Shown here: piece after piece, positions 1 through 64,000 of the stretch | Position numbering within the stretch: position 1 is the first letter of the stretch | Layout of the letters: every line of letters begins with the position of its first letter | Assembly (NCBI RefSeq): GCF_002093665.1 | Contig: NZ_MRWE01000004.1 | Location: forward strand, 124,001-188,000 | Origin: Rouxiella badensis | Lineage (GTDB): Bacteria > Pseudomonadota > Gammaproteobacteria > Enterobacterales > Enterobacteriaceae | Length of the DNA: 64,000 nucleotides | Direction of reading: 5' to 3' | Notes under the pieces: generated by a model | Database searches by the model: none | Seen by the model: the letters and a program-made list of their open reading frames with translations, nothing else | Told to the model about the DNA's origin: nothing | Made by a program: the position numbers and the translations under genes

Positions 1-559
1 TCCCTCTTATCGTGCCATTCTCGCCTTAACCGCCCTGTTCAGTTTGGCTGGATGTGCGGCGCAAAATCCTGAAGTATCGACCCTGACGACCGAAGTTAAT
101 CAGCTGAATCAGAAACTTGATCGTCTGACCGATCTCGCGGGTGCGCTTGAGCATCAGACTACGCTCAATCGCCAGTCTACCAACGGTGTCTATTTGCTGC
201 CGCAGGCCAAAACACCTGCCCTACTGAACACCGATTTTGCCCAACTGAGCCTTTCACTGGACTCGATTGCGCAAGACAGTACCGGCACCAGCGCTGTATT
301 AAAAATTAAGTCTACCTCGGGCAAAGCGCTGCCTGCCTTCAGCGCCGTCGTCGACTGGGGTCAGATTGACCAGGTGACCGGCAAGCCGCTGACCGTCGAT
401 ATGCAGTCTCAGGTTATTACCGTTACTCCGAGACTGCTTCCGTCGAGCGAGCAGACCACCGAAGTACGCTTTAGCAATATCACACCAGAAACGCTGGGAT
501 TCGTTCACCTGCACCACCTGACGCTGATTCCAGAAGGCAATGCGGACGCCAAACCCTAA
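1..559 (+). CDS. yajI: YajI-type DUF3251 lipoprotein, 5' partial
   Basis: The open frame runs from base 2 without a start, so the gene begins before the window. The first visible residues are the end of a lipoprotein signal peptide: a hydrophobic stretch followed by the lipobox L-A-G-C, with the cysteine encoded near base 53. The mature part starts with a short coiled-coil-like segment rich in Q, N and L, then a beta-rich domain that I match to the DUF3251 family (E. coli YajI, about 180 residues). A membrane-anchored periplasmic lipoprotein of unknown function is expected. It converges on secF, as yajI does near secDF in E. coli, but yajD and tsx are missing between them. The family match is from memory and fairly sure. 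Confidence 0.8.
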   Translation, partial: PSYRAILALTALFSLAGCAAQNPEVSTLTTEVNQLNQKLDRLTDLAGALEHQTTLNRQSTNGVYLLPQAKTPALLNTDFAQLSLSLDSIAQDSTGTSAVLKIKSTSGKALPAFSAVVDWGQIDQVTGKPLTVDMQSQVITVTPRLLPSSEQTTEVRFSNITPETLGFVHLHHLTLIPEGNADAKP

Positions 560-576
560 CGCCGCTTTTGCCCAAT

Positions 577-612
577 AAAAAAGCCTCGCAGCGAACTGCG
601 AGGCTTTTTTTT
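577..612. terminator. Bidirectional Rho-independent terminator between yajI and secF
   Basis: A perfect 15-bp stem, including A6 and T6 runs, closes on the tetraloop CGAA (592-595). The core is GCCTCGCAG/CTGCGAGGC, with a run of T on either strand. It can end yajI on the plus strand and secDF on the minus strand. Confidence 0.92.
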
Positions 613-654
613 ACATCAAATCAATCGACCCTTCCTGCGAGGGGCCTGCCGTGC

Positions 655-1629
655 TTAAGGAAGAAGTGAGGGCTGATCCGCCCCTTCCTTCTCGACCTTC
701 TGCTGCAGCATATGTTCACGCTTCATGCCCAGCTTCAGAGCCAGCGCAGAGGCAACATAGATTGAAGAAACGGTACCGATGGTCACACCAATCAACATCG
801 TCAGTGAGAAGCCTGCAAGCAGAGGACCCCCGAAGATGTAAAGCATCAGCACAACCATCAGCGTGGTCGCCGAGGTCATGATGGTGCGGCTTAGCGTTTG
901 GGTCAGGGACACGTTCATGATTTCGTAAGAGTTACCGCGGCGGATCTTGCGGAAGTTCTCACGAATACGGTCCGATACCACGATACTGTCGTTCAGAGAG
1001 TAACCGATGACCGACATCAGAGATGCCACGATGGTCAGGTCAATTTCAATCTTAAACAGCGACAGCACGCCCATAGTAATGACGACGTCGTGCGCCAGTG
1101 CGATAACCGCCCCCAACGCCAGTCGCCATTCAAAACGGAAACCGACGTAAATCAGGATACAGATCAACGCAAGCAGCAGCGCCATGCCACCGGCCTGCGC
1201 CAGATCACTCCCGACGCTTGGGCCGACAAACTCGATACGTTTAACGGTCGCGGTTTTGTCAACATCGGCGTTAATCAGGCTGATGACCTTGTTACCCAGT
1301 TCCTGACCGGCACTGTCGGAAGACAGCGGTGGTAAACGAACTACCACGTCACGGCTGCTGCCGAAGTTCTGCACGATCGGGTCTTTGAAACCGGCCGTCG
1401 CCAGCGAATCTCGCATAGTGTCGAGATTAGCGGGCTGAGACAGGGTGATTTCAATGACCGTACCACCGGTAAAGTCCAGACCCCAGTTAAACCCGCGAAC
1501 ACCCATAATCGCGATAGAGGCGATTAACAACAGGCCTGAGATACAGAAAGCCACGTTGTCCCAGCGCATGAAGTCGATGACTTTACGGCCGTAGTTTAGT
1601 TGTTCAACAGTATATTCTTGCTGTGCCAC
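655..1629 (-). CDS. secF: Protein translocase subunit SecF
   Basis: SecF pairs with SecD in the inner membrane and uses the proton motive force to help SecYEG-driven export. The 324-residue product matches E. coli SecF (323). It has a first membrane segment near residues 20-40, a periplasmic P4 domain ([11 protein letters not shown] motif) and a C-terminal five-helix bundle with the [20 protein letters not shown] motif. I chose the GTG start at 1629 (GTG-GCA-CAG), 10 bases after the secD stop with GAGGAG upstream. The longer open frame to 1785 only runs back through secD. It is the last gene of yajC-secD-secF. Confidence 0.95.
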
Positions 1630-1639
1630 AACGCACTCC

Positions 1640-3487
1640 TCAGATAGACAGCTTTTTGATGCGTTTGCCGCCGTAAAGCATGTTGACGATGGCACGTGTA
1701 CCGACGATCGACGTAAACATAGAGGTTGCAACACCGATAGCGGTGGTGATTGCAAAGCCCTTAATCGATCCCGTACCGACCGCATACAGAATAATTGCCG
1801 TGATCAACGTCGTGACGTTTGCATCGACGATACTGGAGAACGCACCGCTGTAGCCCTCATGGATGGCCTGCTGAACGGAACGCCCGTTACGCAGTTCTTC
1901 CTTGATACGCTCGTTAATCAGTACGTTGGCGTCAACCGCCACCGCCAGCGTCAGTACGATACCCGCAATACCCGGCATGGTCAGCGTCGCGCCCGGCAGC
2001 AGGGACATGATCCCGACAATCAGCACCAGGTTGACGATAAGCGCGGTTGTCGCAATCACACCAAACTTACGGTAGAACACCACCATGAACAGGATTGATG
2101 CCAGCAGGCCCCACAGACAAGCTTCCAGACCCTGAGTAATGTTTTGCGCACCCATGGTTGGACCGATGGTCCGCTCTTCAACAATCTGAATTGGCGCAAT
2201 CAACGCACCGGCGCGCAGCAGCAGTGACAGCTGACGAGCCTGATTTGGATCGTTCACACCGGTGATACGGAAGCTGTTACCCAGGCGTGACTGAATGGTC
2301 GCGACGTTAATAACTTCTTCCTGCTTCGCCAGAATGGCACGACCGTTAGCGTCTTTCTTGCCGCTGTCCTTGTACTCCACAAACAGGGTCGCCATCGGCT
2401 TGCCGATGTTGTCCTTAGTGAAGTTGGACATGATGTTACCGCCCGCGCTGTCGAGGGAAATATTAACCTGGGGTTGGTTATATTCGTCCTGACTTGAGGT
2501 GGAGTCGGTGATGTGGTCACCGGTCAAAATCACGCGCTTGTACAGCACAACCGGCTGGCCGTCCTGCATCAGCTTGACTTCGCTGTCGCCAGGGACACGT
2601 CCGCTGGCCGCTGCAGTAGCGTCAACGTTGGTGTTAACCAGACGGAACTCAAGCGTTGCGGTCGCACCCAGAATCTCTTTGGCACGCGCCGTGTCCTGAA
2701 TACCCGGCAGCTCGACGACGATACGGTCAGAACCCTGACGCTGTACCAACGGCTCGGCAACACCCAGCTGGTTCACACGGTTACGCAGAATGTTGATGTT
2801 CTGCTGTACGGCGTACTCTTTGGCTTCGCTCAGGCGGTCATCGGTCATCACGATACGGATATCGTTGTCACCGCTGTTGGTGAATACCAGGTCACGATGG
2901 CGAGGCGCCAGATAGCCTGCAGCTTTGTCGCGGGTCGCGGAATCACGGAAAGTCAGCACCACGCCGTAGTTGTCGGCCTTACGAACCGTGGCATAAGGAA
3001 TGCTCTGGTCACGCAGGTCGCTACGCATGTTGTCCATGGTCTGCTCTTGCAGTTTGCCCAGTGCAGTATCCATGTCGACTTCCATCAGGAAGTGCACGCC
3101 GCCGCGCAGGTCGAGGCCCAGTTTCATAGGCTCGGCACCCAGCATGGTCAGCCAAGAAGGCGTCGCAGGAGCCAGGTTCAGTGCAATAACAAATTTGTCA
3201 CCCAGCGCCGCGGTGAGGGCATCGCGGGCACGCAGCTGAACGTCGGTGTCATTGAATCGCGCAAGGATTGAGCCGTTTTCTAGCGCAATAGACTTGCTGA
3301 CGAGTTTATCTTTATTCAGTACATCTCTGACTTGGTCCAGCGTTGCAACACTGGCGTCGGAACCCCGAGCGCCAGTAATTTGAACAGCCGGATCCTCACC
3401 ATAAAGGTTGGGAAGCGCATAAAGCAGTCCGACGATAATCACGAAGATCAGCATCAGATACTTCCACAAAGGATAACGGTTTAACAC
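1640..3487 (-). CDS. secD: Protein translocase subunit SecD
   Basis: SecD is the large partner of SecF. It binds emerging substrates with its periplasmic P1 domain and drives export with the proton gradient. The 615-residue length equals that of E. coli SecD. Visible parts are TM1 (about residues 8-26, after LNRYPLWKY), the conserved [14 protein letters not shown] segment, a large P1 domain, and the C-terminal transmembrane bundle with the [13 protein letters not shown] motif. The GTG start at 3487 has GGGAACT upstream and aligns with the E. coli N-terminus. It lies between yajC and secF on one transcript. Confidence 0.97.
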
Positions 3488-3514
3488 GGCAGTTCCCTTC
3501 GGGAAAATCAAAAA

Positions 3515-3847
3515 TTAAAGCGCCTTCATCGTACCTTTCGGCAGAACGGCAGCCACGAAGTCACGCTTGATCATCACTTCCGTGGTGTCGTTCAGCGCGA
3601 TAACAACGTAACCGGTTTCGGCTACTTTGCTTACGCGACCGATCAGACCGCCGGTTGTCATGACTTCATCACCTTTACCGATGGAGTCCATCAGTTTTTT
3701 GTGCTCTTTAGAACGTTTTTGCTGCGGGCGCAGGATCATGAAATAGAAAATCAGACCAAATACCACCAGCATGATAACCAGAGAGTAAGGACTTCCCTGT
3801 GACGGTGCGCCAGTAGCTGCGACGGCATCAGAAATGAAAAGACTCAT
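3515..3847 (-). CDS. yajC: Sec translocon accessory protein YajC
   Basis: A 110-residue single-pass inner membrane protein that co-purifies with SecDF and SecYEG. The hydrophobic segment spans about residues 22-42 and is followed by the diagnostic FMILRPQQKRSKEHKKL sequence and a small cytoplasmic beta domain. Its stop is 27 bases before secD, and it forms the head of the secDF transcript downstream of tgt. Length and gene order match E. coli. Confidence 0.96.
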   Translation of the reverse strand: MSLFISDAVAATGAPSQGSPYSLVIMLVVFGLIFYFMILRPQQKRSKEHKKLMDSIGKGDEVMTTGGLIGRVSKVAETGYVVIALNDTTEVMIKRDFVAAVLPKGTMKAL

Positions 3848-3964
3848 TTAAATTCCCTCATTGTTGTTATAAAACAAGTTGTTAATAAAATACTAAAAAA
3901 AATCTTTGCCGCCGAACAGTCAAATCCTCTTACTCTAAGGAGAAAGAGGATCTCTTGCTCGACC

Positions 3965-5189
<1,225 letters not shown>

Positions 5190-5236
5190 TTTTGGGGATG
5201 TTCCCAAAGATAGCCCACCAATGGGCAGATAAAAAA

Positions 5237-6307
5237 CTACTCGCCGACCACTTCTTGTGGTGCCAGCGGGTTACGGTGGATGAACATAGCATCACCATAA
5301 CTAAAGAAACGGTACTCTTCCGCTACCGCCTGATGATAGGCGTTAATGGTATTTTTATAGCCTGCAAACGCGGAAACCAGCATGATCAGCGTCGATTCTG
5401 GCAGGTGGAAATTGGTGATCAGCACATCAATGACCTGGTATTCATAACCTGGGAAAATAAAGATACTGGTATCACCGTAGAAAGGGGCGATAAGACCGTC
5501 TTTGCAGGCGTTGGCCGCACTCTCGAGCGAACGTACCGAGGTGGTGCCTACGGCCACCACGCGATTACCGCGCGCCTTACAGGCAAGAACGGCATCGACG
5601 ACTTCCTGAGGAACCTCGGCGTACTCGGCGTGCATCACATGCTTTTCAATGGTCTCGACGCGCACCGGCTGGAAGGTGCCTGCCCCAACGTGCAGCGTAA
5701 CGAACGCCAGCTCGACGCCTTTCTCTTTCAGCGCGTCCATCAGCGGCCGATCAAAGTGCAGTCCAGCGGTCGGCGCCGCCACGGCGCCTAAACGCTCGCT
5801 GTAAACCGTTTGATAAAGCTCACGGTCGGCGTCTTCGTCCGGGCGATCGATATAAGGTGGCAGCGGCATATGGCCGATTTCATCGAGCAGAGTAAAGACA
5901 TCTTTATCTTCATTAAATTCCAACTCGAACAGCGTGTCGTGGCGCGCGACCATGGTCGCCTTGATGTTTTCGGCGTCGCCCAGCAGCAGTTCTGCGCCCG
6001 GCTTGGGTGCTTTGGAGGCACGAACGTGTGCCAGCACGCGGTGTGAATCGAGAACGCGCTCGACCAGCACCTCAATCTTGCCGCCGCTCGCCTTGCGACC
6101 GAATACGCGCGCAGGAATAACGCGGGTATTGTTGAAAACCAGCAGGTCGCCCGGGTTCAGTTTATCCAGCACATCTGTAAAGATACCGTGCGTCAGTTCT
6201 CCGGTCGGTCCGTCCAGAGACAGTAAACGACACCCGCTGCGCTGACTTTGCGGGTAGCGAGCAATCAGGGACTCAGGAAGTTCGAACGTAAAATCGGCAA
6301 CGCGCAT
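5237..6307 (-). CDS. queA: S-adenosylmethionine:tRNA ribosyltransferase-isomerase QueA
   Basis: Transfers and isomerises the ribosyl part of SAM onto preQ1-modified tRNA to make epoxyqueuosine, directly after Tgt in the pathway. The 356-residue product equals the E. coli length. It carries the family blocks [30 protein letters not shown] and [16 protein letters not shown]. The start MRVADF at 6307 fits the family; the longer frame adds only five residues. It is first in the queA-tgt-yajC-secDF order. An ERIC-type repeat begins about 36 bp upstream of its start. Confidence 0.96.
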
Positions 6308-6342
6308 AGCTGATATTTCCACATTAACTTAAGATATTAATC

Positions 6343-6470
6343 TTTTATCCAGACAGCTCGCGTTGCAAGAAGGCGGCAGGCTCGCCCCTCCCCAAGATGT
6401 GACTCAAGTCAGTGACCAGGGTGAGCGGGCGTGGCCAACGCATCTGCTGCATGAGAGTTGCAGGATAAAA
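6343..6470. repeat. Full-length divergent ERIC-type element
   Basis: The 128-bp segment starts with TTTTATCC and ends with its exact complement GGATAAAA. It contains CAGTGACC(A)GGGTGAGCG and GGCCAACGCATCTGC, which align with the right half of the ERIC consensus (the ERIC2-primer region and the AGCCAACGCACATGCA segment). Its length is close to the usual 127 bp. It occupies the divergent queA/acpH intergenic region. Assignment rests on remembered consensus. Confidence 0.75.
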
Positions 6471-6563
6471 CAGGCGGCTTAGTCTAGAGCTAGCGGGTTG
6501 CCCCTGCAAGCTTTCACCGGAATAAATCAGGAAACCCTGGGGTAATTTTCAGGATAAAGACGT

Positions 6564-6569
6564 TATACT
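6564..6569 (+). promoter_or_regulatory. Candidate -10 hexamer of acpH
   Basis: TATACT ends six bases before the acpH ATG (6576). Transcription would then begin at or next to the start codon. No convincing -35 hexamer was found 16-18 bases upstream and no clear Shine-Dalgarno lies just before the ATG, so the call is tentative. Confidence 0.35.
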
Positions 6570-6575
6570 GCCGGA

Positions 6576-7157
6576 ATGAATTTTCTCGCACACCTTCATC
6601 TGGCCAAATTGGCCGACAGTTCGCTATTGGGAAACCTGATGGCCGACTTCGTTCGCGGCAACCCCGAGGGGCTTTACGCCAGCGCGGTGACTGACGGTAT
6701 CCGCATGCATCGTCGCGTTGACGTGATGACCGACTCCCTGCCGGAAGTCAAAGTTGCCCGCGAGTTTTTCAGTGCCGATTACCGCCGCGTCGCGCCCATC
6801 ACGCTCGACGTCGTATGGGACCATTTCCTGTCGCTGCACTGGGACAAACTGTGCCCTGACACGCCGCTGCCGCTCTTTATCAACCAGTGTCGGCAGCAAA
6901 TCGAGCCAAACCTGGCAGAGACCCCAGAGCGTTTTCGTAACCTTAACCTCTACCTCTGGCCGCAGCGCTGGATGGAGCGCTATGCTGACTTATCCTTTAT
7001 TAAGGATGTATTACAAGGCATGGCCAATCGACGCCCGAGGCTCGCAGCCTTAGCGGGCTCTTTTTATGACGTAGAGCGCGAATATGCCCAGCTAGAGCGA
7101 CAGTTCTGGCAGTTTTATCCGCAAATGATGCAACAGGCGCGCGAGAAGCAGATCTAG
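6576..7157 (+). CDS. acpH: Acyl carrier protein phosphodiesterase AcpH
   Basis: Removes the 4'-phosphopantetheine arm from holo-ACP, turning over the prosthetic group that AcpS (also in this window) attaches. The 193-residue product equals the E. coli length. It starts with [10 protein letters not shown] and shows [23 protein letters not shown] and the WDHFLSLHW metal-site region of this HD-related family, and it ends with the conserved FWQFYPQMM segment. It is divergent from queA, as in E. coli. The N-terminus is well fixed by homology although no good ribosome-binding site precedes it. Confidence 0.94.
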
Positions 7158-7166
7158 ATCACAGTT

Positions 7167-7183
7167 GATAGCCGAGTGCTATC
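7167..7183. promoter_or_regulatory. Candidate OxyR-type half site upstream of the peroxiredoxin
   Basis: GATAGC and GCTATC form a perfect 6-bp inverted repeat around CGAGT. It fits the ATAG-N7-CTAT frame of an OxyR half site, about 100 bp before the peroxiredoxin start. The adjoining second half site is poor, so binding is only a suggestion. The repeat might also simply mark the end of acpH. Confidence 0.3.
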
Positions 7184-7227
7184 TGATCGATTGGTCCCAT
7201 GGGGTTTATTCCCCTACTCGTTGCCCT

Positions 7228-7233
7228 TATACT
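7228..7233 (+). promoter_or_regulatory. Candidate -10 element of the peroxiredoxin gene
   Basis: TATACT lies about 55 bases before the ATG, in the only strongly promoter-like stretch of the gap. The -35 region is weak (TTTATT at 7205-7210), as expected for an activated promoter. A good ribosome-binding site, AAGGAG, is at 7276-7281. Confidence 0.35.
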
Positions 7234-7286
7234 GACCGCTGATTTCATCACCCCTCTTCATTTACCTATACTAGAAAGGAGTTTTT

Positions 7287-7889
7287 ATGGTTCTGGTAAC
7301 GCGTCCGGCCCCAGATTTTACCGCAGCAGCTGTACTTGGCAGCGGCGAAGTTGTTGAAAACTTCAACTTTAAAAAACATACCGCGGGTAAAGCCACCGTT
7401 GTGTTCTTTTGGCCAATGGACTTCACTTTCGTGTGCCCATCCGAGTTGATCGCTTTCGACAAGCGTTACGAAGAATTCCAGTCTAAAGGCGTTGAAGTTG
7501 TTGGCGTTTCTTTCGACTCTGAGTTTGTTCACAACGCATGGCGTAACACCCCGGTTGAGAATGGCGGCATCGGCAAAGTGAAATACGCGATGGTTGCTGA
7601 CATTAAACGTGAAATCCAGAAAGCCTACGGCATCGAACACCCAGAAGCGGGCGTTGCACTGCGTGGTTCTTTCCTGATCGATGATAAAGGTATCGTGCGT
7701 CACCAGGTTGTTAACGACCTGCCGCTGGGCCGTAACATCGACGAAATGCTGCGTATGGTTGACGCACTGCAATTCCACGAAGAGCACGGTGAAGTTTGCC
7801 CGGCTCAGTGGGAAAAAGGTAAAAAAGGTATGGACGCTTCTCCAACTGGCGTTGCTGCTTACCTGTCTGAGAACGCTGTTAACCTGTAA
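7287..7889 (+). CDS. tsaA: Typical 2-Cys peroxiredoxin (AhpC/TSA family)
   Basis: A cytoplasmic thiol peroxidase that reduces hydrogen peroxide and organic peroxides. The peroxidatic Cys50 is in the DFTFVCP motif and the resolving Cys171 is in EVCPAQW, so it is a typical 2-Cys dimeric enzyme of 200 residues. It is closer to eukaryotic-type Prx1/TsaA than to E. coli AhpC (187 residues), and no ahpF lies beside it. It sits between acpH and ggt on the plus strand. In Salmonella a tsaA gene occupies a comparable place near acpH, which is the basis of the symbol. Codon use is strongly biased to favoured codons, suggesting high expression. Confidence 0.9.
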   Translation: MVLVTRPAPDFTAAAVLGSGEVVENFNFKKHTAGKATVVFFWPMDFTFVCPSELIAFDKRYEEFQSKGVEVVGVSFDSEFVHNAWRNTPVENGGIGKVKYAMVADIKREIQKAYGIEHPEAGVALRGSFLIDDKGIVRHQVVNDLPLGRNIDEMLRMVDALQFHEEHGEVCPAQWEKGKKGMDASPTGVAAYLSENAVNL

Positions 7890-7928
7890 TCGTTTCGATT
7901 ATCGGCATCAGCCAATCCCCTTTTACCG

Positions 7929-7958
7929 AAACGGTCAGCCTTGCTGGCCGTTTTTTTA
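7929..7958 (+). terminator. Rho-independent terminator after the peroxiredoxin gene
   Basis: AACGGTCAGC and GCTGGCCGTT pair (one G-T wobble) around CTT and are followed by a run of seven T. It lies 40 bases after the stop codon. Confidence 0.88.
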
Positions 7959-8120
7959 TGCCCGGATAATTTTCGCCCCGCCACACTTTTGCCTTTCTGC
8001 TGATACTCCTGCTTGCCTTTATTCCTTAAATGTTAAATAACATAAGAGCTTACCGATGTTATTTCATTGGATCCGTTTTTTTCAAAAAAACACACTGACA
8101 GGGTATAAACAGGAGTTGTT

Positions 8121-9896
8121 ATGTCTTTAAAGCACTGGGCAAGGCCGTTAGCCGTACCATTAACCGTAGGCGCACTGCTGGTGAGTGGCGCTCTGCACGC
8201 GGCGTCAGCCCCGGCAGTTGAAGCCAAAAATGGTATGGTCGTTACTTCGCAATACCTGGCCTCGCAGGTTGGCGTTGATATCCTCAAAAAAGGCGGTAAT
8301 GCTATTGATGCCGCAGTAGCCGTTGGCTATGCCGAAGCGGTGGTTAACCCGTGCTGCGGCAATATTGGCGGCGGCGGCTTTATGACCGTCCATCTGGCCG
8401 ATGGAAAAGATACTTTCATTAACTTCCGTGAAATGGCACCTGCGGCTGCCAGCGCCAATATGTACCTCGACGCACAGGGGAATATCAAAAAAGGCGCCAG
8501 CCTGTACGGTTATCTCGCCGTCGGCGTGCCGGGCACGGTGATGGGTCTGGATCACGCCCAGCGTGAATACGGTAAACTCACGCGCGCCCAGGTAATGGCT
8601 CCGGCCATCAAGCTCGCGCGTCAAGGATTTGTGCTGACCCGCGCCGATACCGACATCCTCGACACCAAAACGGCCAAGTTCAAAGACCAGCCTGACGTGG
8701 CGAAAATCTTCCTGAGAAAAGACGGCACGCCTTTGCAGCCGGGCGATCGACTGGTTCAGAAAGACCTCGCCAACACGCTGGAAGCAATTTCAAAACGTGG
8801 CCCCGACGCTTTCTACAAAGGCAAAATCCCGGCCGCGGTCGAGGCAGCCTCCAAAAAAGGCGGCGGTATTATCACCGCCGCCGACTTTGCCAACTACAAG
8901 GTCACTGAAACCGCACCGGTCACCTGTAGCTATCGCGGCTACAAGTTTGTCTCTGCACCACCGCCGAGCTCAGGCGGCGTCACGCTGTGTGAAACTTTGA
9001 ATATTCTTGAAGGTTACGACCTGAAGAGCATGGGCTTCAACTCGGCGGCGTCGATTCACTATTTGACTGAAGCAATGCGTCATGCCTACATGGACCGCAA
9101 CACCTTCCTCGGCGATCCGGCGTTCGTGAAGAACCCGGTCGACCGTCTGCTGAGCAAGAGCTACGCGGCAGATATTCGCAAGAAGATTGAGGCCGATAAG
9201 GCAACGCCTTCTTCTCAGGTGCAGCCTGGCATGGAACCGCACGAGAAGCCTGAGACCACGCATTACTCGATTGTAGATAAAGACGGCAATGCGGTTTCAA
9301 CCACTTACACCATTAATGGTCTGTTTGGTTCAATAGAGATTGCACCGGGTACCGGCTTCTTCCTTAACGACGAGATGGACGATTTCACCAGCAAGGTCGG
9401 TGAGAAAAACATGTATGGTCTGGTGCAGGGCAGCAAGAACGCCATTGCCCCCGGTAAGCGCCCACTATCATCGATGAGCCCGAGTTTAATCACTAAAGAC
9501 GGCAAAACCTTTATGGTTCTCGGTTCACCGGGCGGGTCTCGCATCATCACCATCACGCTGGAAACGGCGCTTAACGTGATTGACTACGGCATGCCTCCAC
9601 AGGAAGCGGTCAACGCCCCGCGCATTCACCACCAGTGGCTGCCTGACGAGGTCTATTACGAGCAGCGCGGGGTGTCGGCCGACAGCCTCAACCTGCTGCA
9701 GAAGATGGGCTACAAGATGGTCGAGCAGACCCCTTGGGGAGCAGCGGAGCTGATTATGGTCGGGTTGCCGGGTGCGGCGGGCGTGACCCCGCAGAGTTCG
9801 GGTAATGATGCGGCGGTATCGGGAAAAGTGCGCGAAGGCTATCTGTACGGTGCCAACGACGTACGTCGTCCTGCGGGCGCGGCGATCGGTTACTGA
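8121..9896 (+). CDS. ggt: Gamma-glutamyltransferase, periplasmic
   Basis: Cleaves gamma-glutamyl bonds, chiefly of glutathione, in the periplasm and can transfer the group to amino acids. The 591-residue precursor has a Sec signal peptide (about residues 1-26, ending GALHAAS). It carries the large-subunit motifs GGNAIDAAVA and CCGNIGGGGFM, and it self-cleaves before Thr379 in ETTHYS, the N-terminal nucleophile of the small subunit. The substrate-binding PLSSMSPSL motif and the C-terminal HHQWLPDE region are present. Length and motifs match E. coli Ggt. It is monocistronic and ends toward a bidirectional terminator shared with proY. Confidence 0.95.
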   Translation: MSLKHWARPLAVPLTVGALLVSGALHAASAPAVEAKNGMVVTSQYLASQVGVDILKKGGNAIDAAVAVGYAEAVVNPCCGNIGGGGFMTVHLADGKDTFINFREMAPAAASANMYLDAQGNIKKGASLYGYLAVGVPGTVMGLDHAQREYGKLTRAQVMAPAIKLARQGFVLTRADTDILDTKTAKFKDQPDVAKIFLRKDGTPLQPGDRLVQKDLANTLEAISKRGPDAFYKGKIPAAVEAASKKGGGIITAADFANYKVTETAPVTCSYRGYKFVSAPPPSSGGVTLCETLNILEGYDLKSMGFNSAASIHYLTEAMRHAYMDRNTFLGDPAFVKNPVDRLLSKSYAADIRKKIEADKATPSSQVQPGMEPHEKPETTHYSIVDKDGNAVSTTYTINGLFGSIEIAPGTGFFLNDEMDDFTSKVGEKNMYGLVQGSKNAIAPGKRPLSSMSPSLITKDGKTFMVLGSPGGSRIITITLETALNVIDYGMPPQEAVNAPRIHHQWLPDEVYYEQRGVSADSLNLLQKMGYKMVEQTPWGAAELIMVGLPGAAGVTPQSSGNDAAVSGKVREGYLYGANDVRRPAGAAIGY

Positions 9897-9963
9897 TTGG
9901 CCGCGCGCGCTATGGGGTGCGCTCCCTAATCACAGCAACATAGATGACCCGATAAGCCATGTT

Positions 9964-9999
9964 AAAAAGGGAGGTAAGCACTTGCTTACCTCCCTTTCT
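9964..9999. terminator. Bidirectional terminator between ggt and proY
   Basis: A perfect 14-bp stem, AAAGGGAGGTAAGC (9966-9979) with its complement at 9984-9997, closes on ACTT. A-rich and T-rich flanks suit termination of both convergent genes. Confidence 0.9.
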
Positions 10000-10018
10000 T
10001 ATTGCCGTGTTAGCGCCG

Positions 10019-11407
10019 TTATCCGGCTTTGTTGCGCGATTTAATCCAGTAGCTCACCAGCAGCGCCAGAACCCAAACACCGCCCGCGTAGAGCGACATA
10101 CGGGTATCTGGGAAGTAACCAATCAGTCCGATGATGAAGAACAGGAAGATGATGGCCACAATCGAGGTGAAGATACCGCCGCGCATCGGGAATTCCAGCT
10201 CGGCAATCTGCTGACGGCTCAGCTTGAGGCGGAAGCCAATCTGCGAGAACAGAATCATTATCCATACCCACACGGTGGCAAAGGTAGCCAACGAGGCAAT
10301 CACCAGGAACACGCTTTCCGGCATGATGTAGTTCAAGTACACCGCAACCAGCAGTGCAGCCATCATCACGATAACCGTCATAAACGGCGTACCGCGGCGG
10401 GAAACTTTGCTGAACACCTGAGGCGCCTGCCCCTGTACCGCCATGCCGTGCAGCATTCGGCCCACGCCAAAGATATCGGCGTTAATTGCCGATAGCGACG
10501 CGGTGATGACCACAAAGTTAAGAATCGTCGCGGCGGCAGCGATGCCCATATGCTGGAAGGTCAGTACGAACGGACTGCCCTGCGTCCCGACCAGGTTCCA
10601 TGGGAAGATGGACATGATAACAAACAGTGTTCCCATGTAGAAAACCAAAATACGCCATGGCACGGAGTTGATGGCTTTAGGAATGGTTTTCTTTGGGTCT
10701 TCCGCTTCACCGGCTGTGATACCGATGATTTCGATACCGCCGTAGGCAAACATCACCATTTGTAATGACAGTATGGTCCCCATGATACCGTGGCTAAAGA
10801 ATCCACCGTGGCTCCACAGGTTGCTGATGCCGGTCGGGTGACCGCCGTTGCCAATACCCCAGATAATGATGCCCAGACCGGCTGCAATCATCACGATGAT
10901 GGTCAGAACTTTGAAGAACGAGAACCAGAACTCCAGCTCACCGAACACCTTGACGCTCATCATGTTGATACCGCCGATGATGAGCACTACGCTGAGCACC
11001 CACATCCAGTGCGGTACGTCGGGGAACCAGACCCCCATGTAGATGCCGAAGGCCGTCACGTCGGCGATGCCGACAATCAGAATTTCGAAGCAGTAAGTCC
11101 AGCCGGTGATGTAGCCAGCCAGCGGCCCCAGGTAATCCTGTGCATAGCGTGAAAACGAGCCGGTCTGGGGGTTATTCACCGACATCTCGCCCAGCGCGCG
11201 CATAATGATAAAAGCAATAATCCCGCCGACCAGATAAGCCAGCAGCACGCTTGGGCCTGCCATTTTAATAGCGTCAGCCGAGCCGTAGAACAGGCCAGTA
11301 CCGATAGCCGACCCCAACGCCATAAAGCGAATATGTCGGGTGCTCAGTCCGCGTTTAAGCGAAGTTGAGGGTGTCTCAGCCGACTGTGTATCTAGAGAGT
11401 GTTGCAT
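10019..11407 (-). CDS. proY: Proline-type amino acid permease ProY
   Basis: An amino acid permease of the APC superfamily (AAT family) with about 12 membrane helices. The N-terminal [32 protein letters not shown] block and ALGEMSV segment are those of ProY. E. coli ProY is a cryptic proline permease whose native substrate is still debated. The 462-residue length fits. The start ATG at 11407 gives an N-terminal tail about 10 residues longer than in E. coli. It follows brnQ on the same strand but is separated from it by a terminator, so it probably has its own promoter in 11408-11480. Confidence 0.9.
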
Positions 11408-11479
11408 TCAAAAATTCCAAATCATAAAGCGCGGTCTAAAAACGAGATGATGGAGAAATTCCATCCCCCTGTGCCAACG

Positions 11480-11508
11480 AAAAAGCCACGGAAACAATTC
11501 CGTGGCCT
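11480..11508 (-). terminator. Rho-independent terminator of brnQ
   Basis: GCCACGGAA (11485-11493) pairs with TTCCGTGGC (11498-11506). On the minus strand a run of T follows. It lies about 60 bases after the brnQ stop and separates brnQ from proY. Confidence 0.85.
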
Positions 11509-11570
11509 AAATTGGCGAAAGCTTAATCAACGCTGTTGCCACTGATTATATGGCAGACAGTTAGCGCTCA

Positions 11571-12890
11571 TTACTGATGCGCTGTCACTTTACGCTCACC
11601 GCACACCTTGTCGTAAACCGCAACCAGCACCAGCATCAGAATGGACGGCGGTAACCACGCCAGTCCCTGCTCTGCCAGTGGCAATTTCGTGGTCCATGCA
11701 GGCAGCATGGTGGCAAACGTTGAAGTCTTGATGCCGTCGATGATACCGAAAATCAGACTCACCAGCATTACCGGCGCGATAATACGCGACGAGCTATTCC
11801 ACCAGCGCAGTGTAAAGCTCAGGACAATCAGAACAATACACGGCGGATAAATGGCGGTCAGCACCGGAATAGAAATCTGGATCAGGTGGCTCAGACCCAG
11901 GTTTGAAACCAGCATAGAGAACAGGCCCAGAATAAATACCAGCGTCTTGTAAGACAGCGGCAGATACTGTGAGAAGAACTCGGCGCAGGCACAGGTCAGG
12001 CCAACAGCCGTGACCATACAGGCGATAAAGATAAGCGCCGCCAGGAAGAAGCTGCCGATGCCACCAAAGGTTTGCTGAACGTAGCTGTGCAGAATAACCG
12101 CACCGTTCTGGGCCTGAGGCACCAGGGAGGCGGTATTCTCACCCATTTTGAACAGGCTGAGGTATACCAGCAGCAGGCCCACACCGGCAATCAGGCCCGC
12201 CCAGATGGTGTAACGGGTCAGCAGTTTGGCGTCTTTCACGCCGCGAGAACGCGCCGCGTTAACGATAACAATGCCGAATACCAGCGCACCCAGGGTGTCC
12301 ATGGTCAGATAACCGTTCACGAAACCGTTTGAGAACGGCTGGGTCTGGTAGGCTTCGGTGGCAGGCAGTGGCTGACCGGCAGGCCACAGGACGGCGGCAA
12401 TACCCAGAACAGCCAGAGCAGCAATTTTCAGCGGTGCCAGAACGTGCCCAACGGTATCGAGCAGACGACCCGGATAGAGGGAGATGCCGATGACCAGCAC
12501 AAAGTAAATCAGGCTGTAAACCAGCAGAGGGGTTGCACCGTCACCGGTCAGTGGAGCGATACCGACTTCAAAAGAAACGGTCGCGGTGCGCGGCGTGGCA
12601 AACAACGGCCCGACGGCCAGATAGCAGACGGTGGCCAGTAGCAGACCGGCTTTACGGCCAATTGGCGTACTCAGCGCGTCGATACCGCCACCCACGCGAG
12701 CCAGCGCGACCACGGTCATGACCGGTAGGCCCACGGCAGTAATCATAAAGCCGAATGCCGCCCACCAAACGTGGTGGCCAGCCTGCAAACCGACCATCGG
12801 TGGGAAAATGATGTTCCCCGCGCCGACGAATAAGGCAAAGGTCATAAAGCCCAGTGCCAGAATATCTTTGGTTGTTAAACGATGACTCAT
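11571..12890 (-). CDS. brnQ: Branched-chain amino acid cation symporter BrnQ
   Basis: An inner membrane importer of leucine, isoleucine and valine (LIVCS family), 439 residues as in E. coli, with about 12 membrane helices. The N-terminal [17 protein letters not shown] block and the [17 protein letters not shown] motif are diagnostic. It lies next to proY as in E. coli. Here a methionine synthase gene and a 615-bp gap separate it from phoR, whereas in E. coli brnQ directly follows phoR. No leader peptide or attenuator was recognised upstream. Confidence 0.95.
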
Positions 12891-13505
12891 GATGGATGTC
12901 GTGATGCCTGTGCAAAATGAATAAAAGTGTCCGATGCTGACACTCGGCTCAAATTCCGAGGAGAATCCCTGAACCCTGGATGGCGCAAGTGGCCCAATCC
13001 AACGTACGAGAGTGAGCTGAAAACGCCTGACGATATGTTAAAAAACGACGTTATTATGCAGGGGTTGTGCGAGTGGCAGCGGCGCTAAGGTACGCTTTTA
13101 TAGTGCATGAAGGCAAGTCTTGATCCCAAAAGCAGAGTCATCAACTGGATTTAAAAGGCACAACAGAGAGATTAACTGGATATAGACACAAAATCACCAC
13201 ATGATGCGTATGTTTTTTGAGCGACAAATGACTATTTTAAGCTTTAATGAAATGAAAAGTGCGTGAAACAACCAATTTATAGCCAATTCACGCACAATTA
13301 TGCGGTGCATTCTTAACCATTACGCAACAACTCAATTTGCAATAGCCAAGTTTTTGATCTCCCTGCACTATTAAAGCGTAGACAAAGCGCAGAGATTTCG
13401 AGCTACCGCAAGGCAGCGACTAAGCTCATCCCCAGGAACTTACATCAGTAAGTGACTGGGGTGAGCGAAGGAAGCGAACGCCGCTGTAGCTCGAAAGATC
13501 AAGCT
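12891..13505. other. Intergenic region upstream of brnQ
   Basis: No coding frame supported by homology or a good ribosome-binding site was found. The part next to brnQ (about 12895-13100) should hold its promoter; a CATAAT hexamer with an extended TG on the minus strand near 13055 is a weak candidate. The part from 13100 to 13390 is AT-rich with no recognised element. The last 110 bases are an ERIC repeat. Confidence 0.5.
13391..13503. repeat. ERIC element (enterobacterial repetitive intergenic consensus)
   Basis: Terminal inverted repeats TTTCGAGCTAC (13396-13406) and GTAGCTCGAAA (13486-13496) enclose the nested ERIC core. CATCCCCAGGAACTTACAT is followed by CAGTAAGTGACTGGGGTGAGCG written as two parts, CAGTAAGTGACT and GGGGTGAGCG. 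These match the ERIC1 and ERIC2 primer sites at nearly every base. The element starts five bases after the stop codon of the methionine synthase gene, so it lies in that gene's 3' untranslated region. Confidence 0.92.
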
Positions 13506-14606
13506 TTACCAAATCTTAGCGGCTAAATCGACCACTAGCTTCAGCTTATCCCACTGTTGCTTCTCGCTCAGACTGTTACCTTCTTCGGTAGAAGCGAAGC
13601 CACACTGCGGGCTTAGGCAGATCTGGTTGATGTCTAGATATTCGCTCGCTTCCTTGATACGTGCTTCCACGTCTTTCGCCTGCTCTAGCTCACCGGTTTT
13701 GGTGGTAATCAGGCCCAGTACTGCCTGCTGGTGACCCGGCTTGATGAAGCGTAGAGGCTCGAAGCCGCCTGCACGTTCGTTGTCGTATTCCAGGAAGAAA
13801 CGGTCGATGTTCACGGTACCGAATAAGATTTCGGCTACCGGCTCATAACCGCCTTCGGAAATCCAGGTTGAGCGGAAGTTCCCGCGACACACATGCAGAC
13901 CAATGATCAGGTCGTCAGGCTTGCCTTCAATCGCCTTGTTTAATACGCGCGCATAAGTTTTGGCCAGCACCTGCGGGTCATCACCGCGTGCCACAATCTG
14001 CTTCTTCTGATCTTCAGAGCACAGGTAGGCCCAGACGGTGTCGTCCAACTGCAGGTAACGGCAGCCTGCGTCATAGAAGGCTTTAATCGCGTCACGGTAA
14101 ACCTGCGCCAGATCGTCAAAGTAGTCTTCCAGGTTTGGATATACATTTTTTACCGCATCGCGGTTATAACGAAAGTGCATCACGCTTGGGCTAGGAATGG
14201 TCATCTTCGCTACCGCGTCGCCGCTGATGCTTTTCAGGAAATGAAAATGCTCCAGCATTGGGTGGTCGCCAAAGGCAATCTTATCGACCACTTTGATGCT
14301 GCGTGATTTAGTCTGCACGCCGTTGAACTGAATACCCTGCTCTGCATCATAACCTTCAACGCCCTGCAGGCCTTCGAAGAAGTCAAAGTGCCACCACGCA
14401 CGGCGGAATTCGCCGTCAGTGACCACTTGCAGACCGGCTTCGCGCTGCTGTTCTACCACACGACGGATTTCGGTGTCTTCCACCGCACGCAGCTGCTGCG
14501 CATCGATTTCACCGTCTTTGAACTGCTGACGGGCTTTTTTCAGTGCTTCCGGACGCAGGAAGCTACCAACAACTTCGGCACGATAGACTGGGTTTGGCTG
14601 TGACAT
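13506..14606 (-). CDS. Core-MetE-type cobalamin-independent methionine synthase
   Basis: A 366-residue protein of the short MetE family (Bacillus YxjG/YxjH type), which has only the C-terminal catalytic barrel of full MetE (about 750 residues). Predicted zinc ligands are His238 and Cys240 in GLHVCRGN and Cys335 in LSPQCGFAS, with an acidic residue near 273. It should transfer a methyl group to homocysteine, but the methyl donor of core-MetE enzymes is not settled and other sulfur substrates are possible. The start MSQPNP at 14606 has CAGGAG at a good distance; the 23-residue extension upstream is not used. MetJ and MetR sites upstream support a role in methionine supply. No partner gene adjoins it. 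Confidence 0.88.
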   Translation of the reverse strand: MSQPNPVYRAEVVGSFLRPEALKKARQQFKDGEIDAQQLRAVEDTEIRRVVEQQREAGLQVVTDGEFRRAWWHFDFFEGLQGVEGYDAEQGIQFNGVQTKSRSIKVVDKIAFGDHPMLEHFHFLKSISGDAVAKMTIPSPSVMHFRYNRDAVKNVYPNLEDYFDDLAQVYRDAIKAFYDAGCRYLQLDDTVWAYLCSEDQKKQIVARGDDPQVLAKTYARVLNKAIEGKPDDLIIGLHVCRGNFRSTWISEGGYEPVAEILFGTVNIDRFFLEYDNERAGGFEPLRFIKPGHQQAVLGLITTKTGELEQAKDVEARIKEASEYLDINQICLSPQCGFASTEEGNSLSEKQQWDKLKLVVDLAAKIW

Positions 14607-14719
14607 TTTCAACTCCTGACAAACGCTTCGGCGCGTTACGCCGCTGCAATTAATTAAAGGGTAGCCCAAGGTCAAAGCGAGTTAGTTCACAATGTGAATA
14701 GTTACTTTGAGTGATATAT

Positions 14720-14743
14720 AGACTTCTGGATGTCTAAACGGCT
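14720..14743. promoter_or_regulatory. Tandem MetJ operator (three met boxes)
   Basis: Three contiguous 8-mers, AGACTTCT, GGATGTCT and AAACGGCT, match the met box AGACGTCT at 7, 6 and 6 of 8 positions. Tandem 8-bp spacing is the MetJ signature. They lie about 115-140 bases upstream of the methionine synthase start and overlap its likely promoter. Confidence 0.65.
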
Positions 14744-14760
14744 TAAAGGCTATGCTGCCA

Positions 14761-14773
14761 TGAATAGTCTTCA
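14761..14773. promoter_or_regulatory. MetR site 1
   Basis: TGAA-TAGTC-TTCA fits the MetR consensus TGAA-N5-TTCA exactly. It lies just upstream of the met boxes, where a LysR-type activator would bind for the minus-strand gene. Confidence 0.65.
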
Positions 14774-14801
14774 TCACAAAACGAGTAATTTTCACATCAC
14801 T

Positions 14802-14814
14802 TGAAAAATATTCA
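14802..14814. promoter_or_regulatory. MetR site 2
   Basis: TGAA-AAATA-TTCA is a second exact MetR consensus match, 41 bp (about four helical turns) from site 1. E. coli metE also has paired MetR sites. A further perfect 9-bp inverted repeat, GATTTCATT/AATGAAATC, lies at 14829-14849. Confidence 0.65.
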
Positions 14815-14871
14815 TGATCACGTGTGATGATTTCATTTTGAATGAAATCGACGAGGCATTTTGCGGGAGAG

Positions 14872-14904
14872 TGAAAAAGAAAACGGGCCATCAAAGGCCC
14901 GTTT
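14872..14904 (-). terminator. Rho-independent terminator of phoBR
   Basis: AAACGGGCC (14881-14889) pairs with GGCCCGTTT (14896-14904) around ATCAAA. On the minus strand the stem is followed by a T-rich tail. It begins about 10 bases after the phoR stop. Confidence 0.87.
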
Positions 14905-14914
14905 AAGGTAAGCG

Positions 14915-16234
14915 TCAGTGCTTAACACGCTGGTTCTCAGCGGGTGCGTTAGTGACTATCAGCCGGTTAGGCAGCGTGAACATAAAGCGGGTACCGACAC
15001 CGACCTCACTGTCAATATCCAGACGGGAATGATGATGGCTCAGTGCGTGCTTCACGATAGCCAGCCCGAGGCCGCTGCCACCGGTCTGACGCGAACGCGC
15101 CTTGTCTACCCGATAGAATCGCTCGGTGAGACGCGGAATATGCTGCGGAGCAATGCCCGGCCCGTTGTCACTGACCTGAAACTGTGCGCCCTGCGCCGTC
15201 TGCTGCCAGCTCACCTCAATGCGCGTGCCGGGCGGCGTATGGTTCACCGAGTTATACACCAGATTCGATACCGCACTGCGCAGCTGCTCGTCGTTGCCAA
15301 ACACCTTGAGATGTTCGTTAATCTTGAACACGATTTCGTGGCGTCCAGCGCTCAGCGCAGCAACCTCGTGCTCCAGCATGCCCAGCATGCCCGGGATATC
15401 GACTTTTTCCTGTAGATCGATATTGGTGGCAGCCTCGATGCGCGATAGCGTCAGCAGCTGTTTGACCAAACCGTCCATCCGCCGCGTCTGCTCCTGCATA
15501 GTGTCCAGTGCCTTGCTCCGGAAAGGCTCCTCCAGCGTGGAATCGTCCATCATCTCCAGATAGCCCTGCAAGACGGTCAACGGTGTGCGTAGCTCGTGGC
15601 TCACGTTGGCGAAGAAGTTGCGTCTGGCCCCTTCGAGCTGGCGCATTTGCGTCACGTCGCGGGCCACCATTAGCAGTTGTCCTTCCGAATACGGCATGAT
15701 TCGAAACTCGACGTAGTGCTCATTATTAAGGTGCAGCGTCAGCGGGCGGGTAAAATCTCGACTCTGCACCCAAACACGCAGTTCAGGATAGCGCAGCAGG
15801 TTAAACAGGTGCTGGCCGTTGTCTTCCGGCCAGCGGAAGCCCAGAAGCTCCTGAGCCAGGCCGTTACACCAGAAAATATTGCCCTCTTCGGTGGTCAATA
15901 CCACGGCATCAGGGAGCGATTCCGCCCCGCTGCGAAAACGTTTAATCAACAGCGCCAGCTCGCGTCGCCGGCGGCGATTTCGCATCTGCATCTGATTAAG
16001 GCCATAGAACAGCGGTTCCCAGCTCCATAGTCCACTAGGAGGGGTAATGCTGCGATCGAGCCACAGCCAGTGGGAAAGCTTTAGTTGGTTAAAATAGTTC
16101 CAACCCAACGCCGCTAGCACGGAAGCCAGCAGCAGCCAGGGCAGATAACCAATAAAAATGGCGAGGATAAGCGCAGGACAGCAGAACATAAACAGTTCAC
16201 CAGCCAGACGCCTCCAGGATAATCGTTCTAACAC
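14915..16234 (-). CDS. phoR: Phosphate regulon sensor histidine kinase PhoR
   Basis: An inner membrane kinase/phosphatase that senses phosphate supply through the Pst transporter and PhoU and controls PhoB. The 439-residue product has two adjoining membrane helices (about 14-45), a charged region, a PAS domain (about 100-190), the HisKA block with phospho-accepting His213 in [13 protein letters not shown], and an ATPase domain with the N, G1 (DNGPGI) and G2 ([12 protein letters not shown]) boxes. The GTG start at 16234 (GTG-TTA-GAA) aligns with E. coli MLERLSW and has GGAG upstream. A 54-bp ERIC-like palindrome separates it from phoB in the shared mRNA. Confidence 0.96.
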
Positions 16235-16266
16235 ACAGTATCTCCGCTGTGAGTGATAGAGATGCC

Positions 16267-16320
16267 TACCCAATATCTTTCATGTTGCCTGCGCATCTGC
16301 AACATGAAAGATGAAGGGTA
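16267..16320. repeat. 54-bp mini-ERIC palindrome between phoB and phoR
   Basis: Perfect 14-bp arms ATCTTTCATGTTGC (16275-16288) and GCAACATGAAAGAT (16299-16312) have a 10-base loop. Outer TACCC (16267-16271) and GGGTA (16316-16320) add to the stem. The ends resemble the ERIC termini (TATACCC and CAACTTGAA...GGGTATA), so this looks like an ERIC that has lost its core. It abuts the phoB stop codon. Confidence 0.75.
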
Positions 16321-17010
16321 TTAGTAGCGAGTCGAGAACCTGTAGCCTGTTCCGCGAACCGTCTGGATCATGCGGTCGTGCCCACTGGTTTCCAACGCTT
16401 TACGCAGGCGACGGATATGCACATCAACCGTGCGATCCTCTACATAAACGTTAGTGCCCCAGACGTTATTGAGCAACTGTTCACGGCTATAGACGCGCTC
16501 AGAGTGCGTCATGAAGAAGTGCAGCAGTTTGAATTCGGTTGGGCCCATGTCCAACGCCAGCTCGTTCGCCATAACGCGATGCGAGGATGGGTCAAGGCTA
16601 AGGCCTTGCATATCAATGACTTCCTCGACCGCCATTGGAGAGATGCGGCGCATAACGGCCTTAATACGGGCCACCAGCTCTTTGGGAGAGAAGGGTTTGG
16701 TAATGTAATCATCGGCGCCGACTTCGAGCCCACGCACACGGTCTTCCTCTTCACCTCTTGCGGTGAGCATCATCACCGGAATATCTCGGGTCAGCGCTTC
16801 GCGTTTAAGGTGTTTGATAAACTGAATGCCTGACCCACCGGGCAACATCCAATCCAGCAAAATTAACTCAGGGTAAGGTTCAATCAGACGATTGACCGCC
16901 GAGTCGAAATCTTCAGCTTCAATGGCCTGATAACCATTCTGCTCAAGCACAAAACAAACCATTTCACGGATCGGTGCTTCGTCTTCCACAACTAATATGC
17001 GTCTAGCCAT
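16321..17010 (-). CDS. phoB: Phosphate regulon response regulator PhoB
   Basis: An OmpR-family response regulator of 229 residues that activates the Pho regulon when phosphorylated by PhoR. The receiver domain has the acidic pocket (Glu9, Asp10), phospho-acceptor Asp53 in LLDWMLPG and Lys105 in the YITKPF motif. The C-terminal winged helix (about 130-229) ends with the conserved [10 protein letters not shown]. It is divergent from sbcD and followed by phoR. A Pho box upstream indicates autoregulation. Confidence 0.98.
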
Positions 17011-17061
17011 TTTGATAGCCTGCCAAATAAGTTAGCGAACTTAATTTTGATTTCGGGCGTC

Positions 17062-17095
17062 ATTATGCGTCACTTTTGTGACAGATTTATGAAAA
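17062..17095 (-). promoter_or_regulatory. phoB promoter with Pho box
   Basis: Read on the minus strand, 17095-17076 gives TTTTCATAAATCTGTCACAA, two 7-bp Pho half sites with a 4-bp AT-rich spacer. A CATAAT -10 hexamer (17062-17067) follows. The arrangement is nearly the same as at E. coli phoB, where the Pho box replaces the -35 element. Confidence 0.9.
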
Positions 17096-17230
17096 GAATT
17101 TACGCTGCGTTTAAGTGTAGCCAAGGCGTTATTTTTGACCCAGGCATTTGTCATTGAAAAGGTTTTTCGGCGACAGCCACTACCCTCGGCGTTTATACTT
17201 GTCGCCTGTTACCGCCACCGCGAGACCCCC

Positions 17231-18469
17231 ATGCGACTCATTCATACCTCTGACTGGCACCTCGGTCAGTACTTCTTTACCAAAAGCCGCGCTCCCGAAC
17301 ATCAGGCCTTTCTCAACTGGCTGATTGAACAGGTTGAACAACATCAAATAGATGCGGTGGTGGTCGCGGGGGATATTTTCGATACCGGCTCGCCGCCAAG
17401 CTACGCGCGCGAGTTGTATAACCGCTTTGTGGTCGACCTTCAGCGCACAGGCTGTCAGCTCATCGTCCTGGCAGGGAATCACGATTCCGTCGCCACCTTA
17501 AATGAATCGCGCGAGCTGCTTTCCTGCCTGAATACCCAGGTGATTGCCACCGTCGGCGAAGATCTGTCGCGTCAGGTGCTGACCCTGAAAAATCGCCAGG
17601 GGCAACCGGGGGCGATACTTTGCGCTATCCCGTTCCTGCGCCCGCGTGACCTGCTTTCAAGCCAGGCCGGACAGTCCGGCAAAGAGAAACAGCTGGCGTT
17701 GCAGGAGGCCATCGCCGCGCACTATGCCTCGCTTTATCAGGCGGCCTGTGACAGGCGCGATGAGCTCGGCGGCGCCCTGCCGATTATCGCCACCGGGCAC
17801 CTGACTACCGTGGGCGTCAGCACCACCGACTCAGTGCGCGACATTTACATCGGTACGCTCGATGCATTCCCCGCGCAGGCCTTCCCGCCGGTCGACTACG
17901 TTGCGCTCGGGCACATCCACAAGGCGCAAAAAATCGCCAAAACTGAGCATATTCGCTACAGCGGCTCACCGATTCCGCTCAGTTTCGATGAAGCCAGCAA
18001 TGAAAAGAGCGTTTACCTGCTCGATTTCACCGCCGACAGGCTCAACGCCGTCGAGACACTGGTTATTCCTCGCTCACAGCCGATGGAAATTATCAAAGGG
18101 ACGCTGGCCGAAATCGAAAAACAGCTGCTGCCGTATGCCGGCCTCGAGAACGGGAAAGTGGTCTGGCTGGATATCGAGGTCGCGACACAGGACTATCTCA
18201 GCGACATTCAGCGGCGGGTGCAGCTGCTTACCGACCCGCTGCCGGTCGAAGTCGTACTGCTGCGGCGCAGCAAGGAGCAGCGCTTGCTGGGCCTGCAACA
18301 ACAAGAGAAAGAGACCTTGAAAGAGTTGAGCGTTACCGAAGTCTTTGAACGGCGTCTGGCGCAGGAAAATGCTCCCGAAGAGGGTCGCCAGCAGCGCATC
18401 CGCACGCTGTTTTCTCAGGTGCTTGAACAGGTTGAGAGCGGTCATTCTGCGGAGGACGTCGCGCCGTGA
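17231..18469 (+). CDS. sbcD: Exonuclease SbcD, nuclease subunit of SbcCD
   Basis: The Mre11-type Mn-dependent nuclease that, with SbcC, cuts DNA hairpins and protein-blocked ends. The 412-residue product carries the phosphoesterase motifs HTSDWHLGQ (residues 5-13), [25 protein letters not shown] and LGHIHKAQ. I start at MRLIHTSDW (17231), which fits E. coli SbcD; the open frame extends 32 codons upstream with no homology. Its TGA stop overlaps the sbcC GTG start (GTGA), implying translational coupling. Confidence 0.96.
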
Positions 18470-21400
18470 AAATCCTCAGTCTGCGCCTAAAAAACCTCAA
18501 CTCGCTGGAAGGTGAGTGGAAAATCGATTTCACCGCCGAACCCTTTGCCAGCAACGGTCTGTTTGCTATTACCGGCCCGACCGGGGCGGGGAAAACCACC
18601 CTGCTCGACGCCATCTGTCTGGCACTTTACCACCAGACGCCGCGCCTTGACGTCTCGCCGAGCCAAAATGAGCTGATGACCCGCCACACCGCCGAATCGC
18701 TGGCGGAGGTGGAGTTTGAGGTCAAGGGCGTTGGCTATCGGGCGTTCTGGAGCCAGCGCCGCGCGGGGAATTCTCCGACTGGCAACCTACAGGCCCCCAA
18801 GGTCGAACTCGCGCAGTTGGCCGACGGCAAGATATTGGCTGATAAGGTCCGCGACAAGCTGCCGGCTATCGCCGAATTGACCGGCCTCGACTTCGGCCGT
18901 TTCACCAAATCAATGATGCTCTCGCAGGGTCAGTTCGCCGCGTTTCTTAATGCCAAGGCCAACGAGCGCGCAGAACTGCTTGAAGAGCTGACCGGCACCG
19001 AGATTTACGGACGCCTGTCGGCTCAGGTTTTCGAGCGTCACAAGCAGGCAAAAGTCGAGCTAGACCTGCTGCACCAACGCGCCGCAGGTATCGAACTGTT
19101 GAACGACGAGCAGCGCCAGCAGCGGGAGCAGGAACTCGCGCAGTTGGGCCTGCAGGAAACCGAATTGAGTCAGCAAACGGCACTGCAACAGCACGGCCTG
19201 AACTGGTTGCAGCAATGGCAAAGTAACCAGCAAAAGCAGCAACAGTACCGCCAGCATGTTGCCGACGTGGCGCAGCAAAAACAGCAGGCACAGCCGCAGC
19301 TCGAGCAGCTTGCCCGCAGTGAACCGGCCGAAAAGCTCCGCCCGTTGCTCAACGAACGGTCGCGCTGTCAACAGCAGCAGACCGAGTTACAGCGTCAGAT
19401 AACGCAGCTGAGTGAACGGCAACAACAGCTGCAACAGGCGAAAAACCCGCTCACTCAGGCGCTGGGTCAGGCGCTAGAGAACCAGCAACAGCAGGCCGCC
19501 GAGAAGCAGCGTCAGGAAGAGCTGATTGAGCAACAGGTTCAACCGCTGGACGTCAAAATAGAGGCTTTACAGGCGAAGCTAAACGAGGACCGCGAGTCTC
19601 ATCTTAAGCAGCAAAATCAGCTGCATGCGTTGAACGAGTCGCGGAAAAAGTGGGTGTCCGAGCAGGCGGCGTCGGCGGAAAAAACCCGTCAGTTTCAGGC
19701 CACTGAAGAAGCACTCAAGGCCGCGTTAAACACCCAGACTCAGCAGCACAGCGTGCTCGAGGCTCAGTCTCCACAGGCCACTTTGCGCAGCCAACAGGCA
19801 GAGCTTGCCAGGCTGCGTCCGGTGCGCCTGCAACTTTCAACCCTACAGCCACTCTATCAACAACTGTCGCAGCGTATCGAAAGGCAGCGGCAGGAGTACG
19901 CGGCGCGCCAGAACGAACTGACCGAGTCAGAAAAGCAGCTTAGCGATGCACGCGAACAGTATAAAAAGCAGAAACAGCATCTCAACGATGTAGAAAAACT
20001 GCTGGCGCAGGAGCAGCTGATTGTTAGCCTTGAAGCGGAACGCGCACGGCTACAAACCGGCTGTCCGTGCCCGCTGTGTGGCTCGACGACGCATCCGGCC
20101 ATCGAGGCCTATCAGGCAGTCAGTCCCTCCGAAACTGCGCTGCGCGTACAGAAAATGCGTGAAGAAACCGACAGACTGCAGACCACCGGCACACAGCTGC
20201 GCACGCGCACCGAAGGACTGCTTGAGCAGCAAAAACGGCTACAAAGCGCCCTGCAACAGGACGAAAAACAGCAGGCTGAATATCTCGAACAGTGGCAGCA
20301 GGCCTGCGGATCACTGATCCTTGGCTTTACCCTGCAAGACGGCGAGGCGCTGCAACACTGGCTCAGGGAATGTGAAGAAAAAGAACAGCAGTGCCAGCAG
20401 TTGATCCGTCAGCATGATGACGTCGTGCAGGCCGTTCAACGCGCGAAGGAAGCGTTGTACGCAGCGCAGGCCGAACAGGCTCAGGTTAAAGAACAGGCCG
20501 TGGTTCAAAACGAACGTGCTCTGACGCTGCACAAGCAGCATGCCGAGGTTCAGCAGCAGGTCGAGCAGTTAGCCAAGACACTGGCCGAAAGTGAGCAGTT
20601 ACTCACGCAACTGCGCAGCCAGCGCCATAGCCTGTTTGGCGAGCAACAGGTTAAACAGGTCCGCGAACACCTGCGCCAACAGCAACAGGCAGCAGAACGG
20701 GCGCGCCATCAGGCTCATGAGCAATTGCAGGCGGTGCAGCAACAGCTCGACCAGCTCGGCGGCCAAGTGCTCAGCCTGCAGCAGAGTCAGCGCCAGTGCG
20801 AGACCGACCTGCTACGGGCGCAAACTCAGTGGCAGCAGGCGCTGGCGTCCAGCGCGTTTGCCGATGAAGAGGCCGTTAATGCGGCACTGATTGACGAGTC
20901 TTTACGCCAGCAGCTTCAGGCGCTGAAAGACCGGCTCAGCCAGCAGCAAGTCCAGAGTGAGGCGTTGTTGCAGCAGGCCAGCGAGCAGTTGGAACAGCAT
21001 CTTCAGTCGCGCCCAGCCGGTATCGATCAACATACCAGCCGGGCCGATGCCCTGGCGGAACGGATAGCCGCGTTGAACGCCCAGCTGCGAACGATGCAGC
21101 AGCGTCAGGGCGAACTGCGCAGCCAGCTTGAGAGCGACAGCCAGCGCCAGGCCGGGCAACGGGCGCTGTTTACGCAGATTGCCCAGTCGCAGGAGCTGTA
21201 TGACGACTGGAGCTACCTCAATCAGATTCTTGGTTCAAGCGACGGTGCCAAGTTCCGCAGGTTTGCACAGGGATTAACGCTGGAGCATCTGGTTTATCTG
21301 GCCAACAGGCAGATGGACAAACTGCACGGTCGCTACCTGCTGCAGCGCAAAACCAGCGATGCACTCGAGCTTGAAGTGGTCGATACCTGGCAGGCCGACG

Positions 21401-21720
21401 CAGTGCGCGATACCCGCACGCTCTCCGGCGGTGAGAGCTTCCTGGTGAGTCTGGCGCTAGCGTTGGCGCTTTCGGATCTGGTCAGCGACAAAACGCGCAT
21501 CGACTCGCTGTTCCTCGACGAAGGCTTCGGCACGCTCGACGCCGACACGCTCGACACCGCGCTGGACGCACTCGACAGCCTGAACGCCAGTGGAAAAACC
21601 ATCGGCGTAATTAGCCACGTCGAGGCGATGAAAGACCGTATTCCGGTGCAGATAAAAGTGAAGAAAGTAAATGGATTAGGGATCAGTCGGCTGGACAATG
21701 CGTTCAAGGTAAACGACTAG
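18466..21720 (+). CDS. sbcC: Exonuclease SbcC, Rad50-like ATPase
   Basis: The SMC/Rad50-type ATPase subunit of SbcCD. The Walker A motif GPTGAGKT is at 37-44. It is followed by two very long glutamine-rich coiled coils separated by the zinc hook (Cys533, Cys535 and Cys538 in CPCPLCGS). The signature [20 protein letters not shown] and Walker [12 protein letters not shown] are at the C-terminus. At 1084 residues it is about 36 longer than the E. coli protein, with the extra length in the coiled coils. The GTG start at 18466 is set by the overlap with sbcD. A strong terminator follows immediately. Confidence 0.96.
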
Positions 21721-21728
21721 CTCATTGC

Positions 21729-21763
21729 GGGGGCCGCCGAATTCTCCTCGGCGGCCCCCCTTT
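21729..21763. terminator. Terminator between sbcC and the ligase-like gene
   Basis: A perfect 12-bp GC-rich stem, GGGGGCCGCCGA (21729-21740) with TCGGCGGCCCCC (21748-21759), is followed by a short T tract. It lies in the 45-bp gap between two convergent genes. Confidence 0.85.
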
Positions 21764-21765
21764 CA

Positions 21766-23037
21766 TCAGGCGTTTTCTTTCTCTGTTCGGCAACTCAGCG
21801 CCGACAGCAGAATCAGCGTTGAAAATAGCACAATGTACTCTTCAGAAATCAGCAGCACGTCGGTCAATCCATAAAGGAAGGCCGACAATGCCACCATAGA
21901 CACCGGATTCAGCAGCAGCCCCGAAATGCCGTTACGGAAAATCAGCATACCGAAGAAGAACAACAGGGTCGCGATACCAAAAATCCCCGACAGAGAGGCA
22001 GTCTGAATAAACTCGTTGTGCAGGTGAACCTGGATGTAACGCAGCGCCCAGGAATTTGGCTGATTATGGCTCAGCAAATACTGTTCGATCCGCTGGTTAC
22101 GCCCGGTCTCGGTTTGCCCGAACGGATGCTGTTCAAAGGTTATCAGCCCCATTTTCCACATCGTAAAGCGCGACCCCAAGGAGGTTTGATCATCGCCCTT
22201 CTCGTAGAGATGATACTCGCTCATCGTGACGTCAAAGCGTGACTGTACAATCGACCAGCGCGACCCTACCCCCACGACGGCTACCACTAATATAATCAGT
22301 ATACTCAGTGATTTAGCGGTGAGTTTCTTGTCCTTCCACAGCATCGCCAGCACCAGCAGGACCACCAGCAGCAGATGTAATACCATCGCTGAACGCGTCT
22401 CGGTGAGGAAAATAACGTACAACGACACCAGCGACATCAGCAGAATAGCGAGATATTTTTTCGACGAGGTGCAGCTGCGGCCAATCAGCGTCATGACCGA
22501 CAGCGCGAGCGCACTATAGGCATAGGCGGTCATCGTGGCGCGGTTGATGCCGAGGATGATGCGTTCGGGGTCAGTGAAATGTTGCCAGATGCCATAAACG
22601 CTGGCGGCGGCAAAGGCCACAAATAGCGACGCCAAGGCGCAACGTTGCAGCGTAGCCGCCGAAAGTCGCTGCTTTCGCGCGCCCCAACAGATATAAAGGG
22701 CTATCAGCCCGCTCAAAAACCAGCGTTTGGCCGAAGTGAACAACAGCCATTCGTTCGCTTTGTCAGTGGTGACATAAACCGCAAAAAGTGACCAGACGGC
22801 ATACAGCGCTGCGAGGGCAAAAAGCGGCAAGGCGTAACGTGAAGAGAGGAATATTCCTTTGAATTCTTTATAATTTATAACGATGCCGGTTATTGATAAA
22901 TAGCTGCAGAGGTAGAAAATCTCTCTGCTGGTTTTTTCATGTGTATAGCCGGAGGGTAAAATACAGATTAAAAGCGCTACTACGACAATAAAGAGATAGT
23001 GGTTAAATCTATCCCGCCCAATTAAGCCTGACGCCAT
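21766..23037 (-). CDS. O-antigen ligase-like (Wzy_C superfamily) membrane protein
   Basis: A polytopic protein of 423 residues with about 11-12 hydrophobic segments and one large polar loop at about 265-345. The loop holds the superfamily features: SLGSRFTMWKMG with HPFGQ, and further on the conserved HLHNEF. WaaL ligases join O-antigen or other glycans to lipid A-core on the periplasmic side. The same fold also includes Wzy polymerases and PglL-type protein ligases, so the exact reaction is open. It stands alone with no glycosyltransferases nearby. It is inserted between sbcC and the AraC gene, where E. coli has araJ. Confidence 0.72.
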   Translation of the reverse strand: MASGLIGRDRFNHYLFIVVVALLICILPSGYTHEKTSREIFYLCSYLSITGIVINYKEFKGIFLSSRYALPLFALAALYAVWSLFAVYVTTDKANEWLLFTSAKRWFLSGLIALYICWGARKQRLSAATLQRCALASLFVAFAAASVYGIWQHFTDPERIILGINRATMTAYAYSALALSVMTLIGRSCTSSKKYLAILLMSLVSLYVIFLTETRSAMVLHLLLVVLLVLAMLWKDKKLTAKSLSILIILVVAVVGVGSRWSIVQSRFDVTMSEYHLYEKGDDQTSLGSRFTMWKMGLITFEQHPFGQTETGRNQRIEQYLLSHNQPNSWALRYIQVHLHNEFIQTASLSGIFGIATLLFFFGMLIFRNGISGLLLNPVSMVALSAFLYGLTDVLLISEEYIVLFSTLILLSALSCRTEKENA

Positions 23038-23249
23038 GCTAATTTCCCATATTGCTCACAAAGATTTGCTATAAATTTAATGCTGTCAAGCGTAGCAGAC
23101 TGCCATATTCGAGGGGTTTAATCGATTTTTATTGTTCCGAATTTATAATCTCGTAGCCCTACAGTTTAGGTTTAGTGCCGGCGCGCAAACTTCAGCCGTG
23201 AATGCGAAGAGCATCACGCAGCCTAGCGGACTGCGCCATGAGAGAGAAT

Positions 23250-24368
23250 TTAGTGCTGCCTTTCCTGACGCCACTGCCGCGGACTGAGGCCAAACCAGCG
23301 GCGAAACGCCCGCGAAAAGGCACTGACCTCGGAGTAACCTAACAGCAGTGCCATCTCTGAAATCGGCAGCTGCTGTTGCTGAAGATAGTGCGTTGCCAGC
23401 TCGCAGCGCACCTTGTCCACCAGCAGGGTAAACGTCAGGTTTTGTTCACGCAGCCGGCGTTGCAGCGAGCTGGGTGACATGCCCATCTTGTCGGCTACGT
23501 CGTCGAGCACCGGCTCGCCGAGGGTCAAATTCTGTCTGACCTGCGATCTCGCGCGATCGACCACCGACTGCTGCGTCAGATTGTCGGCGTTCAAACGGCG
23601 GATAGCATCCTGCATCACCAACAGCAACGTTTGATCCTGCTCGGGCATCGATCGCTGAAGATCCCGCTTGGCGATGATCAGCGAGTTATAGGGTTGATCA
23701 AAATAGACTGGCGCGTCGAAGATCTTGCAGTGCTCGTGCCACTGCTCCGGCCTTGGATGCTCGAAATGCACCTCGCGCGGTGCCCAGTTTCTGCCTAAAC
23801 CGTGGCGCAGCAGATTCAGGATCATCCCCAGCGTCAACTCGGCGTCCTGACGTTTACACAGGATGCCGCCGTGGCGAACCTGATAATCAAAGCGATAATA
23901 CTCGCCCTTGTCGACCAAACGGGTCAGCGTATTGTGCTGATGAAACGGAAAGGCGTTCACCACGTTTTGCAACGCGGTTTCGGCCGAAGACGAACAAAGA
24001 CCAATGTAACCAATCAAGCCTAATGACTGTGGTTTGAATTGCCTGCCGTAATGCAAACCGAAGTTATCACAACCCGACTGCCTGGCCGCCTCCTCCAGAA
24101 CCTGACAATAGTTGGTCAGGCCGAGACTCAAGGTGGGACGCTGCAAAAGCTCGGGATCGATATGGCAGATCCCCAGCACGCGATCCACGTCGGCCCCTTT
24201 AGTAATAATAAAATCGCTCAGCCCACTGGCCGCCGCCGCCAATACGCCGCGATTGCTGTTCATCTCAGCCTCTGTGTAGCCTGACAAGGTTGACTGCCGC
24301 AATACGTCAATCTGCATACGCGTTTCCACTGTGGTTAATTTGTCTAGACGAGTTGCTGCAATTTTCAT
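23250..24368 (-). CDS. AraC-family transcriptional regulator (OruR/ArgR-like)
   Basis: The C-terminal double helix-turn-helix of AraC regulators spans about residues 275-370, with MGMSPSSLQRRLREQ and LLLGYSEVSAFSRAFRRWFG. The N-terminal part resembles the Arabinose_bd-type effector domain found in OruR-like regulators. The start is uncertain. ATG codons at 24368, 24317 and 24263 are in frame, and the last has the best ribosome-binding site (AGAGGCTGAG), which would give 337 residues. It lies directly downstream of the kinase gene on the same strand. I infer that it controls the kinase/phospho-lyase/permease genes. Confidence 0.85.
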   Translation of the reverse strand: MKIAATRLDKLTTVETRMQIDVLRQSTLSGYTEAEMNSNRGVLAAAASGLSDFIITKGADVDRVLGICHIDPELLQRPTLSLGLTNYCQVLEEAARQSGCDNFGLHYGRQFKPQSLGLIGYIGLCSSSAETALQNVVNAFPFHQHNTLTRLVDKGEYYRFDYQVRHGGILCKRQDAELTLGMILNLLRHGLGRNWAPREVHFEHPRPEQWHEHCKIFDAPVYFDQPYNSLIIAKRDLQRSMPEQDQTLLLVMQDAIRRLNADNLTQQSVVDRARSQVRQNLTLGEPVLDDVADKMGMSPSSLQRRLREQNLTFTLLVDKVRCELATHYLQQQQLPISEMALLLGYSEVSAFSRAFRRWFGLSPRQWRQERQH

Positions 24369-24469
24369 ACCAGAGAAAGAATTATCAGGAAAAAATCAGG
24401 GGCTTTAAGGTCAGGCACTTAGCCGGTGCGGTGGTTTAAGGGGAGTTTGCTGGCATATCAAGGGAAAGT

Positions 24470-24499
24470 GCACACTGCACGCAAACCGTGCAGTGTGTC
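24470..24499 (-). terminator. Hairpin after the APH-type kinase gene
   Basis: ACACTGCACG (24472-24481) pairs perfectly with CGTGCAGTGT (24487-24496) around CAAAC. The T tract on the minus strand is weak, so it may be a terminator or only an mRNA 3' end stabiliser. It separates the kinase gene from the AraC gene. Confidence 0.6.
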
Positions 24500-24511
24500 G
24501 TTAAATTACGC

Positions 24512-25522
24512 TTAACTCACCGCCAGCGCGCACTGCTCGGTTGCGAGGTAGGCTTGGCAAAGTTTCAAACTGTCGGCGACCCAATTATCGCCCAGACTCA
24601 GCGCCATCTCGGTCGTCGCGTGCGATCCCACCCAGGCCAGCAGCTGAATACGGCGCTGGATAATCATCGTCGGGATCACCGCCAAACAGTCCTCACTGAG
24701 GGCACAGACGCGCTGATACCCCGCCAGCCAGTGCTCCACCCACTCTGACGCACGGGGATGATGTTCGACGAAACTAATCGCCGCCGCCGCGTCGTGCATG
24801 TACCAGCCCATGCCGCAGTCGTCGAAGTCGATCACCCGCGTCTCTCCTTTGTGCAGCAGCAGGTTGGTGAGGCGCAGATCGGCATGGATCAGGCCATAGC
24901 GCTGACTGCTCTTGCCGTATTTTTCCAGAATGCGGCTAACGCGGCGCAGGGTCTCCTCGACGATCGGATGGTCTTTCGGCTGGAGACCCGGTGCATCCTG
25001 CCAGCGTCCCCAGTGGCCTTTTTCGCCGGTCATGGTCTGGTGGTCCCAGACGATACGTTTAAACCCGCTCGGTTTCTGCCAGCGCTGGCTGTGCTGATGC
25101 AGGCGTGCCGTCACTTCGCCGAGCTGAGCAAAGGCGCGCGGATCGACCTCTGTGGTGGGCATCTCCCCTTCAATCCATTTAAACAGCACCACGTGGCGGC
25201 TGGCACCTTCGCCCAGTGACAAAGTCTGCACACGCTCGCCGTCTTGCGTTACCAGCGCTTCTGGCACCTGAATGCCGGTTTCGCGCAGCGCGTCGAGCCA
25301 CGCCAGCTCACTCTCTATCTCGTTACGCTGGTGATAGTCGTCGCGGTGCACGCGCAGCGCCAGACGATTGCCGTCGGCAAGCTTCACGACAAAGGTGGCA
25401 TTTTCTGAACGGCAGATCAGGGCGAGTTCACCCTGTAGCGCATCGGGATAACGGGTTAACGCCTTGGCAGCGAGCTGTTGCAGGCTGGCGTTGTCCAGGG
25501 TATCAGACTGTTTTGCATTCAT
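24512..25522 (-). CDS. APH-family small-molecule kinase, predicted amino-alcohol kinase
   Basis: A 336-residue phosphotransferase of the aminoglycoside/choline kinase fold. The catalytic loop is HADLRLTN, with His213, Asp215 and Asn220; the metal-binding motif IDFDDCG contains Asp232 and Asp234. The family phosphorylates hydroxyls of amino alcohols, homoserine, hydroxylysine and antibiotics. The neighbours set the likely role: the divergent gene is a PLP enzyme of the phospho-lyase type and the next an ethanolamine-type permease. I therefore predict that it makes O-phosphoethanolamine or a related amino-alcohol phosphate. Antibiotic resistance is unlikely from the context. RBS GGAG precedes the ATG at 25522. 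Confidence 0.78.
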   Translation of the reverse strand: MNAKQSDTLDNASLQQLAAKALTRYPDALQGELALICRSENATFVVKLADGNRLALRVHRDDYHQRNEIESELAWLDALRETGIQVPEALVTQDGERVQTLSLGEGASRHVVLFKWIEGEMPTTEVDPRAFAQLGEVTARLHQHSQRWQKPSGFKRIVWDHQTMTGEKGHWGRWQDAPGLQPKDHPIVEETLRRVSRILEKYGKSSQRYGLIHADLRLTNLLLHKGETRVIDFDDCGMGWYMHDAAAAISFVEHHPRASEWVEHWLAGYQRVCALSEDCLAVIPTMIIQRRIQLLAWVGSHATTEMALSLGDNWVADSLKLCQAYLATEQCALAVS

Positions 25523-25793
25523 CAGGGTTCACTCCGGGCAGCTCAAATAGGGGGTTGTGCTATCAGAATGCGAGCGACAACGGTTCTTCGCTTGACCCGG
25601 GACGGCCAATTGTTGACTTCAGCACACCAAATTCGGCGTCGAGCGGTCAACTTGACTCTGGCGTGCAGGACTGAGCGCGCTGCGGTCAAGTTTTGTGAGG
25701 TAACGCGGTGCATTATCGAAACAACTTCACTCGCCGGATGACAGGGGTCAGCCGGAGAAAAATCGAATCGTATCCGTCAGGAGAGAACCTACC
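25523..25793. promoter_or_regulatory. Divergent control region of the kinase and phospho-lyase genes
   Basis: The 271-bp gap must drive both directions. GCGGTCAA occurs twice in the same orientation (25643-25650 and 25682-25689), 39 bp apart, and the first copy lies within the palindrome GTCAA-C-TTGAC. Direct repeats with near four-turn spacing fit an AraC-type activator. The ribosome-binding site AGGAGAG precedes the phospho-lyase ATG. Confidence 0.45.
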
Positions 25794-27107
25794 ATGCTGA
25801 AAACTAATGCCTTTGATGCCGCATCCAGCTCAAACGTTTCACCCGAAGCGCTGGAGATGATCGAACGTCGCCGCCGCCTGCTCGGTCCTGCCTATCAGCT
25901 GTTCTACAAAAATCCGGTGCATCTGGTGCGCGGTGAAGGTGTGTGGGTATTTGACGCGGCGGGCAGACGTTATCTCGACGTTTACAACAACGTACCTTCC
26001 GTCGGCCACTGCCACCCTTACGTACTCGAGGCGCTGATTCGTCAGGCTTCTACTCTGAACACACACACGCGCTACTTACACGATAACGTGCTTAACTTCG
26101 CCGAAAAGCTGGTTTCGACCATGCCATCTGAACTGAGCCAGGTGATGTTTACCTGTACCGGCAGCGAAGCCAATGACCTGGCGCTGCGCATCGCCGAAGA
26201 TTTCACCGGCGGGACCGGCGTGATCGTCACCGAATTTAGCTATCACGGCATGACCAAGGCGATCGCCGGCCTTTCAGCCTCGATGGGTCCTTACGTCAAG
26301 GTGAACGGCGATGCCCGCGTTATCCCTGCGCCGATTCATAACCCAGCCAACCCGGCAGAGGTAGGCAAGAAGTTTGCCGCCGACGTTCGCGCGGCGCTGG
26401 CCGATATGCACCGCCACGGCATCAAACCGGCGGCATTGATGATTGATACCTTCTTCACCAGCGACGGCGGCTTCTTTGACCCGGCCGGTTTCCTGAAAGA
26501 AGCGATCGACGAGATTCACAAGGCAGGCGCGCTGTATATCGCCGATGAAGTGCAGCCTGGCTACGGTCGTTCCGGTGAACACATGTGGGGCTTCCAGCGT
26601 CACGGCGTACTGCCGGACATCGTCAGCCTCGGCAAGCCGATGGGCAACGGACACCCGATGGCCGGCATCACTATCAAACCGCATATCCTCGAGCGCTTCG
26701 GCAGCGAGTCGAGCTATTTCAATACCTTCGGCGGCAACACCGTGTCATCGGCAGTTGGCCTGGCGGTGCTGGAAGTGATTGAACAGGAAGAGCTTATTCC
26801 AAGCGTCGGCCGTGCAGGCAAGGCTATCCTCGACGGCATCAGCGAACTGGCGACCCGTTTCCCGGCCATCGGCAGCGTGCGCGGCGCGGGGCTGTTTGTC
26901 AGCGTTGACTTCACCACGCCGGACGGCAAACCAGACTCAGAAACCGCGCTCGCCGTGGTCAATGGACTGCGTGAGGAGGGCGTACTGATCGGCGCTTCTG
27001 GCCCACACGCCAATATCCTGAAAATCCGCCCGCCGCTGGTGTTCACCGCCGAGCACAGCCTGATCCTGGTCGAAAGCCTGGAGAAAGTGCTGCGCAAAAT
27101 GTACTGA
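25794..27107 (+). CDS. Class-III PLP enzyme, predicted amino-alcohol phosphate phospho-lyase
   Basis: A 437-residue class-III aminotransferase-fold protein. The PLP lysine is Lys281 in LGKPMGNGHP, Asp251 is in IADEVQPGYGR, and the phosphate-cup motif is GSEAND. The segment NTHTRYLHDNV (89-99) and the FNTFGGNTVS region are much like the animal phospho-lyases AGXT2L1 (ethanolamine phosphate) and AGXT2L2 (phosphohydroxylysine), not ordinary transaminases. Such enzymes release ammonia, phosphate and an aldehyde. With a kinase and permease beside it, I predict conversion of O-phosphoethanolamine to acetaldehyde. A true aminotransferase remains possible. Confidence 0.78.
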   Translation: MLKTNAFDAASSSNVSPEALEMIERRRRLLGPAYQLFYKNPVHLVRGEGVWVFDAAGRRYLDVYNNVPSVGHCHPYVLEALIRQASTLNTHTRYLHDNVLNFAEKLVSTMPSELSQVMFTCTGSEANDLALRIAEDFTGGTGVIVTEFSYHGMTKAIAGLSASMGPYVKVNGDARVIPAPIHNPANPAEVGKKFAADVRAALADMHRHGIKPAALMIDTFFTSDGGFFDPAGFLKEAIDEIHKAGALYIADEVQPGYGRSGEHMWGFQRHGVLPDIVSLGKPMGNGHPMAGITIKPHILERFGSESSYFNTFGGNTVSSAVGLAVLEVIEQEELIPSVGRAGKAILDGISELATRFPAIGSVRGAGLFVSVDFTTPDGKPDSETALAVVNGLREEGVLIGASGPHANILKIRPPLVFTAEHSLILVESLEKVLRKMY

Positions 27108-27162
27108 TTTTTTTCCGCCTGATTGGGCGGGCGTGCCGTTCATTTATCTTCAGGAGAGCAAC

Positions 27163-28527
27163 ATGACAACACAGCTTAAACCGACGCTAGGCACCCTGCA
27201 CCTGTGGGCGATAGCCGTTGGACTGGTCATTTCTGGCGAATATTTTGGCTGGAGCTATGGCTGGGGCGTAGCCGGAACGCTCGGCTTTTTGGTGACCACG
27301 CTGTTGGTCGCCACCATGTATACCTGCTTTATCTTTAGCTTTACCGAATTGACTACCGCCATTCCGCACGCCGGCGGTCCGTTCGCCTACAGTCGCCGCG
27401 CCTTTGGCGAGACCGGCGGCCTGGTAGCCGGGATGGCGACGCTGATTGAATTCGTGTTTGCACCACCGGCAATTGCACTGGCGATTGGCGCCTATCTGAA
27501 CGTGCAGTTCCCACACCTCAACCCAAAGGTTGCGGCACTGGGCGCTTACGTGCTGTTCATGGCGCTAAATATTCTGGGCGTCAAGCTCGCGGCTCTGTTT
27601 GAACTGGTGGTTACCGTGCTGGCAGTGCTTGAGCTGCTGGTGTTTATGGGGGTGGTGGCTCCCGGCTTTAGCATCAGCAATTTCGTGCTCAACGGCTGGT
27701 CCGGCGGCGAACACTTCGGACTGCCTGCGGTGTCGGGTATTTTCGCGGCGATCCCGTTTGCCATCTGGTTCTTCCTGGCTATCGAAGGCGCTGCTATGGC
27801 CGCCGAGGAAGCGAAAGATCCGAAACGTACGATCCCGAAAGCTTACGTCAGCGGGATCCTTACTCTGGTTGTGTTAGCGATCGGCGTGATGATCATGGCC
27901 GGTGGCGCAGGTGACTGGAGCAAACTTGCCAACATCAACGATCCTCTGCCTCAGGCGATGAAGATGGTGGTCGGTGAACATTCAAGCTGGATGCACATGC
28001 TGGTATGGATTGGGCTGTTCGGGCTGGTAGCCAGCTTCCACGGCATTATTCTCGGCTATTCGCGCCAGTTCTTTGCGCTGGCTCGTGCAGGCTATCTGCC
28101 GGCCGGACTGGCGACACTGTCGCGCTTTCAGACGCCACATCGCGCCATTATTCTTGGCGGTGTAATTGGTATCGCGGCAATATTTAGCGACGGCGTGGTG
28201 AATTTACAGGGCATGTCGCTGACGGCGGCGATGATAACTATGGCCGTGTTTGGCGCGATCGTGATGTATATCATGAGCATGCTCAGCCTGTTTAAGCTGC
28301 GCAGAACCGCCCCGGATCTGGCCCGCAGCTTCCTCGCACCGGGCTATCCTGTTGTGCCAGCCATTGCGCTTTGTCTGGCGGTGGTATGCCTGATTGCGAT
28401 GGTATGGTTCAATCTGGAGATTGCCGGTATCTTCCTGGTCTTTATGCTGGTCGCCTACCTCTACTTCGGGGCGACCAAGGCACAGCGCAACGCGGCGGCA
28501 CCGGATACGATGCTTTCAGGGGATTAA
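27163..28527 (+). CDS. APC-superfamily permease, ethanolamine permease type
   Basis: A 454-residue transporter with about 12 membrane helices. The N-terminal block LWAIAVGLVISGEYFGW with SYGWGVAGTLGF resembles ethanolamine permeases (EAT family, APC superfamily), and EEAKDPKRTIPKAY is the usual APC loop. I start at MTTQLKP (27163), which has AGGAGAG upstream; an in-frame ATG ten codons earlier has none. It follows the phospho-lyase gene by 55 bases and is probably co-transcribed. No eut microcompartment or ammonia-lyase genes are nearby. Confidence 0.82.
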   Translation: MTTQLKPTLGTLHLWAIAVGLVISGEYFGWSYGWGVAGTLGFLVTTLLVATMYTCFIFSFTELTTAIPHAGGPFAYSRRAFGETGGLVAGMATLIEFVFAPPAIALAIGAYLNVQFPHLNPKVAALGAYVLFMALNILGVKLAALFELVVTVLAVLELLVFMGVVAPGFSISNFVLNGWSGGEHFGLPAVSGIFAAIPFAIWFFLAIEGAAMAAEEAKDPKRTIPKAYVSGILTLVVLAIGVMIMAGGAGDWSKLANINDPLPQAMKMVVGEHSSWMHMLVWIGLFGLVASFHGIILGYSRQFFALARAGYLPAGLATLSRFQTPHRAIILGGVIGIAAIFSDGVVNLQGMSLTAAMITMAVFGAIVMYIMSMLSLFKLRRTAPDLARSFLAPGYPVVPAIALCLAVVCLIAMVWFNLEIAGIFLVFMLVAYLYFGATKAQRNAAAPDTMLSGD

Positions 28528-28542
28528 TCTGCATTGAAATTT

Positions 28543-28571
28543 AAAAGGCCTGCGAACGTGGCAGGCCTTTT
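28543..28571. terminator. Bidirectional terminator between permease and mak
   Basis: A perfect 11-bp stem, AAAAGGCCTGC with GCAGGCCTTTT, closes around GAACGTG. It has T runs on both strands and serves two convergent genes. Confidence 0.92.
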
Positions 28572-28588
28572 GGTTTTTGCAGGAAACG

Positions 28589-29509
28589 TTACAGGGAGAA
28601 GCGCCCTTCCGGCCATAGCCAGGCCGCACCGCGCACGCCACTGGAATCACCGTGAACCGCTTTAAGGATTGGCGTTTCACACTCACCGCCGAATACCCAC
28701 TGTTTGAGCAGCAGAGGCAACGTGTGGTAGAGCCTGTCGACGTTACTCATCCCGCCGCCGAGCACGATGACGTCGGGATCGAGAATATTCACCACGTTGG
28801 CCAACGCTTTTGCCAGCCGGCGTTCGTAGCGGCCGAGAGCGAGATCGGCCACAGGATCGTCCTGCTCGACCAGCTCGATGATTTCAGAACCTTTGAGGCG
28901 CTGGCCGGAAAGGCGGAAATAGTCCTCGGCAAAACCGGTGCCAGAGACAAAGGTCTCCACGCAGCCCGATTTGCCGCAGTAGCACGGCACTTCCTGCTGG
29001 AAGCGGATTTCATCTTCGTCCTGCCACGGCAGAGGATTATGCCCCCACTCTCCCGCGATACCGTTGCCGCCCGCGTGGGCTTCGCCGTTCAACGCAATGC
29101 CTGAACCGCAGCCAGTGCCGATGATCACGGCGAATACCGTTTTCTTACCCGCGCCAGCGCCGTCGGTAGCTTCGGAAACTGCCAGGCAGTTAGCGTCGTT
29201 GGCGATACGCACTTCACGCCCCAGCAGCAGCGCCAAATCCTCATCCAGTTTCTGGCCGTTTAACCACACCGAGTTAGCATTTTTCACTTTGCCGGTGAAC
29301 GGGGAAAGCGTGCCCGGAATGCCCAACCCGACGCTGCCACGGTGGCCGGTCGCCTTTTCGGCGTCGTTAATCAGTCCCTGAATCGCGTGCAGCGTTTTTT
29401 CGTAGTCGTTGCGAGGGGTATCCACACGTTTGCGGTACAACTCATGGCCTTCATCTGACAACGCGATGACTTCAATTTTGGTGCCACCGAGATCGATTCC
29501 TATACGCAA
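28589..29509 (-). CDS. mak: Manno(fructo)kinase Mak, ROK family
   Basis: A cytosolic ROK kinase of 306 residues that phosphorylates fructose and mannose. The ATP motif is [13 protein letters not shown] at the N-terminus. The second phosphate loop and catalytic Asp are in [11 protein letters not shown], followed by GTGCGSG and the zinc-binding [14 protein letters not shown] segment. The [14 protein letters not shown] tail is nearly the same as in E. coli Mak. It is divergent from rdgC, as in E. coli. Confidence 0.95.
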
Positions 29510-29718
29510 AATATTTCTCCATTGCCGGTTTTTTTATTTCTTCAGTTTATAACAAACTCATCACACTGCGGGGGGTAAGTGCTCTTAAAAGGCTCGGGAT
29601 GCTCAACCTCACAGGCTACGAATTTTTCTTAGGGACTGATGCCGCTCAATTGGTTATCATGCCGCCCTGCTTACCATTTAATAGCACGCTGCGAGCGTGA
29701 CAAGACAGGGATAACATC

Positions 29719-30633
29719 ATGTTATGGTTTAAAAATTTACTGGTTTATCGCCTAAGCCGTGAAATCTCACTGTCTGCCGACGAGATGGAAAAACAGCTTA
29801 GCGCATTTACCTTTACCCCGTGCGGCAGCCAGGATATGGCGAAAACCGGCTGGGTTTCGCCGATGGGTTCTCAGGGCGGCGATGCCCTGACCCACGTTAG
29901 CGGCGGCCAGATCCTTATCTGTGCGCGCACCGAAGCCAAGATCCTGCCTTCTTCAGTGGTCAAGCAAGAGCTGAATGCAAAGATCGATCAGATAGAAGGT
30001 GAACAGCACCGTAAACTGAAAAAGACCGAGAAAGACTCGCTGAAAGATGAAGTGCTGCACACGCTGATGCCGCGCGCCTTCAGCCGCTTCAGCCAGACCT
30101 TTATGTGGCTCGATACCGTTAACGGCCTGATTATCGTGGATGCAGGCAGTGCCAAGAAAGCCGAAGATATGCTGGCGCTGCTGCGTAAGAGCCTCGGCTC
30201 GCTGCCGGTAGTCCCGCTGACCATGGAAAGCCCTATTGAACTGACGCTGACCGAATGGGTACGTTCAGGCGAACCTCCGGCCGGTTTTGCCCTGCAGGAC
30301 GAAGCTGAGCTGAAAGCGATTCTGGAAGAAGGTGGAGTGATCCGCTGCAAGAAGCAGGCGCTGGTCAGCGACGAGATTGCCAACCACATCGAAAGCGGCA
30401 AGTTGGTCACCAAGCTGGCTGTCGATTGGCAGGAGCGTATTCAGGTGGTGTTGGCCGATGACGGCAGCATCAAGCGCCTGAAGTTTGCCGATACAATCCG
30501 CGAACAGAATGACGATATCGATCGTGAAGACTTTGCAGCGCGTTTTGATGCCGACTTTATTCTAATGACCGGCGAATTGGCGGCACTGATTGCGAATCTG
30601 ATTGAGGCTTTAGGCGGAGAAGCGCAGCGTTAA
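29719..30633 (+). CDS. rdgC: Recombination-associated protein RdgC
   Basis: A nucleoid-associated ring-forming DNA-binding protein that limits RecA activity. The 304-residue product starts [16 protein letters not shown] and carries the family blocks [28 protein letters not shown] and [15 protein letters not shown]. Length and neighbourhood (mak divergent, ppnP convergent) match E. coli. The start at 29719 follows a GGGATAA box. Confidence 0.96.
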
Positions 30634-30649
30634 TTTTGACGCTCGCACG

Positions 30650-30683
30650 ATGAGTTGCGCGAGATGATTGGCGCGCAACTCAT
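30650..30683. terminator. Hairpin between rdgC and ppnP
   Basis: A perfect 12-bp stem, ATGAGTTGCGCG (30650-30661) with its complement (30672-30683), has a 10-base loop. No T run follows on either strand, so it is a terminator-like hairpin of uncertain strength between convergent genes. Confidence 0.55.
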
Positions 30684-30715
30684 TCAAGTAAAAAGGTTAG
30701 CCGGAGCGAAGCCTT

Positions 30716-31006
30716 TTATTTAGACAGGTATTTGCAGAGGTAAGAGCTGGTCTCAGGCACTTGCAGATTGAATTCGCTGTTGCCCGGCACATAAAAAGTT
30801 TCACCCGCGGTGAAGGTTTGCCAGCCTTCTGAACCCGGCAGCAGAACGGTCAAGGAACCGCTCACGACGGTCATCTCTTCCGGCTTGCCGGTCCCGAACG
30901 TGTACTCACCCTTCACCATAACGCCTACGCTAAGCGCGCCGAGGCTGTCGCTGTCGAAACCAATCGACTTAACTTTCCCGTCAAAATACTCATTATTTTT
31001 CAACAT
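30716..31006 (-). CDS. ppnP: Pyrimidine/purine nucleoside phosphorylase PpnP
   Basis: A small cupin (96 residues) that phosphorolyses a broad set of nucleosides. It matches E. coli PpnP (YaiE) almost throughout: [43 protein letters not shown] and the C-terminal SSYLCKYL. I start at MLKNNEYF (31006), which fits the family; the ten extra codons upstream lack homology. It lies between rdgC and aroM as in E. coli. Confidence 0.93.
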
Positions 31007-31124
31007 AAAGATGGGTCCTTCGCGATAAATATTCAAAAACTTAGAAACTCCATATTATGGGCAGAGGCAAGCTTCTGTCACTGATTTTTATCGCGGCGTA
31101 AGCGTCTGTCGAGCCAGCCCGCAA

Positions 31125-31149
31125 AGCGGCAACGGGCTGATTGATTTTG
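31125..31149 (-). terminator. GC-rich hairpin downstream of aroM
   Basis: CAGCCCG and CGGGCTG form a 7-bp stem about 40 bases after the aroM stop. It lacks a T tract, so the terminator call is tentative. Confidence 0.4.
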
Positions 31150-31185
31150 CGGTCTGCAGGTGCGACTCTGTGAAATTGTGCGATA

Positions 31186-31863
31186 TCAATAAAGCAATTC
31201 GGCGGCGAGCTTTACCACCAGCGAATTAGACAGCACGACCGGCACGTCGAGCTGCTTCTGAATAATATCGCAGTGCGAACGCTGATAACCGATGCAGTCG
31301 AGCAGCACGACCTGTGCCCCTTGCTCTTTTAGAGACAGCGCAGCCTCGATAAGCGTCTGCTCGTCGGCCACATAAGGACTGGCGGTCGCGTAGCACGGCT
31401 TTTTGCTAAGCTTGCTCCACTTGCCTGCCTGATGTTCTATTTGCTCAACCACCGGCACCACTATCCCCACCTGATGCGTACCGACAATGCCGTTGATCAG
31501 CGGAGGAATGATCCTGTCGGGCTCAAGCAGCATCGCCTCTTTCGCACGCAGGTTATGGAACACGCCGGTACAGAGCAGCAAAATGGTGTTGCATCCTTCG
31601 CTTTCCAGCCAGTCAATCTTCTGCTGCAACGCCTGCTCAACGCGCGGAGAGGCGAGCCTGACCTGAGTGCCGTCCAACAGGCGAGACACGAGCACGTCCT
31701 CTCCCGGCCCTGGGGAAAAACGTTGCTCGATTTGTGCCAGCGTCAGTCCGTCCAACAGTCCGGTATGGGTGACCATGTCAGGCGGCAGGTATTCGTCCAG
31801 CAGCGGCATTATGTCGCTGCGCGGTGCCTGGCCAATGGTCAGGGTAGCGAAGGAGGTCATCAT
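31186..31863 (-). CDS. aroM: AroM family protein
   Basis: A 225-residue cytosolic protein of the AroM family (PF07302), the same length as E. coli AroM, whose function is unknown. Shared blocks are ATLTIGQAPRSD at the N-terminus, LLLCTGVFHNL, IPPLINGIVGTHQVG and the C-terminal DVPVVLSNSLVVKLAAELL. The fold is thought to resemble aspartate/glutamate racemases. Two start codons (31863, 31860) stand side by side, four to seven bases after the stop of the DUF1177 gene. In E. coli aroM follows aroL-yaiA; here it is the last gene of an IclR/OPT/DUF1177 cluster. Confidence 0.88.
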   Translation of the reverse strand: MMTSFATLTIGQAPRSDIMPLLDEYLPPDMVTHTGLLDGLTLAQIEQRFSPGPGEDVLVSRLLDGTQVRLASPRVEQALQQKIDWLESEGCNTILLLCTGVFHNLRAKEAMLLEPDRIIPPLINGIVGTHQVGIVVPVVEQIEHQAGKWSKLSKKPCYATASPYVADEQTLIEAALSLKEQGAQVVLLDCIGYQRSHCDIIQKQLDVPVVLSNSLVVKLAAELLY

Positions 31864-31867
31864 CTTC

Positions 31868-32797
31868 TTAGTCTCTGCTTTGCAGGTGACGCAAGCTTCC
31901 GTACAGCGACAACAACAGTTGATATTCGTCGGCATCGTAGAAATGACAGGTGCCGCGTCCAAACTCTTTGGCCACTTCAACGGCGAATTTCACCGCTAGA
32001 GCGATGTCTGTTTCATGGCTGGCACCGGTACCGCAACCGGGTACGACGGATTCAGCGGTAATCGCTACGCCAACCACCGGCACGGTGGTCGCCGTCGAGG
32101 GTTGCAGAATGCTGTTCAGGTGATGAACGCCGTTGCCGTAAGGCGTGATGTCCTGCGTAGTAATAGGGAAGGTCACCGCCGGACGGCCACTGGTCATCTC
32201 CATAATGCGCAGCAGGTCTTCAGACACACGCAGGATATAGCCTTCTTTCACCGTAGGAGAAAGCGCATAACCTTTATGGTTGATGATACGGTTACCCTTG
32301 GTGGTATCGATAGAAAGGATGGCATCCACGCCGTCGACCACTTCGTTGTCGTTCATGGTCACATCATCGATAGGTGAGTCCATAAAGTCGACCGGATCGT
32401 GCGGACGCGTCGGCGCATTGGGACAGATGTGAGTCGTCACAATCACGTCACCGGCCAGCACATCGCCTTTACGTTGCATATCGGCAAGCTTCAGTGCACT
32501 GCTGATGGCAGCGATGGCGCCGTCACCGTCAGAAACCAGACCAATGCGCGTTGGGCGTGCACCGATGCCGCCAAGACGACCGATGATACCCAGCGTAGGC
32601 GCATCGCCCCCCAGGCTTTTACCGGCGCTGCCCGGAATGGTAATGCGGATAAAATCGGTTGCGCCCTTGGCACCAGACGCGCGATGCGTGCTGGCGGTCA
32701 CGGAAGGATAGTCGGCAAACAGGTCGACGATATCCTGGCCGCTGACGTGCGCATTGTCGATCAGTTCAAATACGGTAAGGGTCTGTAGCAAACTCAT
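31868..32797 (-). CDS. DUF1177 protein of unknown function
   Basis: A 309-residue soluble protein that I place in DUF1177 from memory. Striking conserved-looking stretches are GIIGRLGGIGARPTRIGLVS, VIVTTHICPNAPTRPHDP, MTSGRPAVTFPITTQDITPYG and VPGCGTGASHETDIALAVKF. The His, Asp and Cys residues in these blocks suggest an enzyme with a metal or nucleophile, but I cannot name the reaction. I start at MSLLQTL (32797), with GAGGAAGA upstream, and not at the longer frame. It overlaps the aroM translation start closely and lies downstream of the OPT transporter, so a role in processing the imported compound is a fair guess. Confidence 0.75.
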   Translation of the reverse strand: MSLLQTLTVFELIDNAHVSGQDIVDLFADYPSVTASTHRASGAKGATDFIRITIPGSAGKSLGGDAPTLGIIGRLGGIGARPTRIGLVSDGDGAIAAISSALKLADMQRKGDVLAGDVIVTTHICPNAPTRPHDPVDFMDSPIDDVTMNDNEVVDGVDAILSIDTTKGNRIINHKGYALSPTVKEGYILRVSEDLLRIMEMTSGRPAVTFPITTQDITPYGNGVHHLNSILQPSTATTVPVVGVAITAESVVPGCGTGASHETDIALAVKFAVEVAKEFGRGTCHFYDADEYQLLLSLYGSLRHLQSRD

Positions 32798-32863
32798 GAC
32801 ATCTTCCTCAGCAACAACGCGGTTGACGCAACGCTGCGCAATAACCAAAACAACCGCGTTAAT

Positions 32864-32884
32864 CTGACCTTCTTAGAAGGCCAG
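32864..32884. terminator. Small hairpin between OPT transporter and DUF1177 genes
   Basis: CCTTC-TTA-GAAGG, extended by CTG/CAG with one mismatch, forms a compact hairpin in the 147-bp gap. It has no clear T tract. It may tune expression between the transporter gene and the two downstream genes. Confidence 0.35.
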
Positions 32885-32944
32885 TTTATTTATCAATAAT
32901 GGCTCATGGGAGCCCTGGTGTTAGCACAATATCTTTGGGTCTGA

Positions 32945-34540
32945 TTACTTGCCTTTACTGCTGAAAACAGAGCTGAAGAAGCTGTAGAGTGCGTCTCCTG
33001 CGATAAATCCTGCGGCCAGAATTTCCATCGGCGTACGCCCCTTCTCACCCCAGATACGGATGATAAGGATACGCAGCACGATCCCCAGCACGACCGCATA
33101 ACCCGCCATTACGCTGTTGATCAACAGGCCGGTTGCCAGCAGTACGCCAAGCTGACGTTTAGGTCCGCCCATCAGCTGGATAATTGCGCCCGGAATCGCC
33201 CAAATCAGCAGGCTGTGAGCGATACCCGGCTGTGCACCGGCCTGAATAGTTTTGGCATACACGCGTGCAACCGGCGGTACCAAGTCCTGCGCGAAATAGC
33301 CGATGTGGGCGAACCACACCACCGGAATCGCGATAAGGAAGGCAATCAATGCGGCGAAAAGCTGAATACGGCGACCGGCAAGCTCGACCTGCAAGTCTTT
33401 GCCATAGCCGCGAAGAATAAAGCCGGCTTTAAGGTCAAAGCCCATGTCGGCAAAGGCCGGCCCCGTCGCGGCGGTAAAGCCGGTGAGGATGCACAGTGCG
33501 ACCGGCGGAAAACCAATCAGGATGCCGACAATCAGTGTGATAAGCGCGACGGCAAAGGCCGGGAACCAGCCTGAGTGCATCGCGGCGATACCGACGATAA
33601 GCTCGTGGAAGAACGCGGCGAAGGCGGCATAGATGATGAAACCAATCAACATACTCACCGTCATCTCGGTATAAATACCGCCCGCCAGCGCCAGCGCCGC
33701 GGCAATCGCGATATAGCCCACTGCGCCGAGTCCCAGCGCCTTACGAACTTCATTACCGGGCTGGGTAAAGGTGGCTTTGGCATCCGCACGTTTTTGGCGA
33801 ATGACCTGAATAACCTGGAACAGCGACACCAGGCCCGCGCCGACCATCATGCCGTGTGGAATATACAAGGCATTGATATCGACACCGGCAATCGGTTGCG
33901 CATAGGCGCGAATCAGCAGGCCTATCCCGAACATGCCCAAGGCCCAGATATTGCCGATAAATGCGGTACCAAAGGCCGCCATCGGGATCTTGAGCATCGC
34001 ACCGCCGAGGCCGACCACCACGCCAACGACCAACAGCCAGGCCTCACGCCCGCCCTTGTCTCCAGCCTTGATAGCCTCGGCGGCTGCCACCCCCGGCGGC
34101 CACGCATTGCTGGCAGGGAACACTTTAGTGTCAAACATACGGTAAAGCAGGTAGGCATCCAGTAGCATCGCGGCAGAAACGCCGAAAAACATGGGCAGAA
34201 TCAGCTGCGGCTGCCCCATCACATAAGGGATAGCGATTGGCATCAGCAGGCTGTTGGCCGCACCAAAAGTGGCTGAAGAAATAACGGTTTGTGCGAGATT
34301 TTGGGTATGAATAGAGCGATAACGCTGGAAGGCTTTCATCGGGATGCGTGCCAGCAACATCGCAAACAGCGCACCGATGATTGAGGTATTAGGCGTAACG
34401 CCGAGAGTGGTAATTAGCTGAACGCCGATAATGGCGCCTAAAATCGAAAGCAGAATCATCACAGCCAGGGTGCCGATCTCTTTTAGTGGATTATAACTCC
34501 CGTCGGTCACCCTGCTGTCACTCCCAGTATTGCCTGTCAT
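32945..34540 (-). CDS. OPT/YSL-family transporter
   Basis: A 531-residue membrane protein with about 14 hydrophobic segments, assigned to the oligopeptide transporter (OPT) family. The segments NAWPPGVAAAEAIKAGD and MILLSILGAIIGVQLITTLG support this. OPT proteins import peptides or metal chelates with protons. The gene is on the same strand as the IclR gene upstream and the DUF1177 and aroM genes downstream, suggesting uptake of a peptide-like substrate that they act on. The ATG at 34540 has few alternatives. The substrate is not known. Confidence 0.78.
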   Translation of the reverse strand: MTGNTGSDSRVTDGSYNPLKEIGTLAVMILLSILGAIIGVQLITTLGVTPNTSIIGALFAMLLARIPMKAFQRYRSIHTQNLAQTVISSATFGAANSLLMPIAIPYVMGQPQLILPMFFGVSAAMLLDAYLLYRMFDTKVFPASNAWPPGVAAAEAIKAGDKGGREAWLLVVGVVVGLGGAMLKIPMAAFGTAFIGNIWALGMFGIGLLIRAYAQPIAGVDINALYIPHGMMVGAGLVSLFQVIQVIRQKRADAKATFTQPGNEVRKALGLGAVGYIAIAAALALAGGIYTEMTVSMLIGFIIYAAFAAFFHELIVGIAAMHSGWFPAFAVALITLIVGILIGFPPVALCILTGFTAATGPAFADMGFDLKAGFILRGYGKDLQVELAGRRIQLFAALIAFLIAIPVVWFAHIGYFAQDLVPPVARVYAKTIQAGAQPGIAHSLLIWAIPGAIIQLMGGPKRQLGVLLATGLLINSVMAGYAVVLGIVLRILIIRIWGEKGRTPMEILAAGFIAGDALYSFFSSVFSSKGK

Positions 34541-34659
34541 AAAGTCCCCTGATGTTGGCGAAAATGCAATGGTTTCCTGGTGTTGGCGCTATGATTTATA
34601 TAAGTATTTGCGCTCTTTTATGGTCAAATTTTTTATGGTTCTTACGGCCCGTTATTGGT

Positions 34660-35424
34660 CTATAGCCAATACTCATCGCCTAATTTCTCTGCTACCTGGC
34701 GCGTCACTGCCACGATGCCTTCACGTATTTCGGCGGGCAAATCATTGCCGTCGAACGGCGACGGGAAAGACAAACAAAGGCCCACGGTTTCATTACGATG
34801 CTTATTAGAAATGCTCGTTGCTAACGTGCTAATCCCTTGTAAAGTCTCGTTATTAGCAAATGACCAACCCTTTTCGCGGATCTCGGCAAGCGTCGCCAGC
34901 AGCGCCTCAAGGGTCTGCGGCGAGTTAGGTGAACTCACCCGATACCCTTCGCGATACCTATCTATCACCTGTTGGTTAGTCTGTCTCGCTAATATCGCTC
35001 GTCCTATCGCCGTTTCTGCAGCAGGCAGTAAACTCCCGGCCGGTGTCACGACCTGAAGATAGGTGCGACCCGGAAACATCCGCATCACCATGATATCCCG
35101 ACCTTCCAGCATCGAGATGTAGCCGGTGCACTGAGTTTGCTTGCTCAGCTGCTGAATGTACGGCGAACAGGCATCTACCAGCGGCGTAGAAAGATAATGA
35201 CTCGACACCGCCAACAGCAGCTTTCCAATCTTGTACAGACGCGTTTCCGGGTCGCGTTCAAGCAAGCCCTGCGTCTCCATGGTCATCAACAAACGAGACA
35301 CCGTGCTCTTTGGCAACCCCAACTGCTCGACAACGTCGCTAAAAGAAAGACCTGGATGACCCTGCCTTATCCCTTTTTGCGCGAATAGCTTTAAGACTGC
35401 GGAAGCGTTTTCAAGTGTTGTCAC
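34660..35424 (-). CDS. IclR-family transcriptional regulator
   Basis: A 254-residue regulator. The N-terminal winged helix-turn-helix (about 6-70) has LSFSDVVEQLGLPKSTVSRLLMTME. The C-terminal IclR effector domain (about 80-250) has LPAAETAIGRAILA and the FANNETLQGISTLATSI block. It heads the minus-strand set IclR, OPT transporter, DUF1177 protein and AroM, with a 119-bp gap to the transporter where an operator could lie. I infer that it is a local regulator, possibly substrate-responsive. Confidence 0.87.
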   Translation of the reverse strand: MTTLENASAVLKLFAQKGIRQGHPGLSFSDVVEQLGLPKSTVSRLLMTMETQGLLERDPETRLYKIGKLLLAVSSHYLSTPLVDACSPYIQQLSKQTQCTGYISMLEGRDIMVMRMFPGRTYLQVVTPAGSLLPAAETAIGRAILARQTNQQVIDRYREGYRVSSPNSPQTLEALLATLAEIREKGWSFANNETLQGISTLATSISNKHRNETVGLCLSFPSPFDGNDLPAEIREGIVAVTRQVAEKLGDEYWL

Positions 35425-35440
35425 GGCGAAAGTTCCACTA

Positions 35441-35455
35441 TTAGGAACTCAGTTC
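35441..35455. promoter_or_regulatory. Candidate IclR-family operator
   Basis: AGGAACT-C-AGTTCCT is a perfect 7+1+7 inverted repeat placed 17 bases upstream of the IclR start codon. IclR regulators often bind 12-15-bp palindromes of this form in their own promoters. Confidence 0.5.
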
Positions 35456-35670
35456 CTGATTAAGGTGAATGAAAATTAATGCCGATACGTTAAAGCGTCA
35501 AGTTGTTTATTTTTTAGCAGGGGGGAGAAACCAGCGGATGATAGTTTTCACCACGCAGATAGAGGAAACTTTGTTCGCCAGCCAAACATGATTTAGTGAT
35601 AAATTTCACTAAAGGCAAAAAATGGAGTGTATAACTCCGAATTTCGGAGAAACGTTTCGCTGACGATATA

Positions 35671-35706
35671 TTTTAAAAGACGCTGCTCTGGTGACAGGGC
35701 AGCGTC
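35671..35706 (-). terminator. Rho-independent terminator of aroL-yaiA
   Basis: GACGCTGCTCTG (35679-35690) pairs with CAGGGCAGCGTC (35695-35706) around GTGA, with one wobble. On the minus strand the stem is followed by TTTTAAAAT. It lies 56 bases after the yaiA stop and isolates the IclR cluster from aroL-yaiA. Confidence 0.85.
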
Positions 35707-35761
35707 GGGGCAATCATCATCGTACAGAGTGGCTAATGTATTTTGGGAAAAGCGTTGGCCT

Positions 35762-35953
35762 TCAGCTGATGTCTTCATCTTCGTAACGGCGTTTAGAATC
35801 CTCGGCCTCTTTCTTCGATTTATGTTCGCTAATCAGGGTATCAGGCTTTGGATGGTCGGCGCGTAATTCGTACCAGATTTCTGTTTGACCCGGCAGTCCT
35901 TTCTCAACGGTAATGATTTCAGCTTTACGTGGATAAGGGGGGTTAGAAGGCAT
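35762..35953 (-). CDS. yaiA: YaiA family small protein
   Basis: A 63-residue cytosolic protein of unknown function with the same length as E. coli YaiA. Shared features are [36 protein letters not shown] and the C-terminal KRRYEDED. It follows aroL by about 100 bases on the same strand, as in E. coli, and shares a transcript with it. An AGGAG box (GAGTTCC on the plus strand side, 35959-35964) precedes the ATG. Confidence 0.88.
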
Positions 35954-36055
35954 AAGGAACTCCTGTAAATTATCTCGGTGACTTAAGTATAGACAACGAG
36001 GGGCTTTTACAGTGAGCAGGAGGCTCGGAAGCCTCCTAAAAACCGGCGGGGGTAA

Positions 36056-36580
36056 CTAGCGGGCGAGCTGCAGGGCGAGCGCGTCGAGGATGTCCTCAAC
36101 CACCATCGAAGGCGTATGCGTTCCATCGAGAACGAAATGAGCAGCTTGCTGGTATAAGGCTTCGCGCTCGTTCAGCACCTGAGTTATTTCTTCGTTAATT
36201 GGCCTGCCGGTCAACGTGGGGCGCTGATCTTCCTGAGGCGAGTCCTCAAGGCGGTGTGCAAGCGTGCTGGCCGGAGAGCGCAGGTAGATAACCTGGCCTG
36301 TCTCGCGCATGAACTGGCGGTTTTCGGCAGACAGGATTACGCCCCCGCCCGTCGCGACAACGGTGTGCGGAGCGCTAATATTTTGCAGAGCCTGAGATTC
36401 ACGACGACGGAAACCTGACCAACCTTCACGGGCTACAATCTCCGCAACGCTAAGTTGTGAAGTTTGGAGCAGATAAATATCGGTATCGACAAAATCATAC
36501 CCTAACGCTTGCGCGAGGGCTCTGCCGACCGTTGTTTTACCTGCGCCACGAGCGCCTATCATGAAAATGGGTTGCGTCAT
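36056..36580 (-). CDS. aroL: Shikimate kinase II
   Basis: Phosphorylates shikimate at O3 in the chorismate pathway. The 174-residue NMP-kinase-fold protein has Walker [10 protein letters not shown] (9-17), shikimate-binding Asp32 and Asp34 in FVDTDIYL, Arg58 in the GFRRRES segment and the GGG motif (about 78-80). Length and sequence favour AroL over AroK. A TyrR box and a clear promoter precede it. Its transcript also includes yaiA. Confidence 0.95.
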
Positions 36581-36623
36581 TACCGCTATCCTTATGTGCC
36601 AGAGACATCTTTGAACCTAAGGC

Positions 36624-36651
36624 ATCATACCGATAAAAAATAAATTGGCAA
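36624..36651 (-). promoter_or_regulatory. aroL sigma-70 promoter
   Basis: On the minus strand TTGCCA (36651-36646) and TATGAT (36629-36624) are 16 bases apart, placing the transcript start about 35-40 bases before the aroL ATG. Confidence 0.7.
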
Positions 36652-36666
36652 TCCCTGTAAACATGG

Positions 36667-36684
36667 TGTAAAGAAAATATTACA
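36667..36684. promoter_or_regulatory. TyrR box upstream of aroL
   Basis: TGTAAA-N6-ATTACA matches the TyrR consensus TGTAAA-N6-TTTACA at 11 of 12 fixed bases. It lies just upstream of the -35 element, as expected for tyrosine-dependent repression of aroL. An extra TGTAAA half site at 36656-36661 may extend it. Confidence 0.7.
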
Positions 36685-36699
36685 TCAATAACCTTTATA

Positions 36700-37278
36700 T
36701 TATAATGGCTTACATACATACACCAATGCCGGTGGAAAGTTTTTTACTACACGAATTTTTTTCCAGCTGAAATAGCGTGACAGTAGCTTCTCTGACAGAT
36801 GGCTGTACTGAAACAGAATAAGCTCCCCGTCCTTTTCTCTCAGACGCTGTTGAGCGCGCTGCAATATCTTCATGCTCACCCGCGTGGGGATCGACAACAG
36901 CGGCAGACAGCAGAAGATGGCGTCAAAGTCGCCTTCCAGATGCTCAGCGGAATAGCCCATTACCTGCAACCGCCTGTCCTCAATAAGATTCAGTTTATGA
37001 ATGAAGTTAGGCTGGATCTCGAACGCCTGAACCTGCGCGTCGGCGCGCATTTTATCAAGGATACGCTTGGTCAGGACTCCGTCTGCCGCGCCAAATTCGG
37101 CAATCTTCAACGTTTTGGTCCAGTCGACCTGATTCACCATGGTCTGACACAGCCAAGGCGATGAGGGCGCCAGCGTCCCGAAGGTGCGCGGCGACGAGAT
37201 AAAGTTCTGCAAATAGGAAAACTGATTTTTGATGGTCAACCTTGTCGCATTGATAGTCAGTCTTGTCGCATTCAACAT
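36700..37278 (-). CDS. PmtA-like SAM-dependent methyltransferase
   Basis: A 192-residue protein with the class-I methyltransferase motif I IAEFGAADGVLTKRIL and a front segment SSPRTFGTLAPSSPWLCQTM typical of the phospholipid N-methyltransferase (PmtA)-like group. The substrate cannot be told. The first residues contain a tandem repeat, NATRLTI twice, from a 21-bp duplication at the DNA level (18 of 21 bases alike). The true start might therefore be internal. It lies at the edge of an AT-rich accessory stretch, divergent from nothing and upstream of aroL by about 120 bp. Confidence 0.7.
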   Translation of the reverse strand: MLNATRLTINATRLTIKNQFSYLQNFISSPRTFGTLAPSSPWLCQTMVNQVDWTKTLKIAEFGAADGVLTKRILDKMRADAQVQAFEIQPNFIHKLNLIEDRRLQVMGYSAEHLEGDFDAIFCCLPLLSIPTRVSMKILQRAQQRLREKDGELILFQYSHLSEKLLSRYFSWKKIRVVKNFPPALVYVCKPL

Positions 37279-37727
37279 ATTTATAACCCCCTGGGGATGT
37301 AGACCACTATCACATCGAAAAATTCTTAAGGAATAATTATTTGCGTTAATTATTTTAAAAAATCCTTTTAAATTAATTCTAAATAAGAAACGTCTTAATT
37401 CCTGTGATGTATGGAAATTTTCAGATGATTTAGCAAAAGATAACTCTACCCTCTCCTTTTCATTAATTGAGGTTAGGCAAAATAAGTCTTTCGAGCGGAG
37501 TAAAGGATAATAGCAGAACTAATCGATTGAATGGCTATAGAAAATATAGCGGAAAATTTAAAATAAGGAAAAAAAGCCGATGAGGGAGTTTACAGGCAGG
37601 CTAAATTTATCAGGTAAAAGGAAACCGTCGAGTGAGACACTGGGGACAGAAGCCGCTGGCGCAACCTCTGTTTGAGGGTAGTCCCCACACTCGACGGTCT
37701 GTTCTTGGTAATCGTAAAAAACTGAAC
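37279..37727. other. AT-rich intergenic region with structured palindrome
   Basis: Bases 37279-37620 are very AT-rich and hold no supported gene; the methyltransferase promoter must lie in the proximal 100 bases. Bases 37624-37698 form a separate, GC-richer inverted-repeat element. Confidence 0.6.
37624..37698. repeat. 75-bp multi-stem palindromic element of unknown family
   Basis: The outer arms ACCGTCGAGTG (37624-37634) and CACTCGACGGT (37688-37698) are perfect 11-bp complements. Inner arms TGGGGAC (37641-37647) and GTCCCCA (37681-37687) are perfect too, offset by a six-base bulge AGACAC. The remaining interior can form two small hairpins, GCC-GCT-GGC and CCTC-TGTTT-GAGG. The right inner arm joins the outer arm directly, giving a junction-like fold. 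It begins 29 bases after the DUF1471 gene stop and could be a repeat, a terminator or a structured RNA. Confidence 0.7.
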
Positions 37728-38003
37728 TTAACGGTAAAGCTCAACGCTGGCGCGGGCCAGGCTTGAGTCACCCGGAGTGCTTACCCCGATAACGCGATAG
37801 TGAGTCGCCCCTTCCTGTGCGGCTTTCGCATTCACCGCAGCTTTCAGACTCATGTCTTCAGTATTGCCTTGAGCTACGTCAACGACGCCGAGTGATTGAT
37901 AATTGTTACTTTGTGCCTGGGCTGCGTTAATTTCCGTTGCGGCCAGAGAAGAGAATGACGCGGTCGCAAACAGTGCTGCTGCAATGAGAGGTAAAATTTT
38001 CAT
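37728..38003 (-). CDS. DUF1471 (YdgH/BhsA/McbA-like) periplasmic protein
   Basis: A 91-residue secreted protein. A Sec signal peptide spans about 1-21 (ending SLAA), followed by a compact DUF1471 domain. The LGVVDVAQGN segment and the C-terminal AKAAQEGATHYRVIGVSTPGD with final ASVELYR are typical. Relatives (BhsA, YhcN, McbA) are stress-induced and affect biofilm and permeability. It is monocistronic, has a long upstream region with an inverted repeat, and is followed by the palindromic element at 37624-37698. Confidence 0.85.
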   Translation of the reverse strand: MKILPLIAAALFATASFSSLAATEINAAQAQSNNYQSLGVVDVAQGNTEDMSLKAAVNAKAAQEGATHYRVIGVSTPGDSSLARASVELYR

Positions 38004-38378
38004 GGTTTCCGCCTTAGACGTTTTTATGGCTAAACAGTGTCGGATAGCCTGACGATAATTAGTGAGCAGGATGTTCTCCTTGGTATTAATTATCGTTCAT
38101 TAAACGAAAGGCGGAGTCATGGGGAGTAAAGTTGTTCAAGCTTTATGGCGAAAATGAGGAGGAAAGACTAAAAATTATTTCACGAGGCTCAATTAAGGAG
38201 GAAATGTAATAAAAAAGCGCGCCAATGGTGCACAGGGGAGAAACTAAAATAGCGATTTAACGGCGAGGAACAGCGTCGCACGAATCGACGCTTTATAGCA
38301 ATCGCTGATATGATTCTTTTAACGATAGAAATTCTAAAAACATATCTCTAAAAATCATAACCTCCCGGGAGAGCTTTT
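38004..38378. other. Divergent intergenic region of the DUF1471 and DUF808 genes
   Basis: The gap holds promoters for both directions. A perfect 10-bp inverted repeat, ACGATAATTA (38052-38061) and TAATTATCGT (38087-38096), with 25 bases between, lies about 50 bases before the DUF1471 start. No gene is supported. The part near 38200-38340 is AT-rich with no recognised element. Confidence 0.5.
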
Positions 38379-39302
38379 ATGGCAGGAACCAGCCTTTTGG
38401 CGTTGATAGACGACATCGCCTCTATTCTTGACGACGTTGCCGCAATGAGTAAGGTCGCGGCAAAGAAAACTGCCAGCGTGCTCGGTGACGATCTGGCGCT
38501 TAACGCCCAGCAGGTCTCCGGGGTCAAAGCAGACCGCGAACTCCCAATCGTCTGGGCCGTCGCCAAAGGCTCACTTCTCAACAAGGCAATTCTCGTGCCC
38601 CTCGCGCTGCTTATCAGCGCCTTTGCCCCCTGGGGAATAACGCCCCTGCTGATGATTGGCGGTGCCTATCTGTGCTATGAGGGCTTTGAGAAAGTCGCGC
38701 ATAAGTTTATGCCGCATGACGAAGCGGCTGAGGCGGAAAAAAAGGCCAGGCTTAAGGCGGCAAGCCAGTCCCCGGAAGCACTGGCGAAAATGGAAAAAGA
38801 CAAGGTTAAGGGTGCGGTCCGTACTGACTTCATCCTTTCGGCAGAAATTATCGTTATTTCGCTGGGTACCGTATCGAGTGCACCGTTTCTGGACCAGGTT
38901 ATGGTGATGTGTGCGATAGCCGTCGTGATGACGCTGGGCGTCTATGGGCTGGTAGCCGGTATCGTGAAAATCGATGATGCCGGACTTTACCTCAGCAAGC
39001 TCAGCGGCAAGAGCGGATTCATGCGCGCAGTGCGCGGATTTGGCGGTGGCATCGTCAACGCGGCTCCCCTGCTAATGAAAACGCTGTCTATCGTCGGCAC
39101 CTTCGCCATGTTTCTGGTCGGTGGCAGCATTATTAGCCACGGCCTGCCGTTCATGCACAGCCTGCTTGAAGGCTTTACGACAGGGCATCAGGGCTGGGTA
39201 AACTCACTGATAACCGGCGCAAGCGATCTGGCTGTGGGCATTGTGGTCGGCGCACTGGTGCTGGCCGTGGTGATGCTCGGCGGTAAGCTGTTTAAGAAAT
39301 AA
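38379..39302 (+). CDS. yedI: DUF808 inner membrane protein (YedI-like)
   Basis: A 307-residue protein with about six hydrophobic segments. The N-terminus MAGTSLLALIDDIASILDDVAAMSKVAAKK (positions 1-30) and the following LGDDLALNAQQVSG are hallmarks of the DUF808/YedI family, whose function is unknown. RBS GGGAGAG precedes the ATG. It is alone on its strand and ends at a bidirectional terminator shared with the YafE-like gene. In E. coli yedI lies elsewhere. Confidence 0.88.
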   Translation: MAGTSLLALIDDIASILDDVAAMSKVAAKKTASVLGDDLALNAQQVSGVKADRELPIVWAVAKGSLLNKAILVPLALLISAFAPWGITPLLMIGGAYLCYEGFEKVAHKFMPHDEAAEAEKKARLKAASQSPEALAKMEKDKVKGAVRTDFILSAEIIVISLGTVSSAPFLDQVMVMCAIAVVMTLGVYGLVAGIVKIDDAGLYLSKLSGKSGFMRAVRGFGGGIVNAAPLLMKTLSIVGTFAMFLVGGSIISHGLPFMHSLLEGFTTGHQGWVNSLITGASDLAVGIVVGALVLAVVMLGGKLFKK

Positions 39303-39314
39303 CGCGATGGCGAG

Positions 39315-39340
39315 AAACGGGCCAGAAACCGGCCCGTTTT
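39315..39340. terminator. Bidirectional terminator between yedI and the YafE-like gene
   Basis: AAACGGGCC and GGCCCGTTT pair perfectly around seven bases, with T or A runs on either side. Confidence 0.85.
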
Positions 39341-39346
39341 CATTGT

Positions 39347-40117
39347 TTAGATTTTACTCGCTTCGATGAACAGCGTATCAGTCTCAAAAGTGCCGTCCTG
39401 TGCGATAGCGAAATACTGTACGACCTCCTCTGACGACGCCTTTTGCAGCTCGCGAATAGCCACCACAAAATGCTCGGGAGTCTTCAGGCGAGCGACCCAG
39501 CTGCTAAACTCCAGCGTCAGCTTGCCGGTGGTTAAAGATTCGATACGGATCCCTGCCTCATTAAACATTTGCAACCATTCGCCGGTGGAATAATTACGCA
39601 CGTGTGAGGTATCGCGCAGCTTCTCGATAGTCTGTAAATGCACGTCGAGCACCGGGTGCCCCGGCGAGGCGATATCCATCATCACCACTTTACCGCCCGG
39701 CTTGAGGATACGGCGAACCTCACGCAGCGCCGCGCCTACGTCGTGCCAATGGTGTGCCGAATACCGGCTGATCGCCACATCAACGCTTGCATCTTCAAAG
39801 GGCAGCGACTCGGCATAACCCTGCCGGGTTTCGATATTTTTCAACCCTCTGTCTGCGGCTGCATGCTTGACCACGGCCAGCATTTCGGCCGACAAATCAT
39901 AGGCAATGACCTTTTTAACTGACTTTGACACCGCAAAACTGGCATGCCCTGCGCCACATCCCAGGTCGACCACAAGCGCATCGGAGTAAGGCGTGAGCAG
40001 CGCAGACAGCCCGGTCAAATCAGGCCCTTGGGCATGCACCGCGCTGGTTAAATAGTTTTGGGCATTCGGGCTGAACTGCTCGCTGACGCTTTGCGCATGG
40101 CTGTTTTTATTGTCCAT
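39347..40117 (-). CDS. YafE-like SAM-dependent methyltransferase
   Basis: A 256-residue class-I methyltransferase of the UbiE/YafE group. Motif I is VVDLGCGAGHASFAVS, motif II about SRYSAHHWHDVGAALREV and motif III LKPGGKVVMMDI. Long stretches, including RDTSHVRNYSTGEWL and FSSWVARLKTPE, match E. coli YafE, whose substrate is unknown. It is divergent from an MmyB-type regulator with 112 bp between, which hints at local control. Confidence 0.88.
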   Translation of the reverse strand: MDNKNSHAQSVSEQFSPNAQNYLTSAVHAQGPDLTGLSALLTPYSDALVVDLGCGAGHASFAVSKSVKKVIAYDLSAEMLAVVKHAAADRGLKNIETRQGYAESLPFEDASVDVAISRYSAHHWHDVGAALREVRRILKPGGKVVMMDIASPGHPVLDVHLQTIEKLRDTSHVRNYSTGEWLQMFNEAGIRIESLTTGKLTLEFSSWVARLKTPEHFVVAIRELQKASSEEVVQYFAIAQDGTFETDTLFIEASKI

Positions 40118-40229
40118 TTATATTCCTTTTAATCATGGGATGTCTGGCTTAACAACACTGTATATCGGGTTTTATACGGGTACAATATGAGCATTTATAC
40201 TAGTATTATGCAGTTCCCCTATTAGCCTG
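40118..40229. promoter_or_regulatory. Divergent promoter region of YafE-like and MmyB-type genes
   Basis: The AT-rich 112 bp contain TATACTAGTATTA (40197-40209), with the near-palindrome ATACTAGTAT, and several TATA-like hexamers in both directions. A regulator/target pair sharing this gap is plausible. Confidence 0.4.
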
Positions 40230-41039
40230 ATGAGCGTAACAATGTCGACAATAGAACCCTTGAATGGCCCAAAGGCATTAGGCGCGTTCCTGCGCGCTCA
40301 CCGAGAAAAAACTACACCAGAGAGGGTAGGACTGCCGCACTCAACGCGCCGTCGCACCAGCGGGCTGCGCCGTGAAGAGTTGGCACAAATCAGCGGTATT
40401 AGCACCACCTGGTACACCTGGATAGAACAGGGCCGGGACGTTTCCATCTCGGCAGCAACGCTCGGCAGGCTCGCGCAGGCGCTACGTCTACAGCCTGCGG
40501 AGGAGGATTACCTTTTCAGTCTGGCCGGCATCAAAAATCCGCAGGCGTACGCGCCCGTGCGCTCGCCGAACGAACCTCTCACTCAGTGCGTGCATCAGCT
40601 CAATTGCCCCGGTTATCTGTTGGACAGCTGCTGGAATATGCTGGCCTGGAATGCCCAAACCGAGCAGCTTTTTTACGGCTGGCTGGACCGAGACGATCGT
40701 CCTAACCTGTTGCGGTTTATGTTCATTCACCCCTTGGCGCGCACGCTGTTAGTCAACTGGGAGGCGCGTGCGCAACGCATCGTCGCCGAATTTCGTGCCG
40801 AAACCAGTCACTACGCCCACTTAGATGAGATTCGCCAAACGGTGCTGAGCCTGCGTGAAGAAAGCAGCGTATTTAATCAATGGTGGATGCAGCAGGAAGT
40901 GCTGGCGCGTGAAGGCGGAGAACGGCTGTTCATGCACCCTTCACAAGGGCCGGTGCGTTATCTGCAACAAACCTTTTTCCCGGCCGGTAGCAATGAGTTA
41001 AAACTGGTCATGCTGGTCGAGCAAACCTCTGATTCATAA
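40230..41039 (+). CDS. XRE-type regulator with MmyB ligand-binding domain
   Basis: A 269-residue regulator. The N-terminal helix-turn-helix has the family signature TSGLRREELAQISGISTTWYTWIEQG. A PAS-like MmyB domain (about 110-260) follows, with LNCPGYLLDSCWNMLAWN. Members of this family are thought to bind fatty-acid-like or other small ligands. In-frame ATG codons at 40230 and 40242 are both possible starts. It is divergent from the YafE-like methyltransferase, which it may regulate. Confidence 0.85.
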   Translation: MSVTMSTIEPLNGPKALGAFLRAHREKTTPERVGLPHSTRRRTSGLRREELAQISGISTTWYTWIEQGRDVSISAATLGRLAQALRLQPAEEDYLFSLAGIKNPQAYAPVRSPNEPLTQCVHQLNCPGYLLDSCWNMLAWNAQTEQLFYGWLDRDDRPNLLRFMFIHPLARTLLVNWEARAQRIVAEFRAETSHYAHLDEIRQTVLSLREESSVFNQWWMQQEVLAREGGERLFMHPSQGPVRYLQQTFFPAGSNELKLVMLVEQTSDS

Positions 41040-41121
41040 GCAGCTTCCGCGTTGTGCATCGCTCGATTGACATTATCTCAGTGAATGTGTGAGTCTGAAT
41101 CTCACGCCGAGGAGGCGAGTA

Positions 41122-41691
41122 ATGAGGGAGAGAAAGGAAATGACGAGCCGTCTGATTTATCAAGATGAGAGCATGGAGATACGCGTACCGACAGAATTGG
41201 AAGCGCCCTTGCACTTTGATGCTATTCAGTCTTCAATGGCAGATATTTCCGCATGGGAAAGCTGGTGTTCCACCGGCTATAGCCTTGAAGACAGCCGAAC
41301 TTACCTCATTGACTCCTATGTAAAAAGGCAACGAGGGCAGGAGTATCGCTTCTGCCTTTTTGACCTCGCCAGCGGTAAAATAATTGGCTCTATAGCCCTT
41401 AACCGTATTGTTCCCGAATATAAAACCGCCAATATAGGTTACTGGATACGCAGTGATTTTACCGGAAGATCGCTGGCTGTGACCGCAGTGAAGGCCATTG
41501 CCCGTTTTGCCTTTAACGAGCTCGGCATGACGAGACTCGAGATAGTCGCCATGGAAAAAAATCATCGCAGCTGCCGAGTGGCCGAAAAGTCTGGGGCGGT
41601 CAAAGAAGGACTGCATCGCAACGGGCTTTACTTTCATGGACAGCCCAGCAACGCGTGGATTTACTCACTGATCCCCGGCGATCTGACGTAA
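41122..41691 (+). CDS. GNAT acetyltransferase of the RimJ/RimL type
   Basis: A 189-residue N-acetyltransferase. The acetyl-CoA region covers YWIRSDFTGRSLAVTAVKAI, and AMEKNHRSCRVAEKSGAVKEG is the usual C-terminal block of the RimJ/RimL/SpeG group. The substrate is unknown; ribosomal-protein or peptide N-termini are typical in the family. The ATG at 41122 has GGAGG six bases away; ATG 41140 is a weaker alternative. It may be co-transcribed with the MmyB-type gene upstream. Confidence 0.82.
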   Translation: MRERKEMTSRLIYQDESMEIRVPTELEAPLHFDAIQSSMADISAWESWCSTGYSLEDSRTYLIDSYVKRQRGQEYRFCLFDLASGKIIGSIALNRIVPEYKTANIGYWIRSDFTGRSLAVTAVKAIARFAFNELGMTRLEIVAMEKNHRSCRVAEKSGAVKEGLHRNGLYFHGQPSNAWIYSLIPGDLT

Positions 41692-41729
41692 TGTCGACAC
41701 TACCACTATTAGAATAGGATCGAGGAATA

Positions 41730-42569
41730 ATGAGTTCATCTATCGTTTCAACCGACTGGTTGGCTTCACATCTTGATCAATCAGGTCTGGTGATTATCGA
41801 CTGCCGCAAGTCTAAGCCGGGCATTAACCCGCCCATTGATTTTCATGGTAAATACCTTGAGGCGCACATTCCTGGCGCAGTCTATATCGAGGTTGATGAT
41901 ATTTCTGATTGCAGCACTGGCCTGCCGCATATGCTGCCTGACGCTGAAGCATTCAGTAAGTCAATGAGCGAACGCGGAATCAGTAATAACAGCGCTGTCG
42001 TACTCTACGACGAAGGTGATCTGTTCAGCGCCCCGCGCGTGTGGTGGATGCTGACTCGCTTTGGCGCAAACAACGTGCGTATTCTGGACGGTGGCCTCAA
42101 CGCCTGGCTCAAGGAAGGCAAGCGGACTGAAGGCGGGGAGCGTAAGCTGCCTCCCGCCAACTTCGAGGCCAGGCTGGAGAGCCAAGTGGTCGTCAGCGCC
42201 GAACAGGTCAAGCAGGCACTCGGGAAGGTGCAAATTATTGATGCACGTTCTCTGGGACGCTTCAGGGGCGAGCAGCCCGAGCCGCGTCCGGGACTGCACG
42301 GTGGCCATATTCCCGGTAGCCTCAGCGTACCCTTCACCGAACTCACTGAAAACGGTCGGATAAAATCACCCCAGGCATTGAAAGAGACCTTCTCGCGTCT
42401 TGGGGTTGATACTACGCAACCCACTATCTCCAGCTGTGGTTCAGGCGTTACCGCCGCCGCACTGCTGTTTGGTCTGCACCTGATTGGCGCTGAAGACGTG
42501 CTGATTTATGACGGTTCATGGGCGGAATGGGGCGACATCAATAAAGATTACCCGATTGAAACCCAATAA
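41730..42569 (+). CDS. Tandem-rhodanese sulfurtransferase (SseA/TST type)
   Basis: A 279-residue protein with two rhodanese domains (about 5-130 and 150-275). The active-site loop CGSGVTA places the catalytic Cys236, a loop typical of 3-mercaptopyruvate sulfurtransferases. The inactive N-terminal domain has the DCRKSKPG and HIPGAVYIEVDDIS blocks. Cytosolic; it transfers sulfur to thiols or cyanide. It follows the acetyltransferase gene by 38 bases and may share its transcript. It is shorter than typical E. coli SseA only by a few residues. Confidence 0.86.
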   Translation: MSSSIVSTDWLASHLDQSGLVIIDCRKSKPGINPPIDFHGKYLEAHIPGAVYIEVDDISDCSTGLPHMLPDAEAFSKSMSERGISNNSAVVLYDEGDLFSAPRVWWMLTRFGANNVRILDGGLNAWLKEGKRTEGGERKLPPANFEARLESQVVVSAEQVKQALGKVQIIDARSLGRFRGEQPEPRPGLHGGHIPGSLSVPFTELTENGRIKSPQALKETFSRLGVDTTQPTISSCGSGVTAAALLFGLHLIGAEDVLIYDGSWAEWGDINKDYPIETQ

Positions 42570-42584
42570 AAGAACGCTATTGCC

Positions 42585-42609
42585 CGCAGGCCATGCGCCT
42601 GCGAGTTTT
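42585..42609 (+). terminator. Terminator of the sulfurtransferase gene
   Basis: CGCAGGC (42585-42591) and GCCTGCG (42597-42603) form the stem, followed by AGTTTTAC. Confidence 0.75.
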
Positions 42610-42663
42610 ACTCTCCTCCAGCACGCCCTCCCTTAAAAAGCCTTAGACGCATTTATTACGGGC

Positions 42664-42691
42664 AAAAAAAAGCCCGCACAGAGGTACGGGC
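42664..42691 (-). terminator. Terminator of the acid phosphatase gene
   Basis: GCCCG (42672-42676) and CGGGC (42687-42691) form the stem. On the minus strand eight T follow. It lies about 140 bases after the phosphatase stop; the stretch between is AT-rich and empty. Confidence 0.7.
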
Positions 42692-42827
42692 AGAACAAAC
42701 TGGTCTATCAGAGAGAGTCTTTCTTTCTTCTGGGGTGTCACTGGCAACCATTGTAGATCGAATCATTCACAATGTTGTTACTTAAATGTAATTAAATGAG
42801 ATCCAAGTTGTTTAAATAAGGAAAAAC

Positions 42828-44123
42828 TTAGTTTTTTAAGGAATCCTTCAGCACTTGATTGAAGACGTCCGCTGAACAAAATCCTTTATTATCAATAGGA
42901 CAGCCTTCAGCTTGTAAAACAACGCGGTGTAACGGATTTTTTAAGCTATAAGTGCTGTTGTTACGGATTTGTATCGCAGTTGGATATACATATTCGATTT
43001 TTATCAGATCTTTGTCAGTTTTCTTATCATGCCAGCGTTGGAAAACCACGGCTCCGGCGATAGGTGTACGCTCATACTGACCCGGCAGAGTGAAATCTTT
43101 AATCTTGAGCGCCGAAACAAAGGCGGCAATATTCGAGTCATGACCGACTAACAACGTCACCCGAGCCTGCTGCGCCGCTTGCTGATCGGCGGTTTTAGCC
43201 TGCGATTTATCCAGCACGCCTGACATAAACGTCAGCGTTGGGGCTGCGGCATTCTTACCAATTTGCTCAGAGCTGAAGATGGCCTTCTGGTCTGCATTTT
43301 TGAATTCCTCAACCTGACGCCACTGCTCAGGCGTTTTTATCTGGCCCCACGCAACGTCCTTCTCCGGCAAACCCTCATAATATTGCAGCATGAAGGCATC
43401 GCTAATTCCGGTGCCCAACGACAGCGGTCCCGAAATCCCCGGTTCCTTGCCCTGATTGATCACCAGATTCGAAGGCTGTGCTGCAAGAGAGCAGACCTTA
43501 TCCTGCTTGCAGGTTTTGGAATTTTTGAAATCCATGACCTTTTCAACCAACGCATAGTTCGGCGTCAGACGCTGATTCAGGCCATCGAGTCCGGCCTGTC
43601 CAGCTGACTTATTGGTGGCGTCGATCGCCGCCTGTTTAAACTGATCCGTAACGTCGGCGGTGATAATCGGATTAAACACCGGATCCATTTTCCCGACTTC
43701 AACGCGATTCACCACAGGAAGCGAGCAACCCGGAAATGCGCCGATGAGGAAATGTTTGGCAGTATCAATGGTACGCGGCAGGCTGTTAGCGTAGGTGAAA
43801 ACCTCGCCCGGTTGCGGACACCCTTTGGCCGGCAGCAGATTATTTTTCGCTAACCACTGGCGGTAATACTGCCCAACGTGCTCTTCAACCTGCCCGCCTT
43901 TCGGGGTCAGAAGTCCACCTTCGGTGCTCCACGTTGGCCAGGTGTGGGTGGTCGCATTGCCCAACGCATTATTATAGTTAGAGAGCGGCGCGCGAATGCT
44001 GTGGCGGCTAAAGATAAGCACCTGTTCTAAAGAGAGATTATTGTCGGCAGCGACAGCAGGCAGGGAAGCAGAAATGACGCAGGCCAGGGTAGTTAAAAGC
44101 GCAAGACGGGACGTTCTTTTCAC
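42828..44123 (-). CDS. agp: Periplasmic glucose-1-phosphatase/histidine acid phosphatase
   Basis: A 431-residue histidine-type acid phosphatase with a Sec signal peptide (about 1-25, ending AVAA). The catalytic motif RHSIRAP (Arg40, nucleophile His41) corresponds to RHxxRxP, and the proton donor region is GHDSN. Shared blocks YANSLPRTIDTAKHF, GPLSLGTGISDAFMLQYYEG and ERTPIAGAVVFQRWHD match E. coli Agp better than the phytase AppA. It releases phosphate and glucose from glucose-1-phosphate, and possibly from phytate. Monocistronic. No convincing Pho box was found upstream. Confidence 0.85.
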   Translation of the reverse strand: MKRTSRLALLTTLACVISASLPAVAADNNLSLEQVLIFSRHSIRAPLSNYNNALGNATTHTWPTWSTEGGLLTPKGGQVEEHVGQYYRQWLAKNNLLPAKGCPQPGEVFTYANSLPRTIDTAKHFLIGAFPGCSLPVVNRVEVGKMDPVFNPIITADVTDQFKQAAIDATNKSAGQAGLDGLNQRLTPNYALVEKVMDFKNSKTCKQDKVCSLAAQPSNLVINQGKEPGISGPLSLGTGISDAFMLQYYEGLPEKDVAWGQIKTPEQWRQVEEFKNADQKAIFSSEQIGKNAAAPTLTFMSGVLDKSQAKTADQQAAQQARVTLLVGHDSNIAAFVSALKIKDFTLPGQYERTPIAGAVVFQRWHDKKTDKDLIKIEYVYPTAIQIRNNSTYSLKNPLHRVVLQAEGCPIDNKGFCSADVFNQVLKDSLKN

Positions 44124-44264
44124 GTGTTTCTCCTGATGAATTAAATGACTTCTTAATGTTTATAGCGGGTTAAGGCTCATAAAAACAAGGGAAATCAAGC
44201 ATAAAGGATCAGGCTGTGTCAGAGGGGGATCTGGCTCACAGCGCTGATTCCACAGGAGAAAGTT

Positions 44265-44876
44265 TTAGAACTGGAACTTTAACCAGCCAAAGAACACGTT
44301 GCCATTATTGTGTGTGCCCGGAATATAGGTCGCCTGGAAGGTCAGACGCTGATAGCCGATAGAGACCAGCGGCAGCACGAGTGGCAAAGGAATATATTTG
44401 TAGTTATCACGCGCAGTCATGGCGGCGGTATAGCCTAAACCGAGCCTGAAATTCTGACCCTGCACCGGACGCCAGATCTTCTCATAGCCATAACCACCAA
44501 TGGGCTCCCATTGGTTAAATGAGTCTTTGAAAACCATCATGTAGAGACCGTGCCAGTCGCCGTTTTCATCATAGCGAGAAATACCGTAACCACCGCCCCA
44601 GGGACGCTCGTTGTATTTATCAATCTTGGCACGGTCGTAGGTGGCACGGTTATGCCAGGTAATGACCGGTAGGTAGAGATCCCGGTCGGGTGAGGCATTC
44701 CAGGTGCTCGAAACGTCGTTCTTCCACGAAGCCCACCCACCGTTGAATCCGGACTGCTGCGTCGCTGGTGGAGTTGTCGACATGGTCGAGTTGAGTGAGG
44801 AGGCGGCCATCCCCGGCGTGGCCGTCAGGCATAATCCAATAAATAATGTTTTGGAAATTTTTTTATTTATACGCAT
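44265..44876 (-). CDS. pagP: Lipid A palmitoyltransferase PagP
   Basis: An outer membrane eight-strand barrel enzyme that moves palmitate from phospholipid to lipid A. From MRINKK (44876) the protein has 203 residues: a signal peptide to about residue 24, a Ser/Thr-rich insert (25-45) that is longer than in E. coli, then the barrel. Catalytic His75 is in ITWHNR. The conserved [27 protein letters not shown] and the C-terminal aromatic WLKFQF (barrel assembly signal) are present. The open frame extends 20 codons upstream without a clear ribosome-binding site. An AT-rich promoter region precedes it. Confidence 0.9.
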
Positions 44877-44936
44877 ACAAACCATTTGGCTATCATTATT
44901 CAATACTACAGCACCTACAATAACGTAAAAATCCAT

Positions 44937-45145
44937 GCAATATAATAAACAGCGTCTTTCATAACACTTAAAAATTTAATTAACTGGAAGAAATAGGGAT
45001 AATCATGATGACTGCGAGGGAATAAAAAATATTTCAATAAAAGGTTAGAATTGATAAAGCCAAAAATATAACCATTACTTTTTTTAAAAAATAATCGATA
45101 TAGGAAAATTATTAATTAATCTTCGCAGGGAAATTATTGCGTTGT
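44937..45145. other. AT-rich gap upstream of pagP
   Basis: Very AT-rich sequence with no supported gene. GTTTA occurs upstream of pagP on the minus strand (near 44955), but a full PhoP box (two GTTTA-like repeats 11 bp apart) is not convincing. Confidence 0.4.
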
Positions 45146-45934
45146 TCACTCTGCCAACGTCATATTGCCCTTCTTCCGATTTCCCATCCGCGAAAAACAC
45201 CACAGAGGAAATGGCAGAGTAGTAATCAACAGTATCCACAGCAGAGAATAAACCGAATCTACGCCGTCATTTTGCAGGTTGATAAACAGTTTTACCGGAA
45301 TCCCCTGGGGGAAGTAGCAAAACACCATCACAATGCCAAACTCGCCAATAACCCTCACCCAGGCTATCGCTAATCCCGTCGCCAGTCCGCGCGAGGCGAT
45401 CGGCAGCGTCAGGCGGGTGAGGATCTGCCAGCGCGAGGCGCCCAGCGTTTTACCGGCCTCCTCAACGTCGGCAGGCACGCCTTCGAAAGCGGCGCGAGCA
45501 GACATCACAAAGTAAGGCAGCGCACCATAAACTTGCGCCAGCACAAAAGCGCCCGCGTTATTGGTCAGCGAAATACCCAACCGCGAGAGGTTTTCCCCAA
45601 CAGTGCCGTAAGGACCAAAGGCGGATACCAACAGTATGCCCATCGCCAACGGCGGCGTCAGCAGCGGCACCATCACAGCGACCTCAACCCATGGACGCCA
45701 ACGGCTCTGGCTGCGCGACATCCAAAGCGCAAGAGGAATGCCCAGTACCACGATAATCGGAATCGAAACCGCGCTTAGCCCCAACGAAATACTGACCGAA
45801 TGCCAGTCGCCATAGGCAAGATGAAATCCTCGCCACGGTGTGACCGAGACGAGGGTGATAAAGGGAATAGCTAACAGGGCAAGGGCCGGGATGGCCAGCC
45901 ACAGACTGATCATCCGGCGACCTTGGTTATGCAC
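45146..45934 (-). CDS. ABC transporter permease, molybdate/tungstate type
   Basis: A 262-residue inner membrane permease with about six helices and the EAA loop EEAGKTLGASRWQILTRLTLPI (about 160-182) that contacts the ATPase. It resembles ModB/WtpB/CysT-type permeases. The start may be ATG 45934 or ATG 45913, the latter with AAGG upstream. Its upstream partner, 8 bases away, is a binding protein. No ATP-binding subunit gene lies on either side. Confidence 0.82.
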   Translation of the reverse strand: MHNQGRRMISLWLAIPALALLAIPFITLVSVTPWRGFHLAYGDWHSVSISLGLSAVSIPIIVVLGIPLALWMSRSQSRWRPWVEVAVMVPLLTPPLAMGILLVSAFGPYGTVGENLSRLGISLTNNAGAFVLAQVYGALPYFVMSARAAFEGVPADVEEAGKTLGASRWQILTRLTLPIASRGLATGLAIAWVRVIGEFGIVMVFCYFPQGIPVKLFINLQNDGVDSVYSLLWILLITTLPFPLWCFSRMGNRKKGNMTLAE

Positions 45935-45942
45935 GATTCTGA

Positions 45943-46899
45943 TTAATAATCATGGCCTTTAGGTTTATCGTAGCCATTTTCACTGAAAATTTTCTGCCCT
46001 TCTGCACTCTGCATAAAGGCGACAAAACGCTTCGCCGCCGCAGGATTTGGCGCATTCTTCAACACTGCGGCATAGAACACCAGCGGTTGGGTATGCAGGG
46101 TTTTCTCTTTGCCTGCGCTGTCCTTGATGTTGAAGCTAACACTGTCGTACCACTTGGCAGACATTTCAGGGTTGCTCAGGTTTATTTCGTCCGGCAACAC
46201 AATATACGGCAGTTTAGCCGAACGCGTCGCGCTTTCGTAACCCGAGGCGGCATCAACCTGACCCGCCTCGAGACGAGTCAACAAACCGCCTTCAGCCAGC
46301 ACTTGCGAAGGGTTTGTCGTCTCACCCAGCACTTTTTTGGTCAGACCCGGCTGATGATAGTATTTCTCGGCTAACATCATGGTGAAAATGATGTTTTGCC
46401 CCTGGGGATCCGTGGCAGGATCGGTGCGGCCAAAGTGCAGCCCCGGCGTTTGCAGCACCTTCCACCAAGGCTCTGCGCCAGGCTTGTGGTCTTTTATCGC
46501 CGCAAACAGTTGGGCAAACTTGCCCTTCGGATTATAGGCAATCACCATGCTGGTGCTCGCAACGGGTACCGAGGTGTCTACCAGACCGGCCTTTTTCAAC
46601 ACATCAATAGGACCCGGTGTGATTGAAACAAACACATCGGCAACCACTTTTTTAGACGCCAACAGGTTCGCCATGCCGTATGCACCCTGCCCCTGCCCCT
46701 GATAATTCAGTTTTTCCTGTTTGGCAAAGGTGGGCCCAAGGTATTTGTCCATTACCACGCCCATCGAGCCGGCGTAAGTCACGTTGATGTTGTCCTGCGC
46801 CATTGCCGATGCACTGGCGAATGCCATAGAGGCCAACATCAGGCCAGAACCGAGATTCTTTAATTTCTTATTGAGATTTTTATTGGAGAATTCACGCAC
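45943..46899 (-). CDS. Extracellular anion-binding protein, molybdate/tungstate type
   Basis: A 318-residue periplasmic binding protein. The signal peptide covers about 1-34 (positively charged start, hydrophobic core, end SAMA). The mature part starts INVTYAGSMGVVMDKYLGP, and the FGRTDPATDPQGQN segment resembles WtpA/ModA-like oxyanion-binding proteins. The start is GTG at 46899. A ModE-like operator overlaps the leader and supports a molybdate or tungstate role. It is co-transcribed with the permease downstream. Confidence 0.82.
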   Translation of the reverse strand: MREFSNKNLNKKLKNLGSGLMLASMAFASASAMAQDNINVTYAGSMGVVMDKYLGPTFAKQEKLNYQGQGQGAYGMANLLASKKVVADVFVSITPGPIDVLKKAGLVDTSVPVASTSMVIAYNPKGKFAQLFAAIKDHKPGAEPWWKVLQTPGLHFGRTDPATDPQGQNIIFTMMLAEKYYHQPGLTKKVLGETTNPSQVLAEGGLLTRLEAGQVDAASGYESATRSAKLPYIVLPDEINLSNPEMSAKWYDSVSFNIKDSAGKEKTLHTQPLVFYAAVLKNAPNPAAAKRFVAFMQSAEGQKIFSENGYDKPKGHDY

Positions 46900-46909
46900 G
46901 ATAAGCCAC

Positions 46910-46933
46910 CGTTATGCATTATGATATACAACG
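46910..46933. promoter_or_regulatory. Candidate ModE operator
   Basis: CGTTAT-N12-ACAACG has the 24-bp length and outer hexamers of the E. coli modA operator (CGTTAT-N12-ATAACG), with one mismatch. It sits 11 bases upstream of the binding-protein start codon, where it would block transcription. Confidence 0.5.
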
Positions 46934-47080
46934 ATAAAGTTTGACCTCTCAGAAATCAAGCGACATTTTGAGCAAAATTCAATATTCTAATTCGCCCAAA
47001 TGGCCTATTTTATTGGCCCTCTTCCTTATTGTTTTTAAAATAAAAAAAGAGCCCACATAATAATATCAAAAGAGAATTTA

Positions 47081-47602
47081 ATGAGATCGACAGGCATTAT
47101 TTCTGCTCTTGGCAATATCCTCTCCGCACCCTTTCTTCCGGTCAGCAATAATATATCGACGGTGTGCAATAATTATTTATGCCCTACGTCATTGGATAAA
47201 CTCTGTTATATCGATAATCGAATAAGTCCGTTGACGCGCCAGTATGATTTTTGGTTTACCCACCCATCCCTCTGAAAAATACAGCATCAAAACGCAGTTT
47301 AGAGCAAAACCAAAAGAAATATCAGATTCAAAGAGAGTATCTTAAAGAGGTGATTAACGATCTCCATTTTCTGGACGACGTGATCAGACCGCAAATATTT
47401 GAAAGCGAAATATCGCTGGCTCAAAGATTAAAAAGCGCGCTTCGACCAAAAATGCCTGACCCATTTCAACAATGCCGTTGAATATCCCGACTTCCCTGCA
47501 ACCCGGGACATCGCCTATGAAGGCGTCATCCTGCACCGGAAGGAACTGATTGACACCTGCCGCTGTATGCTTCTCGAGCACGTAAAACTGGCCAACGCCT
47601 AA
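47081..47602 (+). pseudogene. Frameshifted gene of unknown function
   Basis: Three clean but mutually shifted reading blocks follow each other. The first, starting MRSTGIISALG at 47081 with AGAGA upstream, runs to about 47272. The second (from about 47265: LKNTASKRSLEQNQKK) runs to 47431. The third (KARFDQKCLTHFNNAVEYPD) runs 55 codons to a TAA at 47600-47602. The second shift falls in an A5 run at 47430-47434; removing one A joins the last two blocks. I do not recognise the product. The middle part looks helical. A sequencing error in the A run could explain one shift but not both. Confidence is moderate. Confidence 0.45.
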
Positions 47603-47609
47603 AGTTGGC

Positions 47610-47642
47610 AAAAAAAAATCCACAGGCCGTAGCGCTGTGGAT
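47610..47642 (-). terminator. Terminator of purL
   Basis: ATCCACAG (47618-47625) and CTGTGGAT (47635-47642) form the stem. On the minus strand a run of about nine T follows. Confidence 0.9.
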
Positions 47643-47665
47643 ATTAGTATCAGCCCAAGGCGTTA

Positions 47666-50600
47666 TTAGCCTAGCTGTTTACGGGCATTGCGGAATATAC
47701 GCATCCAAGGGCTGTCTTCGCCCCAGTTTTCCGGGTGCCATGAGTTGCTGACGCTGCGGAATACGCGCTCTGGGTGCGGCATCATCACGGTTACGCGGCC
47801 CGAGAGGTTGGTCACTGCCGTAATCCCGTTCGGTGAGCCGTTAGGGTTCGCCGGATAGTTCTCGGTAACATGTCCGTTGTTGTCAACGAAGCGCAGCGCC
47901 ACCAGATTCGCATGCTCAAGCTGAGACAGGTGAACGGCATCGCGCACTTCCACGTGGCCTTCACCGTGTGACACAGCGATTGGCATACGTGAACCGGCCA
48001 TACCCTGTAGCAGCAGAGACGGGCTGGCGGTCACTTCAACCAGGCTGAAGCGCGCTTCGAAGCGGTCAGACAGGTTGCGAACGAAACGCGGCCAGTGCTC
48101 TGCGCCCGGGATAACTTCTTTCAGGTTAGACATCATCTGACAGCCGTTACACACGCCCAGCGCCAGTGTCTGTGGACGATGGAAGAAGTCTTCGAACTCG
48201 TCGCGCACGCGGTCGTTGAACAGGATGGACTTAGCCCAGCCTTCGCCCGCACCCAATACGTCACCGTAGGAGAAGCCGCCACAGGCCACCAGCGTATGGA
48301 ACTCTTGCAGGTCACGGCGGCCGGACAGCAGATCGCTCATGTGGACGTCAACCGCATCAAAACCGGCACGGTGGAACGCAGCGCCCATTTCAACGTGGGA
48401 GTTAACGCCCTGCTCGCGCAGCACGGCCACTTTTGGACGCGCGCCGGTTGCAATGTAAGGCGCAGCAATGTCTTCTTCCGGTGCGAAGGTCAGCTTGACG
48501 TTCAGACCCGGATCGCTGTTGTCTTTCTTGGCTTCGTGTTCCTGGTCGGCACACTCTGGATTGTCGCGCAGGCGCTGCATCTGCCAGGTGGTTTCTGCCC
48601 ACCAGGTACGCAGCGTCGTGCGGCTTTCGCTGAACACCGGCTTGTCACCAGAAGTTATCACGAAACGATCGCCCTGTTCGACGCCGCCCAGGAAGTGCGT
48701 GCAGTCGGCCAGGCCATGTTTTGCCAGCACTTGCTCAACGTCGGCACGCTGGTCGTTACGTACCTGGATAACCGCACCCAGCTCTTCGTTAAACAGCGCT
48801 GCCAGTGCAGAGTCACCCAGTTTCGCGATATCGGCAGTCAGGCCACAGTGACCGGCAAACGCCATCTCTGCCAGCGTGACCAGCAGGCCGCCGTCTGAAC
48901 GGTCATGGTAAGCCAGCAGTTTCTGCTCGGAGACCAGCGTCTGCATGGCGTTGAAGAAGCCAGCCAGCTGCTCGACGTTACGCACGTCGGCCGGTTTGTC
49001 GCCCAGTTGACGATAAACCTGCGCCAGCGCGGTTGCGCCCAGTGCGTTGTGGCCTGCACCCAGGTCAATCAGCAGCAGCGAGGTGTCGCCCTTGTCGGTA
49101 CGTAGTTCAGGCGTCACGGTATGGCGTACGTCTTCGACGCGTGCAAAGGCGGTGATAACCAGAGACAGCGGCGAGGTCATCTCGCGCTGCTCGGTGCCTT
49201 CCTGCCAGCGGGTTTTCATCGACATCGAGTCTTTGCCTACTGGGATAGTAATACCCAGCGCCGGACACAGCTCTTCACCCACGGCTTTAACGGCTTCGTA
49301 CAGGCCCGCATCTTCACCCGGGTGACCGGCCGCAGACATCCAGTTTGCGGAAAGTTTAACGCGCTTGAGGCTGCCGATTTCGGTGGCGGCAATGTTGGTC
49401 AGCGCTTCACCCACGGCCAGACGGCCAGAGGCGGCGAAGTCCAGCAACGCTACCGGTGCTCGTTCGCCGAGCGACATCGCTTCACCGTGGTAGCTGTCGA
49501 GGCTGGCGGTGGTCACCGCACAGTCGGCTACCGGAATCTGCCACGGTCCCACCATCTGGTCACGTGCAACCATACCGGTCACGGTGCGGTCGCCGATAGT
49601 GATCAGGAAGGTTTTCTCGGCCACGGTCGGCAGATGCAGTACGCGGTTCACCGCTTCGGCGATTTGAATATTTTCGCCCTGAAGCGTGTCACCGGTCGCT
49701 TTAAGGGTTTGCACGTCACGGGTCATTTTCGGCGTCTTGCCGAGCAGAACGTCGAGCGGCATGTCGATCGGCTGGTTGTCGAAATGACTGTCTTCCAGCG
49801 TCAAGTGCATCTCTTCGGTCGCTTCACCGATAACGGCATAAGGCGCACGTTCGCGTTGGCAGATAGCGTCAAACTGCGCCAGCTGCTCTGGCGCAACGGC
49901 CAGCACGTAACGTTCCTGAGATTCATTACACCAGACTTCGAGTGGGCTCATGCCCGGCTCGTCATTCAGAATATCACGAAGTTGGAAACGGCCGCCGCGT
50001 TCGCCGTCGCTTACCAGCTCAGGCATGGCGTTAGACAGTCCGCCCGCGCCCACGTCGTGAATGAACAGAATCGGGTTCGCTTCGCCCAACTGCCAGCAGC
50101 GGTCGATAACTTCCTGACAGCGACGCTCCATTTCTGGGTTGTCACGCTGTACGGAGGCGAAATCCAGGTCGGCATCGGACTGGCCGGACGCCATAGATGA
50201 CGCTGCACCGCCGCCCAAACCGATGTTCATGGCCGGGCCACCCAGCACGATCAGTTTTGCACCAACGGTGATTTCACCCTTTTGCACGTGGTCAGCACGA
50301 ATATTCCCAATTCCGCCCGCCAGCATGATTGGCTTATGATATCCGCGCAGTTCTGGTCCATTATGGCTGTTCACCTGCTCTTCATAGGTACGGAAGTAAC
50401 CAAGAAGCGCGGGACGACCAAATTCGTTGTTGAAAGCTGCACCACCGAGAGGACCGTCGGTCATTATTTCCAGCGCGGTCACAATACGTTCAGGTTTGCC
50501 GAAGTTCTCTTCCCAAGGCTGTTCAAATCCAGGGATACGCAGGTTGGAAACTGAGAAGCCGACCAGGCCAGCTTTTGGCTTCGCGCCGCGACCGGTTGCG

Positions 50601-51556
50601 CCTTCGTCACGGATTTCGCCGCCGGAACCGGTGGCTGCGCCCGGCCATGGAGAGATAGCGGTCGGGTGGTTATGGGTCTCTACCTTCATCAGGATGTGCG
50701 CGTCTTCCTGATGGAAATCGTACAGGCCGGTTTCGGCGTTGGCGTAGAAACGGCCAACCTTTGAACCTTCCATGACGGCGGCGTTGTCTTTATAGGCAGA
50801 CAGCACGTGGTCAGGGGTTTTTTCAAAGGTGTTTTTGATCATCTTGAACAGCGATTTAGGCTGTGCTTCGCCGTCGATAATCCAATCGGCGTTGAAGATT
50901 TTGTGGCGGCAATGTTCGGAGTTAGCCTGCGCGAACATGTACAGCTCGATGTCGGTCGGGTTACGGCCAAGGTTGGTGAAGGCATTGACCAGGTAGTCAA
51001 TTTCATCTTCTGCCAGTGCCAGACCGAGTTTGACGTTAGCCTGTTCAAGCGCCACGCGGCCTTCTCCGAGGAGATCAACGTGCTGAACCGGAGCCGGTTG
51101 GTGCTGGGCAAACAGTTTTTCAGCGTCTGAAAGCTCGCTGAAGACGGTTTCCATCATGCGGTCGTGCAGCAGCGCACCGAGGGTTTTCCACTGCTCTTCG
51201 GTCAGTTCGGGAGCCTGAACGTAAAACGCCAGGCCGCGCTCAAGGCGTACAACCTGAGACAGACCGCAGTTGTGGGCAATGTCTGTTGCTTTGGAAGACC
51301 ACGGCGAAATCGTGCCCGGACGTGGTGTAACCAGAATTAGGCGGCCAACGGGAGCATGTTCAGCGAGAGAAGGACCATATTTGAGCAGGCGTTGCAACTT
51401 GGTTTGTTCTTCCGTTGTCAGAGGTGCGCTGACATCGGCAAAGTGTACGAATTCGGCGTAGACATCGTTTACCGGAAGCTGAGCTTCCTGAAAACGGGAA
51501 AGCAGTTTATTAATGCGAAAAGCCGACAAAGCGGGCGAACCACGCAGTATTTCCAT
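47666..51556 (-). CDS. purL: Phosphoribosylformylglycinamidine synthase
   Basis: The ATP- and glutamine-dependent fourth step of purine synthesis (FGAR to FGAM). The 1296-residue single-chain enzyme matches E. coli PurL (1295): an N-terminal PurS-like domain, a linker, two ATP-grasp-like FGAM synthase halves with NSEHCRHK and [20 protein letters not shown], and a C-terminal class-I glutamine amidotransferase. The nucleophile Cys1136 is in [10 protein letters not shown] use the ATG at 51556; the open frame includes a TTG two codons earlier. Monocistronic, divergent from mltF, with a PurR box upstream. Confidence 0.97.
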
Positions 51557-51631
51557 AATCAAATATCTCTCGTCTTCGAAGCAACTGACCGTAGGTGCTT
51601 CATTGGGCGCAACAGGGGGAAAACGCGGGCC

Positions 51632-51670
51632 ATTATAGAGAATCCTCGAGCGCGACGAAACCGTTTGCGC
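51632..51670 (-). promoter_or_regulatory. purL promoter with PurR box
   Basis: On the minus strand GCGCAAACGGTTTCGT (51670-51655) matches the PurR operator ACGCAAACGNTTTCGT at all but the first base. It overlaps the -35 TTTCGT, and a TATAAT -10 lies at 51637-51632, 17 bases on. Confidence 0.88.
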
Positions 51671-51836
51671 ACGGTTTATTGATAATAGATTTGTCCTTAC
51701 AGTTTACAGGGGTTATTGGGAATAAAGTTGCAGATTGACGTTTTGTTGAGCAAAATGCGTCGGCACCGGGATTATAGCCCTATTTTCAGCACCATTTTAG
51801 CTTATTAAAAGAATAGCGCCGCAGAGAGATAACTAT

Positions 51837-53303
51837 TTGAAGCGCATAAAAATTACTTACTTAGTTGTAGGTCTGATCACCCTGCTGCTGGCGCTCGCCC
51901 TTTGGCCGAGCATTCCATGGCAGCGTGGTTCCGGTGACCAGCTACAAAACATCCTGTCCCGTGGGGAGTTGCGCGTGAGCACGCTCGACGCTTCACAGAC
52001 TTTTTTTAACGGCGCCACCGGTGACCGGGGATTTGATTATGAATTAGCCAGCCGTTTCGCCGATTATCTGGGCGTGAAGCTGGTATTGATACCGCACAAA
52101 GATTTTGACAGCCTGTTTAGCGATCTCAAAAGCGGCAAAGCCGATATGCTCGCTTCGGGTCTGGTCTACAACGCCGAACGTTTGAAGTCATTTCGTACCG
52201 GGCCGGAGTACTATACCGTTCTCCAGCAGGTGCTTTATCGTCAGGGTTCGGTGCGCCCGAAATCCTATGCCGATATTAAAGGTAATATGGTTGTCTCGGC
52301 AGGCTCGGCTCATATTTCCACCCTCGAAGACGCCAAGAAGAAGTTTCCCGATCTCAACTGGGGCGTCACCCGTCGTTATTCGCCTGCCGAACTGATGCAG
52401 CAAGTTGCCGAAGGAAAGCTCAAATACACCCTGGGCGACTCCGTGACCGTCGCCCTGCTGCAACGCGTTTACCCGCGCCTGGCGGTGGCGTTTGATGCCT
52501 CCGACGACGAGCCGGTAACCTGGTACTTTAGCAAGAAGGCCGATGACGACAGCCTGTATGCCGCCATGCTCGACTTCTTTAGCCAAATCTCAGAAGACGG
52601 CACGCTGGAGAAGCTCGAGGAGAAGTATCTGGGCCACGTGGGTAACTTCGACTTTGTCGACACTCGTGCCTTCCTCAACAATATAGATGCCAAACTCAGC
52701 ACCCTACAGCCATTCTTTGAAAAATATGCTGGCAACATCGACTGGCGTCTGCTGGCGGCCATCTCATATCAGGAGTCCCACTGGGATCCCGACGCAACCT
52801 CGCCAACCGGCGTACGCGGCATGATGATGCTGACCCGCGCAACCGCGCAAGGATTGGGGGTGAGCGATCGACTCGACACCGAGGAGAGTATTCGCGGCGG
52901 TGCGCTGTATCTGAATCACATTATCGATTCACTGCCCACCACCATCGACAATGACGACAAAATCTGGTTTGCGTTGGCCGCCTACAATATGGGTTATGGG
53001 CACATGCTCGACGCGCGCGCTATTACTGCGGCGCAGAATGGCAATCCCGACAGTTGGGTTGACGTCAAGCAGCGCCTGCCGTTGCTGAATCAGAAACGCT
53101 ACTACAGCAAGACGACTTACGGCTACGCACGCGGTACCCAGGCGTTCAACTACGTCGAGAATATCCGTAAATACCAGATAAGCCTGGTGGGATACTTGAT
53201 GGAGAAAGAGAAACAAAAAGCGCAGGCGCTGCTGTTACAGACCCAGCTTGGTGCGGGTTATCCGGCGGTCTCACTGAGCGCGCTAAAAAACGCGGGAGGC
53301 TAA
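51837..53303 (+). CDS. mltF: Membrane-bound lytic murein transglycosylase F
   Basis: Cuts peptidoglycan glycan strands to give 1,6-anhydro-MurNAc ends. The 488-residue protein has an N-terminal hydrophobic anchor/signal (about 7-25), an SBP-bac-3-like regulatory domain (about 40-265) and a C-terminal SLT domain. The catalytic Glu313 is in [19 protein letters not shown], with [17 protein letters not shown] further on. The start is TTG at 51837 with GAGAGA upstream, as in E. coli. Downstream murP/murQ handle related murein products. It is convergent with tadA, 12 bases apart. Confidence 0.95.
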
Positions 53304-53315
53304 GCCTCTCGCGCT

Positions 53316-53951
<636 letters not shown>

Positions 53952-53965
53952 TCAATTGCGCCGCC

Positions 53966-54604
53966 TTACTCCAGTTGCTGTAGTTCGCCCTGCTTGCTGA
54001 CGCGGAATCGATGTTCACAGAAAAACAGCAGCGGGTTGTCCTGCTTGCTGTCGCTGTAACCGCTGTAGAGCTTCAGCGGGGAACCGATGCGCTGCTCAAG
54101 CTGCACGACTTTTTCTTCGCCGAGGCAGCGCAGGGTCAGCACCCAACCGCCGTAACGACGAGCAATGCGGCTACCGACCAGCCTGACGCGCGGCAGGAAA
54201 GGTGAGGCGTTATACACCCCGCGCACCAGATTTTCCGGCGAACCGGTTATCAGCCATACCTCAGCGTCGTCGCGGTCGAGGTATTCACGCAGGCGCATTT
54301 GCACCACGGGAAAAGCCACCACTTTGTGACGGAACCAGTTCACAAATTCCAGCTCAAGCGCCTTAAGACGCGCCTCACCGTGCCCGAAGGTGATTGACCA
54401 CAGCATCAGGCTCATTGGCCAGCGTTTGGCCCGCCCAAAAAGCACCATTCCTGCGCCGATAATCGGCAGTACAGGTATCACCAGCAGCAGGTTTTGCGGC
54501 ATTTTTCGCAGCAAAAAGCGCATAAAAGTGCCGAACATATCCTGCTGATGCAACGTGCCATCGAGATCAAAAAATACCACCCGTCGATCCGTCCTCGCGC
54601 CCAA
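53966..54604 (-). CDS. pgpC: Phosphatidylglycerophosphatase C
   Basis: A HAD-family phosphatase of 212 residues that makes phosphatidylglycerol from its phosphate in the inner membrane. Motif I is FFDLDGTLHQQD, and a hydrophobic hairpin follows at about 35-60. WLITGSPENLV is motif II, and the YSGYSDSKQDNPLL region holds motif III/IV. It starts four bases after the murP stop, so here it is probably read with murQP as well as keeping its place upstream of tadA. Confidence 0.9.
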   Translation of the reverse strand: MGARTDRRVVFFDLDGTLHQQDMFGTFMRFLLRKMPQNLLLVIPVLPIIGAGMVLFGRAKRWPMSLMLWSITFGHGEARLKALELEFVNWFRHKVVAFPVVQMRLREYLDRDDAEVWLITGSPENLVRGVYNASPFLPRVRLVGSRIARRYGGWVLTLRCLGEEKVVQLEQRIGSPLKLYSGYSDSKQDNPLLFFCEHRFRVSKQGELQQLE

Positions 54605-54608
54605 TGCG

Positions 54609-55976
54609 TTACTCCTCGGGATCGTTGAACCCCATAATCCAGGTAAAAATAAAGCCGGCCACCAGCGTGATTAGCGCACCGGTCAGATACAGTCCCACTT
54701 TACCGGAGATAATAGTCAGCGCCAAAGGCAAACCCGAGATACCAAAGGTAATTACCGTCGCGACTTTCCAATAACATATTAGCGCCCCGCCCACTGCGCC
54801 GCCGAGGCAGGCGGCGATAAAGGGCCGTCCCAGCGGCAGCGTAACGCCAAAAATCAACGGCTCACCGATGCCGAGAATGCCGACCGGCAGCGCGCTTTTA
54901 ATCACTTTTTTGAGCCGGGGATTGCGGGTTTTCAGCAACACCGCAATCGCCGCTCCCACCTGCCCGACGCCCGCCATCGCCAGAATGGGCAGCAGTGGGT
55001 TGGAACCGTGTGACTGAATAAGCTCGACGTGAATGGGCACCAGTCCCTGATGCAGACCCGAGAGCACCAGCGGCAGGAAGGATCCGGCCAACAGTGCACC
55101 GACCCACAGTCCGCCTCTGTCGATGGCAAGATTGACGCCGTGCGCAATGGCATCGGAAATCACGCCTCCCAGAGGCTGGAGAATAACGATAGCAAGCGTG
55201 GCGGTAATAAGCGTGGTGAAAAGAGGGTTGAGGATAAGTTCGACCGATTCGGGTAGCCACTGGCGCAGGCGTTTCTCAATCCAGCACATTAGAGCGACCA
55301 CCAGAAGGACCGCGATAACCCCGCCACGGCCAGGCTGTAGCGCTTCGCCGAACAGGTGGATTTGTGCCAGCTGCGGGCTTGAAAGGATCCCGGCCATTAC
55401 GCCGCCCATCGCCTGCGAACCACCAAAGACGCGAGCCGCGTTAACGCCGACCAGAATATTCATGATGGCAAATACCGCGCCGCCAAATATTCCGAGCAGT
55501 CCCAAGAGATTGGGGTAATCCAGCGCCAGACTGCCGGCGATGTCAGGACGTTTAAGCAGATTGATGATGCCGGTAATCAGGCCAGAGGCGATAAAAGCGG
55601 GGATAAGCGGAATAAACACGTTCGCCAGTTGACGCAGCGCGCCACTCATTGGCGCAGCATATTTCACTTTGGCCTGTGCCTTATTGTGTTCTAACCGTGC
55701 TTTAGCAAGGGGATCGGCGGAGGAAAGTCGCTCGCGCATAGCGTCAACCACTCTTCCCGCCGCACCGGGGCCGACAATCAGCTGATGCTGCTGCCCTTGC
55801 TTGACGTAGCCCTTGACCCCTTCAAGATTTTTCAGCGTAGGCAGGTCGAGCAGCTGTTCATCGTGGACCTGGATTCTCACCCGCGTCATACAGTTTTCGA
55901 GTCTGCTGATATTGCCCTCACCGCCCACGCCGCTGAGGATTTCCGTTGCCAGAACCCGCGTTTTATCCGTTGCCAT
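54609..55976 (-). CDS. murP: PTS N-acetylmuramic acid transporter EIIBC
   Basis: Imports and phosphorylates N-acetylmuramic acid. The 455-residue protein has an N-terminal EIIB domain (phospho-Cys29 in LENCMTRVRIQ) and a C-terminal EIIC domain of about ten helices with LSGLHQGLVPIHVEL and ILGIGEPLIFGVTLPLG. No EIIA domain is attached, as in E. coli MurP, which borrows glucose EIIA. Sequence alone would also allow other glucose-family PTS; the adjacent murQ makes MurNAc the best substrate. Confidence 0.9.
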   Translation of the reverse strand: MATDKTRVLATEILSGVGGEGNISRLENCMTRVRIQVHDEQLLDLPTLKNLEGVKGYVKQGQQHQLIVGPGAAGRVVDAMRERLSSADPLAKARLEHNKAQAKVKYAAPMSGALRQLANVFIPLIPAFIASGLITGIINLLKRPDIAGSLALDYPNLLGLLGIFGGAVFAIMNILVGVNAARVFGGSQAMGGVMAGILSSPQLAQIHLFGEALQPGRGGVIAVLLVVALMCWIEKRLRQWLPESVELILNPLFTTLITATLAIVILQPLGGVISDAIAHGVNLAIDRGGLWVGALLAGSFLPLVLSGLHQGLVPIHVELIQSHGSNPLLPILAMAGVGQVGAAIAVLLKTRNPRLKKVIKSALPVGILGIGEPLIFGVTLPLGRPFIAACLGGAVGGALICYWKVATVITFGISGLPLALTIISGKVGLYLTGALITLVAGFIFTWIMGFNDPEE

Positions 55977-56027
55977 TGCTCCTCCCCCTTTTTACCCTGT
56001 CAAACGTCAAACAAAGGCATCGCGCGA

Positions 56028-56921
56028 CTATTCCGCCAACGCGGCGCGCAGGAACCCTTTATGGCGCTGTAAACGCTCTGCGGCTTGTTCGGCAGTGATC
56101 TGCGCGAGAATCATCAGGATGGCCGGTTTCACTTCAAATGCGGTCTGCTTCAGCGCATGCTCGGCCTCGGCACGATCGGCCCCGGTGGCTTCGACCACAA
56201 TGCGGCAGGCGCGATCCACCAGCTTTACGTTGGTTGCCTTAACATCGACCATCAGGTTCTGATAAACCTTGCCAATCTTGACCATCGCGCCGGTAGAGAT
56301 CATGTTGAGCACCAGCTTTTGCGCGGTACCCGATTTTAGCCGCGTGGATCCCGTCAGCGCCTCTGGCCCCACAACCGGCGAAATCGCCACTTGTGCCTCG
56401 TGAGCGATAGGTGAATCCGGGTTACAGGAAATGGCAACCGTGGCACAGCCCACTGCACGGGCATAACGCAGCGCGCCAATTACATAAGGCGTGCGGCCAG
56501 AAGCGGCCAGACCTACGACGGTGTCGGCGGCGGTCAACGACAGGTTTTTTAAATCCTCTTCACCGAGTGCAGGGTCATCTTCAGCACCTTCTACGGCCTT
56601 CAGCAACGCGCCGGGTCCGCCGGCAATTAACCCAACAACCATACCGTGCGGCACGCCGAAGGTGGGTGGACACTCAGAAGCATCAAGAACACCCAGACGC
56701 CCGCTGGTGCCTGCGCCGAGATAAATCAGGCGTCCACCGGCACTGAACGACGCCGCAGCCAGCTCAACCGCCTGCGCAATCTCGGGCAGCACCGCGTTGA
56801 TAGCCTGCGGGACCTTTCGGTCTTCATCATTAAAACAGGTCACCATCTCCAGCGTGGACATTTCATCCAGACGAGACGTGGCCGGGTTGCGGGTTTCAGA
56901 TACCAAAGCGCCTAAATTCAT
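56028..56921 (-). CDS. murQ: N-acetylmuramic acid 6-phosphate etherase
   Basis: Cleaves the lactyl ether of MurNAc-6-phosphate to give GlcNAc-6-phosphate and lactate. The 297-residue SIS-domain enzyme carries [13 protein letters not shown], the signature [42 protein letters not shown] and the Glu-containing VEGAEDD. I start at the second of two adjacent ATGs (56921), six bases from AGAGG. It leads murQ-murP-pgpC and is divergent from the RpiR-type regulator. Confidence 0.94.
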
Positions 56922-56931
56922 CATGACCTCT

Positions 56932-56979
56932 TGAATATTTAATTCGAAATTCATTTATCATATTTGAATAGTTTATTCA
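56932..56979. promoter_or_regulatory. Candidate RpiR-type operators between murQ and yfhH
   Basis: TGAAT-N12-ATTCA (56932-56953) and the perfect palindrome TGAATA-GTT-TATTCA (56965-56979) lie in the AT-rich divergent gap. Repeated TGAAT/ATTCA half sites fit a dimeric SIS-domain regulator acting on both directions. Confidence 0.5.
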
Positions 56980-57046
56980 GCAAAGCGAGTTTTTTTTGCT
57001 AGTTTAGAGACATCACCACCAGGAACTCACGGCAGGACACAGGATC

Positions 57047-57895
57047 ATGAGCTGTATGATACGCATCCGTCAGATGTACCCACAGCTGGCAGAGAATGAT
57101 AAAAAACTGGCCGATTTTCTTCTTACGCAGCCAGAGAATGCACGACATCTTAGCTCGCAAAAACTGGCCGAGCTGGCGGGCGTGAGTCAATCTGGCGTGG
57201 TCAAGTTTGCCCAGAAGCTCGGATATAAGGGCTTCCCGGCGCTCAAGCTGGCACTAAGCGAGGCGATGTCTGCCCCGCAGACGGACCCGGCTATCACGGT
57301 GCATAACCGGATACTCAGCACCGACAGCCTGTTGACCGTCGGCGAAAAACTGCTGGCAGAGAAGCAGGCGGCTCTGCGTGCCACGCTGGACGTCAACAGC
57401 GAGCAACGGTTCCAGCAGGCGCTGTTTATGCTCACTGATGCACGAAAAATCGTGCTGACCGGGCTAGGGGCATCGGGGCTGGTCGCCAAGGACTTCGCCT
57501 ATAAGCTGTTGAAAATCGGCATCACGGCGATCGCAGAGTCGGATACCCACGTCCTGCTGGCAACGGTGCAGGCGCTTTCGAGTGAGGATCTGCTGCTGGC
57601 CATTTCGTTTAGTGGCGAACGGCGGGAAATCAATCTTGCGGCAGAGGTTGCCCGTAAGGCGGGCGCTAAAACGCTGGCGTTGACCAGTTTCTCTCCCAAC
57701 ACGCTGCAACAGCAGGCCGACCACTGTCTGTATACCCTCGCCGAACTGCCAGTCACGCGCGGTGCGGCAATTTCGGCCAGTACCGCACAGTTTTCGCTAA
57801 CCGATATCCTGTTTATGGCGCTCATCCAACAAGACACCGAACATGCCCCAGAACGCATCAAACACAGCGAGGCGTTGGTGAAAAAGCTGAGTTGA
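57047..57895 (+). CDS. yfhH: RpiR/MurR-family regulator, YfhH ortholog
   Basis: A 282-residue regulator. The N-terminal HTH_6 domain (1-77) has SQKLAELAGVSQSGVVKFAQKLG. The C-terminal SIS sugar-phosphate domain (about 125-260) has VLTGLGASGLVAKDFAYKL and LLLAISFSGERREINLA. It matches E. coli YfhH (MNCLIRIRQ..., HAPERIRHSEALVKKL) better than E. coli MurR, and is at the YfhH position before yfhL. Being divergent from murQP, it probably senses MurNAc-6-phosphate. Confidence 0.88.
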   Translation: MSCMIRIRQMYPQLAENDKKLADFLLTQPENARHLSSQKLAELAGVSQSGVVKFAQKLGYKGFPALKLALSEAMSAPQTDPAITVHNRILSTDSLLTVGEKLLAEKQAALRATLDVNSEQRFQQALFMLTDARKIVLTGLGASGLVAKDFAYKLLKIGITAIAESDTHVLLATVQALSSEDLLLAISFSGERREINLAAEVARKAGAKTLALTSFSPNTLQQQADHCLYTLAELPVTRGAAISASTAQFSLTDILFMALIQQDTEHAPERIKHSEALVKKLS

Positions 57896-57955
57896 CCCAG
57901 ATCAGGTTTGTTGCAGATAACGGGGCCGGAAGCTTATTAGCCCAGGGATGTTTGT

Positions 57956-57961
57956 TATAAT
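57956..57961 (+). promoter_or_regulatory. yfhL -10 element
   Basis: A consensus TATAAT lies 34 bases before the yfhL ATG. The -35 hexamer (CTTATT, 17 bases upstream) is weak. Confidence 0.5.
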
Positions 57962-57988
57962 TCGCGCCCGTTTAAATCCTGAGAATAA

Positions 57989-58255
<267 letters not shown>

Positions 58256-58295
58256 GTCGACAAAAGGATGCAGCGGTTAACGTTGTCGTGAAAGG

Positions 58296-58676
58296 CTAGT
58301 TCTCGATAATCACCGTTGCACAGGCGTAGTGGCGCTCATCGGCCAGCGTCACATGCACTGACTTCACGCCGAATTCGGCGGCCATCTCTGCCGCACGGTC
58401 GTGAAAAATCAGATTCGGTTTGCCCAACGCATCGTTGACCACTTCAAACTGCTCAAACGCCAACCCGTTGCGAATCCCCGTGCCAAGCGCCTTGGCAGCC
58501 GCTTCTTTAACGGCAAAACGCTTGGCCAGAAAACGCACCGGTTGCTGGTGATTCAGGTACAGCTGCCATTCATTGGCACTGAGAATACGTTTAGCCAGCC
58601 TGTCGCCACTGCGTTCAACCACCGCTTCGATGCGGACTATCTCGACAATATCGGTGCCCAGCCCAAGAATAGCCAT
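58296..58676 (-). CDS. acpS: Holo-[acyl carrier protein] synthase
   Basis: Attaches 4'-phosphopantetheine from CoA to apo-ACP, the reverse of the AcpH step encoded at 6576. The 126-residue enzyme has the Mg-binding Asp9 in GLGTDIVEI and [14 protein letters not shown] with the catalytic Glu. Its ATG overlaps the pdxJ stop by one base (TAATG), so the two are coupled. Confidence 0.95.
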
Positions 58677-59407
58677 TAGCGACGCGCTTCACGCATCAGG
58701 GCTTTCATCTCGCTTACCGCACCGGCCAGTCCGTCAAAAACCGCCTGACCGATAATCGAGTGACCGATGTTCAGTTCGTGCATCTCTGGCAAGGCGGCGA
58801 TAGGCTGTACGTTTTTGTAGGTCAGACCGTGACCGGCGTTAACCTTCAGGCCTTTTGACGCGGCGTAGGTCGCAGCTTCTTTGATTCGCTTGAACTCTGC
58901 ATCACGGTGAATGCCTTCAGGCGCTTCAGCATAGGCACCGGTGTGGATTTCGATGTAAGGCGCGCCCACGGCAACGGCAGCATCAATCTGGCGCACATCC
59001 GGGTCGATAAACAGAGAAACCAGGATCCCGGCCTGAGACAGGCGCTCAACCGCCACGGTCATCTTGTCTTTCTGACCCGCAACGTCCAGGCCGCCTTCGG
59101 TGGTCACTTCTTCACGCTTTTCCGGCACCAGGCAGCAGAAATGCGGTTTTATTTCACAGGCAATGCCGACCATCTCGTCAGTCACCGCCATCTCGAGATT
59201 CATGCGGGTTTGAATGGTTTCACGCAGGATTCGCACGTCGCGATCGGTGATGTGACGACGGTCTTCACGCAGGTGCACGGTGATGCCATCGGCGCCTGCC
59301 TGTTCAGAGACGAACGCTGCCTGAACCGGATCGGGATACGCAGTACCGCGCGCGTTTCTCAGTGTCGCGATGTGGTCAATATTGACGCCCAACAATAACT
59401 CAGCCAT
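58676..59407 (-). CDS. pdxJ: Pyridoxine 5'-phosphate synthase
   Basis: Condenses deoxyxylulose 5-phosphate with 3-amino-2-oxopropyl phosphate to make pyridoxine phosphate. The 243-residue barrel has [33 protein letters not shown] and [15 protein letters not shown]. It is part of rnc-era-recO-pdxJ-acpS, about 100 bases after recO. Confidence 0.96.
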
Positions 59408-59507
59408 GAAACACTCCTAATTTTTTGATACCCAAGCAGGTTCTAGACGCAGCAGAACGTAGCAGATAGAGGCGGCATTTTACACGTTAACGCGTGCACA
59501 AACAAAA

Positions 59508-60245
59508 TCAGTCGGCAGGATTTTCGGCGGGAGCTGCGGGCTTTTTCAGAACAAACTGGCGAAACAGCTCTCTGCTTTTCAACGGTTTACCACCGAGATA
59601 GGGTTTCAACGCCATGCGGGTAAAACGTTTTGCGGCGCGCAGAGTGGCGACATCGGGAAACTCACGACTCGCCAACGCCTTGAGGTCACGACCGGTAAAG
59701 CTCGCGTTATCAATGACCAGGCTGGCAATAAAACCTTTTTCCTCACGATAGCGATAAGTCATGCTTTCACTGACCTCTTCCCCACTGCCCGCGCAATGCA
59801 GGAAATCGACGCCATAGCCAAGGTGATGCAACAGCGCCAATTCAAACTGGCGTAATGCCTGTTCGGGCGCAGTGCTGGCAGCGGCAAGATTTTGCAGGCA
59901 ATGCAAATAGTCGAAAAACAGCGAAGAGTAGTTGGTTTCTTGCTCGAGCACGCGTGAGACCAGCTCATTGACGTAGAGCCCGCTGTAGAGAATCGAACCT
60001 GAAAGGGGGAGCGCCAAAGACACGGCCTCGGCGTTGCGCAGCGTTTTAACTTCACCGCGCCCGGTCCAGCGGACCAGTAAGGGAGTGAAAGGCTGTAAAC
60101 AGCCTTTCAGATTGGACCGGCGGCCACGCGCACCTTTTGCCAGTATGCGTACCCGCCCTTGCCCTTCAGTGAAGAAGTCCAGCATCAAGCTGGTTTCACT
60201 GTAAGGTCGCCCATGCAAGACAAATGCGCGTTGCCAGCCTTCCAT
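59508..60245 (-). CDS. recO: DNA repair protein RecO
   Basis: A 245-residue recombination mediator that helps RecA load on SSB-coated single strands with RecR. An N-terminal OB fold ([41 protein letters not shown]) is followed by a helical domain; [14 protein letters not shown]-like sequence is near 180. The start MEGWQRAF (60245) is the family N-terminus; the 22-codon extension into era is not used. It begins 11 bases after era. Confidence 0.95.
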
Positions 60246-60256
60246 AGGCGAAGACC

Positions 60257-61842
<1,586 letters not shown>

Positions 61843-61952
61843 TTACCAATAGATCAAGAATGCGTCAAAAACTTCAGCATACGGAACAGGCCTGCTTCGC
61901 CAAAAGCCGATCCAAAGCTGTTTCGTTTGCAGTGGCTCCCTCTCTTTTATAA

Positions 61953-61984
61953 AAAGGGTAGCCAACTTTTATCGCTCGAAGAGA
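61953..61984 (-). promoter_or_regulatory. Candidate RNase III-cut stem-loop in the rnc leader
   Basis: TGGCTCCCT (61953-61961) pairs with AGGGTAGCCA (61975-61984), leaving one bulged base, about 115 bases before the rnc start. In E. coli RNase III cuts a leader hairpin to repress its own mRNA; this one is in the same place. Sequence similarity was not checked. Confidence 0.45.
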
Positions 61985-62021
61985 TATTCTACAACGAGTG
62001 GAAATATAATGCTGCGTTAAT

Positions 62022-62048
62022 ATGCCCGGACTTTATAGTCACGGGCAT
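62022..62048. terminator. Hairpin just after lepB
   Basis: ATGCCCG and CGGGCAT (7 bp) enclose GACT/AGTC (4 bp) with one bulged A and a TTAT loop. It begins four bases after the lepB stop. It lacks a T tract, so it may only partly terminate lepA-lepB transcripts before rnc. Confidence 0.55.
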
Positions 62049-62052
62049 AGCA

Positions 62053-63030
62053 TTAATGAATTCCACCAATACGGCTTAAACGTATACCCGTTGGCCATTC
62101 GCCTTCTTGCTTCTTAAAGCTCATCCAAATACCTGAAGCTCTGCCCACCAGATCTTTCTCTGGCACAAAGCCCCAATAACGGCTGTCAGCGCTGTTATCG
62201 CGGTTGTCACCCATCATGAAATAATGACCAGGTGGAACAACCCAGGTACCAAGCGGTTGACCAGGCTGCTGATAATAACCACTCAGCTGATCGCGTGCGC
62301 CGGGAACGATAAGAATATTATGGGTAACATTGCCCAGAGTTTCCTTACGCGCGAGCAAACGAACGCCGTCCTGCGGAACCGGTGCAGAAGGATCCGTTTC
62401 AAAGAAACCGCTGGTTGCCTCTTCGCCAGAAGCCTGGCCAAAGGTTTGAACAAAGTTGCTTGGCTCATTGGCGGTATAGGTAATGGCTAATGCTTTATCA
62501 CAAGCCTGTCCGTTATTGCACGCCGGTTGAACCGTCACTTCTTTACTCATTGGATCATAGGTGACTCTGTCGCCCGGTAATCCGACGAGACGCTTAATAT
62601 AATCCAGCTGTGGATTCAGGGGATATTTAAATACCACCACGTCACCACGTTTCGGCTCACCGGTAGGGATAAGCTTGGTCTGGAAAATAGGATCTTTTAA
62701 TCCATAAGCGTATTTTTCGACCACAATAAAGTCGCCAATCAGCAGCGTCGGCATCATCGAGCCGGAGGGAATTTGGAAAGGTTCGTAAATAAAGGAACGA
62801 ACTACAAATACCACCAGCAGAACCGGAAATACGGAAGCACAGGTTTCCACCCAGCCCGGCTGCTTGGCAGCCTTGCTCAGGGTTTTCTCGTCTACCGCAC
62901 CCGCCGTTTCGACTTTCAGGCGCGCGATTTTTTCACGACGCGCAGGCGCCAGCTTAAAACGATCGATAGCCCAAATTATTCCTGACACTATCGTTGCGAC
63001 GAACAGTATCGCGGCAAACATGTTAGCCAT
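62053..63030 (-). CDS. lepB: Signal peptidase I
   Basis: Removes Sec and Tat signal peptides on the outer face of the inner membrane. The 325-residue protein has two membrane helices (about 4-22 and 62-80). The catalytic Ser91 is in IPSGSMMPTL and Lys146 in DYIKRLVG. The C-terminal box GDNRDNSADSRYWGFVP is present. It follows lepA by 30 bases, as in E. coli. Confidence 0.96.
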   Translation of the reverse strand: MANMFAAILFVATIVSGIIWAIDRFKLAPARREKIARLKVETAGAVDEKTLSKAAKQPGWVETCASVFPVLLVVFVVRSFIYEPFQIPSGSMMPTLLIGDFIVVEKYAYGLKDPIFQTKLIPTGEPKRGDVVVFKYPLNPQLDYIKRLVGLPGDRVTYDPMSKEVTVQPACNNGQACDKALAITYTANEPSNFVQTFGQASGEEATSGFFETDPSAPVPQDGVRLLARKETLGNVTHNILIVPGARDQLSGYYQQPGQPLGTWVVPPGHYFMMGDNRDNSADSRYWGFVPEKDLVGRASGIWMSFKKQEGEWPTGIRLSRIGGIH

Positions 63031-63060
63031 TCCTACTCCTTCACAAACTTATCCAAAGAC

Positions 63061-64000
63061 TTACTTGCTGTCTTTACCTACGTGCAGAATGGCCAGGAAC
63101 GCTTCCTGTGGCAACTCAACGTTACCCACCTGCTTCATTCTTTTCTTACCGTCTTTCTGTTTCTGCAACAGTTTTTTCTTACGGCTAACGTCACCGCCGT
63201 AGCACTTGGCCAAAACGTTTTTACGCAACTGTTTAACCGTTGAACGAGCAATAACGTGGTTGCCGATAGCAGCCTGAATAGCGATGTCAAACTGCTGACG
63301 CGGGATCAGCTCTTTCATTTTCTCAACCAGATCGCGACCACGGTACTGCGAGTTATCGCGGTGGGTGATCAGCGCCAGGGCATCCACACGTTCGCCGTTG
63401 ATTAGAACATCAACGCGCACCATGTCTGAAGTCTGGAATCGTTTGAAATTGTAATCGAGTGATGCATAGCCGCGTGAGGTTGACTTCAGTCGGTCGAAGA
63501 AGTCCAGCACCACTTCCGCCATTGGAATTTCATAGGTCAGCGCAACCTGGTTACCGTGGTAAACCATGTTGGTCTGCACGCCGCGCTTCTCGATACACAG
63601 GGTGATCACGCTGCCCAGGTATTCCTGAGGCATCAGCATGTGGCACTCAGCGATTGGCTCGCGCAGCTCTTCAATGTTGTTCAGCGCCGGCAGCTTGGAT
63701 GGGCTGTCAACGTAGACGGTTTCACCGGCAGTAGTCACAACTTCATACACAACCGTTGGTGCGGTGGTGATCAGTTCCAGGTCGTATTCACGCTCGAGAC
63801 GTTCCTGAATGATCTCCATGTGCAGCAGACCCAGGAAGCCACAGCGGAAGCCGAAGCCTAACGCGGTAGAGCTCTCTGGCTCATAGAACAGCGAGGCGTC
63901 GTTCAGACTCAGTTTGCCCAGTGCATCACGGAAGTTTTCGTAATCATCGGAGCTAATCGGGAACAGACCCGCATAAACCTGTGGCTTAACTTTTTTGAAG
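63061..64000 (-). CDS. lepA: Elongation factor 4 (LepA), N-terminus outside window
   Basis: The open frame continues to the right edge without a start, so only the C-terminal 312 residues are present. Visible are a domain III/EF-G-like region ([28 protein letters not shown]), domain V and the LepA-specific C-terminal domain ([37 protein letters not shown]). The GTPase domain lies beyond the window. LepA acts on stalled or mistranslocated ribosomes. It is the first gene of lepA-lepB. Confidence 0.96.

What the first reader, a model, noticed from the sequence alone, without database searches (positions are those of the whole stretch)
23250..28527. Predicted amino-alcohol (ethanolamine) kinase/phospho-lyase catabolic cluster
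An APH-type kinase, a PLP enzyme resembling animal AGXT2L1/AGXT2L2 phospho-lyases, an ethanolamine-type APC permease and an AraC-type regulator sit together, inserted between sbcC and mak. The set explains a full pathway: import of ethanolamine or 1-amino-2-propanol, ATP-dependent phosphorylation, then beta-elimination to an aldehyde, ammonia and phosphate. This differs from the cobalamin-dependent Eut pathway. Classical enzymology described an amino-alcohol kinase and an amino-alcohol O-phosphate phospho-lyase in Erwinia; this cluster is a plausible genetic basis. The motifs are seen in the sequence; the substrate is inference.
Basis: partly seen in the sequence, partly recalled or inferred. 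Interest (0 to 1): 0.78.

Follow-up and report, generated by a model that had tools for sequence, protein, structure and literature searches.

The report
Shell-less ethanolamine kinase–phospho-lyase gene cluster
A four-gene cluster in a Rouxiella-like bacterium most likely imports ethanolamine, phosphorylates it and splits it into acetaldehyde, ammonia and phosphate without vitamin B12: known chemistry in a little-described genetic form.

Summary
In detail: an AraC-type regulator, an APH-fold kinase, a class-III PLP enzyme and an ethanolamine-type permease form one unit at 23250-28527, between waaL/sbcC and mak. The PLP enzyme groups with two solved phospho-lyases (human ETNPPL, Arthrobacter A1RDF1), apart from 20 transaminases, and has nine residues shared by 57 of 57 clade rows and 0 of 20 transaminases. 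The kinase's nearest solved relative, by sequence and fold, is the aminopropanol kinase of a mycobacterial microcompartment; shell, SDR and aldehyde-dehydrogenase genes of that kind were not found in the window. The permease is a sister paralog of the one beside EutBC in the same genome. A kinase/phospho-lyase route is well supported; ethanolamine as main substrate is likely, not shown. New points: all 16 of 147 relatives with this kinase also have a lyase-family gene (20 of 147 do); six keep regulator-kinase-permease without the lyase and carry a different, unlinked lyase; the divergent promoter holds four spaced TTGAC sites (16 of 19 spacers). In a class-wide sample the pairing is looser (4 of 9). 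Chemistry and both enzyme families are known, so this is a new variant. The Erwinia link could not be tested.

The parts
23250..24368 (-). AraC/QhpR-like regulator, probably the activator of the cluster
   Evidence: Pfam Arabinose_bd + HTH_18; NF049968 QhpR 315 bits, cut-off 250; linked to the kinase in relatives
24512..25522 (-). APH-fold amino-alcohol kinase (HADLRLTN at residue 213, DFDD at 232)
   Evidence: APH 110 bits; best solved relative 6ef6 by sequence, E 3e-79, and by fold, 43% identity, TM 0.87/0.90; motifs
25523..25793 (.). divergent promoter/operator spacer between kinase and lyase
   Evidence: four-site TTGAC array conserved in 16 of 19 spacers
25592..25596 (+). operator half-site 1, TTGAC
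25613..25617 (+). operator half-site 2, TTGAC, 21 bases from site 1
25652..25656 (+). operator half-site 3, TTGAC, 39 bases from site 2
25685..25689 (-). operator half-site 4, inverted (GTCAA on +), 33 bases from site 3
25710..25717 (+). GCATTATC, possible -10 element of the lyase/permease promoter
   Evidence: found in 14 of 19 spacers; role inferred
25794..27107 (+). PLP-dependent amino-alcohol-phosphate phospho-lyase (PLP lysine K281 in GKPMGNGHP)
   Evidence: phospho-lyase clade in tree; nine signature residues
27163..28527 (+). ethanolamine-type APC permease (listed frame opens at 27133)
   Evidence: TIGR00908 621 bits; 68% identical to the EutBC-linked permease of the same genome; start codon

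Best explanation
A shell-less, cobalamin-independent amino-alcohol catabolic cluster, most likely for ethanolamine. The permease imports the amino alcohol; the APH-fold kinase phosphorylates its hydroxyl with ATP; the PLP enzyme binds the amine as an external aldimine and eliminates phosphate, giving an enamine that hydrolyses to ammonia and an aldehyde (acetaldehyde from ethanolamine). The aldehyde is probably oxidised by one of the general aldehyde dehydrogenases elsewhere in the genome. The AraC/QhpR-like regulator, probably sensing an amine, would act at the four TTGAC sites in the 271-base spacer and switch on both divergent transcripts. Shown by computation: gene families, phospho-lyase clade, kinase kinship, permease paralogy, gene linkage, conserved site array. 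Inferred: substrate, reaction, inducer, operator function, fate of the aldehyde.
For: Lyase with ETNPPL and A1RDF1, SH-aLRT 100, 20 of 20 transaminase rows outside; nine residues in 57 of 57 clade rows and 0 of 20 transaminases. Kinase nearest to the solved 'microcompartment-associated aminopropanol kinase'. Permease over the ethanolamine-permease cut-off and sister to EutBC-linked permeases. In 147 relatives, 16 of 16 kinase genomes have a lyase-family gene, 20 of 147 have one (Fisher 5e-18 by genome, 4e-14 by genus; relatedness not removed). In G031 and G059 both kinase and lyase appear broken. Both lyase types occur next to this kinase.
Against: No enzyme assay. The kinase's best-studied relative is named for (S)-1-amino-2-propanol, not ethanolamine. 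The genome already has EutBC, so ethanolamine use does not need this cluster. Across the class (369 genomes) only 4 of 9 kinase genomes have a lyase at E<=1e-100, and three others carry a different class-III enzyme beside the kinase; the two of these three that I read correctly have 2 of 9 signature residues. No aldehyde dehydrogenase of the two kinds tried is in the window. The seven unlinked lyases examined lack the TTGAC array. In three of the 16 genomes (G009, G031, G059) no regulator or permease match lies in the 18 kb around the kinase.
Confidence: 0.72

Rival explanations
1. The true substrate is 1-amino-2-propanol (or aminoacetone after reduction): the same two steps would give propionaldehyde, as in the mycobacterial aminoacetone microcompartment but without a shell.
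For: Closest solved kinase is the aminopropanol kinase. Other clusters with this kinase family carry an SDR (51-66% identical to the Moraxella one) near it; the SDR of L014 hits 6ci9/6ci8 best (where they are named 3-oxoacyl-ACP reductase; I recall them as the aminopropanol dehydrogenase).
Against: No such SDR or aldehyde dehydrogenase in this window. In the 27 loci listed, those with an eat-type permease (68-96% identical) had no SDR over 30% identity, and the four with an SDR of 52% or more had no permease match at that threshold (E 1e-15). The permease is a close ethanolamine-permease paralog.
Confidence: 0.2
2. The pair acts on another hydroxy-amine, such as 5-hydroxylysine or a larger amino alcohol, like the human HYKK/PHYKPL pair.
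For: Hydroxylysine kinase and a 5-phosphohydroxylysine phospho-lyase are known (title of Veiga-da-Cunha 2012 seen in the reference list of PMC8154272; gene names recalled).
Against: The ethanolamine-type permease points to a small amine, and the closest solved kinase acts on a small amino alcohol. No hydroxylysine enzyme was in the trees, so this is not excluded by phylogeny.
Confidence: 0.05
3. The kinase serves biosynthesis (phosphoethanolamine or aminopropanol phosphate for lipids or cobamides) and the lyase is only an overflow valve.
For: Six genomes keep regulator-kinase-permease without a lyase beside it.
Against: All six carry a lyase elsewhere in the genome; in G021, Chimaeribacter and Acinetobacter the same lyase type is linked to the kinase.
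Confidence: 0.05
4. Ordinary amine cluster: the PLP enzyme is an omega-transaminase and the kinase an unrelated APH enzyme.
For: Pfam and NCBIfam call it an aminotransferase family member.
Against: Tree and signature residues.
Confidence: 0.02

Closest known systems
Aminoacetone/1-amino-2-propanol microcompartment (RMM/Aaum, also called Aut) of Mycobacterium and Rhodococcus
   Same: APH-family kinase of the same family (39.9% identical in R. jostii RHA1) and a class-III enzyme in the phospho-lyase clade (L174); [quoted passage not shown]
   Different: No shell proteins, SDR or aldehyde dehydrogenase found here; AraC-type instead of GntR-type regulator; eat-type permease
Ethanolamine-phosphate phospho-lyase (human ETNPPL/AGXT2L1, PDB 6tor) and Arthrobacter A1RDF1 (PDB 5g4i; organism and A1RDF1 name recalled)
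   Same: Same clade, PLP lysine and nine signature residues
   Different: Here in a cluster with kinase, permease and regulator; activity not measured
Short cobalamin-dependent operon permease-eutB-eutC
   Same: Sister permease, 68% identical; same genome
   Different: No EutBC in the window cluster; different chemistry
Amino-alcohol kinase and amino-alcohol-phosphate phospho-lyase activities of Erwinia and Pseudomonas (1970s enzymology; recalled, no paper seen)
   Same: The two reactions predicted
   Different: No named Erwinia or Pectobacterium genome was examined; the one named Erwiniaceae locus (Pantoea coffeiphila, L031) has the other kinase family

Membership tests
Class-III phospho-lyases (ETNPPL/A1RDF1 type) | Groups with ETNPPL and A1RDF1 rather than with transaminases | tested here: met
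   SH-aLRT 100 for the 57-row clade, 20 of 20 transaminase rows outside
Class-III phospho-lyases (ETNPPL/A1RDF1 type) | PLP lysine and clade-specific residues | tested here: met
   K281 plus G31, N66, V67, R93, W265, P282, F309, N310, K410: 9 of 9 in the window, 5g4i and 6tor; 0 of 9 in each of the 20 transaminases
Class-III phospho-lyases (ETNPPL/A1RDF1 type) | Release of phosphate and ammonia from an amino-alcohol phosphate | not testable with these tools
   needs assay
Aminopropanol-kinase family (6ef6) | Nearest solved relative by sequence and fold; HxDxxxxN and DFDD motifs | tested here: met
   E 3e-79; Foldseek rank 1, 43% identity; motifs. In the kinase tree 6ef6 lies inside family A but not next to the window
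Aminopropanol-kinase family (6ef6) | ATP-dependent phosphorylation of a small amino alcohol | not testable with these tools
   needs assay
RMM/Aaum microcompartment | BMC shell proteins at the locus | tested here: not met
   tblastn with three R. jostii shell proteins: nothing better than E 0.56 in 64 kb; the queries find themselves in L174
RMM/Aaum microcompartment | Aminopropanol dehydrogenase (SDR) and aldehyde dehydrogenase at the locus | tested here: not met
   one SDR and two aldehyde dehydrogenases as queries: nothing better than E 0.38 in the window
Ethanolamine permease (TIGR00908) | Score over the curated equivalog cut-off | tested here: met
   621 bits against 381.75
Cobalamin-dependent Eut pathway | EutB/EutC beside the permease | tested here: not met
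   the only EutB match of the genome is at G000:C26, another contig
QhpR regulators | Score over the NCBIfam cut-off | tested here: met
   315 bits against 250, and also the regulators of L014, L173, L176
QhpR regulators | Control of a quinohemoprotein amine dehydrogenase operon (recalled) | not tested
   no search for such genes was made; the one paper search for QhpR listed nothing relevant in the 8 of 19 shown

The most novel reading that the evidence does not exclude
Enterobacterales hold a modular, B12-independent phosphoethanolamine route in which the kinase-permease-regulator block is stable while the lyase is swapped: an in-block lyase (Rouxiella; also Salinicola), a second lyase type beside the block (G021, a Chimaeribacter plasmid; an Acinetobacter plasmid has it beside kinase and regulator), or that second type unlinked, mostly with a DeoR-type gene nearby. 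In two genomes this second lyase sits next to a 2-aminoethylphosphonate-like ABC importer, one of them (G027) without the kinase, which suggests direct uptake of phosphoethanolamine, bypassing the kinase.
Probability: 0.35. Interest if true: 0.62.

Novelty: new variant of a known kind. Interest (0 to 1): 0.5.

Why it matters
Ethanolamine from membrane lipids is a nitrogen and carbon source, and its bacterial use is usually equated with the B12-dependent Eut pathway (general knowledge). If this cluster works as proposed, some Enterobacterales and relatives have a second, B12-free route: 7 of the 16 kinase genomes in the set of 147 show no EutB, though in two of these seven (G031, G059) kinase and lyase appear broken. 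It gives directly testable genes for activities described decades ago without genes (recalled), and it suggests that 'aspartate aminotransferase family' proteins in such clusters and in the Rhodococcus microcompartment are phospho-lyases: PMC6620236 (passages) proposed an aminotransferase, while the R. jostii protein falls in the phospho-lyase clade here.

Tried and rejected
Transaminase reading: rejected by tree and signature residues. Member of a microcompartment: rejected, no shell genes found. Co-regulation of the unlinked lyases by the same operator: not supported; none of the 7 examined (L162, L163, L164, L166-L169) has TTGAC sites at these spacings upstream, and G009's kinase L119 has none either. 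The Acinetobacter plasmid, where kinase and lyase have separate promoters, does show an inverted pair 32 bases apart before each. Genome-wide search for further operators: the direct 21-base pair is uninformative (33 matches in G000 against 27 for the reversed control); the inverted pattern CTTGAC-N28-GTCAAG occurs in 4 of 8 genomes, with one site beyond the clusters, in G002, not followed up; the reversed control also had one site in each of two genomes. A strict pairing rule for all bacteria: rejected by the class sample. Ten paper searches were made; searches returned nothing, and the listings of the others showed no paper on this cluster. Most subscription papers are not held, so this is no proof of novelty. 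Of papers I saw passages only (PMC6620236, PMC4207490, PMC8154272, PMC8007038, PMC13149127, PMC6787980, PMC11346464).

Row choices: the lyase tree (77 rows) used 34 of the 80 loci, 20 further loci, three PDB segments, the window and 8 aminotransferases of its genome; in it the R. jostii lyase is labelled 'no kinase' only because its kinase lies 4.4 kb away, over my 4-kb rule. The permease tree used the 11 of 29 EutB loci L187-L215 whose stretch held a permease match of 300 residues or more, plus L123 and L089, which are the same gene. Row L228_x was a wrong reading frame and is not used.
Full report
What is there. The regulator and kinase run leftwards and the lyase and permease rightwards from a 271-base spacer (25523-25793). 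The permease more probably starts at 27163. The unit lies between a Wzy_C gene next to sbcC and mak. The window's genome is close to Rouxiella silvae (95% lyase identity).

The PLP enzyme. Its best solved relatives are the phospho-lyase 5g4i (E 2e-108) and ethanolamine-phosphate phospho-lyase 6tor (E 2e-99); the next, GABA transaminase 1sf2, is at 4e-46. In a tree of 77 rows the window enzyme, both references and 54 other bacterial rows form one clade (SH-aLRT 100) without any of the 20 transaminase rows (quick method, some long branches among the transaminases). Nine residues are shared by 57 of 57 clade rows and by 0 of 20 transaminases. Inside the clade the window enzyme sits in a group of 11 rows, all within 4 kb of a kinase of the same family (SH-aLRT 99).

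The kinase. Best solved match is 6ef6 (E 3e-79); a predicted model (mean pLDDT 87) also matches it first (TM 0.87/0.90, 43% identity), with the title 'Structure of the microcompartment-associated aminopropanol kinase'. The paper on an (S)-1-amino-2-propanol kinase of Mycobacterium smegmatis was not held; I saw only its title in reference lists. Two kinase families accompany these lyases: family A (this one) and family B (20% identical or undetectable). Of the 74 loci L015-L088, all with a detected kinase had family B; family A was found in L009-L014. The two are separate clades of 27 and 6 rows (only 6 of the B kinases were put in).

The permease. It passes the ethanolamine-permease model. The genome's own permease beside eutB and eutC is 68% identical. 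In a 29-row tree the 14 kinase-linked and 13 EutB-linked permeases are two sister groups (SH-aLRT 82; two of the 13 are the same gene). This favours ethanolamine or something very like it. Other family-A clusters carry an SDR and no close relative of this permease (L013, L014, L175, L176; L225, L228, L229, L230, L232), which fits an aminoacetone/aminopropanol variant. Salinicola aestuarinus (L011) has a more distant permease, 39% identical.

Linkage and co-occurrence. Among 147 relatives, 16 have the kinase (E<=1e-20) and 20 a lyase-family gene (E<=1e-60); all 16 are among the 20 (Fisher 5e-18 by genome, 4e-14 by genus; shared ancestry inflates this). Of the 16, six have the four-gene form (G000, G002-G005, G146), one has the second lyase type beside the block (G021), six have the block and an unlinked lyase, and three (G009, G031, G059) show no regulator or permease match near the kinase. 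The four with a lyase but no such kinase are G001, G027, G116 and G128. G001, G116 and G128 have a family-B kinase adjacent to or in the same frame as the lyase; G027 has a family-B pair plus a lone second-type lyase. In G031 and G059 both genes appear broken (stops, or pieces in different frames). EutB is found in 37 of 147 genomes and in 9 of the 16 (Fisher two-sided 0.005), so the cluster does not simply replace EutBC.

Lyase exchange. G025, G069, G019, G062, G079 and G080 have regulator-kinase-permease with no lyase between; G025 and G069 have it at the same sbcC-mak site. Each has a lyase of another clade (44-47% identical to the window's) elsewhere; G019 and G062 also have a family-B pair. 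A DeoR-type gene lies close to five of these six lyases and to the one of G009; only that of L162 was scanned, the others I judged by look-alike sequence, and none was seen near L163 (G079). The same second lyase type is linked to the kinase in G021 and on a Chimaeribacter arupi and an Acinetobacter ursingii plasmid. The four-gene form also occurs in Salinicola rhizosphaerae (L012) and in another Enterobacterales family (L118, whose permease is split in two frames). I read this as an ancestral in-block lyase replaced by a non-orthologous one, but gain in the Rouxiella line is not excluded: the kinase tree leaves the deep branching open. In G027 and G079 the second-type lyase lies beside ABC genes that score below, but within about 50-110 bits of, the cut-offs for the phnS2/phnT2/phnU2 aminoethylphosphonate importer models (all three proteins scanned in G027, the binding protein only in G079). 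The binding protein's solved relatives are iron- and pyridoxal-phosphate-binding proteins, so uptake of phosphoethanolamine is only a lead.

Promoter. TTGAC at three places and one inverted copy, spaced 21, 38-40 and 33 bases, occur in 16 of 19 kinase-side spacers (two of the 19 are identical; the misses are L172, which lacks the first site, and L011 and L014, which have other genes in between). The full array appeared in 0 of 20000 first-order random copies of the window spacer, and either pair alone in 11. The array is present with and without the lyase in the block. That the AraC-type regulator binds it is inference.

Wider class. In 369 genomes drawn from the class, 9 have the kinase (E<=1e-60) and 15 the lyase (E<=1e-100; at most four candidates a genome were scored), 4 both: G000, G290, G458 (adjacent) and G359 (on different contigs). 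Of the five others, three (G386, G407, G501) carry a different class-III enzyme beside the kinase; the two of these that I read correctly have 2 of 9 signature residues. So the pairing is strong in and around Enterobacterales and looser beyond.

Verdict. A kinase plus phospho-lyase pathway is well supported; ethanolamine is the likeliest substrate (about 0.7), aminopropanol next (0.2). Both enzyme families and the chemistry are known, so this is a new variant: shell-less, eat-permease-linked, with an AraC/QhpR-like regulator, in a genome that also has EutBC. Fifteen Aldedh-family matches elsewhere in the genome could supply an enzyme for the aldehyde.

Noticed in passing
L221:8158-14631 (G027) and L163:8117-13519 (G079): A second-type phospho-lyase next to an aminoethylphosphonate-like ABC importer (phnS2/T2/U2 models, below cut-off); possible uptake of phosphoethanolamine itself.
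   Followed up: partly
L123:7135-10939 (G000:C26): The window's genome also has a short permease-eutB-eutC operon, so two ethanolamine routes may coexist.
   Followed up: yes
L165, L161, L170, L222: SDR, family-B kinase and phospho-lyase in a row, with a regulator gene next to them: a different kinase/lyase pathway of unknown substrate; family-B pairs are common in the alpha- and beta-proteobacterial loci.
   Followed up: partly
L176:1-10043 (Moraxella osloensis plasmid): Family-A kinase, phospho-lyase, permease, SDR, two aldehyde dehydrogenases and a QhpR-like regulator together without annotated shell genes: a plasmid-borne shell-less aminoacetone/aminopropanol-type cluster.
   Followed up: partly
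L227:8495-9793 and L229:6558-7865: A divergent class-III PLP enzyme beside the same kinase family (with SDR and aldehyde dehydrogenase in L229), lacking 7 of 9 phospho-lyase signature residues; activity unclear.
   Followed up: no
window:31186-34540: AroM-like gene, a DUF1177-like gene and an oligopeptide-transporter-like gene in a row (names recalled from the sequence, not scanned).
   Followed up: no
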